From contig CP003179.1 in NCBI GenBank assembly GCA_000237975.1, forward strand, positions 1,364,001 to 1,428,000: DNA of 64,000 nucleotides, in the 5' to 3' direction. The stretch comes from Sulfobacillus acidophilus DSM 10332 (GTDB taxonomy: Bacteria; Bacillota; Sulfobacillia; Sulfobacillales; Sulfobacillaceae). The notes below the pieces were generated by a model that saw only the letters and a program-made list of their open reading frames with translations, had not been told where the DNA came from and searched no databases. The translations under genes were made by a program, and so were the position numbers. This document shows positions 1-64,000 of the stretch, in pieces. The first letter of the stretch is position 1. The number at the start of each line of letters is the position of its first letter.

Positions 1-195
1 GCTTTGCCTCCCGAAACCTTACACACCACCGGACTCTCCTGGCAAGTGGAAGAACGCACCATGTTAGAGCTCTATACCATTTGGAAACTGACCGGGGTAC
101 TCGATATGATTACCGAACTGGATGAGGGGCTACACGACATCATGGAAGAAGTGATGGACGACGCGCTGGAAGAAAGCGGGTTTCAAGTCCAGTAA
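1..195 (+). CDS. Probable HdrC1 subunit, 3' end only
   Basis: An open frame enters from the left edge and ends at TAA 193-195, so only about the last 64 residues are visible. The fragment is acidic and probably helical, with no cysteines, so no Fe-S motif can be seen. It lies 23 nt before hdrB1. In sHdr operons the order is C1-B1-A-hyp-C2-B2, and the gene before hdrB1 is normally the ferredoxin-like hdrC1. The assignment rests on position alone, because the two [4Fe-4S] motifs of HdrC would be in the missing upstream part. The true start lies outside the window. Confidence 0.55.
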   Translation, partial: ALPPETLHTTGLSWQVEERTMLELYTIWKLTGVLDMITELDEGLHDIMEEVMDDALEESGFQVQ

Positions 196-218
196 GGACT
201 TGGGAGGAGGATAATCAC

Positions 219-1424
219 ATGGATTCCATCGATTTGCCGATTGTTCGTCGGGGAACCGTACCCGAAACCCAGAGGACCTTTACGCCGGACCCGGAGACGG
301 CGCGAGACGAAGACCTGCGTGAAGCGATTTGGGAGCTGGGCCGGGAAGGCGAATGGATCGTCCAGCCGGTACCCGAGCCCTTTTATGAAGCCAAGACCAA
401 GTATGGCCGGACCAAAAAAATTCCTTTGCAGAAGACCTGGCATCATAAGAGTTGTGGGCAATGCGGTCATATTCCGGGCTATTCGACCTCGATCTTTTGG
501 TTGAATCGCCTGTTGAAATACGATTATTTCGATCCCCGTGACCAAACCTCGTGTACCGCCTGGAACTATTATGCCTCCGCCACCTCGAACCAGGTTGCGC
601 AAGCGGCGGTAGCCATGCGGAATTTCGCGGCCGCGTATGAAACCGGATATTACCCGTTGATTCATTGCGGCACGAGTTTTGGCCACTACAAAGAAGTGCG
701 TCATGAATTGGTGCACGACCATGAGTTGCGGCGCAAAGTGCGGGACGTGATGACCAAATTAGGCCGGCCCTTCGTGATGCCGGAAGAATTGGTGCATTAC
801 AGCGAATGGATGTATGCCATCCGTGATGAGCTCAAAAACCGCCTGGTTTATGATGTCTCTCCGATTACGGCGACGGTTCATCCCGCCTGCCACTATTACA
901 AGCTGCAATCGCAAGATGCCATTTACGACCCGGAGATCTACGGCGGTCAGCGGACGGCAGCCGTTACGGCCGTGGTGCAAGCCCTTGGAGCGCAGGTGGC
1001 GGACTACTCGACGTGGTTTGATTGTTGCGGATTTGGGTTTCGCCACATCTTAGTGCAGCGGGACTTTACCCGCAGTTTCGCCACGCTGCGTAAAATCGAG
1101 GTCATGAAACAAGAAGCCAATCCCGATGTGGTGCTGACGCATGACACCGGCTGCGTCACGTCATTGGATAAGAGCCAGTTTGCCGCCAAAGCGCATCAAC
1201 GGAACGTCGGGGTGCCGGTTATGTCGGAGTCCCAATTTGCGGCGTTGGCGGTCGGGGCCCATCCGTTCCGGGTGGTGCAACTGCATTGGCACGCGACGGA
1301 TTACCGGCCCTTATTGGAAAAGATGGGCATCGACGTCGAGAAGGCGTGGGCGGAGTTCCAAGGGGATCTCAAGCAGTTGGAAAGTGGGGCAATGGAGCAT
1401 CTCACATGGGAAGCGGTGCTCTAA
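219..1424 (+). CDS. hdrB1: sHdrB1, CCG-domain subunit of the sulfur-oxidising Hdr-like complex
   Basis: The 401-residue product resembles the HdrB family, in which CCG domains bind non-cubane iron-sulfur clusters. The C-terminal CCG domain is intact: HPACHYY, then DCCGFGF, then HDTGC. The N-terminal one is eroded: cysteines occur at KSCGQCG, but the expected CC pair reads SCTAW and the last motif reads HCGTS. In the sHdr-LbpA pathway this subunit is thought to take part in oxidising protein-bound sulfane sulfur in the cytoplasm. The ATG at 219 is preceded by a good ribosome site (GGAGGAT). It sits between the hdrC1 remnant and hdrA in one + strand operon. The family call is firm; the B1 numbering follows gene order. 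Confidence 0.85.
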   Translation: MDSIDLPIVRRGTVPETQRTFTPDPETARDEDLREAIWELGREGEWIVQPVPEPFYEAKTKYGRTKKIPLQKTWHHKSCGQCGHIPGYSTSIFWLNRLLKYDYFDPRDQTSCTAWNYYASATSNQVAQAAVAMRNFAAAYETGYYPLIHCGTSFGHYKEVRHELVHDHELRRKVRDVMTKLGRPFVMPEELVHYSEWMYAIRDELKNRLVYDVSPITATVHPACHYYKLQSQDAIYDPEIYGGQRTAAVTAVVQALGAQVADYSTWFDCCGFGFRHILVQRDFTRSFATLRKIEVMKQEANPDVVLTHDTGCVTSLDKSQFAAKAHQRNVGVPVMSESQFAALAVGAHPFRVVQLHWHATDYRPLLEKMGIDVEKAWAEFQGDLKQLESGAMEHLTWEAVL

Positions 1425-1446
1425 TCCTTAGGGGGTGGAACAAGGA

Positions 1447-2511
1447 ATGTCGGCAACGGATCGAATTTTGGTGGTAGGGGCAGGTCCCGCGGGTATTGAA
1501 GCGGCCCGCGGGGCGGCCGATATGGGGCAGCCGGTATTGCTGGTCGAAGCGAAAGCGGAAATCGGGGGGACACCTTACGAGCATTATGCCACGTTGACGC
1601 CCCATTTACATGAGACCCATGAGGCCATGGCCGCCATGGTAGAGGGGATTAAGAACCATCCATTGATTGACTTGCGAACCAATACCCGGGTGGTAGACAG
1701 TGCGGGAGAGGGTGGGCAGTTCCGCGTCACGCTGGAAAATGCGGCGGGCGAGCGCCAGACGGAAGAAGTGGGAGCTGTGGTGATTGCCACCGGTTTTCAG
1801 CACTTTGATCCCGGTCGGGAGACCCAGCTATACGGTTACTACGAATATGATGACGTGATTACGTTGGTTGACGCCGAGCACATGTTTAAACAGGGGCAGG
1901 TGGTACGTCCGTCGACCGGCAAGCCGCCTGAGCGGGTCGCGTTTATCCAATGTGTGGGATCGCGTGATCGGCAGATCGGTAATCAGTGGTGTTCCAAAGT
2001 CTGTTGTGGCATTGCCTCTAAGCAGTCGATCGAGATTAAGCGGATGTTGCCGGACGCGAAAGTCTTTATCTTTTACATTGACATGCGGATGTATGGATTT
2101 TGGGAGGATCAACTCTATTGGAAAGCTCAAGAAGAGTACAAAGTCAATTATATTCGCGGGATTGTCACCGAAGTCATCAAAAAAGGTGACAAGCTGTTAA
2201 TCAAGGGTGAAGACACCACCATGGGGCGGCCAATGGAAGTGCTGATGGATATGGTGATTTTGTCCGTGGGCATGGAACCGTCCGCAGGCACCCGGCAGAT
2301 GGCGGAAATCTTCAATATCCCCAAAGAGTCCCACGGATATTTGGCGACCCAAGGCGAGCCGTTGGATACGGTGACCACCAAGGTACCGGGAATTTTTGTG
2401 GCGGGTGCCGCTGCCGGACCGAAAGATATTGAAGACAGCGTATCGATGGGAGGCGCCGCGGCGATTAAAGCCGTTAGCTATTTGAAGCGGCTCAATCGGA
2501 GCGCTGTCTGA
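1447..2511 (+). CDS. hdrA: sHdrA, FAD- and Fe-S-binding core subunit
   Basis: The 354-residue protein starts with a dinucleotide-binding fold: VGAGPAGIEAARGAADMG, followed by an acidic strand end (VEAK). A later cysteine-rich stretch reads CVGSRDRQIGNQWCSKVCCG, matching the unusual cluster-binding region of sHdrA proteins. The C-terminal GAAAGPKDIEDSVSMGGAAA resembles the second FAD-contact motif of this flavoprotein family. It is shorter than methanogen HdrA, as expected for the sulfur-oxidising type. ATG 1447 is preferred over the in-frame GTG at 1435, because that GTG lies inside the AGGGGG ribosome site that serves 1447. Its stop overlaps the next start (TGATG), implying translational coupling. 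Confidence 0.88.
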   Translation: MSATDRILVVGAGPAGIEAARGAADMGQPVLLVEAKAEIGGTPYEHYATLTPHLHETHEAMAAMVEGIKNHPLIDLRTNTRVVDSAGEGGQFRVTLENAAGERQTEEVGAVVIATGFQHFDPGRETQLYGYYEYDDVITLVDAEHMFKQGQVVRPSTGKPPERVAFIQCVGSRDRQIGNQWCSKVCCGIASKQSIEIKRMLPDAKVFIFYIDMRMYGFWEDQLYWKAQEEYKVNYIRGIVTEVIKKGDKLLIKGEDTTMGRPMEVLMDMVILSVGMEPSAGTRQMAEIFNIPKESHGYLATQGEPLDTVTTKVPGIFVAGAAAGPKDIEDSVSMGGAAAIKAVSYLKRLNRSAV

Positions 2512-3224
2512 TGGCCACCACCGTCATCGATGCGGAAGCCCTCAAAGAGTTTCTGGACAAGGCCGATTTACCTGCCGATTATCTGGCTCGGCTATCACAG
2601 GAATTGGCCGGGCGTCACGCGGCGGCTCGCCTACCGCTGACCGATTGGGCGCAACTCTGGCACAAAGCGCCTGTGGTGCGGCGGATTAGCGAACCGGAAC
2701 GTCAACGGTGGGAACCGCGCTTAACGACGGTGCTACCGGCCCTTTGGCAAGGCCAAGTGGGGGCGTTATGGGACCTTTTGGATCCAAAAGAGACGGCCCC
2801 GGCTTGGTTGGCCGACTGGGGGACCTATTGGGCCCATTTGGCTCACCCCCAGTTGCCCTGGTGGGCGCGTTGGGTCTATCGCCCGGATAGTCGGACGGGG
2901 GCGCTCCTGTTGGTGGTCGACGATGTGGAACGCTTCAATCCGGACCTGGCCGGTCCGGTACTCTATCAGCGAATTGCGGAAGCGGTCAGTTTTTTGGGGG
3001 CTGTCCTTGATTCAACTCACCAACTGGATGCCGTCGATGAGATGTTTCGGCCGATGGTGGCCTTAGCCATCATCTATGCCGTCTATATGTTCACCATGGC
3101 GTCCTGGAAAATGACCGAGGAATTTACGCAAGTGCTGCCATCCTTTCCGAGTGTTGTACGTATTCTGTTGGGGCTGACCAGATGGGAGGGGAAATCCATT
3201 GGCCCAAAAAGCGAAACCGATTGA
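2511..3224 (+). CDS. Conserved-position hypothetical protein of the sHdr operon
   Basis: A 237-residue protein with no motif I recognise. It is rich in Trp (many between residues 45 and 130) and Ala/Leu. It has one moderately hydrophobic stretch near residues 180-205 (MVALAIIYAVYMFTMASW), perhaps membrane-facing or buried. There are no cysteines. It begins at the ATG overlapping the hdrA stop and ends inside the next gene (26-nt overlap). sHdr operons usually carry an unassigned gene between hdrA and hdrC2, and this occupies that slot. Function unknown; a structural or assembly role in the complex is only a guess. Confidence 0.8.
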   Translation: MATTVIDAEALKEFLDKADLPADYLARLSQELAGRHAAARLPLTDWAQLWHKAPVVRRISEPERQRWEPRLTTVLPALWQGQVGALWDLLDPKETAPAWLADWGTYWAHLAHPQLPWWARWVYRPDSRTGALLLVVDDVERFNPDLAGPVLYQRIAEAVSFLGAVLDSTHQLDAVDEMFRPMVALAIIYAVYMFTMASWKMTEEFTQVLPSFPSVVRILLGLTRWEGKSIGPKSETD

Positions 3225-4479
3225 ACTCGAAGTTGCCATGGTCGACGGCATACCCTTAAACGGGTCGTGGAACCGTATGTTTGAGCCACGGGCGATTTCG
3301 GAGTATGACTTGTCGGTGTTACAAGAGATCACCGCCATTCCCGGGGCGGAATCGCTCGCCAATTGCTATCAATGCGGTAAATGCACGGCGGTTTGTCCCG
3401 TCGAAACGGCCGGCGGCGATTACTCGCCGCGTAAAGTATTTCGCCGAACGCAACTGGGGATCGATTTAATGGACAGCCGCGACTTATGGCTTTGCACCAC
3501 CTGCTCGAATTGTTTGCGGGTCTGCCCGAAAGAAGTCAACATGATTCACATCATGCCCGCGGTGCGGGAAAAAGCCGTCATGGACGGCAATGCCCCTCAA
3601 GAGTTACTGACCGCATTCGAAAACACCGCCCGTTACGGAAACCCGCTCGGGGAACCCCCGCGCAAACGGGCGGAGTGGACCAAAGAAGCCGGGGTGCCGG
3701 TCTCGATCATGAGTCAGCGGAAGGCACCGGTGGATGTCCTGTGGTTTGTCGAATGCTATCCGGCTTATCACCCTCGCGGCAAAGACGCCTCGGTCGCGTT
3801 GGCGCGCATCTTCAATGCGTTGCAAGTCGATTTCGGGATTCTCGGCACGGAAGAAAAGTGTTCTGGAGACTCCCAACGGATGGCCGGTGAGGCGGGCCTG
3901 TTTGAAATGCTGGCCGAGCATAACATCAAAATGTTATCGAAATATGAGTTTAACCAGATTGTCGTGACCGATCCCCATGCGTTTAACGCGTTTCGCCACG
4001 AGTATCCCAAATTTGGCGGGGAATGGGAGACGCTCCACTACACGCAATTTTTGGCCACCCGCATTCCCGATATGGTGTTTAAGACGCCCATCAACCGCCG
4101 GGTGACGTTTCATGACCCCTGTTATTTAGGGCGGCATAATGGCGAATATGAAGCGCCGCGGCAACTCTTGCAGGCGATTCCGGGGTTGGAACTGGTCGAA
4201 ATGGGGCGTTGCCGCGAAAACTCCTATTGCTGTGGGGGCGGCGGCGGCGGCATGTGGATGGATAGCTTCACCTCCCAGCATTTGACGATGCGCCTGTCCG
4301 AACGGCGGGTGCTGGAGGCTTTGGAATATGGGGCGGAAATTTTGGCGGTGACCTGTCCGTATGAAGTGTCCCGCTTTGAAGATGCCGTAAAGTCGACAGG
4401 CAATGCCGGCCGATTAGCCGTCATGGACATTGCGGAGCTCTTGGCGCAGTCGATGGACTTGGTTCCGGTCACGGTTTAA
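3199..4479 (+). CDS. hdrC2B2: Fused sHdrC2-HdrB2 (HdrD-like) Fe-S protein
   Basis: A 426-residue fusion. Residues 50-115 form a HdrC-like module with two [4Fe-4S] motifs (C56-C59-C62-C66P and C99-C102-C105-C109P). Two HdrB-like CCG domains follow: the first is degenerate (VECYPAYHP, EEKCSGD, TDPH) and the second complete (HDPCYLGRHN, YCCGGGGGGMW, TCPYEV). In many sulfur oxidisers C2 and B2 are separate genes; here they are one frame. The TTG start at 3199 has GGGAGGGG eight bases upstream, and the frame overlaps the previous gene by 26 nt. The product should be cytoplasmic, part of the sHdr complex passing electrons from sulfur oxidation. It is clearly paralogous to the C-terminal half of the membrane protein at 9463. 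Confidence 0.85.
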   Translation: MAQKAKPIELEVAMVDGIPLNGSWNRMFEPRAISEYDLSVLQEITAIPGAESLANCYQCGKCTAVCPVETAGGDYSPRKVFRRTQLGIDLMDSRDLWLCTTCSNCLRVCPKEVNMIHIMPAVREKAVMDGNAPQELLTAFENTARYGNPLGEPPRKRAEWTKEAGVPVSIMSQRKAPVDVLWFVECYPAYHPRGKDASVALARIFNALQVDFGILGTEEKCSGDSQRMAGEAGLFEMLAEHNIKMLSKYEFNQIVVTDPHAFNAFRHEYPKFGGEWETLHYTQFLATRIPDMVFKTPINRRVTFHDPCYLGRHNGEYEAPRQLLQAIPGLELVEMGRCRENSYCCGGGGGGMWMDSFTSQHLTMRLSERRVLEALEYGAEILAVTCPYEVSRFEDAVKSTGNAGRLAVMDIAELLAQSMDLVPVTV

Positions 4480-4524
4480 ATAAGAACATCAGGGGATCTC
4501 AGGATCTAAGGAGGAACGTCACAC

Positions 4525-4965
4525 GTGAGCGAGATTAATGGATGCCGATTACCGGATGACCTTTATTATTGGCCGGATAAACATGTATGGGCCCGCCCGG
4601 ACCATGACGGGACCATCTGGGTCGGTATGACGGATGTGGCTCAGTCGCTGGCCGGGAAAATCGTGGTCGTCAATTTGCGGTCGCTCGGGAAAACCTTGGC
4701 CCGCGGGAAAAGTGCGGGGACCGTGGAAAGCGGGAAATGGGTGGGATCGATCGCGACACCGGTCGCCGGAGAGGTGATTGCCGTCAACGAGCGTCTGAAA
4801 TCAACACCGACGCTCATCAACGACGATCCGTACGGCGAGGGGTGGATGATTCATGTGCGCCCGACAAATTGGGAAGTCGACCGCGCGGAACTGGTCACCG
4901 GCGAAAACGGTATTCGGCAATATCAAGAGAAGCTCTCACGCGAAGGAATTTCGTGTCAGCACTAA
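4525..4965 (+). CDS. lbpA: LbpA1, GcvH-like lipoate-binding protein
   Basis: A 146-residue GcvH-fold protein. The lipoylation hairpin is visible as VESGKWVGSIATP, with Lys71 as the predicted attachment site, followed by GEVIAVNE and DDPYGEGWMI, both typical of H-protein-like folds. In sHdr operons such proteins (LbpA) carry sulfur intermediates on lipoamide instead of serving glycine cleavage, and no glycine-cleavage gene is present here. The GTG start at 4525 follows AAGGAGG. A 45-nt gap precedes it, containing a short tandem GGATCT repeat. It is paralogous to the next gene. Sulfur role is inferred from context plus family knowledge. Confidence 0.9.
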   Translation: MSEINGCRLPDDLYYWPDKHVWARPDHDGTIWVGMTDVAQSLAGKIVVVNLRSLGKTLARGKSAGTVESGKWVGSIATPVAGEVIAVNERLKSTPTLINDDPYGEGWMIHVRPTNWEVDRAELVTGENGIRQYQEKLSREGISCQH

Positions 4966-4995
4966 TGGGGGACCCCGTGTGAAGGGGGGAGCAGG

Positions 4996-5463
4996 ATGGC
5001 CTACGTTTTGGGATGCGAATTACCGGAAGGTCTTTGGTTTCAAGTCGCACAAGACGTGTGGGTGAAGCCGCTGGAGGACGGCAGCGTGCGGGTCGGGATG
5101 ACCGATCCGGCACAGACCCGGGCGGGCCGCTTGTTAACCATGCAGGTGCGCGTCGGCAAAACGGTAGCGGTGGGCAAAAACCTGGCCACGGTGGAGTCGG
5201 GTAAATGGGTCGGCCCCATCCCGGCGCCGTTGCCGGGAAAAATTGTCGAGGCGAATCCGGTGGTGCTAAATAACCCGAACATCATTAATCGGGACCCCTA
5301 TGGCGAAGGTTGGGTTCTTCGATTGCAACCGACCGTGACCTTCGACCAATGGGAAAGCATGGGATTAGTGACGGGGCCGGTTGCCGTGGAGCAATACCGG
5401 GAGAAGCTGAAAGCGGAAAATCTCACCTGTCTTCGCTGTGCGGATGTCATCGAGGAGGATTAA
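4996..5463 (+). CDS. lbpA2: LbpA2, second lipoate-binding protein, with a C-terminal CxxC
   Basis: A 155-residue paralogue of LbpA1. The lipoyl motif is VESGKWVGPIPAP with Lys70 as the predicted lipoylated residue, and the NRDPYGEGWVLRL block is conserved. It differs at the C terminus, which ends in a CLRCADVIEED tail with a CxxC pair; LbpA1 has one cysteine there. The tail could bind metal, form a disulfide or handle persulfide; nothing in the sequence decides which. ATG 4996 follows GGGGGGAGCAGG. The next gene starts one base after its stop. Two lbpA copies in an sHdr locus suggest divided roles. Confidence 0.88.
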   Translation: MAYVLGCELPEGLWFQVAQDVWVKPLEDGSVRVGMTDPAQTRAGRLLTMQVRVGKTVAVGKNLATVESGKWVGPIPAPLPGKIVEANPVVLNNPNIINRDPYGEGWVLRLQPTVTFDQWESMGLVTGPVAVEQYREKLKAENLTCLRCADVIEED

Positions 5464-5464
5464 C

Positions 5465-6526
5465 GTGCGCTACCTTAATTTAGGCTACGTCTCCGCGCCG
5501 TGGTCGCAATCGGTCTATCATGCGCTGGCGGAACGGCTTAAGCCCGGCGATCCGGTGACGCTGGTGACGGTCAGTCCCCAAACGCCTTATGTCTGTGTCG
5601 GGTATCACCAAGTGGCAAGCCGCGAAATCGACCGGGCCTATTGCGAATCGGAAGGCATATTGGTGGGGCGCCGGAAAGTGGGTGGGGGCGCCGTATGGCT
5701 GGATGAAGACCAGATATTTTGGCATCTTCTATTGCCCGGGTCATCTCTTTCGGTAGAGGCGTTATATCGGTCGATGCTTGTGGCGCCGGTTAGGGCCTAC
5801 CGTCGCCTCGGCATATCCGCCGAGCACCGGCCGGTCAATGATCTGGTGGTCGGTCCGCGCAAAATCGGAGGCACCGGGGCTGCCACGATTGGTCAAACCT
5901 TGGTTTTGGTCGGGAGTCTGATGATGGACTTTGACGTCCAACAAATGTCGCGCGTACTGAAGGTACCGTCGGAGAAATTCCGTGACAAATTGGTCCAAAG
6001 TCTGGAGGATTACATGACCACCGTGCGGCGGGAGCTGGGTGACCGGATGCCAAGCCGCGAAGAGGCGACCCGCGTGTTGGTCGAATCCTTTGCCGAGGTC
6101 CTCAACGAGCCGATCGAACCGGATCAATTGAGTCCTGACGAATGGCTGGCGGTCCGGCAAGAGGCCGATGCCCTCTTTGACCCGGCGTTTGTCTATCGAG
6201 ACGAAGGGTGGATTCAGCCCGGCGTCAAGATTCGGGATGGGGTGCGGCTTTGGGAAGGTGTGACCAAGGCGCCCGGCGGTCTGATTCGGGCGATATGGCG
6301 GGAAGCGGACGGCCGGTTTGACGATGTGGTGTTAAGCGGCGACTTCTTTATCGAGCCGCCGGAAACCTTAGAGGTTTTTCGGCGGACCCTACTGGGTCGG
6401 CCGGCGAATGCGGAGGAAGCGGCCGGGTGCTGGGACCAGGTGGCATCGCACGCGCTGACGCCGGGATTGACCCGGGATCATGTTCTCGCGGCCTTTTCGA
6501 CCAAATCGCCATTAGTGGTGACGTAG
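5465..6526 (+). CDS. Lipoate-protein ligase sLpl(AB) dedicated to LbpA
   Basis: A 353-residue biotin/lipoate ligase-fold protein. The lipoate pocket motif reads GRRKVGGGAVW (residues about 72-82) and the catalytic-lysine region reads GPRKIGGTGAAT (about 128-139). The C-terminal part (WEGVTKAPGGLIRA, VLSGDFFIEPPE) resembles the LplB accessory domain, so the protein looks like a fused LplA-LplB, as described for sulfur-oxidiser sLpl(AB) enzymes. It would attach lipoate or octanoate to LbpA1 and LbpA2. The GTG at 5465 is chosen because GAGGAGG precedes it and it starts just after the lbpA2 stop; an upstream in-frame GTG at 5438 would overlap lbpA2. Lipoyl synthase genes are not in the window. 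Confidence 0.87.
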   Translation: MRYLNLGYVSAPWSQSVYHALAERLKPGDPVTLVTVSPQTPYVCVGYHQVASREIDRAYCESEGILVGRRKVGGGAVWLDEDQIFWHLLLPGSSLSVEALYRSMLVAPVRAYRRLGISAEHRPVNDLVVGPRKIGGTGAATIGQTLVLVGSLMMDFDVQQMSRVLKVPSEKFRDKLVQSLEDYMTTVRRELGDRMPSREEATRVLVESFAEVLNEPIEPDQLSPDEWLAVRQEADALFDPAFVYRDEGWIQPGVKIRDGVRLWEGVTKAPGGLIRAIWREADGRFDDVVLSGDFFIEPPETLEVFRRTLLGRPANAEEAAGCWDQVASHALTPGLTRDHVLAAFSTKSPLVVT

Positions 6527-6565
6527 CGAAAAAATTATCGAAAAATACCGAAGGAGGCGGCAAGT

Positions 6566-6805
6566 GTGGCAACCGAAAATGTCACGTTAGTGGTAGATGC
6601 CAAGGGATTAGCCTGTCCCATGCCCGTATTCAAGGCCAAAAAAGGATTGCAGTCGGTCCAAATCGGGGAGGTGGTCGAGGTCCTAAGCACCGATCCCGGT
6701 TCGGTGGCGGATTTTAAGGCTTTTGCCAATTCGACCGGGCATGAACTATTGCTTTCCGAGCAAGACGGAACCGTTTACCGGTTTCTCTTGCGGCGGGCGA
6801 AATAA
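6566..6805 (+). CDS. tusA: TusA sulfurtransferase
   Basis: A 79-residue protein with the TusA signature GLACPMPVFKAKKGL; Cys17 is the persulfide-carrying residue. TusA proteins move sulfane sulfur between enzymes in the cytoplasm. In sulfur oxidisers they feed sHdr or reverse Dsr systems, unlike the tRNA-thiolation role in E. coli. The GTG at 6566 follows AAGGAGG. The gene lies 39 nt after the lipoate ligase and 17 nt before dsrE in the same operon, the usual sulfur-delivery pairing. Confidence 0.93.
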   Translation: MATENVTLVVDAKGLACPMPVFKAKKGLQSVQIGEVVEVLSTDPGSVADFKAFANSTGHELLLSEQDGTVYRFLLRRAK

Positions 6806-6822
6806 GAAAGGGGGCTAGTCGA

Positions 6823-7200
6823 ATGGATGAGACCAAAAAGTACTTGTATTTGGTAACGCATGGGGTTGAATCCCCCGAACGGTCCGCGTCGCCGTTTTTC
6901 TTGGCGACGACCGCGGCCCTGATGGATCATGAATCGACCATGGTATTTACGGCCACGGCCTCCGGGTTGTTGAAAAAGGGAGTGGCGGAAACCATCCGGA
7001 TGAAAACGGGGGGGGATGGCGCCACATTAGACTTCTTCATTAATCAAGCTCGAGAAGCCGGTGTGCGGTTTTATGTCTGTGCCCCGTCGCTAGACCTCGT
7101 TGGTTGCACCGTGGAAGACCTGATTGAAATAGATGGAGTCGTTGGGGGCACCGCGCTGAACGAGATGGCCGGTGAAGCGGATGTGGTCATTTCTTTTTAG
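6823..7200 (+). CDS. dsrE: DsrE-family sulfur carrier
   Basis: A 125-residue DsrE/DsrF-fold protein. It opens with the typical strand KYLYLVTHG and contains two cysteines near the C-terminal half: Cys86 in FYVCAPS and Cys95 in LVGCTVEDL. One of these is the likely persulfide residue. DsrE3-type proteins exchange sulfur with TusA and, in sHdr organisms, help route it to the Hdr-like complex. ATG 6823 follows AAGGGGG. Its 3' end overlaps the next frame by about 29 nt. Family assignment is good; the subclass is not certain by eye. Confidence 0.87.
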   Translation: MDETKKYLYLVTHGVESPERSASPFFLATTAALMDHESTMVFTATASGLLKKGVAETIRMKTGGDGATLDFFINQAREAGVRFYVCAPSLDLVGCTVEDLIEIDGVVGGTALNEMAGEADVVISF

Positions 7201-7735
7201 TCCCCGATCGAGCACGGGTGATGCGGCGCGGGAGTCCGAGTGGGTGGAGCTGTGGCGGCACATACACCGGACACCCGCCAACCCCGGGGACTTGCGGCGC
7301 ATTGTCGCCTTGCCCCAAACGCCGTGGATTGCTCGCTGGAATCTTTTGACGGAAGCCGTCGTTGGTTGGCTAGGGCCCGATTCTGGGACCACGATTTGGA
7401 TACCCGAGACGATTCCCGGGTCGCTATGGGTCGCTGCCCACGCCGGAATTTTCCATCAGGGCCTGGTTGGTTGGGGCGAGGGGCCGGTGGGTCTGGCGGC
7501 TCGGGAACGGAGCAACCAATGGTTTGAGGGCCTTTCTGCGGAATCCGAATTACCCTACCCGGTACGGCAGATTTTGGCCATTCCCGTGCTGGTCGCCGGG
7601 CAACTAGCGCTGGTGTGGGAAGTTCGCCATCGCCAACCCGATGGATTGGGGCTGGTGGAAGCGGAAGAGCTGGTACAAATTGCGGCCCTGATGAGTGAGG
7701 AATTAAAACAGGAACAAATGGGGGGACATCGATGA
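7172..7735 (+). CDS. Hypothetical protein, possibly GAF-like
   Basis: A 187-residue protein I do not recognise with confidence. The middle and end (IWIPETIPGSLWVAAHAG, then LAIPVLVAGQLALVWEVRH, then a C-terminal helix) recall a GAF sensor domain, which would suit a small-molecule sensor, but no diagnostic motif is visible. The start is uncertain: GTG 7172 and ATG 7181 are both possible and neither has a strong ribosome site. It overlaps dsrE at its 5' end and etfB by 4 nt at its 3' end, so it is embedded in the sulfur operon and probably co-translated. A regulatory role is speculation. Confidence 0.65.
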   Translation: MKRMWSFLFSPRSSTGDAARESEWVELWRHIHRTPANPGDLRRIVALPQTPWIARWNLLTEAVVGWLGPDSGTTIWIPETIPGSLWVAAHAGIFHQGLVGWGEGPVGLAARERSNQWFEGLSAESELPYPVRQILAIPVLVAGQLALVWEVRHRQPDGLGLVEAEELVQIAALMSEELKQEQMGGHR

Positions 7736-8499
7736 AAATCCTCGTGGTGATGAAGGACGTACCCGACTTGGTGGAAGAGCTGGAGTTAACCGACGACAGT
7801 CGGTTGGCCGTAGACGATTTGAGCTATGTACCCAGTGAATGGGACGATCAGGCGCTCGAAGAAGCCCTCTTGATTAAAGAGGATCATCCGGACACGACGG
7901 TAACCGTGGTCGCGCTCGATACGGGTGACGTGGACAATATGCTGTTTACGGCCTTGGCCAAAGGAGCCGATCGGGCGGTCAAGCTGGTGGGCGATTTCGG
8001 TCGGGACTTATCTAACCGGGCGCGGGCTGCCCTGCTGGCGCAATACTTGCGGGAGCAGGCTTTTGATGTGGTCTTGACCGGAGTACAGGCCATCGATGAT
8101 TTGGACGGCCAAATTGCCGGGCTGCTCGCCGGCTTGTTGGAATGGCCGCATGCTTCCGTGGTCCGCAATGTGGAATGGCATCCCGACGGGGTTCATCTGA
8201 TTCAAGAATATGCCGGGGGTCGCATGGCGGAATTGACGGTCAGTACGCCGGCGGTGCTAGGCATTCAGGCGGCCCGGAAACCGCCCCGGTATGTAACCGT
8301 CGCCAAGGTACGGCAAATCCAAAAATCGGCGGCCATCGAAGAAGTGGAGGTCGAGGTGCCGAGTGTGCCGGAAGTGCGTCTCCGCCGCCTTTACAAGCCG
8401 GAAGCGGCCGGGCACGCCGAAATGTGGGGCGAGGACATCGATACGGTAGTGGATCAGCTCGTCGGGTTATTGAAGGAACGCAAACTATTAAGGAGTTGA
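7732..8499 (+). CDS. etfB: Electron transfer flavoprotein beta subunit
   Basis: A 255-residue ETF-beta. It begins MKILVVMKDVPD, has the AMP/FAD-binding alpha/beta fold (TVVALDTGD, ALAKGADRAVKL), the DLDGQIAGLLAGLL block typical of EtfB, and the LGIQAARKPPRYV segment that precedes the recognition loop. With EtfA it carries electrons as a soluble FAD heterodimer. The start overlaps the previous stop (ATGA). In this operon it could accept electrons from sHdr or another dehydrogenase and pass them to the membrane protein encoded just downstream; that direction is inferred. Confidence 0.93.
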   Translation: MKILVVMKDVPDLVEELELTDDSRLAVDDLSYVPSEWDDQALEEALLIKEDHPDTTVTVVALDTGDVDNMLFTALAKGADRAVKLVGDFGRDLSNRARAALLAQYLREQAFDVVLTGVQAIDDLDGQIAGLLAGLLEWPHASVVRNVEWHPDGVHLIQEYAGGRMAELTVSTPAVLGIQAARKPPRYVTVAKVRQIQKSAAIEEVEVEVPSVPEVRLRRLYKPEAAGHAEMWGEDIDTVVDQLVGLLKERKLLRS

Positions 8500-8504
8500 T
8501 AGCG

Positions 8505-9461
8505 ATGGGTCCGATTGTGGTTGTAGGGGAACTGGACGGGAATCGTTTGCAAGATGCCACCAAAGAACTTTTAACCAAGGCGCGCGAACTGGCCGACGGA
8601 CAGGTGCCGGTGGTGGTTGTGGGATTTGGGGCCGGAGCGCAAGAGGCATTGGCTCATGCCGATGCGGATGAAGCTATCGCGGTAACCGGATCGGCGGTTG
8701 AAAGCTATAACCCGCGGGTATACGAAATGGTCATGCACCGAATTATCGCCGATAAAACCCCCTCCGCCGTCCTTCTGTCCAACAGCACACTCGGGATGGA
8801 TCTGGGCGCCAGCTTGGCCGCGTTAACCGGTCAGCCGATGGTCGCTTACGCGACCGGTATAACCCATGAAGACGGTCATTGGGTGGTCCAAAGCCAAGTC
8901 TATGGTGGCAAGTTGGTGGCGGAAGTGGAGGCGCCCGACAGCGGAGCTGTCGTGACGGTGGTTCCCGGATCCTGGAAATCCGACGAAAAAACCGGCTCGC
9001 CGACCGTTACCGTTATGGAGGCGGGCACGGCATCAGGGGTGCAGGTCGTGCGGGTGATTGAAGCAGAAAGCGGCGGTGACGTCGATATTACCCGGGCGGA
9101 TATTTTGGTCAGCGTGGGGCGCGGCTTGCAGGATCCGGACAATTTGGAGCTTGCCGACGAGTTGGCGGCGGCGATTGGCGGCGTAGTCAGTTGTTCGCGT
9201 CCGGTTGTGGACGCCGGCTGGTTGCCCCGGTCCCGGCAGGTGGGCAAGTCCGGTCAAACGGTGAAACCCAAACTCTACTTGGCTTTCGGCATCAGCGGGG
9301 CTCCGGAACATCTACAAGGCATGAAAGACAGCGAATTGATTATCGCGCTCAACAGCGATCCGAATGCCCCGATTTTTGAAGTTGCCCATTACGGAGCCAC
9401 GGTGGATATCTTGGAGTTCATGCCGGCTCTGACGGAACGTTTGCGAGGGGAGGCGGGCTAA
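8505..9461 (+). CDS. etfA: Electron transfer flavoprotein alpha subunit
   Basis: A 318-residue ETF-alpha. The C-terminal FAD-binding region is clear: SVGRGLQDPDN, SRPVVDAGWLPRSRQVG, FGISGAPEHLQGMKDS, ALNSDPNAPIFEVAHYG. The N-terminal domain is the short variant. The open frame extends upstream to 8142 within etfB, but ATG 8505 has AAGGAG upstream and gives the expected length. It starts 5 nt after etfB and ends one base before the ETF:quinone oxidoreductase gene. Confidence 0.93.
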   Translation: MGPIVVVGELDGNRLQDATKELLTKARELADGQVPVVVVGFGAGAQEALAHADADEAIAVTGSAVESYNPRVYEMVMHRIIADKTPSAVLLSNSTLGMDLGASLAALTGQPMVAYATGITHEDGHWVVQSQVYGGKLVAEVEAPDSGAVVTVVPGSWKSDEKTGSPTVTVMEAGTASGVQVVRVIEAESGGDVDITRADILVSVGRGLQDPDNLELADELAAAIGGVVSCSRPVVDAGWLPRSRQVGKSGQTVKPKLYLAFGISGAPEHLQGMKDSELIIALNSDPNAPIFEVAHYGATVDILEFMPALTERLRGEAG

Positions 9462-9462
9462 G

Positions 9463-11463
9463 GTGATACTCCGGGACGTGTTGATGGCGGCAACCGGGCT
9501 TATGCTGGTGATTGCCGTGGCCCTTTTTGCCAAACGGGTTCACCAGATCTATCAGGTGATGCGAAAAGCACGGCCGGAGGTGCGCTCCGATCAACCGGGG
9601 CGGCGGATTCAATCGGTGGTGGAGCATGTGGTGCTCCACCGCCGCATGTTTCGCATTACACTGTCCGGATTGCTCCACTACTTTATATTTAGTGGATTTG
9701 TGGTACTTTTAATTGACATTGTCGAAACCGTGGGGGAAGTGTTTTTCCCCGGGTTTACGGTGGGGCGCATTCTCGCTCCGCTGGTGGACATTTGGGTCAT
9801 CTTGGTTTTAGTCGGGATTGTATTGGCCCTCTATAACCGACTGGTTATTAAACCCGCCCGCTTTCACGGATCGGACGAGAAAGACGCATTTGTCATTTTG
9901 GGCATGATTGCGGCGATTGTCATCGGGATTGTCATTCATGATTCGTTTTATCCGTTTGTCGCTAAAGAGGTATTTCATGTTGCGGACCCGGTGGCGCGTG
10001 AACACTTTCTGGGCTATGCCCTGTCCCGGCTCTGGGTCCGTTTAGGCTGGACCGGGCCCACGGCCGCTTCCGTTGGCTATGCGATTGGCTATCTGTTAGA
10101 CATGGGCGTGGTCTTTCTTTTTCTGGCCTATCTGCCCTATTCCAAGCACTTTCACATCTTTGCGGCCGTGCCCAATATCTATATGCGGAAATTGGGACCG
10201 GTGGGAGAACTGGTTACGCGTGTCCCGGAAGACACCATCGCCATCAAAACCTTCGAGGACCTCAGCTGGAAAGATATCTTCGACTTATATACCTGCACCG
10301 AGTGCGGGCGTTGCCAGGCGGTTTGTCCGGCGCATAATGCCGGTCAACCGTTATCGCCCAAAATGGTCATTTTGGAGCTTCGGGACGCCTTAAACGACCA
10401 TTTGGCCAAAGGCGGCGATTTATCCCTTCCCTTAGCCGGAGGCGTGGTGAGCCGCGAGGAATTATGGGCTTGCACGACATGCGGTGCGTGTCAGGAAGCC
10501 TGCCCGGTATTTATTGAACATGTCCCGAAGATTGTGGGCATGCGAGCGGCTTTATTGGAGGAAGGCGATATTGACCCCAATGCGCAAAAGGTTTTGACTT
10601 CGTGGGATCGGCAGGGCAACTCGTTTGGCCAGCCCCCCCGCAAACGGCCTGCCTGGGCGAAGGATATCGATATCGCCATCAAAGACGCCCGTAAAGAGCC
10701 GGTCGATTGGCTGTGGTTCGTCGGGGACTTTGCCGCTTATGATCCTCGGGTGCAACGCCTGACGCAATTGGTGGCTCGTTTGTTGGATAAAGCCGGGGTC
10801 GATTTTGGGATTCTCTATGAGGCCGAAGTCAACGCCGGTAACGAAGCGTTACGGGTGGGCGAGTACGGCTTATTCGAATCGCTGGCGCAGAAAAATCTCA
10901 AGGCGTTAGAAAAGGCCCAATACCAACGCATCTTTACGACGGATCCCCATTCATTAAACGCCCTGAAAAACGAATACCGGAAATTCGGATTCCAGGCGCC
11001 TGTGAGCCATTATACGGAAGCTTTTGTCGAACTGATCGACCAGGGACGCTTACCCGTCGAGCCCTTACGCATGAAGGTGACGTACCACGATCCTTGCTAT
11101 TTAGGGCGGTGGAACCGAATTACAGAGGCCCCCCGGCAACTTCTTAATCGGTTAGGAGTAGAACTTGTCGAAATGCCCCGTCACGGTACGCAAAGTTTTT
11201 GCTGTGGGGCGGGTGGCGGCCGGATTTGGATGGATGAAACCGGGGTTCAAGATCGACCGGCCAACCAGCGAATCCGCGAAGCCTTGAGTCTGGATGACGT
11301 GCCCTATTTTGTCGTGGCCTGTCCCAAGGATGTCTCCATGTTTACGGCGTCGGTCACCGCTATGGGGGTGGATGGACGATTGCAAGTGATTGATATGACC
11401 GAATTGTTGGCCATGGCGACCGGGCTTTTGGCCATGCCGGAGTCATTGAGTATGGTGCCCTAA
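9463..11463 (+). CDS. Membrane Fe-S ETF:(mena)quinone oxidoreductase, HdrDE-like
   Basis: A 666-residue three-part protein. Residues 1-245 hold about five membrane segments resembling a NarI/HdrE cytochrome-b anchor. Residues 278-288 and 337-347 carry two [4Fe-4S] motifs (CTECGRCQAVCP, CTTCGACQEACP). Then come two HdrB-like CCG domains: the first has lost its cysteines, the second is intact (HDPCYLGRWN, SFCCGAGGG, ACPKDV). The architecture matches the FadF/YwjF-type ETF:menaquinone oxidoreductase (EMO/EMR) family, which links EtfAB to the quinone pool. GTG 9463 follows AGGGGAGG. As the last gene of the sulfur operon it is the likely membrane exit for electrons. Confidence 0.88.
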   Translation: MILRDVLMAATGLMLVIAVALFAKRVHQIYQVMRKARPEVRSDQPGRRIQSVVEHVVLHRRMFRITLSGLLHYFIFSGFVVLLIDIVETVGEVFFPGFTVGRILAPLVDIWVILVLVGIVLALYNRLVIKPARFHGSDEKDAFVILGMIAAIVIGIVIHDSFYPFVAKEVFHVADPVAREHFLGYALSRLWVRLGWTGPTAASVGYAIGYLLDMGVVFLFLAYLPYSKHFHIFAAVPNIYMRKLGPVGELVTRVPEDTIAIKTFEDLSWKDIFDLYTCTECGRCQAVCPAHNAGQPLSPKMVILELRDALNDHLAKGGDLSLPLAGGVVSREELWACTTCGACQEACPVFIEHVPKIVGMRAALLEEGDIDPNAQKVLTSWDRQGNSFGQPPRKRPAWAKDIDIAIKDARKEPVDWLWFVGDFAAYDPRVQRLTQLVARLLDKAGVDFGILYEAEVNAGNEALRVGEYGLFESLAQKNLKALEKAQYQRIFTTDPHSLNALKNEYRKFGFQAPVSHYTEAFVELIDQGRLPVEPLRMKVTYHDPCYLGRWNRITEAPRQLLNRLGVELVEMPRHGTQSFCCGAGGGRIWMDETGVQDRPANQRIREALSLDDVPYFVVACPKDVSMFTASVTAMGVDGRLQVIDMTELLAMATGLLAMPESLSMVP

Positions 11464-11480
11464 AGCTTGAACCGGAGCGC

Positions 11481-11502
11481 GGTGCCGGATTCGTCCGGCA
11501 CC
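11481..11502 (+). terminator. Perfect hairpin closing the sulfur operon
   Basis: A nine-base-pair perfect stem (GGTGCCGGA / TCCGGCACC) with a TTCG tetraloop lies 18 nt after the last stop of the operon. There is no U-rich run after it, so it may be an inefficient intrinsic terminator, a Rho-assisted one or a 3' RNA-stabilising stem. Confidence 0.6.
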
Positions 11503-11518
11503 GTTGGCCTGGGCGCGG

Positions 11519-11524
11519 TATAAT
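11519..11524 (+). promoter_or_regulatory. Candidate -10 box for mutS2
   Basis: A consensus TATAAT lies 47 nt before the mutS2 start, just past the operon-ending hairpin. No clear TTGACA-like -35 is seen at the usual spacing. Confidence 0.45.
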
Positions 11525-11570
11525 AACGGGGAAGAACACGGCCGGGGTCAGGCAAGAACGGGAGAGAACG

Positions 11571-13892
11571 GTGCAGGCAGACGATTTGGCGATATTGGAA
11601 TGGCCGAAAATTGTGGAGCGGGTTCAAGCCGAATGTGATACGCCGATGGGCGTTTTACGGATGTCCGCGCTCGACCTGAAAAAGCCGGATGCGCTGAGTG
11701 ATCACCAGGCGGCGTTGCGAGAAGTCGTGCGATGGGTCCAAGAGCTGCTGCCGACGGCCGGGGGAGCGTTACCGGTGGGCGATAGTGGCCAGAGGGCGGC
11801 AAGGGGAGGGGTTTTGACAATCCCGGAGCTGACCGCCATTCAAAAGACGATACGAGTGTACCAATCCATCTGGACGGCTTTGGACCAGCGTTCGGGATAT
11901 GCGCGTTTGTCGGCGGCCATTCTTCCGATCGAGCCGCCGCGCGCGTTATTGGCACATTTGGACCGCGTATTGGATGCGGAAGGGCGCGTGCAAGATCATG
12001 CCAGCCCGGCCCTGGCCCATATTCGGGGCCGGATGCGGGACTTGGAACGAGAGATTTTGCAGCTCTTCGACCGGATTTTACATGCGCCGGACTGGGCTCC
12101 CTATTTGCAAGAGCCTTTGGTGACCGTGCGATTTGGCCGGCGCGTGATCCCGGTGCGCCATGAATATCGCAATCAAGTGCCGGGCGTGGTGCAGGATTTT
12201 TCCAGCAGTGGGCAAACCGTCTATGTCGAGCCTTTGGCGGCATTGGAACGCCAAAATCGATTGAGTGGGTTAATGCAAGAAGAAGCGGAGGAAATTGAGC
12301 GGATTTTAGCCGAACTATCTCGCGAGGTGGCGGGGGTGGCTAACGAACTCTCCGCCATCCAAACGCGGATCGGATGGTTTGATGAGCTGGTGGGCATTGC
12401 CCGTTATGGACTGAAGACCCAGAGCGTCATCCCGCAAATAGGGGGCGACCGCCTACACCTGATTGGGGCGTGCCATCCGCTATTGACCCAACCGGTACCG
12501 ATCCAGGTGGATTTAACGCGGGACCGGCCGGTGTTGATTATCTCCGGGCCGAATACGGGGGGAAAAACCGTTGCGCTAAAAACGGTCGGCCTCATCGCGG
12601 TTATGGGATTAACCGGCCTGATGGTGCCGGCGCACGAGGACAGCACGATTCCCTGGTTTCGCGCGATTTGGGCCGACGTCGGGGATCAACAAAGTTTGGA
12701 ACATAATTTATCCACATTTTCGGGGCACTTGGCTCGCTTGGCGCCCATGATGGAAGATGCCGGGGAGGACACCCTTTGTCTCATCGACGAAATCGGAGCG
12801 GGGACCGATCCTGAAGAGGGTGCCGCCTTGGCGGAGGCGATGATCCGGCATTTGGCCCAAAGCCGGGCCTATAGTGTGATTTCTACCCACTTTAACCGGT
12901 TAAAACTCTTGGCATATAAAGATGATCGCATTCAAAACGCCCGTGTCGAGTTTGACCCGGAGACATTGGCACCGACCTATCGGTTGATTCTGGGCGAGCC
13001 CGGCAGCTCCTATGCGTTTTATATCGCCCGTCGGTTAGGATTCCCGCCGGCCTTGCTGGATGCGGCGGAGGCCTTGTTACCGGACGAGGCGGTCGCCCTG
13101 ACACGCGCGTTGGAGGAGGTCAACCAGCTTCATCATCGTGTGGCCGAGGAGGAAGCCCGCCTTCGAGCCGAGCGAGCCTTATTGGCGGAGGCTCAGGCGG
13201 CCTTTGAACAAGAACAAGCGCGCTGGTTGGAGAAATGGGAGCGTGACCGATCGCGGGCGGAAGCGACCTGGCGACAACAGCTGGATCAACTCACCCGTCG
13301 GTTTAACGATTTGATGCAGGAATATCGACAGAGTGAAGCGGAAAATCGGGTGCGGGCGCTGGAAGCCATCCGTCAGGAGCTGCGTACCGCCGGGCAAATC
13401 CCCGCCCCGATTCGACGTGCCCGTCGAACGACGCCGGCGGCTCCCTTGGCCGTGGGACAGTCGGTGCGGGTTACCGGGTTTGCCGATGTGGGTCAGGTGG
13501 TCGAAATGAACGGCAACACCGCCACCGTGCAAATTGGGGCGCTGCGCATGAAGTTGGCCGTCTCCGAGTTGGAGCCGGCGGGGGATACCGCGTTGACGCC
13601 GACCCGGAGTCGCCGGACGGCCGCCCTCGTTCGCCAAAAGGCAGAACAGGCGGTCATAGAAGTCGACTTACGGGGGATGACCCAGGCCGAGGCGCTTGAA
13701 ACCTTAGACAAGTTTTTGGACGATGCCGTGTTGTCCGGGGCACCGTTCGTCCGGATTATCCACGGTAAGGGTACGGGGGTTTTGCGTCGGGCGGTGCAAC
13801 ACGCATTAAAAGCCGATCCCCGGGTCGAGAGCTATCGGTTGGGCGAAGCCGGGGAAGGGGGGGACGGGGTAACCGTGGCCACCTTGAAGTAA
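11571..13892 (+). CDS. mutS2: Endonuclease MutS2
   Basis: A 773-residue MutS2. It has the MutS-type core and lever region, then an ATPase with Walker A GPNTGGKT (326-333), Walker B region TLCLIDEIGAG and the STHF switch motif. A long coiled coil follows (about residues 505-615). The C-terminal Smr domain reads VDLRGMTQAEALETLD and IHGKGTGVLR. MutS2 acts in recombination control and in rescue of collided ribosomes in Firmicutes. GTG 11571 follows GGGAGAG. It is transcribed separately from the sulfur operon. Confidence 0.96.
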   Translation: MQADDLAILEWPKIVERVQAECDTPMGVLRMSALDLKKPDALSDHQAALREVVRWVQELLPTAGGALPVGDSGQRAARGGVLTIPELTAIQKTIRVYQSIWTALDQRSGYARLSAAILPIEPPRALLAHLDRVLDAEGRVQDHASPALAHIRGRMRDLEREILQLFDRILHAPDWAPYLQEPLVTVRFGRRVIPVRHEYRNQVPGVVQDFSSSGQTVYVEPLAALERQNRLSGLMQEEAEEIERILAELSREVAGVANELSAIQTRIGWFDELVGIARYGLKTQSVIPQIGGDRLHLIGACHPLLTQPVPIQVDLTRDRPVLIISGPNTGGKTVALKTVGLIAVMGLTGLMVPAHEDSTIPWFRAIWADVGDQQSLEHNLSTFSGHLARLAPMMEDAGEDTLCLIDEIGAGTDPEEGAALAEAMIRHLAQSRAYSVISTHFNRLKLLAYKDDRIQNARVEFDPETLAPTYRLILGEPGSSYAFYIARRLGFPPALLDAAEALLPDEAVALTRALEEVNQLHHRVAEEEARLRAERALLAEAQAAFEQEQARWLEKWERDRSRAEATWRQQLDQLTRRFNDLMQEYRQSEAENRVRALEAIRQELRTAGQIPAPIRRARRTTPAAPLAVGQSVRVTGFADVGQVVEMNGNTATVQIGALRMKLAVSELEPAGDTALTPTRSRRTAALVRQKAEQAVIEVDLRGMTQAEALETLDKFLDDAVLSGAPFVRIIHGKGTGVLRRAVQHALKADPRVESYRLGEAGEGGDGVTVATLK

Positions 13893-13918
13893 CGGCGATG
13901 CCTCAATTCTCGCATTTA

Positions 13919-13927
13919 TGCTATACT
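13919..13927 (+). promoter_or_regulatory. Extended -10 promoter for tyrS
   Basis: TGC followed by TATACT forms an extended -10 element 43 nt before the tyrS start. The leader is too short for a T-box, so tyrosine-tRNA control of that type is unlikely. Confidence 0.6.
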
Positions 13928-13969
13928 CTCGGCAGAAACTAGCCCTTAGCCTTTGGTTGGAGGAAAACC

Positions 13970-15163
13970 GTGGACGATATCGAAAGAACAGCGGACCGGT
14001 TAATCGAAGGGACCGCAGAAGTCATCAATCGTGAGCTATTAATCCAAAAACTGAAGCGTTCGCGGGATACCGGTACTCCACTCATCGTGAAATTGGGAGT
14101 TGATCCGACAGCTCCCGATATCCATTTAGGCCACACCGTGGTCATGGAAAAACTCCGGCAATTTCAAGAGCTGGGTCATCAGGTCGTGTTTCTTATTGGA
14201 GACATGACGGCACGAATTGGAGATCCCACCAACCGTGACGCCACGCGCAAGCAGTTGACAAAAGAAGAGGTCGAGGCGTTCGCGGCGACCTATATTGCCC
14301 AAGCCAACAAAGTGCTCGATGCCTCCCGCTTGATCCTTCGCTATAATAGCGAGTGGCTGGAACCGATGAAGATGGCGGATGTGTTGCAGCTCTTAAGTCA
14401 AATGACCCTGGCCCGAGTGTTGGAGCGTGACGATTTTCACAAACGGTTTACCGAGCATGTGCCCATTCATCTTCATGAACTGATGTATCCATTAATGCAG
14501 GGGTATGACTCGGTTGCATTACGAGCCGATGTAGAACTGGGCGGCACCGATCAAAAGTTTAATATTATGACCGCTCGCCAGATTCAGGAAGCCTACGGCG
14601 TGGAGCCGGAGGTCGGCATGTTCATGCCGATTTTGGAGGGAACGGACGGCGTTCGCCGGATGGGCAAAAGCTTGGGGAATTATGTCGGCGTCAATGAACC
14701 GCCCGATGAGATGTACGGTAAGGTGATGTCCATTCCCGACACCTTAATTCAACGGTGGTCATTATTGCTCTTAGGCAAAGATCCGGCGGAATTGGAACGG
14801 AGGCTGGCGGCCGGCGCGAACCCCAGGGATTTGAAGGCCGAGTTGGCGTTTGATATCGTCACGCGGTTTTGGGATCGGGAAGCGGCCCAAAACGCCCAAG
14901 AGAAGTTTGATAAAACATTTCGACAAAAAGAAGTGCCGGCCGACGCGCCGCGTATCGCATGGACGCCGGAGCTGGCCCGGGTGACCGCCCTCCAGTTAGT
15001 GGCCCAGTTGCCGGGGATTCCTAGCCGTCAAGAAGCTCGCCGATTACTGCAACAAGGGGCCGTTTTGCTCAATGGGGAGCGCCTGGACATGATGCAAGAG
15101 GTGTCGGTGGAACCGGGATCCTGGATTAAGGTGGGTAAGCGGCGGTATTTTCGCTTCGAGTAA
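13970..15163 (+). CDS. tyrS: Tyrosyl-tRNA synthetase
   Basis: A 397-residue class I synthetase. The HIGH motif appears as HLGH (52-55) in DPTAPDIHLGH, and the KMSKS loop as RMGKSLGN. The YPLMQGYDSVAL block and GGTDQKFN fit the TyrZ-like branch of TyrRS. The C terminus carries an S4 RNA-binding domain (SRQEARRLLQQGAVLLNGE). It charges tRNA-Tyr in the cytoplasm. GTG 13970 follows TTGGAGG. Confidence 0.95.
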   Translation: MDDIERTADRLIEGTAEVINRELLIQKLKRSRDTGTPLIVKLGVDPTAPDIHLGHTVVMEKLRQFQELGHQVVFLIGDMTARIGDPTNRDATRKQLTKEEVEAFAATYIAQANKVLDASRLILRYNSEWLEPMKMADVLQLLSQMTLARVLERDDFHKRFTEHVPIHLHELMYPLMQGYDSVALRADVELGGTDQKFNIMTARQIQEAYGVEPEVGMFMPILEGTDGVRRMGKSLGNYVGVNEPPDEMYGKVMSIPDTLIQRWSLLLLGKDPAELERRLAAGANPRDLKAELAFDIVTRFWDREAAQNAQEKFDKTFRQKEVPADAPRIAWTPELARVTALQLVAQLPGIPSRQEARRLLQQGAVLLNGERLDMMQEVSVEPGSWIKVGKRRYFRFE

Positions 15164-15196
15164 GTCAGAGGGGACAATGAATAAAGGAGTGCGTCG

Positions 15197-15937
15197 ATGG
15201 CGTCTGGAGAGGAAGAACGACAAGGCTGGGAACGGTTTGAAGCGCTCCGGTGGGAAGAGGCGGAACAGCATTTTCGGCGGGCTTTGGAGGACGACCCTTT
15301 TCGTCCTGACGCCCTGACGGGTATTGCGGCCCTCTATCTAAAAGCCGGAGAACCGGAACAAGCGCGAGAATTGTGTGAGATGGCATTAGCACAAGCGGAG
15401 CGCGATTTACCGCGGGCCAAACGGCATACGGGATGGGAAGACGATCGGATTCGCCCGTATGTGCGCGCGTTATATTATTTGGCCTTAACGTATATCGAAC
15501 AAGATGCCTGGGCATTGGCCCAACCGGCCTTAGAAGAAGTGGTGGCGTGGGATATCACCGGCATTCAAGGGAAGGCCCTCGATTTGTTGGGCCAAGTGCT
15601 GCAGCGGATTAACCGATTGGAAGAGGCTACCCATGCCTATCTGGAAGCTGCCGAATATCTGCCGGAATCGTATTTTTCGGCCGGTTTGGTGCTGTTCCTC
15701 CGGGGCAAACTGCGAGAAGCGGAGCGCTTTTGGCAACGCGGGATTGAGCACCGCCCGGAACTCGCCCGCTGGTTGATGGAATTTCCCTGGGTGCAGCCAT
15801 TGCCCATCTTGCGCCCGGATGACGAGATTTATAACCGGGCGGTGCAATATATCGATTATCTCGGCGAGTTATGGACTTTTGGTGCCAAGCAAGCGCTTGC
15901 CTCGGTGTTTGTGCGGCAAAGGGTCTCGATTGGATGA
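15197..15937 (+). CDS. TPR-repeat protein
   Basis: A 246-residue all-helical protein with tetratricopeptide-like repeats: AEQHFRRALEDDPFRPDAL, AALYLKAGEPEQARELCE, LALTYIEQDAWALAQPALEE and LLGQVLQRINRLEEATHAY. There is no signal peptide or membrane segment, so it is probably a cytoplasmic protein-binding scaffold. Its stop overlaps the start of the ThiF-like gene (ATGA), suggesting the TPR protein and the two ThiF-like proteins are made together and may form a complex. The specific function is unknown. Confidence 0.85.
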   Translation: MASGEEERQGWERFEALRWEEAEQHFRRALEDDPFRPDALTGIAALYLKAGEPEQARELCEMALAQAERDLPRAKRHTGWEDDRIRPYVRALYYLALTYIEQDAWALAQPALEEVVAWDITGIQGKALDLLGQVLQRINRLEEATHAYLEAAEYLPESYFSAGLVLFLRGKLREAERFWQRGIEHRPELARWLMEFPWVQPLPILRPDDEIYNRAVQYIDYLGELWTFGAKQALASVFVRQRVSIG

Positions 15938-16587
15938 ACGGCGTGCGGGTGGCTGTGGTGGGCGCCGGCGCGACAGGCAGTCCGACCGTTTGGGGACTCA
16001 CACAATGTGATTGGGTGAGTCAAATTATTGTCGTGGATCCCGACCAGGTCGCCCTCTCCAATCTTCCGCGACAACCGTGGTATCACCCGGAGGATGTCGG
16101 GCGCCCGAAAGTGGTGGTGCTGGCGGAGCGCTTGGCCCATCCCCGGATTATGGGGATTCATGATGCGGTCGACGAGGATTTTACCTGGCCACCGGTGGAT
16201 GTCGTGATTGACGCGACGGATAATGTGAAAACCCGACAGGATATCGAGGCGTGGGCGCGACGCCATCACATCCCGTGGATTTTTTCCAGCGCTTTACGGT
16301 GGGAAGGGCAAGTCGCTTGGATGCATCCCGAGGGACCTTGCTTACGCTGCCTCTTTGGGGACGATTGGCTGGACGGGCCGCGTTGTTTTGAAGCGGGGGT
16401 GGTCAGCGGCGTAACGTTGGCGGTAGCCGGGCAAGTCATCGGATTGCTGGAACGCTGGCAGCACAATCCGGCCGATCCCGACCTCTACGCGTTATGGCTG
16501 ATTGACGGGTGGGAATCTCGCGTATGGTCGGTGCGACTAGGTGAAGGGCGGTGCCCCCATTATGCCATGGGAACTTACAAACGATGA
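15934..16587 (+). CDS. ThiF/MoeB/HesA-like adenylating enzyme, short form
   Basis: A 217-residue E1-like nucleotide-binding protein. GxGxxG is at residues 10-15 (VVGAGATGSPTV), then VVDPDQVALSNLPRQPW, DVVIDATDNVKTRQDIE and a CLRC motif with a later CPHY that could hold zinc. It begins directly at the nucleotide-binding strand, lacking the FSRQI-type N-terminal segment usual in MoeB/ThiF; that segment occurs in the next gene instead. Such enzymes adenylate the C terminus of ubiquitin-like sulfur carriers or of peptides. The first strand and first Cys pair favour a working enzyme. The start overlaps the TPR stop. Confidence 0.8.
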   Translation: MNGVRVAVVGAGATGSPTVWGLTQCDWVSQIIVVDPDQVALSNLPRQPWYHPEDVGRPKVVVLAERLAHPRIMGIHDAVDEDFTWPPVDVVIDATDNVKTRQDIEAWARRHHIPWIFSSALRWEGQVAWMHPEGPCLRCLFGDDWLDGPRCFEAGVVSGVTLAVAGQVIGLLERWQHNPADPDLYALWLIDGWESRVWSVRLGEGRCPHYAMGTYKR

Positions 16588-16915
16588 ACTCGACCGGTTT
16601 TCCCGACAAATTTTGGTGAATGAAATCGGGTACGAAGGGCAACAGCGACTTCTGGCCAGCCGGGTGACCCTCGTAGCGCCGGACGGTCCCGGTCGCGATT
16701 TAGCGGCTCGCTATCTTCAAGCCTGCGGACTTACGGTCGCGGTCGAGGATGGGGACGGCGCCGTTATTCGCTATGCCGACGGTTTTTACGAGATTCCGGC
16801 CACCCACCGGGTGGGGGATTTCATGATCGGGTGGGGTCTAGCGGTTGCCCATGTCATTAAACGCATCGCCGAAGGGACGATATCCGAGGGGGGAGATCCA
16901 TGCGGCTCGCCTTAA
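16562..16915 (+). CDS. Small degenerate ThiF-like protein, putative partner of the preceding enzyme
   Basis: A 117-residue protein beginning with the MoeB/ThiF N-terminal signature (ELTNDELDRFSRQILV, then EIGYEGQQRLLASRVTLV). Where the P-loop should be it reads APDGPGRDLA, so the glycine motif is lost. The C-terminal part (MIGWGLAVAHVIKRIAEG) resembles the terminal helix of E1-like enzymes, with most of the catalytic core absent. It overlaps the previous gene by 26 nt and nadE by 16 nt. The pair looks like an E1 fold split into an active and an inactive chain, as in eukaryotic heterodimeric E1s. This is inference. Confidence 0.7.
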   Translation: MPWELTNDELDRFSRQILVNEIGYEGQQRLLASRVTLVAPDGPGRDLAARYLQACGLTVAVEDGDGAVIRYADGFYEIPATHRVGDFMIGWGLAVAHVIKRIAEGTISEGGDPCGSP

Positions 16916-18609
16916 TGCAAATCAATACCACGGTCGGGGATGTGACCGGCAATCTGAGACGGCTCTTGACCGGGCTGGAAGAGGCCCGCGATCAGGGTGC
17001 TCATCTGGTCCTGTTCCCGGAAATGAGTTTGTCGGGATATCCCCCGGAAGATTTGCTGTTTCGGCCCAGTTTCCTGAAAGCGGTCGAGGAGGCCGAAAAC
17101 ACGGTGGTGCAAGCGACACGGGGCTTGGCCGCGGTTTTTGGCTATCCTTATGATGCGGGGGGCGTTTTGTACAACGCCGCTTCGTTAGCGGCCGACGGTC
17201 GGCGGGTGCATCGTATTTTTAAGCATCATCTGCCGAATTATGACGTTTTTGACGAGATGCGGTATTTTTCACCGGGTCAGGACACCGCCATATTTACGTG
17301 GGGGCGGTGGACACTCGGGGTCTCGATTTGTGAAGACATCTGGTATCCCGATGGCCCCTATTTGGCGCAATCGCGCTCGGGCGCCAATTTGTTAATTAAT
17401 ATTAGTGCCTCCCCGTTTTCCCGCGGGAAAGGCCGGCGTCGTGAGGAGATGATGACGACGCGGGCCGACGACGCGGCCGCCTACTTAGCCTATGTCAATT
17501 TGGTCGGGGCGCAAGACGAGCTGGTTTTTGACGGGTTTAGTGCGGTATTCGGTCCTGACGGGCGTGTCCTGGCGCGGGCGGACGGGTTTCGGGAAGATCG
17601 GCTGGTGGTGGATTTGGACGATACGCCCGGACGCCATCGGCGTTGGATCGATCCTCGCTGGCGGCTACGGGGGGTACCGGAAGAGATTTCGGTAAAGACA
17701 TTGGCCATTCCTTTGCCGGAACCGGACTCGTCCTTGGCGCCGGTCACGGCCACTCCGGTGACCCCCTTTATGGATGACGTGGAGGCTCTCTATCACGCGT
17801 TAGTGACCGGGGTACGGGACTATATCGAGAAAAATCGTTTTGGTGACGTGGTCATAGGCTTATCGGGCGGAATCGACTCGGCCGTAACGGCCGTGATCGC
17901 TACGGATGCGCTAGGTGCCGGCCGGGTCCACGGGGTGTTTATGCCGTCGGCCATCACCTCCGACGAAAGTTACCGGGATGCGAAGGAATTGGCCGAACGC
18001 CTGGGCATCGAGTGGCGAGTGATTCCGATTGCCCCGGTGATGGATGCTTTTATGACCCAGTTGGCGCCGCATTTTGCCGGGCGTGCGCCCGATCTGACCG
18101 AGGAAAATTTGCAGGCCCGCATCCGAGGCACGCTTTTGATGGCGTTGTCGAATAAAATGGGCTGGCTGGTCCTGACCACGGGCAACAAAAGCGAGATGGC
18201 GACGGGATATAGCACGCTCTATGGGGACATGGCGGGAGGCTTCGCCGTGTTGAAGGATGTGTTAAAGACCGATGTGTTCCGATTGGCCCGTTGGATGAAT
18301 CGCGAGTCGGTGCGAATTCCGGAAAACGTGCTGATTAAGCCTCCGACGGCCGAACTGCGGCCGGGCCAAAAGGATGAGGATAGTCTTCCTCCATATGCTA
18401 TATTAGATCAGATCTTAATGGGGTACATCGAAAATGACTGGTCGGTCGAGTCCTTGATTCATGCGGGGTTAGATCCGGACGCCGTGCACTTAACGGTCCA
18501 GTTGGTGAACCGGAACGAATATAAACGGCGACAGGCGCCGGTGGGGATTAAGGTTACCCCTCGGGCGTTTGGACGCGACCGGCGAATGCCGATTACCGGC
18601 CGTTTTTGA
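16900..18609 (+). CDS. nadE: Glutamine-dependent NAD+ synthetase
   Basis: A 569-residue two-domain enzyme. Residues 1-265 are a nitrilase-type glutaminase with Glu in FPEMSLSGYPPED, Lys in IFKHHLPNYDVF and the nucleophile Cys144 in SICEDIW. The C-terminal synthetase has the PP-loop VIGLSGGIDSAVT and the TTGNKSEMATGY block. It makes NAD+ from deamido-NAD+ using glutamine nitrogen. ATG 16900 follows GGGGGGAG and overlaps the previous gene. Confidence 0.96.
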   Translation: MRLALMQINTTVGDVTGNLRRLLTGLEEARDQGAHLVLFPEMSLSGYPPEDLLFRPSFLKAVEEAENTVVQATRGLAAVFGYPYDAGGVLYNAASLAADGRRVHRIFKHHLPNYDVFDEMRYFSPGQDTAIFTWGRWTLGVSICEDIWYPDGPYLAQSRSGANLLINISASPFSRGKGRRREEMMTTRADDAAAYLAYVNLVGAQDELVFDGFSAVFGPDGRVLARADGFREDRLVVDLDDTPGRHRRWIDPRWRLRGVPEEISVKTLAIPLPEPDSSLAPVTATPVTPFMDDVEALYHALVTGVRDYIEKNRFGDVVIGLSGGIDSAVTAVIATDALGAGRVHGVFMPSAITSDESYRDAKELAERLGIEWRVIPIAPVMDAFMTQLAPHFAGRAPDLTEENLQARIRGTLLMALSNKMGWLVLTTGNKSEMATGYSTLYGDMAGGFAVLKDVLKTDVFRLARWMNRESVRIPENVLIKPPTAELRPGQKDEDSLPPYAILDQILMGYIENDWSVESLIHAGLDPDAVHLTVQLVNRNEYKRRQAPVGIKVTPRAFGRDRRMPITGRF

Positions 18610-18622
18610 AAGAGGGGAGATC

Positions 18623-19366
18623 ATGTCTGGACATTCCAAGTGGGCCAATATTAAGCGAAAAAAAGCAAAAGTGGACGCCCAAAAAGGGACGTTGTTTTCC
18701 CGGTTAACCAAGGAAATCATGGCCGCCGCCAAACGGGGCGGGGGTAACCCGGATACCAATTTTAAATTGCGGATTGCGATCGAAAAGGCCAAGGCGAACA
18801 ATTTGCCGGCCGCCAACATTGAGCGGGCCATTCGTCGGGCAACTGGTCAAGAGGCCGGGGTGCATTACGAAGAAGCGGTCTATGAAGGCTACGGGCCAGG
18901 CGGCACGGCCATTTACATGGATATTTTAACGGATAACCGTAATCGGACGGCAGGGGAAATCCGACACATCTTTTCTCGGCACGGCGGATCATTGGGGGAG
19001 ACCGGGTGCGTGGCCTGGATGTTTGAACCGAAGGGCCGCTTGGTGATTACCCAAACCGACTTGACCGAGGAAGAACTATTGGATATCGCGATTGAAGCCG
19101 GAGCAGACGACTTGGCGCGAGAAGACGACGAATATGTGGTGCTGACCGCGCCGGATGTGTTGGACCTGGTACGGCAAGCGTTCGAGGATCGTGGGATTCC
19201 CGTCGATGAAGCCGAGTTGGTGCGGCTACCCAAAACCACGGTGGCGGTAGAGGGTCGGGAGGCGGAGCAGCTCATGGAACTGTTGGAATTACTGGAAGAC
19301 CATGATGATGTGCAACGCGTCTACTCCAATGCCGACTTTCCCGATGACTGGGCGGAAGGGGCCTAG
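18623..19366 (+). CDS. yebC: YebC/PmpR family protein
   Basis: A 248-... residue-scale product (codons 18623-19363) that begins MSGHSKWANIKRKKAKVDAQ, the hallmark YebC N terminus, followed by KRGGGNPDTNFKLR and YEGYGPGGTAI. YebC-family proteins act in transcriptional control and, in newer work, in translation through difficult sequences. ATG 18623 follows AGAGGGGAG; the frame is open further upstream but extends into nadE. In many bacteria yebC precedes ruvC, as here. A strong terminator follows. Confidence 0.95.
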   Translation: MSGHSKWANIKRKKAKVDAQKGTLFSRLTKEIMAAAKRGGGNPDTNFKLRIAIEKAKANNLPAANIERAIRRATGQEAGVHYEEAVYEGYGPGGTAIYMDILTDNRNRTAGEIRHIFSRHGGSLGETGCVAWMFEPKGRLVITQTDLTEEELLDIAIEAGADDLAREDDEYVVLTAPDVLDLVRQAFEDRGIPVDEAELVRLPKTTVAVEGREAEQLMELLELLEDHDDVQRVYSNADFPDDWAEGA

Positions 19367-19386
19367 AGGTCCCTTCGGCGACGCGG

Positions 19387-19419
19387 CCTTTTGCCCAAGC
19401 GGCAAAAGGTCTTTTCTTT
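19387..19419 (+). terminator. Intrinsic terminator after yebC
   Basis: Perfect nine-pair stem CCTTTTGCC / GGCAAAAGG with a five-base loop (CAAGC), followed by TCTTTTCTTT. It separates yebC from ruvCAB. Confidence 0.88.
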
Positions 19420-19509
19420 CGCCTGGGTAGGAAAATGCCGGATCGGTGTCGTATACCTACCCAATGAACGAGAGATGTGACCAATTGGCGGAATAAGGGA
19501 TGACAGCAG

Positions 19510-20001
19510 GTGCGCGTATTAGGGATTGACCCGGGCACAGCCATTTTAGGCTGGGGGGTTGTCGAAATTCAGGGGGTTCAAGCCACCGCCCTTGATTATG
19601 GTGCGGTTCAAACCGCCAAGAGTCTGGCCGCCGCCGATCGTTTGGCGGTGATTTACTCCGCATTGCAAGAGATTGTCGCCCGCTGGCAGCCGGAGGCCGC
19701 CGCCGTGGAAAAACTCTACTTTGGCCAAAATACCCGCACCGCTTTGGACGTTGGCCAGGCGCGTGGGGTGGCGCTCTTGGTGCTGGCCCAAAATCACTTG
19801 CCGATGGTCGAACTGACGCCCGCCGAAGTCAAGCAGGCCATTACCGGTTACGGCCGGGCCGACAAGTCCCAAATGCAACGGATGGTCCAGCGTCTTTTGG
19901 GATTAGAGGCGATTCCGAAGCCCGACGATGCGGCCGATGCCTTGGCGATTGCGTTATCCGGCCACGATCGGCATCGGATGAGGGATCGGTGGGCGCCATG
20001 A
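19510..20001 (+). CDS. ruvC: Holliday junction resolvase RuvC
   Basis: A 163-residue RuvC. The catalytic Asp lies in LGIDPGTAILGWGVV, Glu in AAVEKLYFGQNTRTA, and the C-terminal acidic pair in KPDDAADALAIAL. It cuts Holliday junctions made during recombination, working with RuvAB. The GTG start at 19510 has only a weak ribosome site. It overlaps ruvA by 4 nt (ATGA). Confidence 0.95.
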   Translation: MRVLGIDPGTAILGWGVVEIQGVQATALDYGAVQTAKSLAAADRLAVIYSALQEIVARWQPEAAAVEKLYFGQNTRTALDVGQARGVALLVLAQNHLPMVELTPAEVKQAITGYGRADKSQMQRMVQRLLGLEAIPKPDDAADALAIALSGHDRHRMRDRWAP

Positions 20002-20606
20002 TTGTTCAGGTCGCGGGTACGTTAACGGCGGCTCAACCCGGCTATGTTATCGTCATGGCCCACGGGCTCGGTCTCGGGCTGGATATTCCGCGGGAGACGT
20101 ATGAACGGCTCCCGGGGGTGGGGTCACCCGTCCAGTTGTTTACGCATTTAATTGTCCGCGAGGATCAATGGCGGTTGATTGGGTTTGCGACGGAGCGGGA
20201 ACGGGCGGTGTTCCTAGACCTGATTGACATTAGCGGAGTCGGCGTCAAGGCGGCCTTAAGCGTCATGAGTCAATTAGGGATCCAAGGATTGGCGGAAGCC
20301 GTGCGGCAAGGTCAATGGAAGCTGATTCAAAAGGCTCCCGGGATAGGGGCAAAGATGGCGCAAAGGATTCAGCTGGAACTGGGCACGAAATGGGGCGGGA
20401 CGACCGAGGTTCTGGCCGAACCGGCGCTACCGCCGGACGCCGGCCCGGTGGACGATGAGGTGCTGGAAGCGTTACGCCTGTTGGGTTACCAAGACGGCGA
20501 GGCCCGTCGGGCCTTAGGTCAGGTAACCGCCGAGGAGGCGACGGAACGGCTTCGGCAGGCGCTGAGGTGGCTCGGGGGCGGACCACAAAGCCCCCCGAGG
20601 TCGTGA
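19998..20606 (+). CDS. ruvA: Holliday junction helicase subunit RuvA
   Basis: A 202-residue RuvA. It has an N-terminal OB fold (MIVQVAGTLTAAQPGYVIV), paired helix-hairpin-helix motifs (LIDISGVGVKAAL, QKAPGIGAKMAQRIQLEL) and a C-terminal domain (DEVLEALRLLGYQDGEA) that contacts RuvB. ATG 19998 overlaps the ruvC stop and is preferred over GTG 19989. Confidence 0.95.
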   Translation: MIVQVAGTLTAAQPGYVIVMAHGLGLGLDIPRETYERLPGVGSPVQLFTHLIVREDQWRLIGFATERERAVFLDLIDISGVGVKAALSVMSQLGIQGLAEAVRQGQWKLIQKAPGIGAKMAQRIQLELGTKWGGTTEVLAEPALPPDAGPVDDEVLEALRLLGYQDGEARRALGQVTAEEATERLRQALRWLGGGPQSPPRS

Positions 20607-20621
20607 GGAGGCATGACATTG

Positions 20622-21614
20622 ATGTCGACCCGGATAATTAGTCAGGAGTCGCAAGACGGGGATAATGATCTTCGGTTGCGTCCGGCGCGTCTCAGCGATT
20701 ATATTGGACAATCGGCTGTCAAAGAACGACTCGCGATTTTTATCGAAGCATCCAACCAACGGCGGGACGCGCTTGATCATGTCCTTTTATACGGGCCGCC
20801 GGGACTAGGGAAGACGACCTTGGCACATATTATCGCCAATGAACTCGGGGTGCATATTCGGTTCACGTCCGGCCCGGCGATTGAGCGGGCCGGGGACTTG
20901 GCCGCCATATTAACCAATCTGGAACCGGGTGATGTGCTCTTTATTGACGAAATCCACCGGTTGGCGCGGTCGGTGGAAGAGGTTTTATATCCGGCGATGG
21001 AGGATTTCGCCTTAGATTTGGTGTTGGGCAAAGGGCCTTCCGCCAGGTCGCTCCGTCTTGACTTGCCGAAGTTCACCCTGGTGGGCGCCACGACGCGAGC
21101 GGGGATGCTGAGTCCGCCGTTACGCGATCGTTTTGGGGTGTTGATTCACCTGGATTATTACCGGGCCGAGGATTTGGCCGAGATTGTCATGCGGTCGGCG
21201 CGGGTGCTCGGGGTTCCCATCGATCCCTTGGCGGCGGAGGAAATTGCTCGCCGGAGCCGGGGGACGCCCCGGATTGCCAACCGGCTCTTGCGCCGTCTGC
21301 GCGATTATGCGGAAGTCAAGGGGGACGGGGAAATTAGTTTGGCCATGGCGCTGGAAGGACTTGCGCTGTTGGAGGTCGATCCGGACGGGTTGGATCCGGT
21401 GGACCGGCGGTTACTGAAAAGCCTTTATGAACGATATGGCGGCGGCCCCGCGGGGCTTGAAACCTTAGCGGCGGCCATCGGGGAGGAAAAAGACACGTTG
21501 GAGGAAGTCATCGAGCCTTATTTGCTCCAGCAGGGATATATCCAACGGACCCCGCGCGGTCGCGTGCTGACTCCCCACGCGTATCAAAAAATGGGATTCG
21601 TCAGTCAGGTGTAA
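20622..21614 (+). CDS. ruvB: Holliday junction helicase ATPase RuvB
   Basis: A 330-residue AAA+ motor. Walker A is [11 protein letters not shown], Walker B FIDEIHRL, sensor 1 GATTRAGML, and a winged-helix C-terminal domain ends in [19 protein letters not shown] 20622 is chosen because GAGGAGG (20605-20611) is ten bases upstream; ATG 20613 is too close to that site. The IS110 element begins somewhere after this stop, where queA, tgt or yajC often follow in other Firmicutes. Confidence 0.95.
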
Positions 21615-21746
21615 TCAGGCGGACAGGCCAACACGAGCGTCCTGTAAAGATGTGATTTTCGGCGAACTTTGACAGTTGAAGAAAAAAATCCCCCTTTGGT
21701 ACCGTTGTGGTGCAAACCTAACACGAGACCCAGGAGGATTTCTAAA

Positions 21747-22994
21747 ATGCATTCTACCGCGTCGATTGATCAACGCAAAGCCGCCGTCCAAGGCGCCGTG
21801 ATCGGAGGGGTGGACGTGTCCCAGGGCTGGCATTACATCCAGTGGTTGTTACCGAACGGCTTGTCGGCGGGTAAGCCGATTCGGTTCGTGAATACCCGTA
21901 GCGGGTTCGAGTCGATGTGGGCCCGGCGTCCGGTCGGGACCCGCCTCGTGATTGGGCTCGAGTCCACCGGCGTCTATTGGCGGCCGTTGGCGCATTGGCT
22001 CCGGCAACAACCCGGCGTGACCGTGGTCTTGGTCAATCCGTTACATACGCGCAAGCTCAAAGAAGTCGACGACCACACGCCCTCGAAAAATGACGCCAAG
22101 GATGCCGGGATTATTGCGCGGGCGGTCGCCGAGGGGCGGTATCTGCCTTGGACGCCCCGGGAGGGAGTCTGGAGCGAACTCGCCACCTTGTCGGTAACCC
22201 GGCGCCAGCAGAAAGCGGACGTGATTCGTTGGCACAATCGGATTCAGGGGTGGCTGGATGTGTATGCCCCGGAATTTCGCCGGGTTTTCAAAGCGTGGAA
22301 TGGATTGGCGGCCTTGTGGGTGCTGGATACCGTCCCCTTGCCGGCCGACGTGTTGGCATATCCCTTCGAGGACTTGGTCCAGGGTTTGCTGGCGGCCTCC
22401 CATCATCGTGTCGGCCGGAAGCGAGCTCAGGCGCTCGTGACCGCCTATCGTGACTCCATTGGGGTGCCCGGACACGCCAGTGCTCGTACCCAGTTGGCGG
22501 CGTACTGGGGACATTGGCGCGCGGCGTGCGCCGCGCTCGCCGCTACCGAAGCCGCGCAACAGGAATTGATGGCGGCGGTGCCGGGAGCCGACGCCTTGCG
22601 GGAGATTCCCGGTTTTGGCCCCGTGGTGATGGCGACCCTGCTGGGCGAATTGGGGAACTTGGCGCATTATGCCCATCCTCAGCAGGTGGTCCGCATGGCG
22701 GGCCTGAACGTGGTCTCGGACGGGTCCGGTAAGTATCAGGGGAAGACCCATCTCGCTAAGCGCGGGCGCGCGCAAGCCCGTCAGGTCGCGTATCAGGCGG
22801 CGGTCGCGGCCATTGCCCACGAGGGTCCGGCCCGGGCTTACTATCACGAACTCCGCCAGCGCCTGGCCCCGAAAGCGGCGTTGATCGCGCTGGCCTGCAA
22901 ACTCTTGCGGATCGCGTGGGCCTGTTGGCGGCATCAGACCCCGTACGATGCCAAACGGGCCTTTGCCCGGACCCTGACCGCGGCCGCCGCGTAA
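21747..22994 (+). CDS. IS110-family transposase (DEDD recombinase)
   Basis: A 415-residue transposase. The N-terminal RuvC-like domain shows the acidic residues in GGVDVSQGWH, GLESTGVYW and DAKDAGIIARA. The C-terminal transposase_20 domain has IPGFGPVVMATLLGELG, the catalytic-serine region of IS110 recombinases (AGLNVVSDGSGKYQG) and the KRGRAQARQVAYQAA block. ATG 21747 is chosen over upstream open frame because CAGGAGG lies 10 bases before it. It appears intact, so the element may be mobile. IS110 recombinases are guided by an element-encoded bridge RNA. Confidence 0.92.
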   Translation: MHSTASIDQRKAAVQGAVIGGVDVSQGWHYIQWLLPNGLSAGKPIRFVNTRSGFESMWARRPVGTRLVIGLESTGVYWRPLAHWLRQQPGVTVVLVNPLHTRKLKEVDDHTPSKNDAKDAGIIARAVAEGRYLPWTPREGVWSELATLSVTRRQQKADVIRWHNRIQGWLDVYAPEFRRVFKAWNGLAALWVLDTVPLPADVLAYPFEDLVQGLLAASHHRVGRKRAQALVTAYRDSIGVPGHASARTQLAAYWGHWRAACAALAATEAAQQELMAAVPGADALREIPGFGPVVMATLLGELGNLAHYAHPQQVVRMAGLNVVSDGSGKYQGKTHLAKRGRAQARQVAYQAAVAAIAHEGPARAYYHELRQRLAPKAALIALACKLLRIAWACWRHQTPYDAKRAFARTLTAAAA

Positions 22995-23004
22995 GACGGT
23001 GGGG

Positions 23005-23231
23005 ATCCCGGGACGTCTGGGACGAGGGAGAGGCATTCCTCCCTTCGGGCAAGTGACCGCTCTCGCGTATGGAGCGACACGAGACCCTGCATACGAGAAT
23101 CCACTCCCCTCGTCTGCACACGGAACGACCGCATCCTGAACAGAGGACGATACGGGCCAAGACCCTGTAACCCCATGGTAGGCTTCGGGAGGTCGCTCAT
23201 CTTACGTAGACGGTCGCAGAGGTCCCGGGAT
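23005..23231 (+). ncRNA. Candidate IS110 bridge RNA region
   Basis: The 3' non-coding end of the element is bracketed by a 10-bp inverted repeat, ATCCCGGGAC (23005-23014) and GTCCCGGGAT (23222-23231), extended by GTCT (23014-23017) facing AGAC (23208-23211). Inside are smaller stems such as GGGAG/CTCCC around 23036-23053 and CGTATG/CATACG around 23075-23098. The position downstream of the transposase fits IS1111-group bridge RNAs. No direct match to the target was established, and strand and limits are guesses. Confidence 0.45.
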
Positions 23232-23292
23232 TGAACAAAAATCTAGGAGAACAAGAGGATTCCCACAAAAAACTAAGGTAGGAGGCGTCGTT

Positions 23293-23571
23293 GTGGTGCA
23301 TCATACGACAGGCACATCGATTTACTGGGTATTTTTTCTGTTGCTGATCGGGATGACGGGGTGGATGTTTTGGCAACAATCCCGTCAACAAAAGACGCGC
23401 AAGGAGCTGCAGTCAAGCTTAAAATCGGGGGACCGGGTGGTCACCATCGGCGGCGTGATTGGAACGGTGCGTCAGGTCAAAGACAATCAGCTGGTCCTGG
23501 AGATTGCCGAGGGTGTCCGCATTCACGTGTTGAAATCGGCGATTGGCAGTAAATACGAAAGCAACGGGTAA
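23293..23571 (+). CDS. yajC: YajC, Sec translocase accessory subunit
   Basis: A 92-residue membrane protein with one N-terminal membrane segment (YWVFFLLLIGMTGWMFW), a basic stretch (QQSRQQKTRKELQ) and the YajC core LKSGDRVVTIGGVIGTVRQV. YajC associates with SecDF and YidC at the inner membrane. The GTG at 23293 is seven bases after AGGAGG. secD and secF do not follow; an unrelated gdh gene does. Confidence 0.93.
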   Translation: MVHHTTGTSIYWVFFLLLIGMTGWMFWQQSRQQKTRKELQSSLKSGDRVVTIGGVIGTVRQVKDNQLVLEIAEGVRIHVLKSAIGSKYESNG

Positions 23572-23593
23572 GGGCAATCCGTTGCCGGCCTTG

Positions 23594-23602
23594 TGCTATA
23601 AT
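23594..23602 (+). promoter_or_regulatory. Extended -10 promoter for glutamate dehydrogenase
   Basis: TGC plus a consensus TATAAT (23597-23602) forms an extended -10 element 40 nt before the gdh start. No convincing -35 is visible, which extended -10 promoters tolerate. Confidence 0.6.
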
Positions 23603-23642
23603 ACCGACGGTGTAGTCGGAAATTTCCAAGGAGGCGTTATCG

Positions 23643-24896
23643 GTGGCGGATACGTCACTTAATCCGTATGTACGGGCCCAACAGAGCTTCAAAGAGGCCG
23701 TCGAAACCTTGGGGCTGGAACCTGCTGTTTATGAAATTTTAAAACAGCCCATGCGCACATTTGAAGTGGCGGTGCCCTTTATTCGGGATGACGGGAATTT
23801 GCAAGTATTCACCGGTTACCGAGTTCAACATAATGACGCGTTAGGTCCCACCAAAGGGGGTCTCCGGTTTCATCCGAATGTCAATTTGGACGAGGTTAAA
23901 GCCCTCGCCATGTGGATGACGGTGAAGTGTGCTTTGTTGGAGTTGCCGTACGGCGGAGGCAAAGGTGGGATTGCCTGTGACGTGGATCAGTTGTCCGAAC
24001 GGGAGATTGAGCGTTTAAGCCGGGAATACATCCGGGCGATTAACCTGGTCATTGGGCCGGATAAAGATATTCCGGCGCCGGACGTGTCGACCAACCCGCA
24101 AATCATGGCGTGGATGGTAGACGAATATTCGCGTATTCGCGGGGAAAACACCTTTGGCTTGATTACCGGCAAGCCCCTGGTCATCGGCGGCTCCCGGGGA
24201 CGCGTGGAAGCGACGGGCCGGGGCCTGGTCTTTGCGACCCGGCAGTTGGCCAAAGAACTGGGCATTGAATTCGAAAAGGCTCGCGTGGCCGTACAAGGGT
24301 TCGGCAATGTCGGGTCGGTGGCGGCCGCGATTTCCCATGAGTTAGGGGCGACGGTGGTTGCGGTATCCGATAAGGACGGAGGCCTCTATAACGCGGGGGG
24401 GATTAATATCCCCGATTTATTGGAATATAAAAGGACTCATCGGGCCCTCAAAGGCTATCCGAAAGCGGAGCCGATTTCGAATCAGGAGCTGTTGGAACTA
24501 CCGGTCGATATCTTATTCCCGGCGGCACTGGAAAATCAAATCACCGCCGATAACGCCAAAAACATTCGCGCCAAAATCGTGGGCGAAGGGGCCAATGGGC
24601 CAACCACCCCCGAAGCCGACGCGATTTTGTTTGATAAAGGGGTTATGGTGGTACCCGACGTCTTGGGCAATGCCGGCGGTGTGACCGTTTCCTATTTTGA
24701 ATGGGTGCAAAATCAGACCCGTTTTTATTGGTCGGAAGAAGAGGTTAACCATCGGTTGGAAGAGTATATGTCACGGGCCATGGCTGAAATGCACCGGATG
24801 CACGAGCGCTATGGGGTCACCCTTCGTAAAGCGGCCTATTTGGTGGCTACCGAGCGGGTGGCGTCGGCCATGCGGGTGCGAGGCTGGTTAAAATAG
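23643..24896 (+). CDS. gdhA: Glutamate dehydrogenase
   Basis: A 417-residue Glu/Leu/Phe/Val dehydrogenase. The N-terminal substrate domain has GPTKGGLRFHPNVN and LPYGGGKGGIACD with the catalytic lysine; the Rossmann domain has VAVQGFGNVGSVAA. The length and KGGLRFHP spacing fit RocG/GudB-like hexameric NAD-type enzymes more than leucine dehydrogenases. It interconverts glutamate and 2-oxoglutarate plus ammonia. GTG 23643 follows AAGGAGG, and the gene has its own promoter. Confidence 0.93.
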   Translation: MADTSLNPYVRAQQSFKEAVETLGLEPAVYEILKQPMRTFEVAVPFIRDDGNLQVFTGYRVQHNDALGPTKGGLRFHPNVNLDEVKALAMWMTVKCALLELPYGGGKGGIACDVDQLSEREIERLSREYIRAINLVIGPDKDIPAPDVSTNPQIMAWMVDEYSRIRGENTFGLITGKPLVIGGSRGRVEATGRGLVFATRQLAKELGIEFEKARVAVQGFGNVGSVAAAISHELGATVVAVSDKDGGLYNAGGINIPDLLEYKRTHRALKGYPKAEPISNQELLELPVDILFPAALENQITADNAKNIRAKIVGEGANGPTTPEADAILFDKGVMVVPDVLGNAGGVTVSYFEWVQNQTRFYWSEEEVNHRLEEYMSRAMAEMHRMHERYGVTLRKAAYLVATERVASAMRVRGWLK

Positions 24897-24920
24897 CCGG
24901 GCAGGAAGTGGGGAACGGGG

Positions 24921-26597
24921 ATGGACCAGCGCGAAACCTTGGAAAAGGCGTATCAAGCGTGGAAAGAACGGGTCCTGGAACCATTTGTACATAAGTCCGG
25001 AGGGGCGACCGATAACCGGGTTGAAACCGTATCGGAAATCCCGGTCAATCCCCTTTACACACCCCTCGACGCTCCGGATGCCCAGTATTTGGATAAACTG
25101 GGTTTTCCGGGAGAATATCCCTTTACCCGGGGCATCTATCCCAACATGTATCGTGGACGTCTCTGGACGATGCGCCAATACGCCGGGTTTGGGACGGCGG
25201 AAGAATCGAATCTCCGTTACCGATATTTGTTGGAGCAGGGGCAAACCGGACTCTCGGTGGCATTCGATTTGCCGACCCAGATGGGGTATGATTCGGATGC
25301 CCCGGAAGCCCAGGGGGAAGTCGGAAAAGTCGGGGTCGCCATCGACACGCTGAAAGACATGGAGATTTTGTTGGATCAGATCCCTTTGGATCGCGTCTCC
25401 GTCTCGATGACAATTAATGCGCCGGCGGCGATTCTTTTGCTCATGGTGGTGGCGGTGGCCAAACGACAGGGGGTCGATATCCGGCGGCTCAGCGGGACGA
25501 TTCAAAATGACATCCTGAAAGAATATGCCGCCCGGGGGACCTACATTTTTCCGCCCAAACCCTCCATGCGCCTGATTACCGATATTTTTCGCTGGTGTTC
25601 GGTCCATTTACCGCATTGGAATACGATTAGTATTTCCGGCTATCACATTCGAGAAGCCGGTTCGACAGCTGCCCAAGAAGTGGCATTTACCTTGGCCAAT
25701 GGCATGGAGTATGTAAAGGCGGCTCTCGAGGCCGGGTTGGCGGTGGACCAATTTGCCCCCCGTTTGTCTTTTTTCTTTAATGCCCATATGGACTTTTTTG
25801 AAGAAATTGCCAAGTACCGGGCCGCTCGGCGACTCTGGGCGGAGATTATGCGCACGCGTTTCGGTGCCCAGGATCCCCGGTCATGGCAATTACGGTTTCA
25901 TACCCAGACGGCCGGGTCCACCCTGACCGCCCAACAGCCCGACACCAATGTGGTGCGAGTGACTTTGCAAGCGTTGGCCGCGGTCTTGGGCGGGACGCAG
26001 TCCCTTCATACCAACGCCAAAGACGAGGCATTGGCGCTGCCCACGGAAGAGTCGGCGCGGCTGGCGCTTCGCACCCAACAAGTGATTGCCTATGAAAGCG
26101 GCGTGACGGCTACCGTGGATCCGCTCGGGGGAAGCTATTATATCGAGTGGCTGACCGACCGGATTATGCAACAAGCGCTGTATTATATCGACCAAATTGA
26201 CCAGCGGGGCGGGGCGGTCGCCGCCATTGAGGCCGGTTACATCCAACGGGAAATCCAAGATGCGGCATACCGGTTTCAACAAAAGGTGGAAACGGGCGAG
26301 CAGGTCATTGTGGGCGTGAATCGATTTCGTCTGGAAGAACCGCCCCCGAGTCAATTGATGCGGGTGGACGAGGCGATTGGCCGACGCCAAGTCGAGAAGT
26401 TGCATCAAGTGAAAGCGGCGCGCGACCCCAAGCGGGTGACCGATGCCTTGGCCCGCTTAGAGCAGGCGGCGAGCCGTCCGGATGCGCCCCTCATGGAACC
26501 GTTGCTTGAAGCGGTGGAATCGTATGCCACATTAGGCGAAATGGTCGGCGTGCTGAAAAAGCATTTTGGTCAGTACCGGCCCCCGGTATTTATCTAA
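24921..26597 (+). CDS. mcmA: Methylmalonyl-CoA mutase large subunit (catalytic chain without B12 domain)
   Basis: A 558-residue TIM-barrel mutase. Recognisable blocks are [65 protein letters not shown] and [15 protein letters not shown]. The protein ends without the C-terminal cobalamin-binding domain (DxHxxG), so a separate small subunit is needed; none is in this window. It isomerises methylmalonyl-CoA and succinyl-CoA using adenosylcobalamin. It heads a run of propionyl-CoA genes. Confidence 0.94.
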
Positions 26598-26620
26598 CCT
26601 GTCAGAAAGGGAGTCGCAAC

Positions 26621-27037
26621 ATGCTCAAGCTGGATCATATCGGCGTGGCGGTCACCGATTTGGCCCAAGCCATTGAGGCCTACCAATCCCTGGGGTTGTC
26701 TCTAGCCCACCGCGAAGTCGTGGAACGGGACGCGGTCGAAGTGGCCTTTTTGCCGTTCGAGGGCGGACGCTTCGAACTCTTGGCGCCTCACGACGAAACG
26801 TCCCCGGTGGCCCGCTTTCTCGCGAAACGCGGCCCCGGTATTCATCATGTGGCGTTGGCGGTGGATCACTTGCAAGCCGTTTTGGCCCAATTAAAAGCCC
26901 TGGGATTGACGTTGATCGACCAAGAACCGCGTCCGGGCGCCGAGGGCTCGCAGGTGGCCTTTATTCACCCTTCGGCCATGGGGGGCGTCTTGGTGGAATT
27001 AGTGGAACATCCGAATAAGGAGGCTCTTCGTGACTGA
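26621..27037 (+). CDS. mce: Methylmalonyl-CoA epimerase
   Basis: A 138-residue vicinal-oxygen-chelate protein with two repeats. Metal-binding residues are visible as His in KLDHIGVAV, Glu in GRFELL, His in GIHHVALAV and Glu near VLVELVEH. It interconverts the (R) and (S) forms of methylmalonyl-CoA, linking carboxylase and mutase. ATG 26621 follows AGAAAGGGAG. Its end overlaps the carboxylase gene by 8 nt. Confidence 0.93.
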   Translation: MLKLDHIGVAVTDLAQAIEAYQSLGLSLAHREVVERDAVEVAFLPFEGGRFELLAPHDETSPVARFLAKRGPGIHHVALAVDHLQAVLAQLKALGLTLIDQEPRPGAEGSQVAFIHPSAMGGVLVELVEHPNKEALRD

Positions 27038-28574
27038 TCCGCATCAGGAGTTACAGCGCCGTCTTCGAGAAATTGAAGCGATGGGGGGACCCCAGCGTAT
27101 CGCTCGGCAGCATCAGATGGGGAAGTGGAGTGCCCGGGAACGCCTGCATTACTTGTTGGACCCGGACACGTTTGAAGAAATCGGGGCGCATGTCGAGCAC
27201 CGGGGAACGCTATTCGGATTGGATCAAGTCAAGGCTCCGGCCGACGGAGTCGTGACCGGGTTCGGCCGCATTCATCATCGCCCGGTCTATGTCTTTGCCC
27301 AAGATTTTACCGTGCTCGGCGGATCCTTGGGAGAAATGCATGCCGCCAAGATTCAAAAGGTCCAGGATTTGGCTCTCAAATCGGGGGTGCCGATTATTGG
27401 CCTTAACGACTCGGGCGGTGCACGCATTCAAGAAGGGGTCGACGCGCTGAGCGGTTACGGGGAAATTTTCAAGCGAAACACCTGGGCTTCCGGGGTGATC
27501 CCCCAAATCACCGTGATTATGGGTCCCAGCGCAGGCGGGGCGGTATATTCGCCGGCCCTGACCGACGTGATTATCATGGTGCGGAAAACGTCTCAAATGT
27601 TCATTACCGGTCCGCAAGTGATTCAAACCGTCACGGGAGAGACGGTATCGGCGGAGGAGCTAGGGGGGGCCGATACCCAGCTAAAGCGTTCGGGGGTCGC
27701 GCATTTTGTCGCCGACAATGATGCCGAGGCGCTGGATCAAGTGCGCCATCTCTTAGCGTACTTACCCAACAATTATCGGGAAGAGCCGCCCGTCATCGAC
27801 GCGCTCGATCCCTTGGACCGGCGGGAGCCGCGCCTTCGGGAGTTGGTGCCGGTCGATGCCAATAAGCCTTATGATGTGAAACAGATTATCCACACGATTT
27901 GTGATCGCGACACCTTTTTGGAGTGGCAATCCGGGTATGCCGATAATTTGGTGATTGGACTCGGTCGACTGGGGGGCCATGTGATTGGCGTTGTCGCCAA
28001 TCAACCGCGTGTGTTGGCCGGCACTTTGGATATTAACGCGTCGGACAAGTTGGCCCGATTCGTACGGTTTTGTGACGCGTTTAACATCCCGGTGATTACC
28101 TTGGTGGACACGCCCGGCTACTTACCCGGAACCGCCCAAGAATTTGGGGGAATCATTCGACACGGTGCCAAGGTCCTGTATGCGTATGCCGAGGCCACGG
28201 TTCCCAAAATCACCGTCATCTTGCGCAAGGCCTATGGGGGAGCCTATCTGGCCATGTGCAGCCGCTCGTTGGGAGCGGATCTGGTCATGGCTTGGCCGAC
28301 CGCGGAGATTGCCGTCATGGGTCCGGAAGGTGCCGCCAATATTATTTTCCGGAAAGATATCGAGGAGGCCGACGACCCGGCTCAGATGCGCCAGCAAAAA
28401 GCCCGCGAATACCGCGAGCAATTTGCCAATCCGTATGTGGCGGCCAGTCATGGGTATATTGACCAGGTGATTGATCCGGCCGATACGCGGCCGAAATTGG
28501 CCCGGGCCTTGATGGCGCTTTACAATAAACGGGATACGCGGCCGGACAAGCGGCATGGGAATATGCCGGTTTAA
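27030..28574 (+). CDS. pccB: Propionyl-CoA carboxylase beta subunit (carboxyltransferase)
   Basis: A 514-residue acyl-CoA carboxyltransferase. Key blocks are KWSARERLHYLLDPDTFEEI, FAQDFTVLGGSLGEMHA, GLNDSGGARIQEGVDAL, MGPSAGGAVYSPAL and RKAYGGAYLAMCSRSLGAD. It transfers carboxylate from carboxybiotin to propionyl-CoA. A decarboxylase (MmdA) reading is possible, but no membrane beta subunit of a sodium pump follows. A biotin carrier gene lies downstream and no biotin carboxylase is in the window. GTG 27030 follows AAGGAGG. Confidence 0.92.
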   Translation: MTDPHQELQRRLREIEAMGGPQRIARQHQMGKWSARERLHYLLDPDTFEEIGAHVEHRGTLFGLDQVKAPADGVVTGFGRIHHRPVYVFAQDFTVLGGSLGEMHAAKIQKVQDLALKSGVPIIGLNDSGGARIQEGVDALSGYGEIFKRNTWASGVIPQITVIMGPSAGGAVYSPALTDVIIMVRKTSQMFITGPQVIQTVTGETVSAEELGGADTQLKRSGVAHFVADNDAEALDQVRHLLAYLPNNYREEPPVIDALDPLDRREPRLRELVPVDANKPYDVKQIIHTICDRDTFLEWQSGYADNLVIGLGRLGGHVIGVVANQPRVLAGTLDINASDKLARFVRFCDAFNIPVITLVDTPGYLPGTAQEFGGIIRHGAKVLYAYAEATVPKITVILRKAYGGAYLAMCSRSLGADLVMAWPTAEIAVMGPEGAANIIFRKDIEEADDPAQMRQQKAREYREQFANPYVAASHGYIDQVIDPADTRPKLARALMALYNKRDTRPDKRHGNMPV

Positions 28575-28596
28575 GCAAAAGGAGTCGAACGGGTTG

Positions 28597-28776
28597 ATGA
28601 ATCGATGGCATGACTCGGAAGAGCGGATCACCGAGGACGAGTTGGCCGCCGTCATGGCGGCGATTTTGCTGCTCGAGCGTCCCGGCGCCCTAGAGGGAGA
28701 ACATCCCGTGGCGCTCAAAGTGCGAGAGATTTGGCCTAAGCCCTCTCCTTGGCGCTGGAGCTATACGGTTGGATAA
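28597..28776 (+). CDS. Small acidic-to-tryptophan-rich protein, putative carboxylase accessory subunit
   Basis: A 59-residue protein between the carboxyltransferase and biotin-carrier genes. It has an acidic helix (ITEDELAAVMAAILLLE) followed by a short Trp-containing tail (PSPWRWSYTVG). Short proteins of the form helix plus terminal PWR tail occur next to biotin-dependent (de)carboxylase genes, so a docking subunit is plausible. The frame opens further upstream within pccB, but AAAAGGAG at 28577 points to TTG 28594 or ATG 28597. There is no membrane segment, unlike OadG. Confidence 0.6.
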   Translation: MNRWHDSEERITEDELAAVMAAILLLERPGALEGEHPVALKVREIWPKPSPWRWSYTVG

Positions 28777-28805
28777 ATCGCTGGAGGATTGAAGGAGGCA
28801 CCACG

Positions 28806-29198
28806 GTGGGTCAGGTAAGAAAATTTCGGATTACGGTGAACGGAAAAGTCTATGAAGTGGAGGCCGAAGAGGTGACCGGCGGGCCGGTTACCCCTCCTGC
28901 GCCCGAAAAAGTGGCGGTAGCCCCGTCGGCACCTGTAGCCGATCCGGTTCCGGCTCCGCCTCCCGCCAGAGCCTTTTCCGGCGGGAGTATCGCGGTCGAG
29001 GCTCCCTTACCGGGTGCCGTCCTCGACGTGAAAGTCGTCGAAGGCCAGGGGGTCGAATCTGGGCAAGTGTTGGTGATTTTAGAGGCGATGAAAATGGAGA
29101 ACGAAATTACCGCGCCCCGGGCGGGCACCGTTCGCGAGGTCCGGGTAACCAAGGGGGCCACGGTCAATGCCGGGGATGTCTTGGTGGTATTAGCCTAG
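28806..29198 (+). CDS. Biotin carboxyl carrier protein
   Basis: A 130-residue carrier. It has a short N-terminal region (RKFRITVNGKVYEVEAEEV), a flexible Pro/Ala linker (residues 30-60) and a C-terminal biotinyl domain with EAMKMENEI, Lys96 being the biotinylated residue. GTG 28806 follows GAAGGAGG; upstream open frame is ignored. It completes a carboxylase set with pccB, apart from the biotin carboxylase. Confidence 0.93.
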   Translation: MGQVRKFRITVNGKVYEVEAEEVTGGPVTPPAPEKVAVAPSAPVADPVPAPPPARAFSGGSIAVEAPLPGAVLDVKVVEGQGVESGQVLVILEAMKMENEITAPRAGTVREVRVTKGATVNAGDVLVVLA

Positions 29199-29200
29199 AT

Positions 29201-30403
29201 ATGACCGATATCCAGTCCCCCGTAATCGTGTTTGCGCCGCATCCGGATGATGAGACGTTGGGGGCGGGCGGCCTCATGGCTCAAGCGGTCGCCTCGGGAG
29301 CCGACGTGCATGTGGTGTTGATGACATCGGGTGACGGATTTCGCGAAGATGCGGCGCGCTATTATTTATCCTTTGATATTTCGCCGGAAGAGTACATTCA
29401 TATGGGGTATGAACGCCAAACCGAAGCGGTAGAGGCTCTCGGCCATCTCGGGGTTCCGCGTGATCATGTCCATTTTCTCGGATTTCCGGATGGAGGGCTG
29501 GCCCGGCTATGGCTAGAGGCGTGGTCGGGCACGCCCTGGGTCAGCGAAACGACTCGGGTCGACCAAGTCCCCTATATTACCGATGTCGTGGAGCCGTCGG
29601 CACCGTATGTGGGTGCCCGGCTCCTCCAGTTATTAATCCGGTTATTGACCCAAATTCGGCCGCGCTTGGTGGTGATGCCGACGACATTTGATCAACATCC
29701 GGACCATTGGATGACGAATGTGTTTGCGACGGCGGCCGTGCGGGAGTGGGAAACCCAAGCGGGTCTAGCCGAACCTCTCGAACGATGGGGCTACTTGGTC
29801 CATTGGAATGCCTGGCCGTTACCGGTGGCTTACCGACCCCATTTGGCCGCCGAACCCCCGGAAAATCTTCGGCAACTGGATGGCCTCAAATGGGTTGAAC
29901 TAGCGGTCGACGCCCCCCAAGCGGAGCAGAAGCGTCAGGCCCTTATGGCTTATGAGAGCCAAGTGGAATTGATTAAGCCCTTTATGCTAGCCTTTGTCCG
30001 TCGGAGTGAAATCTTTTTGCAAGAAAGTCAATGGACCGAGACGTCACGCATCGTGGTGCCGCCTCCCGACCGTCTCGCCAAATTGTTAGGACGGGTCAAT
30101 CCCTTGAAAGGGGCGGCATGGGGCCGAATCGGCGACCATCTGGAGGTGATTGTCGACTTTGATCGTCCACCAACCGCCTCGATGGTTTTAGAGGTGTCCC
30201 TTCATGGAATCGGGACCGGCGTGCATCGGGTCTGGCGCGTAACGCCGGAGGACGCCTATTCGTCGGTGACCGGTCGTCAATGGCGGCTGAGCTGGCCTGT
30301 CTCATGGTATGATGGAGCCCCTGAGCTTTTGGTGGGAATCCAATTAAAGCGGGGCGCACAAGAGGTGGGACGGTTGCCTTTTCGGTTGTGGGAGGGGTTA
30401 TAG
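29201..30403 (+). CDS. PIG-L/LmbE-family deacetylase
   Basis: A 400-residue protein. The zinc-binding motif of PIG-L N-deacetylases is clear at the start (FAPHPDDETLGAGG), with a second His motif in FDQHPDHW. The first 270 residues form the enzyme domain. The C-terminal 130 residues (after about 280) look like a beta-rich extra domain. Substrates in the family are N-acetylglucosamine-type groups, for example in bacillithiol or cell-wall precursors; which applies here is unknown. It starts two bases after the carrier gene and ends directly against dppA. Confidence 0.85.
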   Translation: MTDIQSPVIVFAPHPDDETLGAGGLMAQAVASGADVHVVLMTSGDGFREDAARYYLSFDISPEEYIHMGYERQTEAVEALGHLGVPRDHVHFLGFPDGGLARLWLEAWSGTPWVSETTRVDQVPYITDVVEPSAPYVGARLLQLLIRLLTQIRPRLVVMPTTFDQHPDHWMTNVFATAAVREWETQAGLAEPLERWGYLVHWNAWPLPVAYRPHLAAEPPENLRQLDGLKWVELAVDAPQAEQKRQALMAYESQVELIKPFMLAFVRRSEIFLQESQWTETSRIVVPPPDRLAKLLGRVNPLKGAAWGRIGDHLEVIVDFDRPPTASMVLEVSLHGIGTGVHRVWRVTPEDAYSSVTGRQWRLSWPVSWYDGAPELLVGIQLKRGAQEVGRLPFRLWEGL

Positions 30404-31231
30404 ATGAAAGTATGGATTTCCGTTGATATGGAAGGGATTAGCGGGATTGTAGATCGAGAACAATTAATTCCGGATCATCGTCTGTACCAGGAAGGCCGGC
30501 AACGGATGCTGGACGATTTACGGGCGGTTACCGATCGCCTGTTGGCGGCGTCGGATGTGGAAGAAATTTGGATAAACGATTCGCATGACGGTATGGTCAA
30601 TGTACGCCAGTCGGATATGCCGCCCCGGGTCTACCTCATTTCGGGCGGGGCCAAACCGTTCTCTATGGCGGAAGGTGCCCAATGGGCGGATTTGGCCTTA
30701 TTTATCGGGTACCACGCCAAAGCCGGTACCCAAGCGGCCATTATGGATCATACCTACGCCGGCGAAATTTTCGATGTGACGCTCAATGGGCAATCGGTGG
30801 GCGAAACCGGGCTGAATGCGGCGTTACTCGGAGCGTGGGGCGTTCCGGTGGGGATGGTTAGCGGGGACGACAAGGTGGCGGCCGAGGCGAAAGCTTTGTT
30901 GCCCGACGTGGAGACGGCGGTCGTCAAATGGGGCATCAGTCGTCGGGCCGCTCGATTGTTGCCGCCCGCGGAAGCTTCGGCGGTGTTGCAACAGGCGGTC
31001 GATCGGACACTCACCAAGTGGCGGGAGGGACGGCTCAAGCCTTGGCGGATCACGACGCCCATTACCCTGACGGTAACGCTCATGACGCCGGAAATGGCGG
31101 ACCGGGGCATGTATTGCCCCGGGGCCATCCGGCTCGACGGACGGACCGTGGGGTTTACCCTGGCATCGATGGAAGACGCGTTTCGGTCCTTTTACACCGT
31201 AATGGCCAGTGCCGGACGTCCGCTCTATTAG
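30404..31231 (+). CDS. dppA: D-aminopeptidase DppA (M55)
   Basis: A 275-residue M55 peptidase. The metal motif SVDMEGISGI opens the protein, and INDSHDGMVN, FIGYHAKAG, DHTYAGEIFDV and NGQSVGETGLNAA match DppA. These zinc enzymes form decameric self-compartmentalised particles that split D-amino-acid peptides such as D-Ala-D-Ala. Position beside a PIG-L deacetylase and a flippase-like gene suggests recycling or remodelling of wall material. The frame follows the previous stop directly. Confidence 0.93.
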   Translation: MKVWISVDMEGISGIVDREQLIPDHRLYQEGRQRMLDDLRAVTDRLLAASDVEEIWINDSHDGMVNVRQSDMPPRVYLISGGAKPFSMAEGAQWADLALFIGYHAKAGTQAAIMDHTYAGEIFDVTLNGQSVGETGLNAALLGAWGVPVGMVSGDDKVAAEAKALLPDVETAVVKWGISRRAARLLPPAEASAVLQQAVDRTLTKWREGRLKPWRITTPITLTVTLMTPEMADRGMYCPGAIRLDGRTVGFTLASMEDAFRSFYTVMASAGRPLY

Positions 31232-32399
31232 GCGGTTTTGGCACGATAACGCCTATCTCGGCGCAGCCACCCTCAGTACCGGATTGGCCAATTGGGGGTA
31301 TGCCGTTCTTTTGGCCCGTCACCTGGGGCCGATTGGTTACGGCGATCTCATATTTTTAAACAACTGGATATCGGTTGGCCTCTTGCCGCTGCCGGCGGTT
31401 ACCTTATGGACTATTCGTCATGCGGATGTCCGCGTTGCGCCGCGACGCCTTTGGATCGTCGGGGCATTGGTGGGGGCTTTGGAGATGGCCGTCTATTCGC
31501 TGTGGTCGGGGCACCCGAGGTCGATTCCGGTCGAGCTGGTCGGCCTCTTTAGCCTGGCGGTGCCGGCGTATTGGGGCTATGCCGTAGCCGTGGGCCGATT
31601 GGAACGAGCTCGCGCCTATCGTCGGGTCGCCGGGTTGATGATGATAAGCGGACTGGGGACCGTGACAGCGGCCTTCGCGGCTATTCACGTGCCCCGTGAG
31701 GTCTCGTTGACGGTGCTTGGGCTGATGGCCAGCGCCCTGGCCTGGGGACTTTGGGGTGTCGCCGGGTATTGGATCCGACCGCGGGTCCCGGCGCCTTTCG
31801 ATTCCCGGGCGGTCCGGGGAGGCATCACCGTGATCGCCGGATTTTTAGGATCGCTGTGGAGCATGGGCGATGCATTCCTGGCGAAAATCCTGCTGACCCC
31901 GGAGGCCGCCGGCTGGTATGCCGGATTGAATACGGTCGGGCAGGCCTTGCCTTTTGTGGCGGGGAGTCTCTTGACGGTCATGTTGACCGGCGTACTGGAT
32001 CGGCCGTCGGAGCGTGGGGCGGTTATCCGCCGGACCCAATGGCTCTTGGCCGGTATCACCGTCGTCTATGGGACCTTGGTGGTCGGATTGCCGCATACGG
32101 TCGTCGTATGGGCGTTAGGCCCCCGATTTCGGCCGGTGGCCGGTTGGCTCCCGGTTTATGGGGCGGCCATGATGGCGGAGACGTGGGCGCTTTATCGACT
32201 GATGCTGGCGATTTTGGACCAAAACCGGACGATAGTTCTCTTGGCCCTAGCGGGCACGATGATATGGCTGGGTCGGCTGATCATCACGCGGCATCAATTC
32301 GTCGGATTTGTCGGGGTCACGGTGCAAACGTTTGGCGTTACGTGGGCGGCGATGGAGGGAGCCGCGTTTTTTCGGCGGCAAAAAGCCCGGCACCCCTGA
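31209..32399 (+). CDS. Flippase-like polytopic membrane protein
   Basis: A 396-residue protein with about ten to twelve hydrophobic helices. The start (NAYLGAATLSTGLANWGYAV, then LLARHLGPIGYGDLIF) is typical of Wzx/MATE-type polysaccharide flippases, where a similar GPxxYG motif is common. The length is near the low end of that superfamily. Substrate unknown. GTG 31209 overlaps dppA by 23 nt. A hairpin at the 3' end serves the gene on the other strand. Confidence 0.7.
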   Translation: MPDVRSIRRFWHDNAYLGAATLSTGLANWGYAVLLARHLGPIGYGDLIFLNNWISVGLLPLPAVTLWTIRHADVRVAPRRLWIVGALVGALEMAVYSLWSGHPRSIPVELVGLFSLAVPAYWGYAVAVGRLERARAYRRVAGLMMISGLGTVTAAFAAIHVPREVSLTVLGLMASALAWGLWGVAGYWIRPRVPAPFDSRAVRGGITVIAGFLGSLWSMGDAFLAKILLTPEAAGWYAGLNTVGQALPFVAGSLLTVMLTGVLDRPSERGAVIRRTQWLLAGITVVYGTLVVGLPHTVVVWALGPRFRPVAGWLPVYGAAMMAETWALYRLMLAILDQNRTIVLLALAGTMIWLGRLIITRHQFVGFVGVTVQTFGVTWAAMEGAAFFRRQKARHP

Positions 32400-32411
32400 A
32401 GGGTACCGGGC
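32380..32411 (-). terminator. Intrinsic terminator of the peptide-binding protein gene
   Basis: GCCCGG-C-ACCC / GGGT-A-CCGGGC (32385-32411) forms a hairpin with one mismatch and a CTGAA loop. Read on the - strand it is followed by TTTTT, so it terminates the 32427-34178 gene. It overlaps the stop region of the flippase-like gene on the + strand. Confidence 0.82.
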
Positions 32412-32426
32412 CGGTGCGCAAGACGA

Positions 32427-34178
32427 CTACTTGGTAAAGTACCAGTAGTTAGGAAAGATCATATCGGTAATCACGTTAAATGTAGATACAGTGCCATGTA
32501 AGCTGGTGGCATGCTCGATTAATGCGCCAGCTCCTGCGGGCCCTGCCGCCGGCCACGGCAGATAAATCACCGGCAAATTCTTTGCGGCAAATTCTTCATA
32601 TTTAAAGAGGGCCGCCAAGGTTTGATGGGGGGTACCCGGTAAGTAAGACGCCTTAATCAGTTGGTCCATGGTAGGGTTGCTGTACCCTTGGAAGTTTGAG
32701 GCCGCCCCGGTCGCAAAGAGACCGCCACCCGTCGGGTAGTAGTCGGGTTGATAGGTCCAGCCGCCACCCCAGTCGGCCATATCCCACTTGGTCGCGTTCG
32801 ACTGCTGAGCCGTACTAATCACGTTGTCGAAAGGCTGTTGTTCGATAGTGACTTGAATCCCTTCTTGCGCCCAGTCTTGCTTTAGGATCTGTTGCAAGTC
32901 CGTCTGCGCCTGGTCACCCGATACGGCCAAGAAGGTAAACGCGAGTTTGACGCCGTTCTTTTCCATCACGCCGTTCACTTCGTGCCAGCCATGAGCCTCT
33001 AGGAGCTTCTTGCCGGCAGCCGGATTGTACGGGTAGAGCGGGTTGTCGAGAGACGGATCGGTAAAGGCGGTCTTCGGTTGGGACGCCACCGGGCCGCCTT
33101 CGGGTACGGCCTGGCCGTGGAATACCGCGGAAATGATGGCCGGCTGGTCAACCCCCATCTCCAGCGCCTGTCGGACGTACAGTTGGTTGAAGTACGGTCC
33201 CAAACCGCCCGGCGCATGCGGGTTCATGTTGACGATTAAATAATTAAAGCCCAAATCATAGGTAGGCGCAAGGACATCCCCGGTTAGTTCGTTACGGGCA
33301 CCCCATTCTGAGGGCGGCAAATAGCCGAAGTTAATGGTACCGGTCTTGAGGCCGGCAAATTCGGCCGAGTCTCCCGTCTCATATTGGAAAATCACTTTGT
33401 TCAAAATGGATTTGTGCCCGCCGAAATTGGGATTGGGCACAAAGACCCACTGATTGTTGGGACTGAACGATTGGATATGATAAGCCCCGTCGACCACATC
33501 GTACACCGCGTTCATCGGCGAGTTGGCCACACTCTGGATGAACGACAGTTCCTGGTTCATATTGGTGGGATATTTATCCCACACGGAAGCGGGGACCGGC
33601 CAAATCTGACCCAGTCCGTTGTGAATGAACCAGTTGGGGTTGGAGGCTTGATTGAGCGTCACAATGACTTGATTTGATCCGTTAGCCGTAACGCTTGTCC
33701 ACCGGGTCGGGACGCCGCCGATACCGGCGCCGCCGTAGGTCCAGGGGGCATTGCTACCGCTGGCCGCTTTCATCACGTTCCAGGTAAAGACCACGTCCTG
33801 AGCCGTGATCGGTTGGCCGTTGGACCACTTGTATTTGGAGCTCAAGGTGAGGACATAGCGTGTGCCGGTGGCGTTATAGCTGATGTTACTGACCAAGGAG
33901 CGGGCATAGTCCACTTGGTCCTGGTTATTAAACATAATCAGCGGCCGATACATCATACTGTCGACCTGCGTGTTGACGTCACTAAACGCCGCAGCCGACA
34001 AAATCGGGAAAAACCAGTTGGGCGAGGTCTGCGGGGCTAACGCAATCACCGCGGTCCCGCCTTTGACGGGTGTTCCGCCGGTGGATGCGGTGGTGGTACT
34101 GCTGCCGCCACAGCCCGCCAGCAAAGCTGCTGAACCCAACAAGGCCGCCGAGGCGACGGCCATCGTCCGATGTTTCAT
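32427..34178 (-). CDS. Peptide ABC transporter substrate-binding lipoprotein (family 5)
   Basis: A 583-residue extracytoplasmic solute-binding protein. It has a lipoprotein signal peptide with lipobox LAGC (Cys23), a Ser/Thr linker and SBP_bac_5 features: YKWSNGQPITAQDVVFTWNV, VRQALEMGVDQ, and DYYPTGGG in the distal lobe. It would bind peptides or similar ligands outside the membrane. No ABC permease or ATPase gene is adjacent, so the partners lie elsewhere. RBS GGAGGG precedes its ATG. An amidase gene lies upstream on the same strand. Confidence 0.9.
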   Translation of the reverse strand: MKHRTMAVASAALLGSAALLAGCGGSSTTTASTGGTPVKGGTAVIALAPQTSPNWFFPILSAAAFSDVNTQVDSMMYRPLIMFNNQDQVDYARSLVSNISYNATGTRYVLTLSSKYKWSNGQPITAQDVVFTWNVMKAASGSNAPWTYGGAGIGGVPTRWTSVTANGSNQVIVTLNQASNPNWFIHNGLGQIWPVPASVWDKYPTNMNQELSFIQSVANSPMNAVYDVVDGAYHIQSFSPNNQWVFVPNPNFGGHKSILNKVIFQYETGDSAEFAGLKTGTINFGYLPPSEWGARNELTGDVLAPTYDLGFNYLIVNMNPHAPGGLGPYFNQLYVRQALEMGVDQPAIISAVFHGQAVPEGGPVASQPKTAFTDPSLDNPLYPYNPAAGKKLLEAHGWHEVNGVMEKNGVKLAFTFLAVSGDQAQTDLQQILKQDWAQEGIQVTIEQQPFDNVISTAQQSNATKWDMADWGGGWTYQPDYYPTGGGLFATGAASNFQGYSNPTMDQLIKASYLPGTPHQTLAALFKYEEFAAKNLPVIYLPWPAAGPAGAGALIEHATSLHGTVSTFNVITDMIFPNYWYFTK

Positions 34179-34221
34179 AAACGCCCTCCTACGGGTGAAA
34201 TCTCATTTTGACCTGACTGAC

Positions 34222-34258
34222 TGACGTCACCAGGACGAAGGATAATTCGACAATTGTC
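34222..34258 (-). promoter_or_regulatory. Palindromes upstream of the peptide-binding protein gene
   Basis: The 92-nt gap between amidase and lipoprotein genes contains two perfect palindromes, GACAATTGTC (34249-34258) and TGACGTCA (34222-34229), plus reiterated TGAC steps. They may be operator sites. No clear -10/-35 pair was identified. Confidence 0.35.
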
Positions 34259-34270
34259 ACAAAAATCCTC

Positions 34271-35728
34271 CTATGTGGGCAGGAAATCGAACGTCGGCTT
34301 TTGTTGGGCAGGATAATGGGCTTCGTAGCTGGACGCGAGCGCAATGAGACGGGGTTCGCTCCAAGCCGAGGCGGTCCAGCTGACGCCGAAAGGCGCCCCT
34401 GTCGGTCCGTAGCCGATCGGTAGGGCAATAGACGGATAGCCGGCCTTGGCCGCCAAGGCGGCCCCTTCGGCACCCGGAAAAATCAGGGCGTCCAACTGAT
34501 GAAAGGTCAGCACCCGGTCAATGCCTTCTTGGCGACTTTGACGCCGATCACGCAAACGCGCTTGCCAGTAGGCGGGTTCTTTCAAGCTGCCGGTGGTTTT
34601 GGCGGCGGCCTCAAAAATGGCTTGGCCGTATTGCAGACACCGGTCGGGATACCGTGCGTTAAAGGCCATCACGGCCTCTAAGGAGGAGAGATGGCGAGGA
34701 CCCCACTTGGCTAAAAAGGCGTTTAACGCCGGCTTAAACTCATAGATTAAGACCGTATAATCTTCGTCGTCGGGGGAGCGGGGCAAATCGACCTCGACGA
34801 TCTCGGCCGATTCACGCCGGAGATTGTCGGCCATCGTATCTCCCAGGATCCGTTGCCAGTCGGCGGCTTGGTCCCAATAGGCCCGGGGCCAGCCGATGCG
34901 GGCCCCTTTGAGCCCTTGGTCGGTGACGAAGCGGGTATAATCGGTAGGACGGGAAATGCCTCGCGTAGCCGGATCTTCGGCGTCCTCGCCGGCTAACACG
35001 GTCAGCAGGGCGGCGGCATCGCCGACTCGACGGGCCATGGGGCCGGCGGTATCTTGACTCCAGGCAATCGGAACAATACCGGTTCGGCTAATTAACCCGA
35101 CGGTGGGTTTGATGCCGACCACGCCGTTTTGGGTCGCCGGACTCAAAATGGATCCGGAGGTTTCCGTGCCGACCGTCAACGGGGCCAAGCCGCCGGCCAA
35201 GGCGGCTCCCGAACCCGAGCTGGAGCCGCCGGGATCCAGTACGCCCGGCCCATACGGGTTGAGGACTTGGCCCCCTCGGCTGCTAAAGCCGTTAGGCATA
35301 TGATCGCTGATAAAGTTGGCCCACTCGGTTAATTGGGTTTTGCCGAGGAGGAGCGCGCCGGCTTGCCGGAGACGGGTGACGAGATGCGCGTCCCGCGGTG
35401 CATAGTGGTCGGCCAACGCCCAGGAGCCGGCGGTCGTGTGCATGCGATCCCCGGTCGCGATATTGTCTTTTATCAGCACGGGGATACCATGTAAAGGACT
35501 TCGTGGACCATAACGCCGACGTTCCCGGTCGAGCGCCCAGGCTTCCGCCAAAGCGTCCGGATTGATTTCGGCGATACTGTTTATGTGGGGACCGGCTTCA
35601 TCGATTTGGGTTATGCGTGTCACATAATAGGTGACCAACTCTTCGCTGGTGATCCGGCCTTCGGAGAGCGCGGCCTGAAGCGTGGCCGTATCCGTATAAG
35701 CCCAGTCCATATCGGAAAATGACGACAT
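34271..35728 (-). CDS. Amidase-signature family hydrolase
   Basis: A 485-residue amidase. The Ser-Ser-Lys triad is visible: Lys in PVLIKDNIATGD and the serines in the GGSSSGSGAALAGG loop, with the TETSGSILSPA stretch after it. Length and C-terminal motif GYPSIALPIGYGPTGAPFG fit AtzF/aryl-amidase-type enzymes acting on small amides, not GatA of the tRNA transamidosome. The second Met (35728) is used as start since GGAGGAATCC precedes it. With the downstream peptide-binding protein it may serve uptake and use of amides or peptides. Confidence 0.88.
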   Translation of the reverse strand: MSSFSDMDWAYTDTATLQAALSEGRITSEELVTYYVTRITQIDEAGPHINSIAEINPDALAEAWALDRERRRYGPRSPLHGIPVLIKDNIATGDRMHTTAGSWALADHYAPRDAHLVTRLRQAGALLLGKTQLTEWANFISDHMPNGFSSRGGQVLNPYGPGVLDPGGSSSGSGAALAGGLAPLTVGTETSGSILSPATQNGVVGIKPTVGLISRTGIVPIAWSQDTAGPMARRVGDAAALLTVLAGEDAEDPATRGISRPTDYTRFVTDQGLKGARIGWPRAYWDQAADWQRILGDTMADNLRRESAEIVEVDLPRSPDDEDYTVLIYEFKPALNAFLAKWGPRHLSSLEAVMAFNARYPDRCLQYGQAIFEAAAKTTGSLKEPAYWQARLRDRRQSRQEGIDRVLTFHQLDALIFPGAEGAALAAKAGYPSIALPIGYGPTGAPFGVSWTASAWSEPRLIALASSYEAHYPAQQKPTFDFLPT

Positions 35729-35787
35729 AGGATTCCTCCGCTGACGTGTTTTGATTGTTACTGTCACTATAACCGAGGTAGGGGACG

Positions 35788-36618
35788 GTGAACAGCATGA
35801 GCTGGACGGCAGCCAGCCTGGTGTTCGCGTCGGCGGGGCTTCACGTGACGTGGAACCATTGGGTTCGGCATCAATCGGGGCGATTAGTCGACGTCTGGGC
35901 TATGGTCTCGAGCGGCGGTGTGGTCGCCGCCGTGGCCGCTCTCGTCATTGGAGGAACGGTTGATTGGGCGCGGGCCTGGCCTTATATCATCGCGACCGGC
36001 CTCATTCATACCGTGTATTTTCGGTTGTTGGCCCGTGTCTACCGGGTGCGGCAGTTGGCGGAAGGCTACACCGCTTCGCGCGGCGTCGGCGTGCTGTTGA
36101 CCGCGGGGACGGCTTGGGGGTTCGGGATAGAGCCATGGCGGGGAGATCATATTTTAGGTATTGGGCTGACCGTGCTGGGGATCGGATTGGTGGCGGGGCG
36201 GCCCAGGCGGTATTTCCGTTCCGGGTTCGGCACGATTCACGGGGTCGGTCTGACCATTGCCGCCTACTCGCTGACCGACAGTCTAGCCGTCCACTGGGTG
36301 GCGCCCGATGTCTATGTGGCGCTCCTGTATTTGGGGGCGGCCGTCGGTCTTTGGCCGGCGGTGTGGCAGGAAGGGACCCGCGCGATCGGGTGGCCAGCGG
36401 CGCTCGCTGCCGGAATCGGCAGCGTGTTATCGTATGCGCTGGTTTTGTGGGCGTATCGACTAGGCCCGGTGGCCTCCATCGTCGCAATTCGGCAAGTCGC
36501 CCCGGTGTTGGCTACCGCGTGGGACGGTTGGCAACGCCGACTTCAAGATCCGGTGCCTTCACGGGTCTGGTGGGGCACCCTGTTCGTCGTCGGGGGCGCT
36601 ATCGTACTGGTCGGTTAG
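35788..36618 (+). CDS. DMT-superfamily (EamA-like) transporter
   Basis: A 276-residue polytopic membrane protein with about nine to ten short hydrophobic helices arranged as two repeats, ending WWGTLFVVGGAIVLVG as EamA proteins often do (internal RQVAPVLATAW block). The substrate is unknown. The start is GTG 35788 or ATG 35797; the ribosome-site spacing does not decide. It is divergent from the amidase and its last 60 nt overlap the end of the convergent lysR-type gene. Confidence 0.75.
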   Translation: MNSMSWTAASLVFASAGLHVTWNHWVRHQSGRLVDVWAMVSSGGVVAAVAALVIGGTVDWARAWPYIIATGLIHTVYFRLLARVYRVRQLAEGYTASRGVGVLLTAGTAWGFGIEPWRGDHILGIGLTVLGIGLVAGRPRRYFRSGFGTIHGVGLTIAAYSLTDSLAVHWVAPDVYVALLYLGAAVGLWPAVWQEGTRAIGWPAALAAGIGSVLSYALVLWAYRLGPVASIVAIRQVAPVLATAWDGWQRRLQDPVPSRVWWGTLFVVGGAIVLVG

Positions 36619-37503
36619 GGCTTTTCGGCGGACCGCACCGACAAACGATTGGGCGGCCAGATGATGTTCCAACCGCGTCGGTTGGGTGACCAAATAAAAC
36701 GGGCGCCGCAGATCGACCCCCAGCAACGAGCGGGAAATGGTATGGGGAGTCGGACGAGCCTCCAACAGACTTTGGGACACGAATCCGACTCCAAGACCGG
36801 ACGCGACCGCGTCAATCACGGCGGCGGCACTGTCGACTTCCAATACGATGCGTAAGCGGGTAGAATGCCCTGCTTGACGAATCCGCTCGAGGGCGACGTG
36901 CCATGTGCCGGAGCCAGATTTGCGGCCGATAAAGGGGAAGGTCGTCACGTCGTCCCAAGCCACCGGCGAAGGGAGGTCCCGATACGGCTTTTTATCCGGG
37001 GCCAACAATAAAATTTCGTCGGCGGCCACCGGGACGGCCCTCAAACCGACGTGGGCGGGTTTTATCCCCATAAAACCGACGTGGGCGTCACCGGCCAACA
37101 ATTGGGCTTCTACCGCCTGTGAAGACATTTCCGACAGGACAAACCGGACCCCCGGATATTGGAGTTGAAAATCGGCCAACAGGTTGGGCACCAGACTGAC
37201 GGCGGGACTGGTACTGCTGGCAATCCGCACGGTGCCGATGAGCGAACGGTCCGAGTCCATTAATCGCCGGAGTTCGTGATATTGTCGGGTAACGGATTCC
37301 GCGAATTCGAGAAACAGGACACCCGTCGGGGTAAGCGTCAGCGGTAACGTATCCCGCTGTAACAGCGGGCGCCCAATTTCTTCTTCTAACGCCTTCAGGC
37401 GGCGACTGGCGTTGGGCTGACTCATGGCGACCTGGCGGGCGGCCGCCGTGACACTTCGTTGGCGGGCAACCGCCATAAACAATTTCAGATCTTCCAGGGT
37501 CAT
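36559..37503 (-). CDS. LysR-family transcriptional regulator
   Basis: A 314-residue LTTR. The N-terminal winged helix-turn-helix reads LKLFMAVARQRSVTAAARQV then MSQPNASRRLKALEEEIG. The effector domain includes GTVRIASSTSPAVSLVPNLL and VASGLGVGFVSQS, close to the CysB/CysL/CbbR branch that often senses small anions or metabolites. It is divergent from selD with 92 nt between starts, and an ATAC-N7-GTAT site lies in that gap. LTTRs usually control the divergent neighbour, so selD is the likeliest target. Its 3' end runs 60 nt into the opposing transporter gene. Confidence 0.92.
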   Translation of the reverse strand: MTLEDLKLFMAVARQRSVTAAARQVAMSQPNASRRLKALEEEIGRPLLQRDTLPLTLTPTGVLFLEFAESVTRQYHELRRLMDSDRSLIGTVRIASSTSPAVSLVPNLLADFQLQYPGVRFVLSEMSSQAVEAQLLAGDAHVGFMGIKPAHVGLRAVPVAADEILLLAPDKKPYRDLPSPVAWDDVTTFPFIGRKSGSGTWHVALERIRQAGHSTRLRIVLEVDSAAAVIDAVASGLGVGFVSQSLLEARPTPHTISRSLLGVDLRRPFYLVTQPTRLEHHLAAQSFVGAVRRKALTDQYDSAPDDEQGAPPDP

Positions 37504-37522
37504 GGGCTCACCTCATGCAAAT

Positions 37523-37561
37523 TATACATAACGTGTTGTATATTCGATACCGTACGCGTAT
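37523..37561. promoter_or_regulatory. Putative LysR operator between lysR-type gene and selD
   Basis: Two dyads lie in the divergent gap: TATACA-N8-TGTATA (37523-37542) and ATAC-N7-GTAT (37547-37561). The second fits the T-N11-A rule for LTTR sites exactly and matches the ATAC-N7-GTAT form known for BenM/CatM-type regulators. Placement 35 nt before the selD start suits control of selD and autoregulation. Confidence 0.55.
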
Positions 37562-37595
37562 GGTGAGACCGATATCGCTCGAAGGGGGTGAACCC

Positions 37596-38642
37596 ATGGC
37601 CCATCTACGGCTTACACAAATGACCTCCAAGTCGGGGTGAGGCTGCAAGCTCGGTCCAGAGGAGCTGGATCACGTGCTTGCGGGCGTTCCGCGTTCGGTA
37701 TTTTTTGATCCCCGGGTATTAGTCGGGAATGAAACCCATGATGATGCCGGGGTCTATCAATTGACCGAGGACACCGCCATGGTGCAAACGGTGGATTTCT
37801 TTACCCCGGTGGTGGATGACCCCGAGATTTTCGGCCGGGTGGCGGCAACCAATTCGATTTCCGACATCTATGCCATGGGCGGAACGCCCCTGACGGCATT
37901 AAATCTCTTAGCGGCGCCGGCGGATAAGCTGGATGCCGACGTGATTGCCAAAATGCTGTGGGGCGGCCAGCAAGTGATGGACGCACACCGGACCTATGTG
38001 CTGGGTGGACATTCGATTGACGATCCGGAACCCAAAATGGGGTACGCGGTGACGGGAATCGTTCACCCGCGGCATATTTGGCGAAATAGCACGGCGTCGC
38101 CCGGCGAGTGGCTCTACTTGACCAAGCCGGTCGGATCGGGTGTGGTGATTAAGGCCATCAAAGATGGCGTCGCGACTTTGGAGGAAACCGAAGCGGCCGT
38201 CCAGATGATGACGACATCGAACCGCGACGCGGCGGAAGCCGTTAAGGCGGCGGTCGGCGATCCCGGGGCTTGTACGGATGTCACGGGATTCGGATTGATT
38301 GGCCACGTTTGGGAAATGGCCGAAGGAGCGGCGGTAGCTATCGAACTCTCCTTATCGCAGATTCCGTTTTTGCCGGGGGCCGTCACCTACGCCGAAAATG
38401 ATCGATTTCCCGCCGGAAGCCGGCGCAATTGGGAACATTTTCGGCCGCATGTGGAATTGGCGTTGCCGGATGGACCTCAGGTCCGGCTGTTAGGAGATGC
38501 GGTGACATCGGGGGGGTTGTTGTTCACCGTCCCCGAGGCCAAACGGCCGGTCATCGAAGAGGGGTTTCAGGCCAGAAACCTCCCATTATATCGTATCGGC
38601 CGGGTGCTGGAGGACACGCCGCATATCCGATTAGTGCCCTAG
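37596..38642 (+). CDS. selD: Selenide, water dikinase (SelD), a selenocysteine-containing form
   Basis: Reading from ATG 37596 (RBS AAGGGGG) gives MAHLRLTQMTSKSG, then an in-frame TGA at 37638-37640, then GCKLGPEELDHVLAG and an unbroken frame to 38642. TGA is at codon 15, and the context SG-U-GCK matches the SelD active-site loop where Cys17 of E. coli SelD stands; Lys18 corresponds to the essential Lys20. The rest is canonical: DDAGVYQLTEDTAMVQTVDF, RVAATNSISDIYAMGG, GGHSIDDPEPKMGYAVTG. A SECIS-like hairpin follows the TGA. The product is 348 residues and makes selenophosphate from selenide and ATP. An annotator that stops at TGA would call only 37674-38642. Confidence 0.94.
37645..37681 (+). 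promoter_or_regulatory. Bacterial SECIS element in selD
   Basis: The lower stem GCAAGC (37645-37650) pairs with GCTTGC (37676-37681). The upper stem GGTCCAG (37653-37659) pairs with CTGGATC (37665-37671), with one G-U pair. The apical loop is AGGAG (37660-37664), with G at its second position. The loop begins 19 nt after the UGA, inside the range known for bacterial SECIS elements, which bind SelB to recode UGA as selenocysteine. Confidence 0.85.
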
Positions 38643-38650
38643 CAGGAAAG

Positions 38651-38683
38651 CCCCCAGAGAAAAATCTCTGGGGGTTGCCGTTT
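38651..38683 (+). terminator. Terminator after selD
   Basis: A perfect ten-pair stem CCCCCAGAGA / TCTCTGGGGG with an AAAA loop, followed by TTGCCGTTT. It lies 8 nt after the selD stop and 48 nt before the permease start, so the permease is probably expressed by read-through or its own promoter. Confidence 0.82.
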
Positions 38684-38722
38684 AGGAAGAACCCCAAATC
38701 TCCAAGAAAAGAAGGTGACCGG

Positions 38723-39769
38723 ATGTCAATGCCTTTAGCCCCAAATCCGGCTTCTCGCCGAACCGGCTGGGCCGCGGGCCTTTTTATCGCGATTTTTGTC
38801 CTCGGGGTCTTTTACGCCAAATGGGATCCCTATTATTTGAAGGCATTCTATGTGGCCAGCCATCATACCCTGGGAGCCAGTATCGTGACCGGGCATCACC
38901 CTGGTGCGCCGCCGGTAGGCCTTTCGGCCGCTATCCATTATACGGTGGCTTATTTTAAAGATATTTGGATCGCGTTAGTGGTGGGTCTCTTGGTCGGAGC
39001 CGGTGTGCAGACGCTGTTGCCGACGGATTGGCTGATGCGCATTTTGGGCCGGCGATCCGTCGCCAGCCGCGGGATTGCCTTAGCCGCGGCGGTGCCTTCG
39101 ATGATGTGTACGTGTTGCAGCGCGCCCATTGCGGTGAGTTTAGCCAAGCGACAGGTTTCGTATGGCGCGATATTGGCCTATTGGTTGGGAAATCCCGTAT
39201 TGAATCCGGCAACGATCATTTTTATGGGATTCGTGTTGGGCTGGAATTGGGCATTATATCGCATCGTGATGGGTCTTTTATTGGTCGGAACGGCAGCTTG
39301 GCTGGGCGACCGATGGGGAAAGGCGAATGATTTAGAAGCCCCGCCGCCAGTGGTCGATTCCGAACCGCCCTCTTTCGGTCGGTTCTTGCGCGTGCTTGGG
39401 AAACTGGCAGCCGGGCTTTTGCCGGAATACCTGGTCATTGTGGCCCTTTTGGGGGCAACCCGGGCCTGGCTCTTTCCGGCCATGTCACCCGCTTTGGGCC
39501 ATAGTCTTGGTCTGATGCTCATTTTAGCCGTGGCGGGTACGTTATTTGTCATTCCCACCGCCGGCGAGATTCCCATCGTTCAAACCCTGATGGGATATGG
39601 GTTGGGGATTGGTTCGGCGGCCACCTTAATGATGGTGTTGCCGGCGATCAGCTTGCCGTCCATGGCGATGGTCGGGCAAGGATTACCCAAAAAGCTTTTG
39701 CTGACGATTGCCCTCCTGGTCGTGCTGATGGGGATACTTACCGGGCTTTTGGCTCCTCTCGTTCTTTAA
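38723..39769 (+). CDS. YraQ/UPF0718-type permease
   Basis: A 348-residue polytopic membrane protein of the COG0701 permease family, with about eight to nine helices. A cysteine cluster, MMCTCCSAP, sits at the start of a helix near residue 131 and is typical of this family; the NPVLNPATIIF motif follows, and a second half-repeat contains IPTAGEIPIVQTL. Relatives include candidate arsenic and metal(loid) permeases, but the substrate is unsettled. Location right after selD makes a selenium link worth testing. ATG 38723 follows GAAGGTGA. Start at 38729 is also possible. Confidence 0.8.
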   Translation: MSMPLAPNPASRRTGWAAGLFIAIFVLGVFYAKWDPYYLKAFYVASHHTLGASIVTGHHPGAPPVGLSAAIHYTVAYFKDIWIALVVGLLVGAGVQTLLPTDWLMRILGRRSVASRGIALAAAVPSMMCTCCSAPIAVSLAKRQVSYGAILAYWLGNPVLNPATIIFMGFVLGWNWALYRIVMGLLLVGTAAWLGDRWGKANDLEAPPPVVDSEPPSFGRFLRVLGKLAAGLLPEYLVIVALLGATRAWLFPAMSPALGHSLGLMLILAVAGTLFVIPTAGEIPIVQTLMGYGLGIGSAATLMMVLPAISLPSMAMVGQGLPKKLLLTIALLVVLMGILTGLLAPLVL

Positions 39770-39774
39770 TCGGT

Positions 39775-40143
39775 TTAAATTTCCCTTCGGATGCGGGTTG
39801 GCCGGGTACCCACACCGTACTCGGCCAGGCCGGTGCCGAGACCAATCCAGAACGCGGTCCACCCGGAGGCCCAGGAGATCCCGTTCAATACCCACGGATG
39901 TAAAAAATAGAGTCCTATTACGAGGCTGGTGCCGAACCAGGCGAGGGCAAACCGCCATCCGCGCGCCAAATGGGTGCCCGGAATTTCGAGCAGCAATAAT
40001 GTGAAGAGCGCGGCCACGGCGGATACCCCGAGGACGTCCCGCACCGGCGACGCCGGCGTGCCGGGCACAAACCGGATAAAAATCCACCATAAAATGGCGG
40101 ATGCCATCAAGCGCACAAAGGCGCGGACCCACGTCATGGACAT
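39775..40143 (-). CDS. Hypothetical membrane protein
   Basis: A protein of about 120 residues with three to four hydrophobic segments (WVRAFVRLMASAILWWIF, VSAVAALFTLLLLEI, FALAWFGTSLVIGLYFL, WIGLGTGLAEYG) and a short basic tail. I recognise no family. The start is uncertain among Mets at 40173, 40164, 40143 and 40137; AAAGGG lies six bases before 40137. It converges with the permease gene (5-nt gap). Hydrophobicity pattern argues for a real gene, nothing more. Confidence 0.5.
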   Translation of the reverse strand: MSMTWVRAFVRLMASAILWWIFIRFVPGTPASPVRDVLGVSAVAALFTLLLLEIPGTHLARGWRFALAWFGTSLVIGLYFLHPWVLNGISWASGWTAFWIGLGTGLAEYGVGTRPTRIRREI

Positions 40144-40284
40144 CCCTTTCTTTCGTGTTGTCATCGCTAACATGTCGCAGATCGGAGGTTTTTATTCCGG
40201 CTGGACGCGTCACGCCGCTGCCGGGATCCCTTAAAATGGAGAGAAGTTCAGGTGACAGTCTCTCGTTCGAAGGGGGCGTTTTCG

Positions 40285-41229
40285 ATGAAGGCATGGCGCC
40301 GCCGTCATTCCCGACCGGATACGCATCAGGGATGGAGCCGATGGGCCTTTTGGGTGATTGGTGGAGGCATTGTCGCGGCTTTTGCGACCATCGGCATGAT
40401 TATCGGCCACTATGCCACCCTTCGGCCCGTAGCGTCGCCGGTCGGACCTAACCGAGCGCCGGAGCATCTCACGTCCCGGCCGGTTCATCCGTCGTTATCC
40501 CCGTCGTCGCCGCCTTCTTCGACGACATCGTCTGTCGCGACTCCGACGAGCGCACCGTCGCCATCGGTCACGCCAAGTTGGAATGCGGCCCAGTGGCTCG
40601 CGCTTTTATCGCCCGACGAATCGGATGTGGTGAAAATCACGACTTACGGTAACATGTGGGGGTCTGTGCTGATTAGCGGCAGCGGCTTTTTTACGGATGG
40701 ATACCTCATCACCTGTTATCATGTCGTTGATCACGCCCATTATTATATCGATGTATGGTTTCATGGCGGGGCCGGTCCCTATTACGCCAAAGTCGTGGCC
40801 ACAGATCCGGCCAGTGATTTGGCAGCCTTAAAATTAGACAACGGGATGGATCCGGGAAACCTTCCTTTAGGGACGGTGAACACGGCATCGATCGGAGAGC
40901 CTATTGCCGTAGTGGGGCATCCGGGCGGGGGATCCCTTTATATTACTCCCGGGACATTAACCGCAACCCAAGCCACGATTTCCGTCAACGGCTATGGAAC
41001 GTTATCGCCCATGCTATTACTCCAGGTGGCGGCGATTGGCGGGGATTCGGGCGGCCCTGTGTTTAACACGGCCGGCGACGTGATTGGCGTGTTGGAAGAT
41101 GGCAGCACGGGGATTGCCGGAGAAGGCGGTGCCGTACCGGTATCGTCTTTGACGGCGTTTTTGGACTCGTTAAGCACCATCCCCTCCAACACTCCGCCAT
41201 CGGCTACAAGTCCGAGCCCTAGCCCATAA
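40285..41229 (+). CDS. Membrane-anchored trypsin-like serine protease (HtrA-like)
   Basis: A 314-residue protein. It has one N-terminal membrane segment (about residues 18-40, AFWVIGGGIVAAFATIGMII), then a Ser/Pro/Thr linker (to about 95), then a trypsin-fold domain with His in LITCYHVVDH, Asp in ATDPASDLAALKL and Ser in GGDSGGPVFN. There is no PDZ domain, so it is shorter than DegP/HtrA. The C terminus is another Ser/Pro tail. It should act outside the membrane, perhaps in protein quality control or in processing of the neighbouring anchored proteins. ATG 40285 follows AAGGGGG. Confidence 0.85.
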   Translation: MKAWRRRHSRPDTHQGWSRWAFWVIGGGIVAAFATIGMIIGHYATLRPVASPVGPNRAPEHLTSRPVHPSLSPSSPPSSTTSSVATPTSAPSPSVTPSWNAAQWLALLSPDESDVVKITTYGNMWGSVLISGSGFFTDGYLITCYHVVDHAHYYIDVWFHGGAGPYYAKVVATDPASDLAALKLDNGMDPGNLPLGTVNTASIGEPIAVVGHPGGGSLYITPGTLTATQATISVNGYGTLSPMLLLQVAAIGGDSGGPVFNTAGDVIGVLEDGSTGIAGEGGAVPVSSLTAFLDSLSTIPSNTPPSATSPSPSP

Positions 41230-41297
41230 AACGTCCAGGCAGAAGTCCGATGGGGGTTGAGCGTGAACTCGCATGAAGGGATCGGAGGTAGTGGGAT

Positions 41298-41846
41298 ATG
41301 ACGCCCCTGAACACCCTGATGGTGATGTGGCTTCTCATCGTCATTTTCATTGTCGGACGGAAAGCACGAGGCCGGCGCTGGCGGAAACACCGGATGATGT
41401 CGATAGTGCTCGGTATCATCGCGTTCGGTATGCTCATCGTGATGTCCCGGGTGTTTACTCCGCCGCCACCTGCTTGGGCCGACGAATTGATCGTGACCGC
41501 GTCTCGTGACAATTGGCGAGTCCATCTGATCGTCTCGAATGATACTCCCGTAAAAACTCCGTTAACGACGATTACGGTGGCCTGGCATATGCCGTCCGGA
41601 ATGGTGGCCCCGGCTCCCATGACGTATCGGTTATCAAGCCCTATAACCCGATGGGAGGCCACCTGGACAGAACCGATGGTTTCGCGAGATAAATCGGCGG
41701 CCCAATACAATCTGGCTCTTGCCCGCATTAGGGTTACCCTCCATGGTCCAGGACACACCCAAACCATCGTTCAACCTCTTGGTATTGGGGGGCAGGTTCG
41801 ACCGATTCCGCCCGGCCTACATCTATCCTACTCCCATAAGTCCTAG
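41298..41846 (+). CDS. Hypothetical membrane protein
   Basis: A 182-residue protein with two N-terminal hydrophobic helices (LMVMWLLIVIFIVG and SIVLGIIAFGMLIVM) around a very basic loop (RKARGRRWRKHR), then an extracytoplasmic beta-rich region. No family recognised. ATG 41298 follows GGAGG nine bases upstream, and codon use looks coding. It lies 68 nt after the protease gene and may share its transcript. Confidence 0.65.
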   Translation: MTPLNTLMVMWLLIVIFIVGRKARGRRWRKHRMMSIVLGIIAFGMLIVMSRVFTPPPPAWADELIVTASRDNWRVHLIVSNDTPVKTPLTTITVAWHMPSGMVAPAPMTYRLSSPITRWEATWTEPMVSRDKSAAQYNLALARIRVTLHGPGHTQTIVQPLGIGGQVRPIPPGLHLSYSHKS

Positions 41847-42191
41847 CGACGTTCAGACCCCCGATAGTCAACCTGATTCATCCGTCTCCGTTACTTGTTT
41901 CATGGGAGAGGCATTGGGGGCCATCGTTGGCGGCGTGTCTACAACAGTAGCGGATCAGCGCGGTTTCGGAATGTGTGTTTAACGGCGAGCCCGGGGGGGA
42001 ACCGAATTGCACCGCGGGTTACGGGGGTCATAAAAATCCCCACCATGGTCGGCAATATGCTATCGTGGAAATCGGACACATGAATGCCCATCAATTGAAA
42101 CGCATCCTTTAATGGCCATCGACACGTACGAAAGCCGTAGTCGTCCACGAAACCCTCCGGTGAGGGGATTTTAACATGAGGGGCATATTTT
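41847..42191. other. 345-nt stretch without a supported gene
   Basis: No convincing gene on either strand. The - strand has an open frame (41939-42229) with protein-like composition around GFVDDYGFRTCRWPLKDAF, but it starts inside the next gene without a ribosome site. It may be a coding remnant. Confidence 0.5.
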
Positions 42192-42749
42192 ATGCTTAAA
42201 CGGATTAAAAAATGGCATGGAGTGTCCATTGGAGCCGTCGGTGCGTTTACCGTCCTTGTCCTTTTGGCTCTGCCGCCCCATCACTCATCGGCCACTCGTG
42301 CCAAACTAGGGGAAGAGAAGTATCAGAGGATCAGTACGTGGCATCCGAGTCGACCTACACATCCACCATTGCCAAATCCGGTTACCACACCTCCACCTTC
42401 AGTCCCCCGAATTATTGTCGACAATGATCAGGTGGTTAATGCCGGGGCTATGGCCCCGATGTATCACCTAACTCCCAACGGTCCTATGCAAATAACCGGG
42501 TATGTCGATGCCCGGTGGAATGTTGTGGCCGGTTCAGAAGTCACCAATCCGTCGGTAGGCGTGGTAATAACCTACTATCTTGCACCGAACAATCCCGGAC
42601 AGCCGATCCAACAGATATATCAAGTGCCGGGTGCAGGGACCATCAATGTCGTGGGATTTCAGGGCAATTTAGTGGAATTACGAAGTGCAACCGGTACCGG
42701 TTCCTTTAACCTACAAACCCGTCAAACGACGTGGAAAGCGAATGGATAA
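42192..42749 (+). CDS. Hypothetical anchored or secreted protein
   Basis: A 185-residue protein with a basic start (MLKRIKKWHG), one hydrophobic segment (VSIGAVGAFTVLVLLALP), a Pro-rich linker (residues 50-72) and a beta-rich exported domain (PMQITGYVDARWNVVAG, GVVITYYLAPNNPG, TGSFNLQTRQTTW). No family recognised; the layout resembles the preceding two proteins (anchor, Pro-rich linker, outer domain). ATG 42192 has GAGGGG about ten bases upstream. Confidence 0.6.
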   Translation: MLKRIKKWHGVSIGAVGAFTVLVLLALPPHHSSATRAKLGEEKYQRISTWHPSRPTHPPLPNPVTTPPPSVPRIIVDNDQVVNAGAMAPMYHLTPNGPMQITGYVDARWNVVAGSEVTNPSVGVVITYYLAPNNPGQPIQQIYQVPGAGTINVVGFQGNLVELRSATGTGSFNLQTRQTTWKANG

Positions 42750-42941
42750 CGCCAAAGACGGGAGGCATCCCGGGATGCAGTCACGCTGGTTGGGGCAACG
42801 TGGTTTAAACCTTCGGAGGAATGGGCATGGCACTGTGGAAAATTCAGACGGCCAATCCCGTCAAAAACCCACTAAGCCTTCGTATTCTGACTATCCTCTG
42901 TGGCATGGTGCTCATCATCCTTATGCCGGTCCTCATATCCT

Positions 42942-43046
42942 ATCGACCCTCGGAAACGAAAAACCCGCAAGGCCTTGGGCCATGTGCGGGTGAAATTTGG
43001 TGGAGACGAGGGGAATCGAACCTCTGACCTCTAGAGTGCGATTCTA
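42942..43046. repeat. Direct repeat copy 1: truncated tRNA-Ala 3' part plus terminator
   Basis: 105 bp nearly identical to 44208-44310. It holds the tRNA-Ala terminator hairpin and the 3' half of the gene (42998-43046, - strand sense) up to the anticodon loop, after which the sequence diverges. The T-stem has acquired a mismatch, so this copy cannot give a functional tRNA. Confidence 0.85.
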
Positions 43047-44207
43047 ACTTACCGTGCCATCACGTGCCGATGTTGCCCATGACGGGTACAACATGACATC
43101 TGTGATAGCGCCGAATTGTTACAAATGGTCCCGTGTGATGGGTTGTCCCAAGCTTACGGGGACCTGGGGTCACTTATGGCACCCTTTGTGGGTCCCCATT
43201 TTCGGCGGTTAAAAATCGACGGGCAGGCCACATCGGGACTCGTTATAGCCTGGGGGACATTGTGATCCGGGACCAGATGCTCGTCCTGAATTCCCTATTG
43301 CACCGAATGCAAGATGGAAGCATATTGGTATGGGTGGATGATGTAGGCACCGGGGGCCGTCGGGCCAAGGTAAGCGCCGGGTTCCCTACAATCTGATTGA
43401 GGTCGTGTGCGTTATAAGATACATAATAATATGTAATATCCCTACAACGCGGACGGCTCATACGATGCATGCGGCTCAATGAAACGCTCGTTATGGAACA
43501 CTTACCGCCAGATTAAACCGGCCAGAAAGGTAGGGGCTATGCTGGTGCTTCGTCGTCGATATTGGGTGGCCTGGGTAAGGTAGCGTGTCACGTATCGGTA
43601 TCAGCGATGGCCCATATACCCAATATGCATCTTACGTTAACTTTGAGACCGATTGGTAGACATTTTCTTTGAATGGATCCGACGTGACTCGTTGGACAAC
43701 GTGGGAGTTACCTGACCCCCAATTCCCCGACGAGGACTAATTCCACGATGTGGCGAACGAGGGATATTATGGGGATGTGCCAAGATCTATGAATGCCATT
43801 AACGTCGGGTTCCCGTCCACGGAGGAATATAATAGTTAGACGTATTACCACACGAAAGTCTCAAGACCCGATCGGAACCCGGAGAGGCCCCTAAGAAGGC
43901 CGTCGGCTCGTCCTCGGCTAGCGCCACCCGGTTGTTCCAAAAGCGTCCTCTTGCACGCATAACTGGTCGGGAAATTAATACCGGGTGGCCATCATCCGGT
44001 ATATTGTTAGGATTCTCGGGCATTACTAACGGTGCGGTCAATATAAGACGGGCCCTTATTGACCCGTTTAGGTGTCTTGTTTCCACTCGGTAAGGCGGTC
44101 GGAGGAGCCGGCAAGCACCCGCGATATCCGGGCGCTGCGTGGCATCATCACGGTTTTCATCTCACCATATCCAATCCCGCAAAGGTTCGGACCGTGTTTC
44201 GTCACCC
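43047..44207. other. 1.16-kb non-coding, decayed region between the repeats
   Basis: No intact gene. The region contains an inverted repeat (43070-43094), a protein-like frame ending at a stop near 43396 (GDIVIRDQMLVLNSLLHRMQ) and a second decayed frame listed separately. Base composition is more even and AT-richer than in neighbouring genes. It looks like the remnant of inserted DNA. Confidence 0.6.
43588..43890 (+). pseudogene. Decayed coding sequence with three in-frame stops
   Basis: One + frame stays protein-like for about 100 codons but is broken by TAG 43657, TAA 43738 and TAG 43837. Segments read GISDGPYTQYASYVNFETDW, TFSLNGSDVTRWTTWELPDP and FHDVANEGYYGDVPRSMNAI. The Tyr/Asn/Trp-rich character suggests an exported protein. 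I do not recognise the family. Stops at three separate places argue for decay, not recoding. Confidence 0.4.
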
Positions 44208-44337
<130 letters not shown>

Positions 44338-44349
44338 AAACGCTACTTG

Positions 44350-44378
44350 ATTATAAAAACCTTCTACGAGATTGTCAA
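44350..44378 (-). promoter_or_regulatory. Consensus promoter of tRNA-Ala
   Basis: On the - strand TTGACA (44378-44373) and TATAAT (44355-44350) are separated by exactly 17 nt. The predicted start, about 7 nt on, is a few bases before the mature tRNA 5' end. Confidence 0.92.
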
Positions 44379-44400
44379 CTCTTCATCGCCCGCGACCATC

Positions 44401-44432
44401 GGCGTCGCTTCGACGCCGTCAGACGGCGTTTT
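44401..44432 (+). promoter_or_regulatory. Two overlapping, mutually exclusive hairpins upstream of mraZ
   Basis: GGCGTCG-CTT-CGACGCC (44401-44417) and ACGCCGT-CAG-ACGGCGT followed by TTTT (44413-44432) share the bases 44413-44417. The second looks like a terminator and the first would prevent it. This may be an attenuator-like leader, or just insulation between the divergent tRNA and dcw transcripts. Confidence 0.4.
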
Positions 44433-44606
44433 GAACTGGAGGTGCGTCCGTGGCGACTCGCGGGATCTGTGGGTAAAGATTCGCCGTCGGTCGACGGAAG
44501 GTCTGGCAATTAACCGAAAACCACGCCAGATTAACGCAGCCTATCGCGGACCATGGGAAGAAAAACTTTCGCTGTCAAGAAGGAATGTCGCTTCACAGGG
44601 CGAATA

Positions 44607-44642
44607 CAAGTGGAGGAAAGTGGGTTAAAGTGGAGGAACTGG
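44607..44642 (+). promoter_or_regulatory. MraZ-binding boxes
   Basis: Direct repeats with a 10-bp period sit just before mraZ: CAAGTGG (44607), AAAGTGG (44617), AAAGTGG (44627) and a weaker GAACTGG (44636). AAAGTGG-type repeats upstream of mraZ are the known binding sites of the MraZ repressor, and the 10-bp step places them on one face of the helix. Confidence 0.82.
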
Positions 44643-44654
44643 GGGGATAGCGGG

Positions 44655-45086
44655 GTGTTCATGGGGGAATATTCTCATGCACTGGATGAGAAAGGCCGCC
44701 TGATCATCCCGGCTCGCCTGCGGGAGGAACTGGGTTCACGTTTCGTCATGACCAAAGGATTGGACGGATGCTTGTTCTTATATCCCCTCAGCGAATGGAG
44801 CAAATTGGAAGAGCGTTTAAAATCTTTGCCGCTAACCAACGCAAACGCACGCGCCTTTGCTCGGCTATTTTTGGCAGGGGCTCAAGACGTGGAAGTGGAT
44901 CGGCAATTTCGGGTGACGATCCCGCCTCGGCTACGGGAGTACGCTGGTGTTTTAAAGGACATTGTGTTGGTCGGCGTCTCCAACCGGGTTGAATTATGGG
45001 CCGAGTCACGATGGGCCGAATATCAGGCTCAGGCGCAGTCAACCTATGAAGAGGTGGCCGAAAAAATGGTGGACTTTGGGTTTTAA
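44655..45086 (+). CDS. mraZ: Transcriptional regulator MraZ
   Basis: A 143-residue protein with two SpoVT/AbrB-like repeats, each with the conserved D-x-K/Q-x-R motif: YSHALDEKGRLIIPARLREE and VEVDRQFRVTIPPRLREYAG. MraZ forms a ring and represses the dcw operon. GTG 44655 gives the normal N terminus (MFMGEYS) and expected length; the frame is open upstream to 44553 but that extension is not family-like. It sits directly below its own boxes, so autoregulation is likely. Confidence 0.95.
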   Translation: MFMGEYSHALDEKGRLIIPARLREELGSRFVMTKGLDGCLFLYPLSEWSKLEERLKSLPLTNANARAFARLFLAGAQDVEVDRQFRVTIPPRLREYAGVLKDIVLVGVSNRVELWAESRWAEYQAQAQSTYEEVAEKMVDFGF

Positions 45087-45098
45087 CGGGGGGTTGGG

Positions 45099-45980
45099 GT
45101 GGAATTTCAGCATGTCAGCGTCATGCCCAATGAAGTGATGAATTATTGGGTGAGTGACCCGCAAGGACTCTATCTGGATGTGACCCTCGGGGGTGCCGGC
45201 CATTCCCGTCGTTTGCTGGAGGCGTTTTCCGCCGTCCGGTTGGTGGGTATCGACCAAGATCCCCAGGCTTTGGCGGCGGCCGCCCAGGTGTTAGCGCCAT
45301 ACCAACATCGCGTGCGGTTAGTTCGCGGCAATTTTCGTGAGGTAGCCCGTTTATTACCGGATGAAAAGTTTCACGGCGCCTTATTTGATTTGGGCGTCTC
45401 GTCTCCGCAGTTTGACCGGCCGGACCGGGGATTTTCGTACCAGCACGCGGAGGCACCGCTCGATATGCGGATGGATCCCGATAGTCCCGTCACGGCGATG
45501 GATTTAATCAATACCCGATCGGCCTCGGAGATTAAGGACGCGCTGTGGCAATACGGCGAGGAACGATGGGCCGGTCGGATTGCCGATTTTATCGTGGCGG
45601 CCCGCCGACGACAGCCGATTCGGACCAGTGGCGAGTTGGTCGAGATCATTAAAGCCGCGATTCCGGCGGGGGCTCGGCGGGAAGGGGGTCATCCGGCCCG
45701 GAGAACCTTTCAAGCGTTACGGATCTGGGTCAATGACGAATTAGGGGCTTTGGTCGAAGGGATAAAAGGGGCATGGAGTTTATTGGTTCCCGGGGGCCGC
45801 TTGGTCGTGATTAGCTTTCATTCGCTGGAGGATCGCCTTGTCAAACATCAGTTCCGGCAATGGCATCACGAGCAGGTCGGCCAGGTGTTGACCAAACATC
45901 CCGTGACTGCTACCCCCGAGGAAGTCGAAGCCAATCCACGAGCCCGTTCGGCCAAATTGCGCGCGATTACCAAAACCTAA
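45099..45980 (+). CDS. rsmH: 16S rRNA m4C1402 methyltransferase RsmH
   Basis: A 293-residue methyltransferase. AdoMet-binding motifs include LYLDVTLGGAGHSRRLLE and VGIDQDPQA, with FDLGVSSPQFDRPDRGFSY and ALRIWVNDELG characteristic of RsmH/MraW. It methylates N4 of C1402 in the ribosomal P site. GTG 45099 lies 12 nt after mraZ. Order mraZ-rsmH-ftsL is standard. Confidence 0.96.
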   Translation: MEFQHVSVMPNEVMNYWVSDPQGLYLDVTLGGAGHSRRLLEAFSAVRLVGIDQDPQALAAAAQVLAPYQHRVRLVRGNFREVARLLPDEKFHGALFDLGVSSPQFDRPDRGFSYQHAEAPLDMRMDPDSPVTAMDLINTRSASEIKDALWQYGEERWAGRIADFIVAARRRQPIRTSGELVEIIKAAIPAGARREGGHPARRTFQALRIWVNDELGALVEGIKGAWSLLVPGGRLVVISFHSLEDRLVKHQFRQWHHEQVGQVLTKHPVTATPEEVEANPRARSAKLRAITKT

Positions 45981-46086
45981 AGTCGTGGTGTGGAGGGATC
46001 GGCGTCGTCTACCTTCCGTCTCGACAGGATATGGGCCTATATGAGGAAATCCGTCTTTAAGCGACAAGAAAATGGGGGATGAAAAC

Positions 46087-46536
46087 ATGGTTGAACAAAA
46101 ATCGTGGCGAGTCGTCAACGAAGGGAATTTGGCGCGGACTTGGGAGCGGCGGCTAAAGCCCCGGCCCCATCGCCAGCCCCAACGGCGGCCGGCTCGTTGG
46201 GTCGGTTGGGCGGCTTGGATTGGCATGGTCTGGTTGGGGGCGGTCGTCGCGGCCATACTGGCGACGGCGGTGATGACGCAAGGCTATCGCGTGGATCAAT
46301 TGAATCAACAATATACGAACCTTATTCGTCAAAATCAAAGTTTGAAGGCGACCGTCGCCACGATGGTATCGGCCGACCAAATTAATCAAAAAGCTGCCCA
46401 ATGGCATTTACAATGGACCGAACCCCAACCGGTGCCGATGTCGGTGGGCGAGAAAAAACCTGTGCCTCATTCGCCGGCGTTACCTTTCATGACCCGGTGG
46501 ATTTGGCAGTTGGGACAGGCGGTGCGATCGTTGTGA
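46087..46536 (+). CDS. ftsL: FtsL-like cell-division protein
   Basis: A 149-residue single-pass protein. A basic cytoplasmic part (RRLKPRPHRQPQRRPARW) is followed by a membrane helix near residues 40-62 and a leucine-zipper-like coiled coil (YRVDQLNQQYTNLIRQNQSL). This is the FtsL layout, and the gene sits between rsmH and the first PBP as ftsL usually does. ATG 46087 has GGGGG eight bases before it; ATG 46072 lacks a site. Sequence conservation in FtsL is low, so position carries weight. It overlaps the PBP gene by 4 nt. Confidence 0.82.
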   Translation: MVEQKSWRVVNEGNLARTWERRLKPRPHRQPQRRPARWVGWAAWIGMVWLGAVVAAILATAVMTQGYRVDQLNQQYTNLIRQNQSLKATVATMVSADQINQKAAQWHLQWTEPQPVPMSVGEKKPVPHSPALPFMTRWIWQLGQAVRSL

Positions 46537-48257
46537 GGCCCACTAAGCTGACCCGTTGGCGCAATGTTTGGCTGGCGGGCTTTGCCGCGGTAGCCATGGC
46601 CGTGATCGCCATTCGGCTGGTATTGATTCAAGTCAGTCAAGCGGCCTCGTTGGACCAGTATGAAGCGTCTTTTCAATTGAAACGGATTGTCTTACCGGCC
46701 GCCCGTGGCGAAATTATTGATCGCAACGGGGAGGTATTAGCCATGGATGTGCCGCGTTATCAGGTGGTGGCGGCGCCCCGTTACGTGACCAATCCGCGGC
46801 TGGCCGCCCGGGAGCTCGCGCGTGTATTGCCCTTCAGTCGTGCCCGGCTGTATTCCGTCTTAAACGACCATAGCTGGTATGCACTCTTGGCGAGCTCCGT
46901 ATCGCCGGCTACGGCGTCGGCGGTCAATCAGCTCAATTTGCCGGGCATTACGACGGTTCCGGTCACCGGTCGGATCTATCCTGACGGCACGCTCGCTTCG
47001 CAAGTATTGGGCATGGTGGGGGTTAACGACCAAGGACTTGCGGGCATCGAGTATGCCGACAACCGCATCTTAAGCGGCACGCCTGGCTATTGGACGGTAC
47101 GGATTGACGGTTATGGGCAGCCGTTGCCGCAGTGGCAACAAGCCTATACTGCACCCAAAGCGGGAGACACCGTACAGTTGACCATAGACGCCAATATTGA
47201 GGCGGTCGCTCAAAAGTGGCTTAAATGGGGCATTCAGCGTGCCCATGCGTCGAACGGGACCGTCATTATTATGAATGTCCATACCGGCGCGATTTTGGCG
47301 CTGGCCAATTGGCCCAACTTCAACCCCAACCATTATCAGAATGCCACCCCGTTGGAAATGACCGACTATGCGGTGGAAGACCCTTTTCCCCCGGGCTCCA
47401 TTTTTAAGCCCGTGACGGCGGCTGCGGCCCTCGCGTTGGGGCTTTACACCCCGAACAGTCTTTTTTATACCCGCGGCTATAAGATCGTCGACGGGGTGCG
47501 AATTAACGACTGGCAACCGCAGGGATGGGGTTGGATTACGCTCACGCGGGGGCTGGAAGTGTCATCGGACCAAGTGTTTATGGATGTTGCCCTCAAATTG
47601 GGGGTCTCATCGCTGTACCATTTTGTGAAGCTCTTCGGCTTCGACCACCCGAGCAATGTGGGGCTGCCCGGTGATTCAAACGGGCTTTGGATCCCGGCCA
47701 ACGCCGTCAACGCGGTTGATCTGGCCACAATGGGATTTGGCCAGGGATTCGCGGCCACCGCCATGCAGGTGATCGCGGCGGATAACGCGATCGCCAATAA
47801 CGGGGTGATGGTTCAACCCCATATTGTGAAAGCCATTTTAAACGCCAACGGGCAGGTGATTCACCGCACGCCGGTGGTGGTCGAATCCCGGCCGATTTCG
47901 GCGGCGGTGGCCCATGAGGTCCAGCATATGATGGTGTTGGAAGCCACTCAAGGGACCGGGGTACCGGCTCAAGTCCCCGGGTATATCATCGCCGGCAAAA
48001 CCGGTACGGCCCAAAAAATCGTGAACGGCCGCACCTCCAATTCCCAATTTGTCGCGTCTTATCTAGGTTACGGGCCGATGCCGCATCCCCGGTTTATTAT
48101 GCTGGTGGCCATTAATCATCCGGTCGGGTCGTTATTCTACGGCGACCAGGTGTCGGCACCGGTTTGGGAAAAAATCGCCACCTTTTTGTTTCACTATTGG
48201 CAGATCAAACCCTATGCCACCCCGGATAACGGGTCGGCGCCGGGGCCGGTGCCATAA
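46533..48257 (+). CDS. pbpB: Class B penicillin-binding protein (FtsI/PBP2-like)
   Basis: A 574-residue transpeptidase with one N-terminal membrane helix (NVWLAGFAAVAMAVIAIRLV), a pedestal domain and a transpeptidase domain. Active-site motifs are SIFK with Ser289, SSD at 344-346 and KTG at 489-491. The middle motif is SxD where FtsI proteins usually have SxN; SxD is seen in PBP2/MrdA proteins. It cross-links septal peptidoglycan outside the membrane. The GTG at 46533 overlaps the ftsL stop (GTGA). There are no PASTA domains, unlike the next gene. Confidence 0.9.
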   Translation: MRPTKLTRWRNVWLAGFAAVAMAVIAIRLVLIQVSQAASLDQYEASFQLKRIVLPAARGEIIDRNGEVLAMDVPRYQVVAAPRYVTNPRLAARELARVLPFSRARLYSVLNDHSWYALLASSVSPATASAVNQLNLPGITTVPVTGRIYPDGTLASQVLGMVGVNDQGLAGIEYADNRILSGTPGYWTVRIDGYGQPLPQWQQAYTAPKAGDTVQLTIDANIEAVAQKWLKWGIQRAHASNGTVIIMNVHTGAILALANWPNFNPNHYQNATPLEMTDYAVEDPFPPGSIFKPVTAAAALALGLYTPNSLFYTRGYKIVDGVRINDWQPQGWGWITLTRGLEVSSDQVFMDVALKLGVSSLYHFVKLFGFDHPSNVGLPGDSNGLWIPANAVNAVDLATMGFGQGFAATAMQVIAADNAIANNGVMVQPHIVKAILNANGQVIHRTPVVVESRPISAAVAHEVQHMMVLEATQGTGVPAQVPGYIIAGKTGTAQKIVNGRTSNSQFVASYLGYGPMPHPRFIMLVAINHPVGSLFYGDQVSAPVWEKIATFLFHYWQIKPYATPDNGSAPGPVP

Positions 48258-48337
48258 GGCCCGTTCTCGGATAGTGGTTGTCATCATACACATGGGAGGT
48301 AACCAGCCCGTCCGTAGGGGATAGGGGGGCCTTGACC

Positions 48338-50437
48338 ATGAATGATCGACCGCCACTTCGGATGAAACGGCGGAACTTTATCGCATTAGTCGGGTTGGGA
48401 CTGTTTGATTTGTGGATTGGAGAGCGGCTGGTGACCATTCAGACCTTGGAGGCGGCCCATCTAAAAGCGTTGGCGGATGACATCCATTTTCGGTCGGTAC
48501 CGCTGGCACCATTTCGGGGGAACATCGTGGACCGGGAGGGTCGCCTGTTGGCGGGCAGTCACCACGTCTATTCGGCATACGTCATTCCGGCGCAAGCCCG
48601 GAAGGCTCTCCTGACGGAATCGATTCTCTTGTCCCAAATCTTAAACCTGCCGCAGGATCGGGTTTTGCGACGGTTGCGTCGCCATCAAGGGTTTGTGTGG
48701 ATCAAGCGTCATTTAACCGAAACCGAAGCCGATGCGTTACGCTCCCAGTTATCCGCTTTGCCGGGCATTCATTTGGTGACCGAGTCGGCGCGGGACTATC
48801 CTGAAGGCTCCCTGGCCGCGGGGGTATTAGGCTTTACCGGCATTGACAATCAAGGGTTGGCCGGGGTGGAACTCACCTACAACAAGATATTGACGGGGAC
48901 GCCGGGCGCCTTAGAAGAAGAATTTGACGCGCGGGGGCAGAGTTTACGTTTAGCCGAACAGCGGGTCAAACCGGCTATCCCGGGCGATACGCTTCAGCTT
49001 TCGTTGGACGAGAATATTCAATGGATGGCGGAGAGAGCCGCTACCCACGCTCAAATTCAAACCCAAGGGAAGTCCGTGACCATTTTAGTGATGCATCCCC
49101 CCACGGGAGGCATCTTGGCGTTGGCCCAAAGGCCTACGTTTGACCCTAACCACTTTCGCGATTATCCGCCCAAAACCTATCGGGAACTGGCCGTGAGCGA
49201 CGCTATTCCACCCGGATCGATTTTTAAGCCGGTGACCTTGGCGGCGGCTTTGGCCAGCGGGGCCACCAGTCCCGACGCGCACTTCTGGTGTCCCGGATTT
49301 AAACGGGTACTGGGCCGCCGGGTCAACTGCTGGCGCCCGGAAGGGCATGGGTCGGAAAGTTTGGCGGACGTCGTCAAAAACTCGTGCAACGTAGGATTTA
49401 TGGAGTTAGGGTTGTCGCTCGGGGTGGACCGTTTTTACCAATGGTTGGGCCAGTTCGGGCTGACGAAACCGACCGGGGTGGACCTGCCGGGGGAAGCTCA
49501 GGGGATTATTCCCCGAAAGAGTCGGGTAACCGCTTTGGACTTGGCGATTATGGCCTTCGGTCAGACGCTTACGGTGACCCCGATTGCGCTGCTAACCGCC
49601 ATCAATGCGATTGCCAATGGTGGCGAATGGAAGAAACCGCATGTCGGACGTGCCATCTTGGCGCCGGATGGCCGTACGTTAAAGCGGTTTGATGATCTGC
49701 CCGGCCGCCCGGTGATATCCGGCGACGTGGCGCGTTTGGTGCAATCGATGATGACCCGGGTCGTCAGCGAAGGCACGGGAAAATTGGCGCAAGTGCCGGG
49801 CTATCGGGTTGCCGGCAAAACCGGTACCGCCCAAAAAGTGATTAACGGTCGGGTTGAGAAAGGCATTTATATTGCGTCGTTCGTTGGATTTGCCCCGGTC
49901 CCGAATCCCCAAGCCGCCATTTTAGTTTCGGTGGATGAACCGGTCGGCCCCTTTTATGGCGGGCAAGTGGCCGCCCCGGTATTTGGCCGGCTGATGCGAG
50001 ATATTCTTCGCTATTGGAAAATACCGCCCACCGAACCGATTCGTCCGCCCAAGCCGGGACAACCGGCCATGGTGCCGGATTTGGTCGATTTGTCACCCGA
50101 ACAAGCGATTCAAGATGCCGAGCAGTTTGGTTTTCCGGTACAATTTATAGGTCAGGGCGATGTGGTGGTGCAGCAGTCGATTCAATACGGCGGCTGGCGC
50201 CCGGCCGGTACGCGGTTAACCTTAACCTTGGGGCGATCGCCTCGCATCTACCTGGAATGGGTCACGGTCCCCAATTTTGTGGGGTTATCCGTATCCCAGG
50301 CCCAACATTTGGCGTTTGACTTATCGATGAATGTGGTCACCACCGATTCCCGGTCGGCCGGCCGGGTCGTGCGGCAAACGGTGCCGCCGGGAACGCAAGT
50401 GAAATCGGGGACTACAGTGGGGCTATGGATTGGCTAA
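48338..50437 (+). CDS. spoVD: Class B penicillin-binding protein with two PASTA domains (SpoVD/PBP2x-like)
   Basis: A 699-residue protein: N-terminal membrane anchor (FIALVGLGLFDLWIGERLV), pedestal, transpeptidase with SIFK (Ser294), SCN and KTG (Lys494), then two C-terminal PASTA domains (VPDLVDLSPEQAIQDAEQFG and VPNFVGLSVSQAQHLAFDLS). PASTA domains are typical of division PBPs of Firmicutes and of SpoVD, which makes spore cortex. Two class B PBPs in tandem match the B. subtilis pbpB-spoVD order before murE. ATG 48338 follows GGGGGG. Confidence 0.9.
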   Translation: MNDRPPLRMKRRNFIALVGLGLFDLWIGERLVTIQTLEAAHLKALADDIHFRSVPLAPFRGNIVDREGRLLAGSHHVYSAYVIPAQARKALLTESILLSQILNLPQDRVLRRLRRHQGFVWIKRHLTETEADALRSQLSALPGIHLVTESARDYPEGSLAAGVLGFTGIDNQGLAGVELTYNKILTGTPGALEEEFDARGQSLRLAEQRVKPAIPGDTLQLSLDENIQWMAERAATHAQIQTQGKSVTILVMHPPTGGILALAQRPTFDPNHFRDYPPKTYRELAVSDAIPPGSIFKPVTLAAALASGATSPDAHFWCPGFKRVLGRRVNCWRPEGHGSESLADVVKNSCNVGFMELGLSLGVDRFYQWLGQFGLTKPTGVDLPGEAQGIIPRKSRVTALDLAIMAFGQTLTVTPIALLTAINAIANGGEWKKPHVGRAILAPDGRTLKRFDDLPGRPVISGDVARLVQSMMTRVVSEGTGKLAQVPGYRVAGKTGTAQKVINGRVEKGIYIASFVGFAPVPNPQAAILVSVDEPVGPFYGGQVAAPVFGRLMRDILRYWKIPPTEPIRPPKPGQPAMVPDLVDLSPEQAIQDAEQFGFPVQFIGQGDVVVQQSIQYGGWRPAGTRLTLTLGRSPRIYLEWVTVPNFVGLSVSQAQHLAFDLSMNVVTTDSRSAGRVVRQTVPPGTQVKSGTTVGLWIG

Positions 50438-50471
50438 GGAGCGGGCACGCTAGCTGAAGCGAGGGGATACC

Positions 50472-51953
50472 ATGACGATCAATGAGTTCGCGAATATATT
50501 ATCCCATGCACAAGTCGTCGGCGACGGTTCGGTGACCGTCGGCGGGATTCAATATGATTCCCGGCGGGTCGAGAAAGGCGATTTATTTTGTGCCATTCCC
50601 GGGTTTCACACAGATGGCCATCTTTATTGCCAGGAGGCGTATCAACGGGGAGCGGTGGCCTTTTTGGTGGAACGGGCGGACACGGTGCCGAAGGGCGCAC
50701 CGGCTCTGATCGTGCCGGAAGCCCGCCCGGCCATGGCCATTGTGGCGGATGCCTTTTACGGGCATCCGTCGGGCCGCCTGTGGATGGTCGGGGTGACGGG
50801 CACCAACGGAAAAACCACGACCACCCATCTGATTCGGGCGGTGTTGGAAGGCAGCGATATCCCCTGCGGGTTAACGGGCACCCTCCATACGCTTATTGGG
50901 CAGGAGACGTTCAAGGTCGTGCGAACCACGCCGGAAGCGCCCGATCTCCAGCGAATTCTCCGCCATATGGCCGATCGGGGAATGCGGGCGGCCGTCATGG
51001 AAGTATCGTCCCATGCCTTAGTCCTGTCGCGGGTGGATGCGGTGGAATACGATGTCGGAGTCTTTACCAATTTGACTCAGGATCATCTCGACTTCCACCA
51101 CGACATTGAGAGCTATTTCCGGGCGAAGGCCCTATTGTTTGAGCGCCTGGGGACGGGGCGGCCGAAAGGTCCGCGAGCCGCGGTCATTAACCGTGACGAC
51201 CCGTATTCGGAACGTTTAATGGGGATGACCGGGGTGCCGGTTTTGACCTATGGCATTCAGCAACCGTCGGACATTCGGGCGACACAAGTCAATATTACCA
51301 GTCGTGGGGTGCAGTTCGTCGCGGAATTCCCCGAAGGGGTGTCGCAACCGGTGGAATTCGGAATGCCGGGGCGGTTTAATGTGCTTAATGCCCTGGCCGC
51401 CATGGCCGTGGGGTATGTCTACGGGTTGACCCCATCCGAGATGGCCGAATCTTTGGCCCGGTATCCCGGGGTGCCTGGCCGCTTTGAGCGGATTGACGAG
51501 GGGCAGCCTTTTACCGTGATTGTCGACTATGCGCATACCCCGGACGGCTTGGAGAACGCGCTCAAAACGGCACGGGAATTTTCCTTAGGGAAAATTGGGG
51601 TCGTCTTCGGCGCCGGTGGCGACCGAGACCGCGGCAAGCGGCCCTTAATGGGCGAGGTGGCCGGTCGGTTGGCCGATTGGACCGTGTTGACGGCCGACAA
51701 TCCCCGTTCGGAAGATCCGCTGGATATCATTCATCAAATCGCCGAGGGCGTGAATCGTGTGGGGGGACAATGGCAGCAAGAGCTCGATCGAGAACGGGCC
51801 ATTCGCCTAGCGCTGAATCAGGCTCAACCGGGTGATGTCGTGCTCATTGTCGGCAAGGGCCACGAAACCTACCAGATTTATCGGGATGCGACCATTCACT
51901 TCGATGATCGGGAAGTGGCACGACAAATTTTAAGGGAGCTTAATAAGGGATGA
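50472..51953 (+). CDS. murE: UDP-MurNAc-tripeptide synthetase MurE
   Basis: A 493-residue Mur ligase: N-terminal UDP-binding domain, ATP-binding VGVTGTNGKTTTTHL, central MEVSSHAL and the C-terminal VIVDYAHTPDGLENAL. The substrate motif DNPR (TADNPRSEDP) indicates meso-diaminopimelate as the added residue. It acts in the cytoplasm on UDP-MurNAc-L-Ala-D-Glu. ATG 50472 follows GAGGGGA. It overlaps murF by 4 nt. Confidence 0.96.
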   Translation: MTINEFANILSHAQVVGDGSVTVGGIQYDSRRVEKGDLFCAIPGFHTDGHLYCQEAYQRGAVAFLVERADTVPKGAPALIVPEARPAMAIVADAFYGHPSGRLWMVGVTGTNGKTTTTHLIRAVLEGSDIPCGLTGTLHTLIGQETFKVVRTTPEAPDLQRILRHMADRGMRAAVMEVSSHALVLSRVDAVEYDVGVFTNLTQDHLDFHHDIESYFRAKALLFERLGTGRPKGPRAAVINRDDPYSERLMGMTGVPVLTYGIQQPSDIRATQVNITSRGVQFVAEFPEGVSQPVEFGMPGRFNVLNALAAMAVGYVYGLTPSEMAESLARYPGVPGRFERIDEGQPFTVIVDYAHTPDGLENALKTAREFSLGKIGVVFGAGGDRDRGKRPLMGEVAGRLADWTVLTADNPRSEDPLDIIHQIAEGVNRVGGQWQQELDRERAIRLALNQAQPGDVVLIVGKGHETYQIYRDATIHFDDREVARQILRELNKG

Positions 51954-53326
51954 AGAGCATCACAGTAGGAGACGCGGTTCGTTGGACCGGTGGCCAGCCG
52001 CAGGCGGTGGATACGGCCCGGTCGATTGCGCGTTTGATTATCGACAGTCGGCAGGCGGGGCCTGACGCGTTATTTTTTGCCTTGCCGGGCACGAAGACTG
52101 ACGGTCACCAATATGTCCATCAGGTTTGGGCGGCAGGCGGCCTGGCGGTCGTGCGTCACGATTGGCATCCCGCGGACGGCCGGTCGGGTCCCGCGATTCG
52201 GGTTCCGGATCCCTTGCTCGCGATGGGGCAAATGATGCGCCAGGCCCTGGCCGAATGGGGGGTCACGGTTGTCGGGGTAACCGGGAGTGTCGGTAAAACC
52301 AGCGTCAAAGAGCTCACCCGGCAAGCACTCTCCGCCGTCTATGCGGTGGATGCCTCCGTCGGCAATTACAACACCGCCATTGGGTTGCCTTTGTCCTTTT
52401 TTAACGGATCGGCGGGCATTACGCATTTCGTGGCCGAAATGGGGATGAGTGCACCCGGCGAAATCCGTTATCTAACCCAAATTGCCCCCCCACGGGTGGC
52501 CATTATTACGTCAATCGGTCCGAGCCACCTGGAGCGCCTCGGAAGCATGGAGGCCATTCAACGGGCCAAAGGGGAAATTTTGGAAGGTGTGCGACCGGAC
52601 GGACTGGCGGTGCTGAACCGGTCCAATGCCTGGGTCCGGGCGCTCGGGGAACGGCATCGCACGACCCCGGTGTGGTGGTTTGGGACCGACAGCGATTGTG
52701 AAGCTCAGGTACTTGAGGCACGGGTGGAAGAACAGGGGACGTGGTTTCGCATCCGGGTCGACCGGGAGCAGGTGAGCCTCAAATTACCTTGGCTCGGATC
52801 CCATCACGGGCTCAATGTGGCCGCCAGTTTGTTGACCGCCCGCTTTTTAGGGGTTGATGTACAGCAGGCGGCTCACCGACTCGAACAGATTGAACCGACT
52901 CGCTCCCGGATTCAAATGCATGAGCATCAAGGCTGGACCTTGCTGGAAGATGTGTATAACGCCAGTCCGGCGTCCATGCGTGCGGCGCTGGATGTGTTAA
53001 AAACCCGCACGGGCAGGAAAATTGCGGTTTTGGGGGATATGTTGGAATTGGGCACGGAGGAAGCCGCCGGCCATCAGGAGGTTGGCCGCTACGCGGCGGA
53101 GGTGGCCGACTGGGTGATTGGCATCGGACCCCGGTCGCAATTATTGGTCGACGCGTGTCGGTCGACCGGTCATAGCCAATGCCAGTGGTTTGCCGACGGG
53201 GAATCGGCCGCGGCCTGGTTGGCCGACTTCCTCTTGCCGGGGGATACCGTATTGTTAAAGGCGTCCCGGGGGATGCAATTCGAAAAATTGGCCAGCTGGT
53301 TGGTCTCCGGGAGGGGCGCATCGTGA
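51950..53326 (+). CDS. murF: UDP-MurNAc-pentapeptide synthetase MurF
   Basis: A 458-residue Mur ligase with VGVTGSVGKTSVKELT as P-loop, FVAEMGMSAPGEIRYL, and ALLE-type C-terminal motif in LLEDVYNASPASMRAAL. It adds D-Ala-D-Ala to the tripeptide precursor. The start overlaps murE and the end overlaps mraY (GTGA). Confidence 0.95.
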   Translation: MKSITVGDAVRWTGGQPQAVDTARSIARLIIDSRQAGPDALFFALPGTKTDGHQYVHQVWAAGGLAVVRHDWHPADGRSGPAIRVPDPLLAMGQMMRQALAEWGVTVVGVTGSVGKTSVKELTRQALSAVYAVDASVGNYNTAIGLPLSFFNGSAGITHFVAEMGMSAPGEIRYLTQIAPPRVAIITSIGPSHLERLGSMEAIQRAKGEILEGVRPDGLAVLNRSNAWVRALGERHRTTPVWWFGTDSDCEAQVLEARVEEQGTWFRIRVDREQVSLKLPWLGSHHGLNVAASLLTARFLGVDVQQAAHRLEQIEPTRSRIQMHEHQGWTLLEDVYNASPASMRAALDVLKTRTGRKIAVLGDMLELGTEEAAGHQEVGRYAAEVADWVIGIGPRSQLLVDACRSTGHSQCQWFADGESAAAWLADFLLPGDTVLLKASRGMQFEKLASWLVSGRGAS

Positions 53327-54261
53327 CGGCGGCATGGGCGGGGGTCTTAAGCTTCTTGACGGCCTATGGCCTTGGCCCGATATTTATTCCTTGGCTTCGG
53401 CGGTTAAAGTTTGGCCAGCAGGTCCGGGAGGTCGGACCGGAAGCGCACCTGAAAAAGCAAGGGACACCCACCATGGGGGGCGTGTTGTTCCTTGTCGGAT
53501 TACCCCTCAGTGTGGCGTTGTTTCAACCGCACAATATCAGGGCGTGGGCTTTGGTAGGACTAACGCTGGGGTATGGGGCGATTGGATTCGTCGACGATTA
53601 TTTGAAGGTCGTGTTGAAACGGCCCTTAGGCCTTCGGGCACGGGAAAAATTGCTCTGGCAGATTTTGTTGGCGGTTTTGTTTACCTGGTTGGTCTCTCAT
53701 GTGGCCCCCGCCGCCCGCTATGTCCTGCCGTTTCATGGGGGCCGGATCGCGCCCGGGTGGTGGTACGGGCCGTTGTCAGTTTTGGCCATTTTGGGTGCGG
53801 GCAACGCCGTGAACATAACCGACGGCCTGGACGGGTTGGCCGGCGGAGCTACAGCCATTTCGTTTTTATTTTATGCGGTTTGGGGGTTGTGGACGCACGA
53901 CCGGGCGTTGGAAATTTTCAGCTTGGCGCTCATCGGCGGCCTCGTCGGTTTTTTACGGTATAATCTCCATCCTGCCCGGGTGTTTATGGGGGATACCGGA
54001 TCATTGGCCTTGGGAGCCGGGTTGGGTGGGGCCGCGGTCTTATCCGGCACGACGTTGCTTTTGCCGCTGGTGGGCATTTTATTCGTGGTGGAAACGCTGT
54101 CGGTGGTCATCCAGGTCGTCAGTTTTCGGCTCACCGGCCGTCGCATTTTTCGCATGAGTCCCTTGCACCATCACTTCGAATTGGGGGGGTGGTCCGAGGA
54201 ACGGGTGGTGACCGTGTTCTGGATGGTGTCGTTGGTGGGGGCGATTTTGGCCTGGTGGTAG
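53323..54261 (+). CDS. mraY: Phospho-MurNAc-pentapeptide transferase MraY
   Basis: A 312-residue membrane enzyme with about ten helices. Signature motifs are KKQGTPTMGG, FVDDYLKV, NAVNITDGLDGLAGG, FMGDTGSLALGAGL and SPLHHHFELGGWSE. It makes lipid I at the inner face of the membrane. The GTG at 53323 overlaps the murF stop; the longer open frame from 53179 lies within murF. In most dcw clusters murD follows, but here ftsW does. Confidence 0.95.
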   Translation: MTAAWAGVLSFLTAYGLGPIFIPWLRRLKFGQQVREVGPEAHLKKQGTPTMGGVLFLVGLPLSVALFQPHNIRAWALVGLTLGYGAIGFVDDYLKVVLKRPLGLRAREKLLWQILLAVLFTWLVSHVAPAARYVLPFHGGRIAPGWWYGPLSVLAILGAGNAVNITDGLDGLAGGATAISFLFYAVWGLWTHDRALEIFSLALIGGLVGFLRYNLHPARVFMGDTGSLALGAGLGGAAVLSGTTLLLPLVGILFVVETLSVVIQVVSFRLTGRRIFRMSPLHHHFELGGWSEERVVTVFWMVSLVGAILAWW

Positions 54262-54288
54262 CCCGGCGGGAGAGGAGGGCGCTTTCGG

Positions 54289-55389
54289 ATGCAGCAAACC
54301 AAAACTATGCCGTTTGATTATGTGCTTTTATTGGCGGTGTTGGGCCTCTTGGCGATGGGCACCATCATTGTGTTTTCGGCCAGTGCGTCCACCGCGTACC
54401 ATACCTATGGCACTCCCTATTATTACTTGGAGCGGCAATTAATGTGGGCGGGGCTGGGCCTCATTGTTCTGGTGGTGACGTCCCGCATTGATTATTGGCG
54501 GTATCAACGGTGGGCGTTTCCGTTGTTTGCGGTATCGGTGGCCCTATTAGGTCTCGTGCTGATTCCCCATGTGGGCATTGAAATTAACGGGGCCCGGCGT
54601 TGGTTGGGGGCCGGGCCGTTACAGGTGCAACCGTCGGAACTGGCCAAAATCGGCGTCATCTTTTTGTTTGCCCGCTTGTTTACTTTGCATCAAGATCGCA
54701 TGGAGGACTTTTGGCGCGGGGTCATCCCCCATTTACTGTTGGCGGGCGTGGTGTTTGGATTGGTGTTGGCCGAGCCCGATTTAGGGACGACGCTGACCAT
54801 CGCGGGAACCTTTTTTGTGATGTTGTTTGTCGCCGGTGCCCGAAAACGCCATTTGGCCGCGCTGGCAGGGTCCGGCCTGCCCTTGTTGGCGGTGGCGATT
54901 ATTGCCGAACCGTACCGGCTGCAGCGAATCGTCGCGTTTACCGATCCTTGGAAACATCCGTTGGGGGAAGGCTTTCATACCATTCAAGCGCTTCTCGCGT
55001 TGGGATCCGGCGGTATTTTGGGCTTGGGCCTCGGTTATTCCCGGCAAGCGCTGGGATTTTTACCGGAGTCGTTTACGGACTTTATTTTTGCGGTGCTCGG
55101 CGAAGAGTTGGGGTTGGTCGGCACCTTGACGGTGGTGATGCTGTTTTTGGTCGTGGCGTGGCGGGGGTATCGCATCGCCATGCGCGCTCCCGATTTATTT
55201 TCCAGCCTCTTGGCCACCGGTTTTACGACCATCATCGCCATTCAAGCCGCCATTAACATGGGGGTGGTGACCGCCACCTTGCCGGTCACCGGGATTACCT
55301 TGCCGTTTATCAGTTATGGGGGATCGTCATTGGTGCTGAGTTTAGCCGGGATTGGGGTCTTGCTCAATATCAGCAGGCACACCACGTAA
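54289..55389 (+). CDS. ftsW: FtsW/SpoVE-family glycosyltransferase
   Basis: A 366-residue SEDS protein with about ten membrane helices. Conserved blocks include TIIVFSASASTAYHTYG, NGARRWLGAGPLQVQPSELA, LAEPDLGTTLTI, ESFTDFIFAVLGEELG and PFISYGGSSLVLSLAGIG. It polymerises lipid II at the septum or, if a SpoVE, during spore cortex formation; the two cannot be told apart by eye. ATG 54289 follows GAGGAGGG. Confidence 0.93.
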   Translation: MQQTKTMPFDYVLLLAVLGLLAMGTIIVFSASASTAYHTYGTPYYYLERQLMWAGLGLIVLVVTSRIDYWRYQRWAFPLFAVSVALLGLVLIPHVGIEINGARRWLGAGPLQVQPSELAKIGVIFLFARLFTLHQDRMEDFWRGVIPHLLLAGVVFGLVLAEPDLGTTLTIAGTFFVMLFVAGARKRHLAALAGSGLPLLAVAIIAEPYRLQRIVAFTDPWKHPLGEGFHTIQALLALGSGGILGLGLGYSRQALGFLPESFTDFIFAVLGEELGLVGTLTVVMLFLVVAWRGYRIAMRAPDLFSSLLATGFTTIIAIQAAINMGVVTATLPVTGITLPFISYGGSSLVLSLAGIGVLLNISRHTT

Positions 55390-55443
55390 AACCGTGCATA
55401 CCGTACCAATGCCGAGGGAATCCCCAAACCAGGAGGGTCAGAC

Positions 55444-56553
55444 ATGCGGGTCGTCTTAACCGGAGGTGGGAGTGGCGGGCATATTTATCCGGCGCTGGCG
55501 ATTGCGCGAGGATTAATGGCAGAAAATCCTAACCACCGAATTCTTTACATCGGGACACGCCACGGGTTGGAACACGATTTGGTGCCGCGGGCGGGCATAT
55601 CGTTCCGTACCATTCATGCCCGCGGTCTCTTGGTTAAAGGCTGGCGCGGAAAAATTGCCGGGGCCGGGGCATTGGCCGCGGGAATTCGCGACGCTTGGTC
55701 CATTCTCCGCCGGGAACGGCCGGACGTCGTGGTAGGGACCGGCGGTTATGTATCGGGCCCGGTGGGTCTGGTGGCGTCCTGGTTGAAGATTCCTTTGGTC
55801 ATTCAAGAACAAAACGCCTTTCCCGGTTTAACCAATCGCACCTTGGCCCGCCGGGCGTATGCCGTGGTGACACCGTGGGAAGAGGCGCGGCAATATTTTC
55901 CATCCCATACGCGTGTGGTCCTGGCCGGGAATCCCGTCCAAGTGACCACGACACACACCCGGGAATCGGCACGGGTCGCATTAGGATTGGATCCGAAGAT
56001 CCGCGTGTTGATGGTGACCGGGGGCAGTCAGGGAGCCGCGGCCCTCAACGCGTGGGTCACCGAGCTCTTGCCCGAACTGCACCAGGCGACCGATTGGGGC
56101 ATTATTTGGGCGACCGGAAGCCGTTATTACGAAACGGTCAAGAACGCCGTAGATCCCGTCATAGGGCACCTTCCGCCGTCTCGGTTTCGGATGGAACCGT
56201 ATTTTTACGAGATTCAAACGGTCTATCGAGCCGCCGATTTATTTGTCGGCCGTGCCGGGGCCATGACGATTGCCGATTGCCAGGCGTTTGGGGTGCCGGC
56301 GGTGTTGGTGCCGTCGCCACACGTGTCGGAAAACCACCAGGCCAAAAACGCGTCGGCGATTCAAGCCCGGGGCGCCGGGTTGGCGATAGAAGAGGGGCAG
56401 CTGGTCGGACAAACCGGGACGATTTTATCCCTTTTAAGGGATACCGCACGGTTGTCCACCATGCAGGCGGCGATGCAGGCGCTTTACGACCCCCACGCAT
56501 TAGATCGGATTTTAGCAACCATTAATCATGCGGCAGGTCGGAGGCGGAGTTGA
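55444..56553 (+). CDS. murG: UDP-GlcNAc:lipid I transferase MurG
   Basis: A 369-residue GT-B enzyme. The N-terminal glycine loop is VVLTGGGSGGHIYPALAIA, the central part has VVVGTGGYVSGPV and IQEQNAFPGLTNR, and the C-terminal domain MVTGGSQGAAALN and GRAGAMTIAD. It converts lipid I to lipid II on the inner membrane face. ATG 55444 follows AGGAGGG. Its stop overlaps the murB start. Confidence 0.96.
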   Translation: MRVVLTGGGSGGHIYPALAIARGLMAENPNHRILYIGTRHGLEHDLVPRAGISFRTIHARGLLVKGWRGKIAGAGALAAGIRDAWSILRRERPDVVVGTGGYVSGPVGLVASWLKIPLVIQEQNAFPGLTNRTLARRAYAVVTPWEEARQYFPSHTRVVLAGNPVQVTTTHTRESARVALGLDPKIRVLMVTGGSQGAAALNAWVTELLPELHQATDWGIIWATGSRYYETVKNAVDPVIGHLPPSRFRMEPYFYEIQTVYRAADLFVGRAGAMTIADCQAFGVPAVLVPSPHVSENHQAKNASAIQARGAGLAIEEGQLVGQTGTILSLLRDTARLSTMQAAMQALYDPHALDRILATINHAAGRRRS

Positions 56554-57530
56554 TGCAATGGGAACCGATTATCGCGGAATTGCGTACCATGGCGGTGGGC
56601 ACGGTCCGCGTCGACGAACCGCTGAGCCGTCACACCTCGTTTCGCATTGGCGGCCCGGCGCGGGTGTTCGTCGAACCCGAGGACATGAATGGGGTTATCC
56701 AAGTATTGGATTGGATCCGTGATCGGCATTTACCGTATTTTATTATTGGTCAGGGTACCAATATTCTTGTCTCGGACCGCGGAGTGGACGCGATTGTGGT
56801 CTCGACCAGCCGGGGATTGCGCCAAATCGTCGTCGAGCCTCCGCGAATTCAGGCGGGCTCGGGTGTTCTCCTGACAAAATTGTGCCACGTGGCGGCGCGG
56901 CATCACTTGGCGGGATTGGAATTTGCCATCAGTATTCCCGGAACGCTGGGCGGAGCTTTGGTGATGAATGCCGGCGCGCACGGATCCTCCATGGTGGATG
57001 TCGTGGCCACGGTTTTGGTGTGGGACCAAGCGGTCGGGGTCCATCGAATTGACGGGGCGGAAGCCGAATTTCAATATCGTCAAAGCCGGTTCATGCACCA
57101 ATCGTGGATCGCCCTGGAAGCGGAATTAGTGCTCACGCCGGACGACCCCGAAAAGATTCGGGAACGGATGGCCCATAACATGGCATATCGGATGAAAAGT
57201 CAACCGGTCGGGGAGCCCAACGCCGGCAGCGTGTTTAAAAATCCGCTTCCCGAGTATGCCGGCCGTTTGATTGAAAATGTGGGCGCCAAAGGCTGGCGGG
57301 AAGGGGACGCGGAAGTCTCCCCGATGCATGCCAACTTTATCGTCAATACCGGTCATGCCCGAGCCGTAGACGTTTTACGGCTGATGCGACGGGTGCGCCG
57401 GGCGGTTTATCAACAAACGGGTATCGTTTTGCGCCCGGAAGTACGTTGGATTGGTCCCGGAGAGGGAGGCACCGACACAACATGGGAGAATTTGTGGTAC
57501 GCGGAGGGCGACGGATTGACGGACGAATAA
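56553..57530 (+). CDS. murB: UDP-N-acetylenolpyruvoylglucosamine reductase MurB
   Basis: A 325-residue FAD enzyme, type II MurB by length. Motifs are RHTSFRIGGPARVFVEP, IIGQGTNILVSDRGVDA, EFAISIPGTLGGALVMNAGA and the catalytic-serine loop PNAGSVFKNP. It reduces the MurA product to UDP-MurNAc. ATG 56553 overlaps the murG stop (TGATG). The 3' end overlaps murA by 49 nt. Confidence 0.95.
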   Translation: MQWEPIIAELRTMAVGTVRVDEPLSRHTSFRIGGPARVFVEPEDMNGVIQVLDWIRDRHLPYFIIGQGTNILVSDRGVDAIVVSTSRGLRQIVVEPPRIQAGSGVLLTKLCHVAARHHLAGLEFAISIPGTLGGALVMNAGAHGSSMVDVVATVLVWDQAVGVHRIDGAEAEFQYRQSRFMHQSWIALEAELVLTPDDPEKIRERMAHNMAYRMKSQPVGEPNAGSVFKNPLPEYAGRLIENVGAKGWREGDAEVSPMHANFIVNTGHARAVDVLRLMRRVRRAVYQQTGIVLRPEVRWIGPGEGGTDTTWENLWYAEGDGLTDE

Positions 57531-58738
57531 CCGTCCATGGCGCAAAAAATGCCGCCCTGCCGATTTTAGCGGCATCTTTACTGGCGTCCAGCCCGGTGAC
57601 GCTTTATGATATCCCCCGTTTGCGCGACGTGGATGTCATGATTGAGGTGTTATTAGCGCTCGGTGCACGGGTCGAGCGTTCCGGTACGACGGTGTGGATT
57701 GACCCGCGTGATATTCATACCTATGCGGTCCCGGCGGAATTAATGCAGAAGATGCGGGCGTCGATTTTTGTGTTAGGTCCGTTATTGGCTCGCTTAGGGC
57801 GTGCTTCGGCCATTCAACCCGGTGGATGCGCCATTGGCGATCGGCCGATTGATTTGCACCTTTATGCGCTCACGCAATTAGGTGCCCAACTGACCGAAGA
57901 GGCGGGAAGTACGGAATTGGTCGCCGAGCGCTTGCGGGGAGCTCAGGTCCATTTGACCTATCCCTCCGTCGGCGCCACCGAAAATCTTATGATGGCGGCC
58001 GCTTTGGCGGAAGGCGAGACGCGCATTCGCAATGCCGCCATGGAACCGGAAATCGTGGATTTGGCCCAGTTTCTGGAGCGTATGGGCGCCGTCGTCCGGG
58101 GAGCGGGAACATCGGATATTCGGATTGTGGGCCAGCCGACGTTGACGGGTACGGACTATCAGATTATTCCTGACCGTATTGAGGCGGCGACCTATGCGTT
58201 GGCCGTCGCAGCCACCGGGGGCCGTCTGGTGCTCGAGAACTGTATTGCCGACCATTTGCCCGGTCTTTGGGGACGTTTGCGGGAAGTCGGGGTGGATGTT
58301 CGGGACGGTGAAGGGGATGTGGTGGAAATCGTGGCGCCCGACCGTTATCCGGTTCGGCCGATTTCGGTCCACACCGGGCCTTATCCCGGGTTTGCAACCG
58401 ACATGCAAGCCCAATTCATGGCCTTTTTGCTGAAAGTGCCGGGCGTCCATTTGATTTCCGAGCGGGTGTTTGAAAACCGGTTGGGGCACGCGCGGGAGTT
58501 ACGCCGATTGGGAGCCCAAATTATCGCCGACCAGCGGGTGGCCTTGATTTATGGCGGGAAACCTTTAAGGGGCGCCGCCGTCACCGCCGGTGACCTGCGG
58601 GCGGGTGCCGCTTTGGTCATTGCCGGATTGATGGCCGAAGGAGAGACGGTAATTAGCGGACGGGAAGTGATTGAACGCGGATACGAGCAGCTGGATCAAA
58701 ACCTGTCGCAATTGGGCGCCGACGTGGTGGCTCGGTGA
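57482..58738 (+). CDS. murA: UDP-GlcNAc 1-carboxyvinyltransferase MurA
   Basis: A 418-residue EPT-fold enzyme. The catalytic Cys116 stands in IQPGGCAIGDRPID, so the fosfomycin-sensitive Cys form is expected. The start MGEFVVRGGRRIDGRITV and substrate motif HGAKNAALPILAASLL are typical. It performs the first committed step of peptidoglycan synthesis, before MurB. ATG 57482 lies inside murB; GGGAGG is upstream. Confidence 0.95.
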   Translation: MGEFVVRGGRRIDGRITVHGAKNAALPILAASLLASSPVTLYDIPRLRDVDVMIEVLLALGARVERSGTTVWIDPRDIHTYAVPAELMQKMRASIFVLGPLLARLGRASAIQPGGCAIGDRPIDLHLYALTQLGAQLTEEAGSTELVAERLRGAQVHLTYPSVGATENLMMAAALAEGETRIRNAAMEPEIVDLAQFLERMGAVVRGAGTSDIRIVGQPTLTGTDYQIIPDRIEAATYALAVAATGGRLVLENCIADHLPGLWGRLREVGVDVRDGEGDVVEIVAPDRYPVRPISVHTGPYPGFATDMQAQFMAFLLKVPGVHLISERVFENRLGHARELRRLGAQIIADQRVALIYGGKPLRGAAVTAGDLRAGAALVIAGLMAEGETVISGREVIERGYEQLDQNLSQLGADVVAR

Positions 58739-58744
58739 TATACT
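58736..58744 (+). promoter_or_regulatory. Possible internal extended -10 promoter
   Basis: TGA followed by TATACT at the murA stop codon forms an extended -10 box 30 nt before the DUF881 gene. It could supply extra transcription for the DUF881-sbp-ftsA-ftsZ end of the cluster. No good -35 at standard spacing. Confidence 0.4.
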
Positions 58745-58774
58745 GACCCTATCACGAGTGGTAGGAGATCCGAG

Positions 58775-59509
58775 ATGGTAAAGCGGTTTCGGCAAGAGCC
58801 TTCCCCCGGGGCGCCCTCGCGCTGGCATTGGGTTGTGGCCGCCTTGGTGCTGGTGATGGGGTTTTTAGTGACCGAACAGATCGAGACCATTCAGGCCATC
58901 AATCGCACGGCCCAACTCGAAGAGGGGCAGCTGCTCAGCGATTTGGTGACCCGTACGGATCAGGAAAACGGGCAACTGACAAATCAAATCCTTGCCGTCA
59001 AAGCGCAATTGGCGGCGTTGCCGGTGGAACCCCGCGTGACCGGGTTGTCTCGGGCCTTGGCCGCTAACCAAGTGTGGGCAGGTCTGACCCCGGTTACGGG
59101 TGCCGGGGTTCAGGTGATCATTCATGATGCCACCCGGCCGGCCTTTCCGGGTGAACCGGCCATGCTGGAATTGGTCCACGATCAATATGTGTTGCGGATT
59201 GTCTCCTTGCTCTCGGCTGCGGGTGCCCGGGCCATTGCCATCGACGGCCAGCGTTACACCGCCACCACCTCGATTTACTGTGCCGGACCTACCATTCGGA
59301 TTAATAACGTACCTTACGGCTCGCCCTATGTGATTTCGGCGGTGGGGCCGGTGGGGCCCATGGTGTCCATGTTGGCCAACGACCCGGACATCCAAGGATG
59401 GGCCCAACTGGTCTATATTCATTGGGCTCCTGTGCGCCATCTGGTCATTGCCGGATATAACCAGCCCTTACACTACACGTGGGCGAAACCTGTTAAGATA
59501 GGGAAGTAA
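58775..59509 (+). CDS. DUF881 family protein (YlxW/YlxX-like)
   Basis: A 244-residue single-pass protein. A membrane helix near residues 18-36 is followed by a coiled coil (RTDQENGQLTNQILAVKAQL) and an exported alpha/beta domain with the DUF881 block GAGVQVIIHDATRP, LVHDQYVLRIVSLLSAAGAR, and AIDGQRYTATTSIYCAGPTI. In B. subtilis ylxW and ylxX sit in the same place, between divIB and sbp. Function unknown, probably division-linked. divIB itself is missing upstream. Confidence 0.88.
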   Translation: MVKRFRQEPSPGAPSRWHWVVAALVLVMGFLVTEQIETIQAINRTAQLEEGQLLSDLVTRTDQENGQLTNQILAVKAQLAALPVEPRVTGLSRALAANQVWAGLTPVTGAGVQVIIHDATRPAFPGEPAMLELVHDQYVLRIVSLLSAAGARAIAIDGQRYTATTSIYCAGPTIRINNVPYGSPYVISAVGPVGPMVSMLANDPDIQGWAQLVYIHWAPVRHLVIAGYNQPLHYTWAKPVKIGK

Positions 59510-59533
59510 AATTTTGCCCGGGGGGACCCAAGC

Positions 59534-59902
59534 GTGTGGATTGTGGTAATCGGACTGGCGTTGGGTGTCATGCTCGGCTTGGCCCTGCCCAATGTATTGC
59601 CGGCGTCTTTTGCGCATTACTTGTCCATTGCTCTCCTGGCGGCGTTGGATTCCGCTTTTGGCGGATTGCGCGCCAGTCTGGAAAATAAGTTCGTGCCGAT
59701 GACCTTTGTCACCGGGCTTATTTCCAATGCCGTGTTGGCGGGATTGCTGACCTTCTTGGGGGACAAGATGGGCGTGCAGTTATATTACGCCGCATTATTT
59801 GCATTTGGCTTCCGGATCTTTCAAAATCTCGGTAACATCCGCCATCTGCTGATTGATCGATGGATGAAATCCCGCGGAAAATTGCGGCAAAGTCGTGGGT
59901 AA
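59534..59902 (+). CDS. sbp: Small basic protein Sbp (DUF1290)
   Basis: A 122-residue membrane protein with three to four helices and a basic tail (RWMKSRGKLRQSRG). The LAALDSAFGGLRASLENKF motif is characteristic of Sbp. It lies directly before ftsA, as in B. subtilis. GTG 59534 follows GGGGGGA. Function unknown. Confidence 0.9.
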   Translation: MWIVVIGLALGVMLGLALPNVLPASFAHYLSIALLAALDSAFGGLRASLENKFVPMTFVTGLISNAVLAGLLTFLGDKMGVQLYYAALFAFGFRIFQNLGNIRHLLIDRWMKSRGKLRQSRG

Positions 59903-59962
59903 TGCAGGAAAATAGGGATTGACAGAGAAGTCATCAATAAGTACCCGTGGCGGAGGGGCTGT

Positions 59963-61159
59963 ATGGCCAAAAGACAATTAATGTTGGCATTAGATGTAGG
60001 GACGACCAAGGTGTCGGCCATGGTCGGCGAGGTGCGTCCCGACGGGGAATTGGCGGTATTGGGAATCGCCGCCACCCCGGTCACCGGGATGCGGCGCGGA
60101 TTGGTATTTGAAGTCGAGCGCGTCGCGTTGGCCATACGCGATGCGGTGAATCGAGCCAATAGCATGGCAGGTACGGAACTGACGCAAGCGGCGGTGGCCG
60201 TGAATGGGGATCATTTGGCGGTTATTCCCGGACAAGCCCGTTTGGCGTTAAAGACCGGCACCGTCCGCCCCGAAGATGTACAGCAGGTAACCTTGAAAGC
60301 CGCCCAACTCTCGCTGGACGGTGACCACGAATTAGTCCAGGTCATTCGCCGTGGGCTGGCCGTGGACGGATTTCGCGGTGTGGTGGATCCCGTGGGGATG
60401 GTGGCCCGTGAAATTGAAGCGGAGGTCCTGGTGGTGACGGGGCTGACCACCGTGTTACGTAACCTCCGGCGCGTCGTCAATATGGCCGGGATTACCCCCG
60501 TCCTATGGGTGCCGGCGCCTCGGGCGTCTGCCGAAGGCGTGTTGGCCGATGACGAAAAGCAAATCGGGGCGGTGCATCTGGATATCGGCGGCGGGACGAC
60601 CGGCGTGACGGTCTACCGGGGCGGTCATATTCAGTATTTGGGGGTGGTTCCGCTGGGCGGCGAGGCCATTACGTCGGACCTCAGTTTGGGGTTAGGCATC
60701 GTAACCACCCAGGCCGAGCGCCTCAAATTGGAATATGCCGCACTAGGATCCGAGCGGGAGGGGACTTTAGAGGTTCGGGCAGTCAGCGGGCAATCGGTGA
60801 AACTGATCCCGGTCCATGAACTGGAAGAGATTGTCGATGCACGTGTCGACGAGTGGGTGTCTCTGGTGGAAGAACATTTGAAACGTTTGGATTGGCCTAA
60901 AGGACCGGCGGCGGGTGTTATAGTGACCGGGGGCGGCGCGTTATTGAAAGGATTAAATTCATATTTAGAACAACGGTGGGGCTGGCCGGTGCGGTTGGGG
61001 GCTCCTCATTCCTTGGGAGGGCTTTCCGACCTGTCGAAAAGTCCCGGCTATGCCGTGGTGATTGGAGTCGCTCGGGCTCAAATGGAAGCCGGGTTACCAA
61101 AAGAACAGGAGAACTGGTGGCGTCGCCTGACCCAATGGTGGGTGAAATTGTGGAATTAA
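59963..61159 (+). CDS. ftsA: Cell-division protein FtsA
   Basis: A 398-residue actin-like ATPase. Phosphate and nucleotide motifs are LALDVGTTKVSAMVGEV, VHLDIGGGTTGVTVYRGG and VIVTGGGALLKGL. The C terminus ends in the amphipathic membrane-targeting helix WWRRLTQWWVKLWN. FtsA tethers FtsZ filaments to the membrane. ATG 59963 follows GGAGGGG; ftsZ starts 36 nt after it. Confidence 0.95.
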   Translation: MAKRQLMLALDVGTTKVSAMVGEVRPDGELAVLGIAATPVTGMRRGLVFEVERVALAIRDAVNRANSMAGTELTQAAVAVNGDHLAVIPGQARLALKTGTVRPEDVQQVTLKAAQLSLDGDHELVQVIRRGLAVDGFRGVVDPVGMVAREIEAEVLVVTGLTTVLRNLRRVVNMAGITPVLWVPAPRASAEGVLADDEKQIGAVHLDIGGGTTGVTVYRGGHIQYLGVVPLGGEAITSDLSLGLGIVTTQAERLKLEYAALGSEREGTLEVRAVSGQSVKLIPVHELEEIVDARVDEWVSLVEEHLKRLDWPKGPAAGVIVTGGGALLKGLNSYLEQRWGWPVRLGAPHSLGGLSDLSKSPGYAVVIGVARAQMEAGLPKEQENWWRRLTQWWVKLWN

Positions 61160-61195
61160 TCGTGAACCGGGGACCCGAAACAGGGAGGAAACAGG

Positions 61196-62251
61196 ATGCT
61201 AGATTTTGATCAGGCAGCGGAAAATTTTGCCGTCATCAAAGTGGTGGGCGTGGGCGGTGGCGGCACGAATGCGGTCAACCGGATGATCCAGGCCGGACTG
61301 AAAGGCGTGGAATTTATTGCGGTCAATACGGACGCCCAAGCCCTGGCCCTTTCGATGGCACCGACCCGTTTACAAGTGGGGATGAAGTTGACCAAGGGGC
61401 TAGGCGCGGGAGCCAATCCGGATATCGGCCAAAAAGCTGCCGAAGAGAGTCGCGAACAAATTGCCGATGCGTTAAAGGGCGCAGATATGGTCTTCATTAC
61501 GGCGGGTATGGGCGGCGGTACGGGGACCGGGGCGGCGCCGGTGGTCGCCGAAGTGGCGAAAGAAGTCGGGGCGCTCGCGGTCGGGGTGGTAACCAAGCCC
61601 TTCACGTTTGAAGGTCGGCGGCGCCAAACCTTTGCGGAAAAAGGCGCCGCGAATTTGAAGGCCAAAGTGGATACCTTAATTACCATTCCCAACGATCGGC
61701 TCTTACAGGTGGTGGAGAAAAAAACCTCGATTGTCGAGGCCTTTCGCATTGCCGATGATGTTCTTCGCCAAGGGGTGCAGGGCATATCCGATCTCATTGC
61801 GGTGCCGGGTTTGATTAACTTGGATTTTGCCGATGTCAAAACCATCATGTCGGAAATGGGGTCGGCCCTGATGGGAGTGGGGGTCAGTCAAGGCGAAAAT
61901 CGGGCGGCGGCCGCCGCCAAAGCGGCAATTTCCAGTCCCTTGTTGGAAACGAGCATTGACGGTGCCCGGGGCGTGTTGTTAAACATTACCGGCGGTAGCG
62001 ATTTGTCGTTGTTCGAGGTCAATGAGGCGGCGGAAATCGTGATTCAAGCGGCCGATCCCGAAGCCAACATTATTTTCGGCGCCGTGATTGACGACACGTT
62101 ACGCGACGAAGTGCGAGTGACCGTGATTGCGACCGGATTTAGCGGCGAACGCCGTCGGTCGGAACCGGAGCGCCAACGAGAAGAAATTGAGATTAAACCG
62201 TTTGCTAATGATGATTTGGATATTCCGGCGTTTTTACGTCGCCGGTCGTAA
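61196..62251 (+). CDS. ftsZ: Cell-division GTPase FtsZ
   Basis: A 351-residue tubulin-like GTPase. Motifs are [24 protein letters not shown], the tubulin signature [29 protein letters not shown] and [11 protein letters not shown]. The C-terminal peptide [12 protein letters not shown], used to contact FtsA and other partners, is present after a short linker. ATG 61196 follows GGGAGGAAA. A strong terminator closes the dcw cluster. Confidence 0.98.
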
Positions 62252-62265
62252 CCCGACATCCGCTA

Positions 62266-62293
62266 AAACCCGCCTTGGAGGCGGGTTTTTTTG
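62266..62293 (+). terminator. Terminator after ftsZ
   Basis: AAACCCGCC / GGCGGGTTT with a TTGGA loop and a continuing T run, 14 nt after the ftsZ stop. Confidence 0.93.
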
Positions 62294-62427
62294 TCGGGAA
62301 TTTCTCCAGCATGCCATCAGCCACTGACAAGATTTCCGTCGCCAGTTTTTTAGAATAGCTCCCGTAAGACATACCGTAGAGCCTATGTTGCATATCCATT
62401 AGCCAAGGTGCGCGATGGGGGGCGACG

Positions 62428-63279
62428 ATGATGATAGGGGGTATCTCCACCCTGCTCTATAGCCTGGTCATGGACGGAACCCTCCTTTGGGCTACCGGAC
62501 AACTGGCCGGATATCCCGTCCGCTGGAGCCGTCTGATGCCGGCCGCGATGGTTGGGGTGTTACCTACTTTATGGGTATTGTGGCACCGTAACCTTTATGC
62601 TACGCCCTGGGAAGTCGGGCTGGCGTGGCCGGTCGCGATGGTCCGGCTCGCGTTTGGCCCCATGCGGCGACCGGTTTGGGCCAAAACCTATCTGATTTTT
62701 CTGGGTTGGACGTTTTTAGCCGGGGGGTTCATGACCGCCCTGGTGAACTGGGTGCGCTGGTGGCATCCCGGATGGGAGCTGGGAAACGGCCGGTATCTGG
62801 TCGCCCTGTTCGTGGCGTTGGGGGGCCGGTGGATGCCGAAAGCCCGATGGCGTCAATGGCTCGGGCGGGAAGAATGGGGATTCATTAAGTGCCAAGTGGG
62901 GACGCGGCGGGTGACGATTCCGGTGTTATGGGATTCCGGCAACCAGCTGGAAGAGCCCGGGACGGGTCGTAAAGTGGTGGTCGTCGACGGTCGCGGCCTG
63001 GGCGACGCGTTGCCGGATCATATTCGGCAATGGCTGCAAAATCCTACCGATGACCATGTACCGCCCGGGGCTATTCGCTATCGCACGATTGCCGGGGAGG
63101 GATGGTTGCCGGTCATCCCGGTGGAGCAGGGCACCGGATTTTTTGCCGGCCGCTGGCACCGGCTGGCCCCTTTCGTGATGGGCGTCAGCGCCTACCCGGT
63201 GTCTCCTAGCGGCCATTATCGGGCGTTGGCCTCCCCGAAACTCTTACAACGAAATCCCAATGAAGGGGTGGGAGCATGA
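62428..63279 (+). CDS. spoIIGA: Sporulation sigma-E processing peptidase SpoIIGA
   Basis: A 283-residue protein with five hydrophobic helices in the first 140 residues and a cytoplasmic aspartic-protease-like domain with the motif [20 protein letters not shown]. SpoIIGA cleaves pro-sigma-E in the mother cell when triggered from the forespore. Position between ftsZ and sigE is the same as in Bacillus and Clostridium. The start is ATG 62428 or the adjacent 62431. Confidence 0.93.
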
Positions 63280-64000
63280 GTCTTTCCGAATCGTTGACGC
63301 GATTAGAAGCGAACCGTCCACCGGGCGGTTGGCGCCGTTGGTTGACCTGGTTGCGCCAATGGTGGGTGTCCGAAGACCAGGAGTCGGTGCACTATGTCGG
63401 GTCCAGTGAAGCGTTGCCGCCTCCTTTAACCGGGGATGAGGAGGCGACCTTATTAACCCACTTGGCGCAGGGCGAGCACCATGCCCGAGGCATTTTAATT
63501 GAGCGTAATCTACGGCTTGTGGTCTACATTGCGCGCAAATTTGAAAACACCGGGGTGGGCATTGAAGACTTGGTGTCGATTGGCACCATTGGCCTCATTA
63601 AAGCCGTCAATACCTTTAACGTGGAGAAAAAAATTAAACTGGCCACGTATGCCTCCAAGTGTATTGAAAACGAGATTTTGATGTATTTGCGCCGAAACTC
63701 GCGGACTCGGTCGGAAGTGTCGTTTGACGAACCGTTGAACGTGGATTGGGACGGCAATGAGCTCTTGTTGTCGGATGTTTTGGGGACGGAAACCGATATT
63801 ATTTATAAACCCTTGGAAGAAGAAGTCGACCGAACGATGTTGCGCCGGGCGTTAAATAAGCTGACGGCACGGGAAAAACGGATTATGGAACTGCGCTTCG
63901 GGTTAAAAGACGGGTTGGAGCGGACCCAAAAAGAAGTGGCGGACACCCTCGGGATCAGCCAGTCGTATATATCTCGGCTCGAAAAACGAATTTTAAAACG
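63276..64000 (+). CDS. sigE: Sporulation sigma factor SigE, 3' end outside the window
   Basis: The frame starts at ATG 63276, overlapping the spoIIGA stop (ATGA), and is open to the window edge (241 codons seen). Region 2 is clear: [59 protein letters not shown]. Region 4 has [15 protein letters not shown] and the helix-turn-helix [20 protein letters not shown]. An N-terminal pro-sequence of about 30-40 residues (to near [17 protein letters not shown]) fits removal by SpoIIGA. It directs mother-cell transcription in sporulation. Confidence 0.96.

Follow-up and report, generated by a model that had tools for sequence, protein, structure and literature searches.

The DNA analysed here (the window) is a stretch of 64,000 nucleotides of Sulfobacillus acidophilus DSM 10332, whose genome comprises two contigs and 3,557,831 bp, of which the chromosome accounts for 3,472,898 bp. 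The part of interest is organized around a gene for selenide, water dikinase (SelD), with these features in window coordinates:

36559 to 37503, minus strand: LysR-type regulator, LysR_Se-like, divergent (best NCBIfam model NF040786)
37582 to 37590, plus strand: probable ribosome-binding site AAGGGGGTG, upstream of the ATG at 37596, as judged by reading the sequence
37596 to 38642, plus strand: selD, predicted selenoprotein form, 348 aa, selenocysteine (Sec) as residue 15 (TIGR00476, structures, TGA conservation)
37638 to 37640, plus strand: UGA codon, predicted to be read as selenocysteine, coinciding with the catalytic Cys/Sec of SelD
37645 to 37681, plus strand: SECIS hairpin (folding, synonymous recoding, wobble conservation)
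37645 to 37650 and 37676 to 37681, plus strand: its outer stem, GCAAGC/GCTTGC, read directly
37653 to 37659 and 37665 to 37671, plus strand: its core stem, GGTCCAG/CTGGATC, with one G.U pair, read directly
37660 to 37664, plus strand: its loop, AGGAG, with G second, beginning 19 nt past the UGA, read directly
38723 to 39769, plus strand: ArsP_1 (PF03773) permease with an MMCxCC motif, downstream of selD (domain match)

From the ATG at 37596 to the TAG at 38640–38642 the reading frame meets a single in-frame interruption, the TGA at 37638–37640, which is codon 15 and lies within the peptide RLTQMTSKSG-U-GCKLGPEEL. Family and active-site motif identify the gene clearly as selD: the recoded protein scores 363.4 bits against TIGR00476, where the curated equivalog cut-off is 125, and 329.8 bits against PRK00943, where it is 299. 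Aligned to the solved structures 3u0o and 2yye, residue 15 falls opposite the catalytic-site cysteine, and the GCK that follows (SG-U-GCK), a signature expected of SelD, is also present in 3u0o. The first-pass annotation had placed the TGA exactly at the catalytic Cys/Sec and proposed alignment with SelD families as a check; the direct reading, the family score and the two structures all agree with it.

Is this UGA a codon or the end of a shorter gene? Gene calling that is blind to recoding reports an open reading frame of 322 aa, from GTG 37674 to 38642, truncated as the first annotation had foreseen, and one might take this for the real gene, the TGA being a true stop or an error for TGC or TGT. 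The resulting SelD would lack the catalytic Sec/Cys as well as the lysine. We compared the locus with a set of 61 related genomes, the window's own included, 49 of them SelD-positive and 12 SelD-negative. One in-frame TGA is present in 50 of the 51 SelD matches, at 42–66% identity between the window protein and the matched relatives. In the loci that were inspected its place is SG-U-GCK or a closely similar motif, and the peptide is conserved on both sides, while SelD orthologues of Bacilli have cysteine codons at the same place, so that this position is kept as Sec or Cys, as expected of a selenoprotein gene. Because the TGA is kept so widely and replaced by cysteine in Bacilli, both a sequencing error, which the earlier annotation had named as a possible refutation, and a true stop can be regarded as excluded for practical purposes. 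Another option is that the UGA is read as cysteine by some other tRNA, for example an extra, Sec-shaped tRNA-Cys. The genome does possess a second tRNA-Cys of this shape and the cysteine of Bacilli SelD is what such a reading would produce. However, the extra tRNA carries a GCA anticodon, unable to pair with UGA, the genome has a tRNA with a UCA anticodon together with the full Sec machinery, and the hairpin following the UGA is selected only in UGA genes (see below), leaving cysteine insertion very improbable. The preferred reading is that selD is a selenoprotein gene, its UGA at 37638 decoded as selenocysteine within a complete bacterial selenocysteine system, and the sequence evidence makes this almost certain.

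The extra tRNA-Cys(GCA), on the minus strand at positions 1497–1591 of locus L012 (G000:C1:1007562–1007656), deserves a remark of its own. It has the architecture of tRNA-Sec, with a 6-bp D stem closing a 4-nt loop, a long variable arm and U73, it has matches in 15 other relatives, and it resembles the known selC* class of tRNA-Cys (PMC7609411). It is not the sole tRNA-Cys of the genome, an idea that we rejected, a canonical one being found at L221 174–248.

The machinery genes are all present in the genome, along with other genes carrying a UGA at a known Sec site (strand is given where recorded):

C1:1509670: selB, 354.9 bits for its entire length, including the SECIS-binding winged-helix domains 2 and 3 of SelB
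C1:1319384: selA, 551 bits
C1:1103216: tRNA-Sec, anticodon TCA (UCA), 73 bits
L141, TGA at G000:C1:983613, minus strand: formate dehydrogenase; the TGA precedes HAPSVAGL, and a hairpin whose loop is GGTCT comes after it
L148 and L151: two peroxiredoxin-family genes, whose TGA falls on the peroxidatic position, in TPV-U and in TGG-U

A working SelA/SelB/tRNA-Sec system, implied by the first annotation, which would have fallen had selB and tRNA-Sec been absent, thus has all its genes in a single genome, and the further selenoproteins that it held probable are represented by the formate dehydrogenase and the two peroxiredoxins. The search for other UGA genes went through chosen families, so that the count is at least three besides selD. 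A second SelD-like match (C1:2661904–2662497) is weak, at 26% identity, and was not counted as a second SelD. Among the relatives, SelB passes the cut-off in 46 of the 49 SelD-positive genomes, as against one of the 12 SelD-negative ones. Discordant cases exist: G020 and G052 have a Sec-type SelD and no SelB over the cut-off, G059 has a Sec-type SelD with a partial SelB only, and G005 has SelB and no SelD. Three of them (G020, G052 and G059) are draft genomes, and assembly gaps are possible in G020, G052 and G005.

Just after the UGA, the window displays the hairpin that had been announced, with its stem, its loop of five bases, G as the second of these, and its spacing of 19 nt. Folding of the RNA from 37638 to 37692 yields −25.2 kcal/mol, a z of −2.24 relative to dinucleotide-shuffled sequences. 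Among alternative synonymous codings for this peptide the element stands out more sharply (z −5.4), with none of 400 equally stable; among 200,000 synonymous versions both stems occurred together in 0.08% and the core alone in 4.3%. The 7-bp core contributes −9.9 kcal/mol, and the scan by SECIS rules gave −12.7. The bacterial SECIS model (PMC13188914) asks for a loop of 3–9 nt with G as its first or second base, 16–37 nt from the UGA, and an energy of at most −7.5, all of which the hairpin satisfies. It is further similar to the SECIS of the Escherichia coli fdhF type, being a short stem-loop after the UGA with the same loop G and the same range of spacing, while the loop itself differs, AGGAG in the window's selD, GGA in the selD of relatives and GGTCT in the formate dehydrogenase of this genome. 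The prediction of a bacterial SECIS is borne out as far as the rules go, but the rule is permissive, and by itself it is weak evidence: of the window's 41 comparable TGA codons, 18 pass it, as compared with 5 of 25 TAG and 12 of 53 TAA codons. Because the bare rule is so unspecific, the case rests on conservation across relatives, where the evidence is strong. Rfam at its gathering threshold found no SECIS in the window, which does not count against one, and a covariance model that was built mostly captures the SelD peptide.

Conservation can be separated from the needs of the protein by setting Sec genes against Cys genes. Compared with synonymous recodings, the core hairpin of 25 Sulfobacillales Sec genes is more stable (mean z −2.86), which does not hold for that of 20 Cys genes (mean z +0.23). 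The fifth codon after the UGA is GGT in 24 of the 25 Sec genes, although about 12% of the glycine codons in sampled window ORFs are GGT, and the third base of the seventh codon is G in all 25. Both positions vary in the Cys orthologues; the wobble bases are frozen in the Sec genes only. These comparisons of sequences show purifying selection on the hairpin in UGA genes, beyond what the peptide requires. The RNAalifold consensus structure contained no pair changed on both sides.

The two parts of the stem fare differently. Both exist in the window, as had been claimed, but the outer stem is not conserved: in the alignment of relatives no other genome has GCAAGC/GCTTGC in full. The core itself comes in two forms. 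Most relatives have GGTCC-GGA-GGACC, with the loop 17 nt after the UGA; in the window and in L026, L027, L028, L035, L055 and L061 the stem is centred 3 nt further, with the loop 19–20 nt after the UGA, the first register being disrupted in the window by a G.G at positions 17–27. A few sequences are able to form both registers, and the peptide is nearly the same across them (alignment A1). The SECIS thus occupies two registers one codon apart among relatives, under the same protein constraint.

By analogy with the established mechanism of E. coli, we infer the following course of events. A ribosome arriving at UGA 37638 would receive Sec-tRNA(UCA) from SelB bound to the downstream hairpin, with its G at loop position 2, and Sec would be placed at the catalytic position of SelD. 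The enzyme would then convert selenide and ATP to selenophosphate, which SelA would use to make more Sec-tRNA, for formate dehydrogenase, for the two peroxiredoxins and for SelD itself, an enzyme that would in this way depend on its own product.

The neighbours of selD may also be linked to selenium. The divergent LysR gene, which is kept beside selD in several relatives, scores 188.6 bits against NF040786 (selenium metabolism LysR), the best of 47 models; because this lies under the cut-off of 250, we name the regulator LysR_Se-like only. LysR_Se itself has been described as a selenium regulator (PMC5322559). In the gap that separates selD from the permease, at about 38651–38674 of the window, lies a strong inverted repeat, CCCCCAGAGAAAAATCTCTGGGGG, with no T run, possibly acting as a terminator or attenuator.

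The lead with the most promise is the permease. Its orthologues (E up to 1e-25), in which the MMCxCC motif is invariant, are found in 34 of the 49 SelD-positive genomes and in none of the 12 SelD-negative ones (p 1e-5, kinship being ignored), and coordinate comparison places the gene next to selD, upstream or downstream, in 11 genomes. Of 18 Bacilli loci (L069–L086), 13 have it no more than about 0.5 kb from a Cys-type selD and a fourteenth has it at a greater distance, mostly in divergent orientation; three Bacilli loci that were scanned have selD and then mnmH (selenouridine synthase). This linkage to selD makes the permease a candidate selenium-linked transporter, for import or export. We also advance, as a tentative and rather doubtful proposal, that the permease is dedicated to selenium transport, for the sake of selenocysteine in Sulfobacillales and of selenouridine in Bacilli. 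We found no literature joining ArsP or COG0701 with selenium, nor is the permease named as a selenium transporter in the selenium-metabolism literature searched, and as such it looks undescribed.

As a selenoprotein gene, the window's selD is a further, ordinary example: selenoprotein SelD has long been known, and the use of Sec by Sulfobacillus has been reported before. Sec-containing bacterial SelD (selenophosphate synthetase of the SPS2 type) has been surveyed (PMC4561486), and the window protein shares its family, its Sec position, a SECIS directly after the UGA and an encoded SelA/SelB/tRNA-Sec set, with no functional difference seen. Within the genus, formate dehydrogenase (PMC4378227) and the peroxiredoxin PrxU (PMC7409299) are already described as Sec proteins of the same system, in passages on these proteins that do not mention SelD. 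There remains a practical consequence, as recoding-blind gene calling moves the start to GTG 37674 and removes the active site of the very enzyme that defines selenium use. For the organism, the picture would be that of an acidophile whose enzyme for activating selenium requires the product that it makes. Finally, both a 2026 review (PMC13188914) and a 2024 study (PMC11097638) state that prokaryotes have no known transporter specific for selenium, a question on which a permease linked to selD bears.
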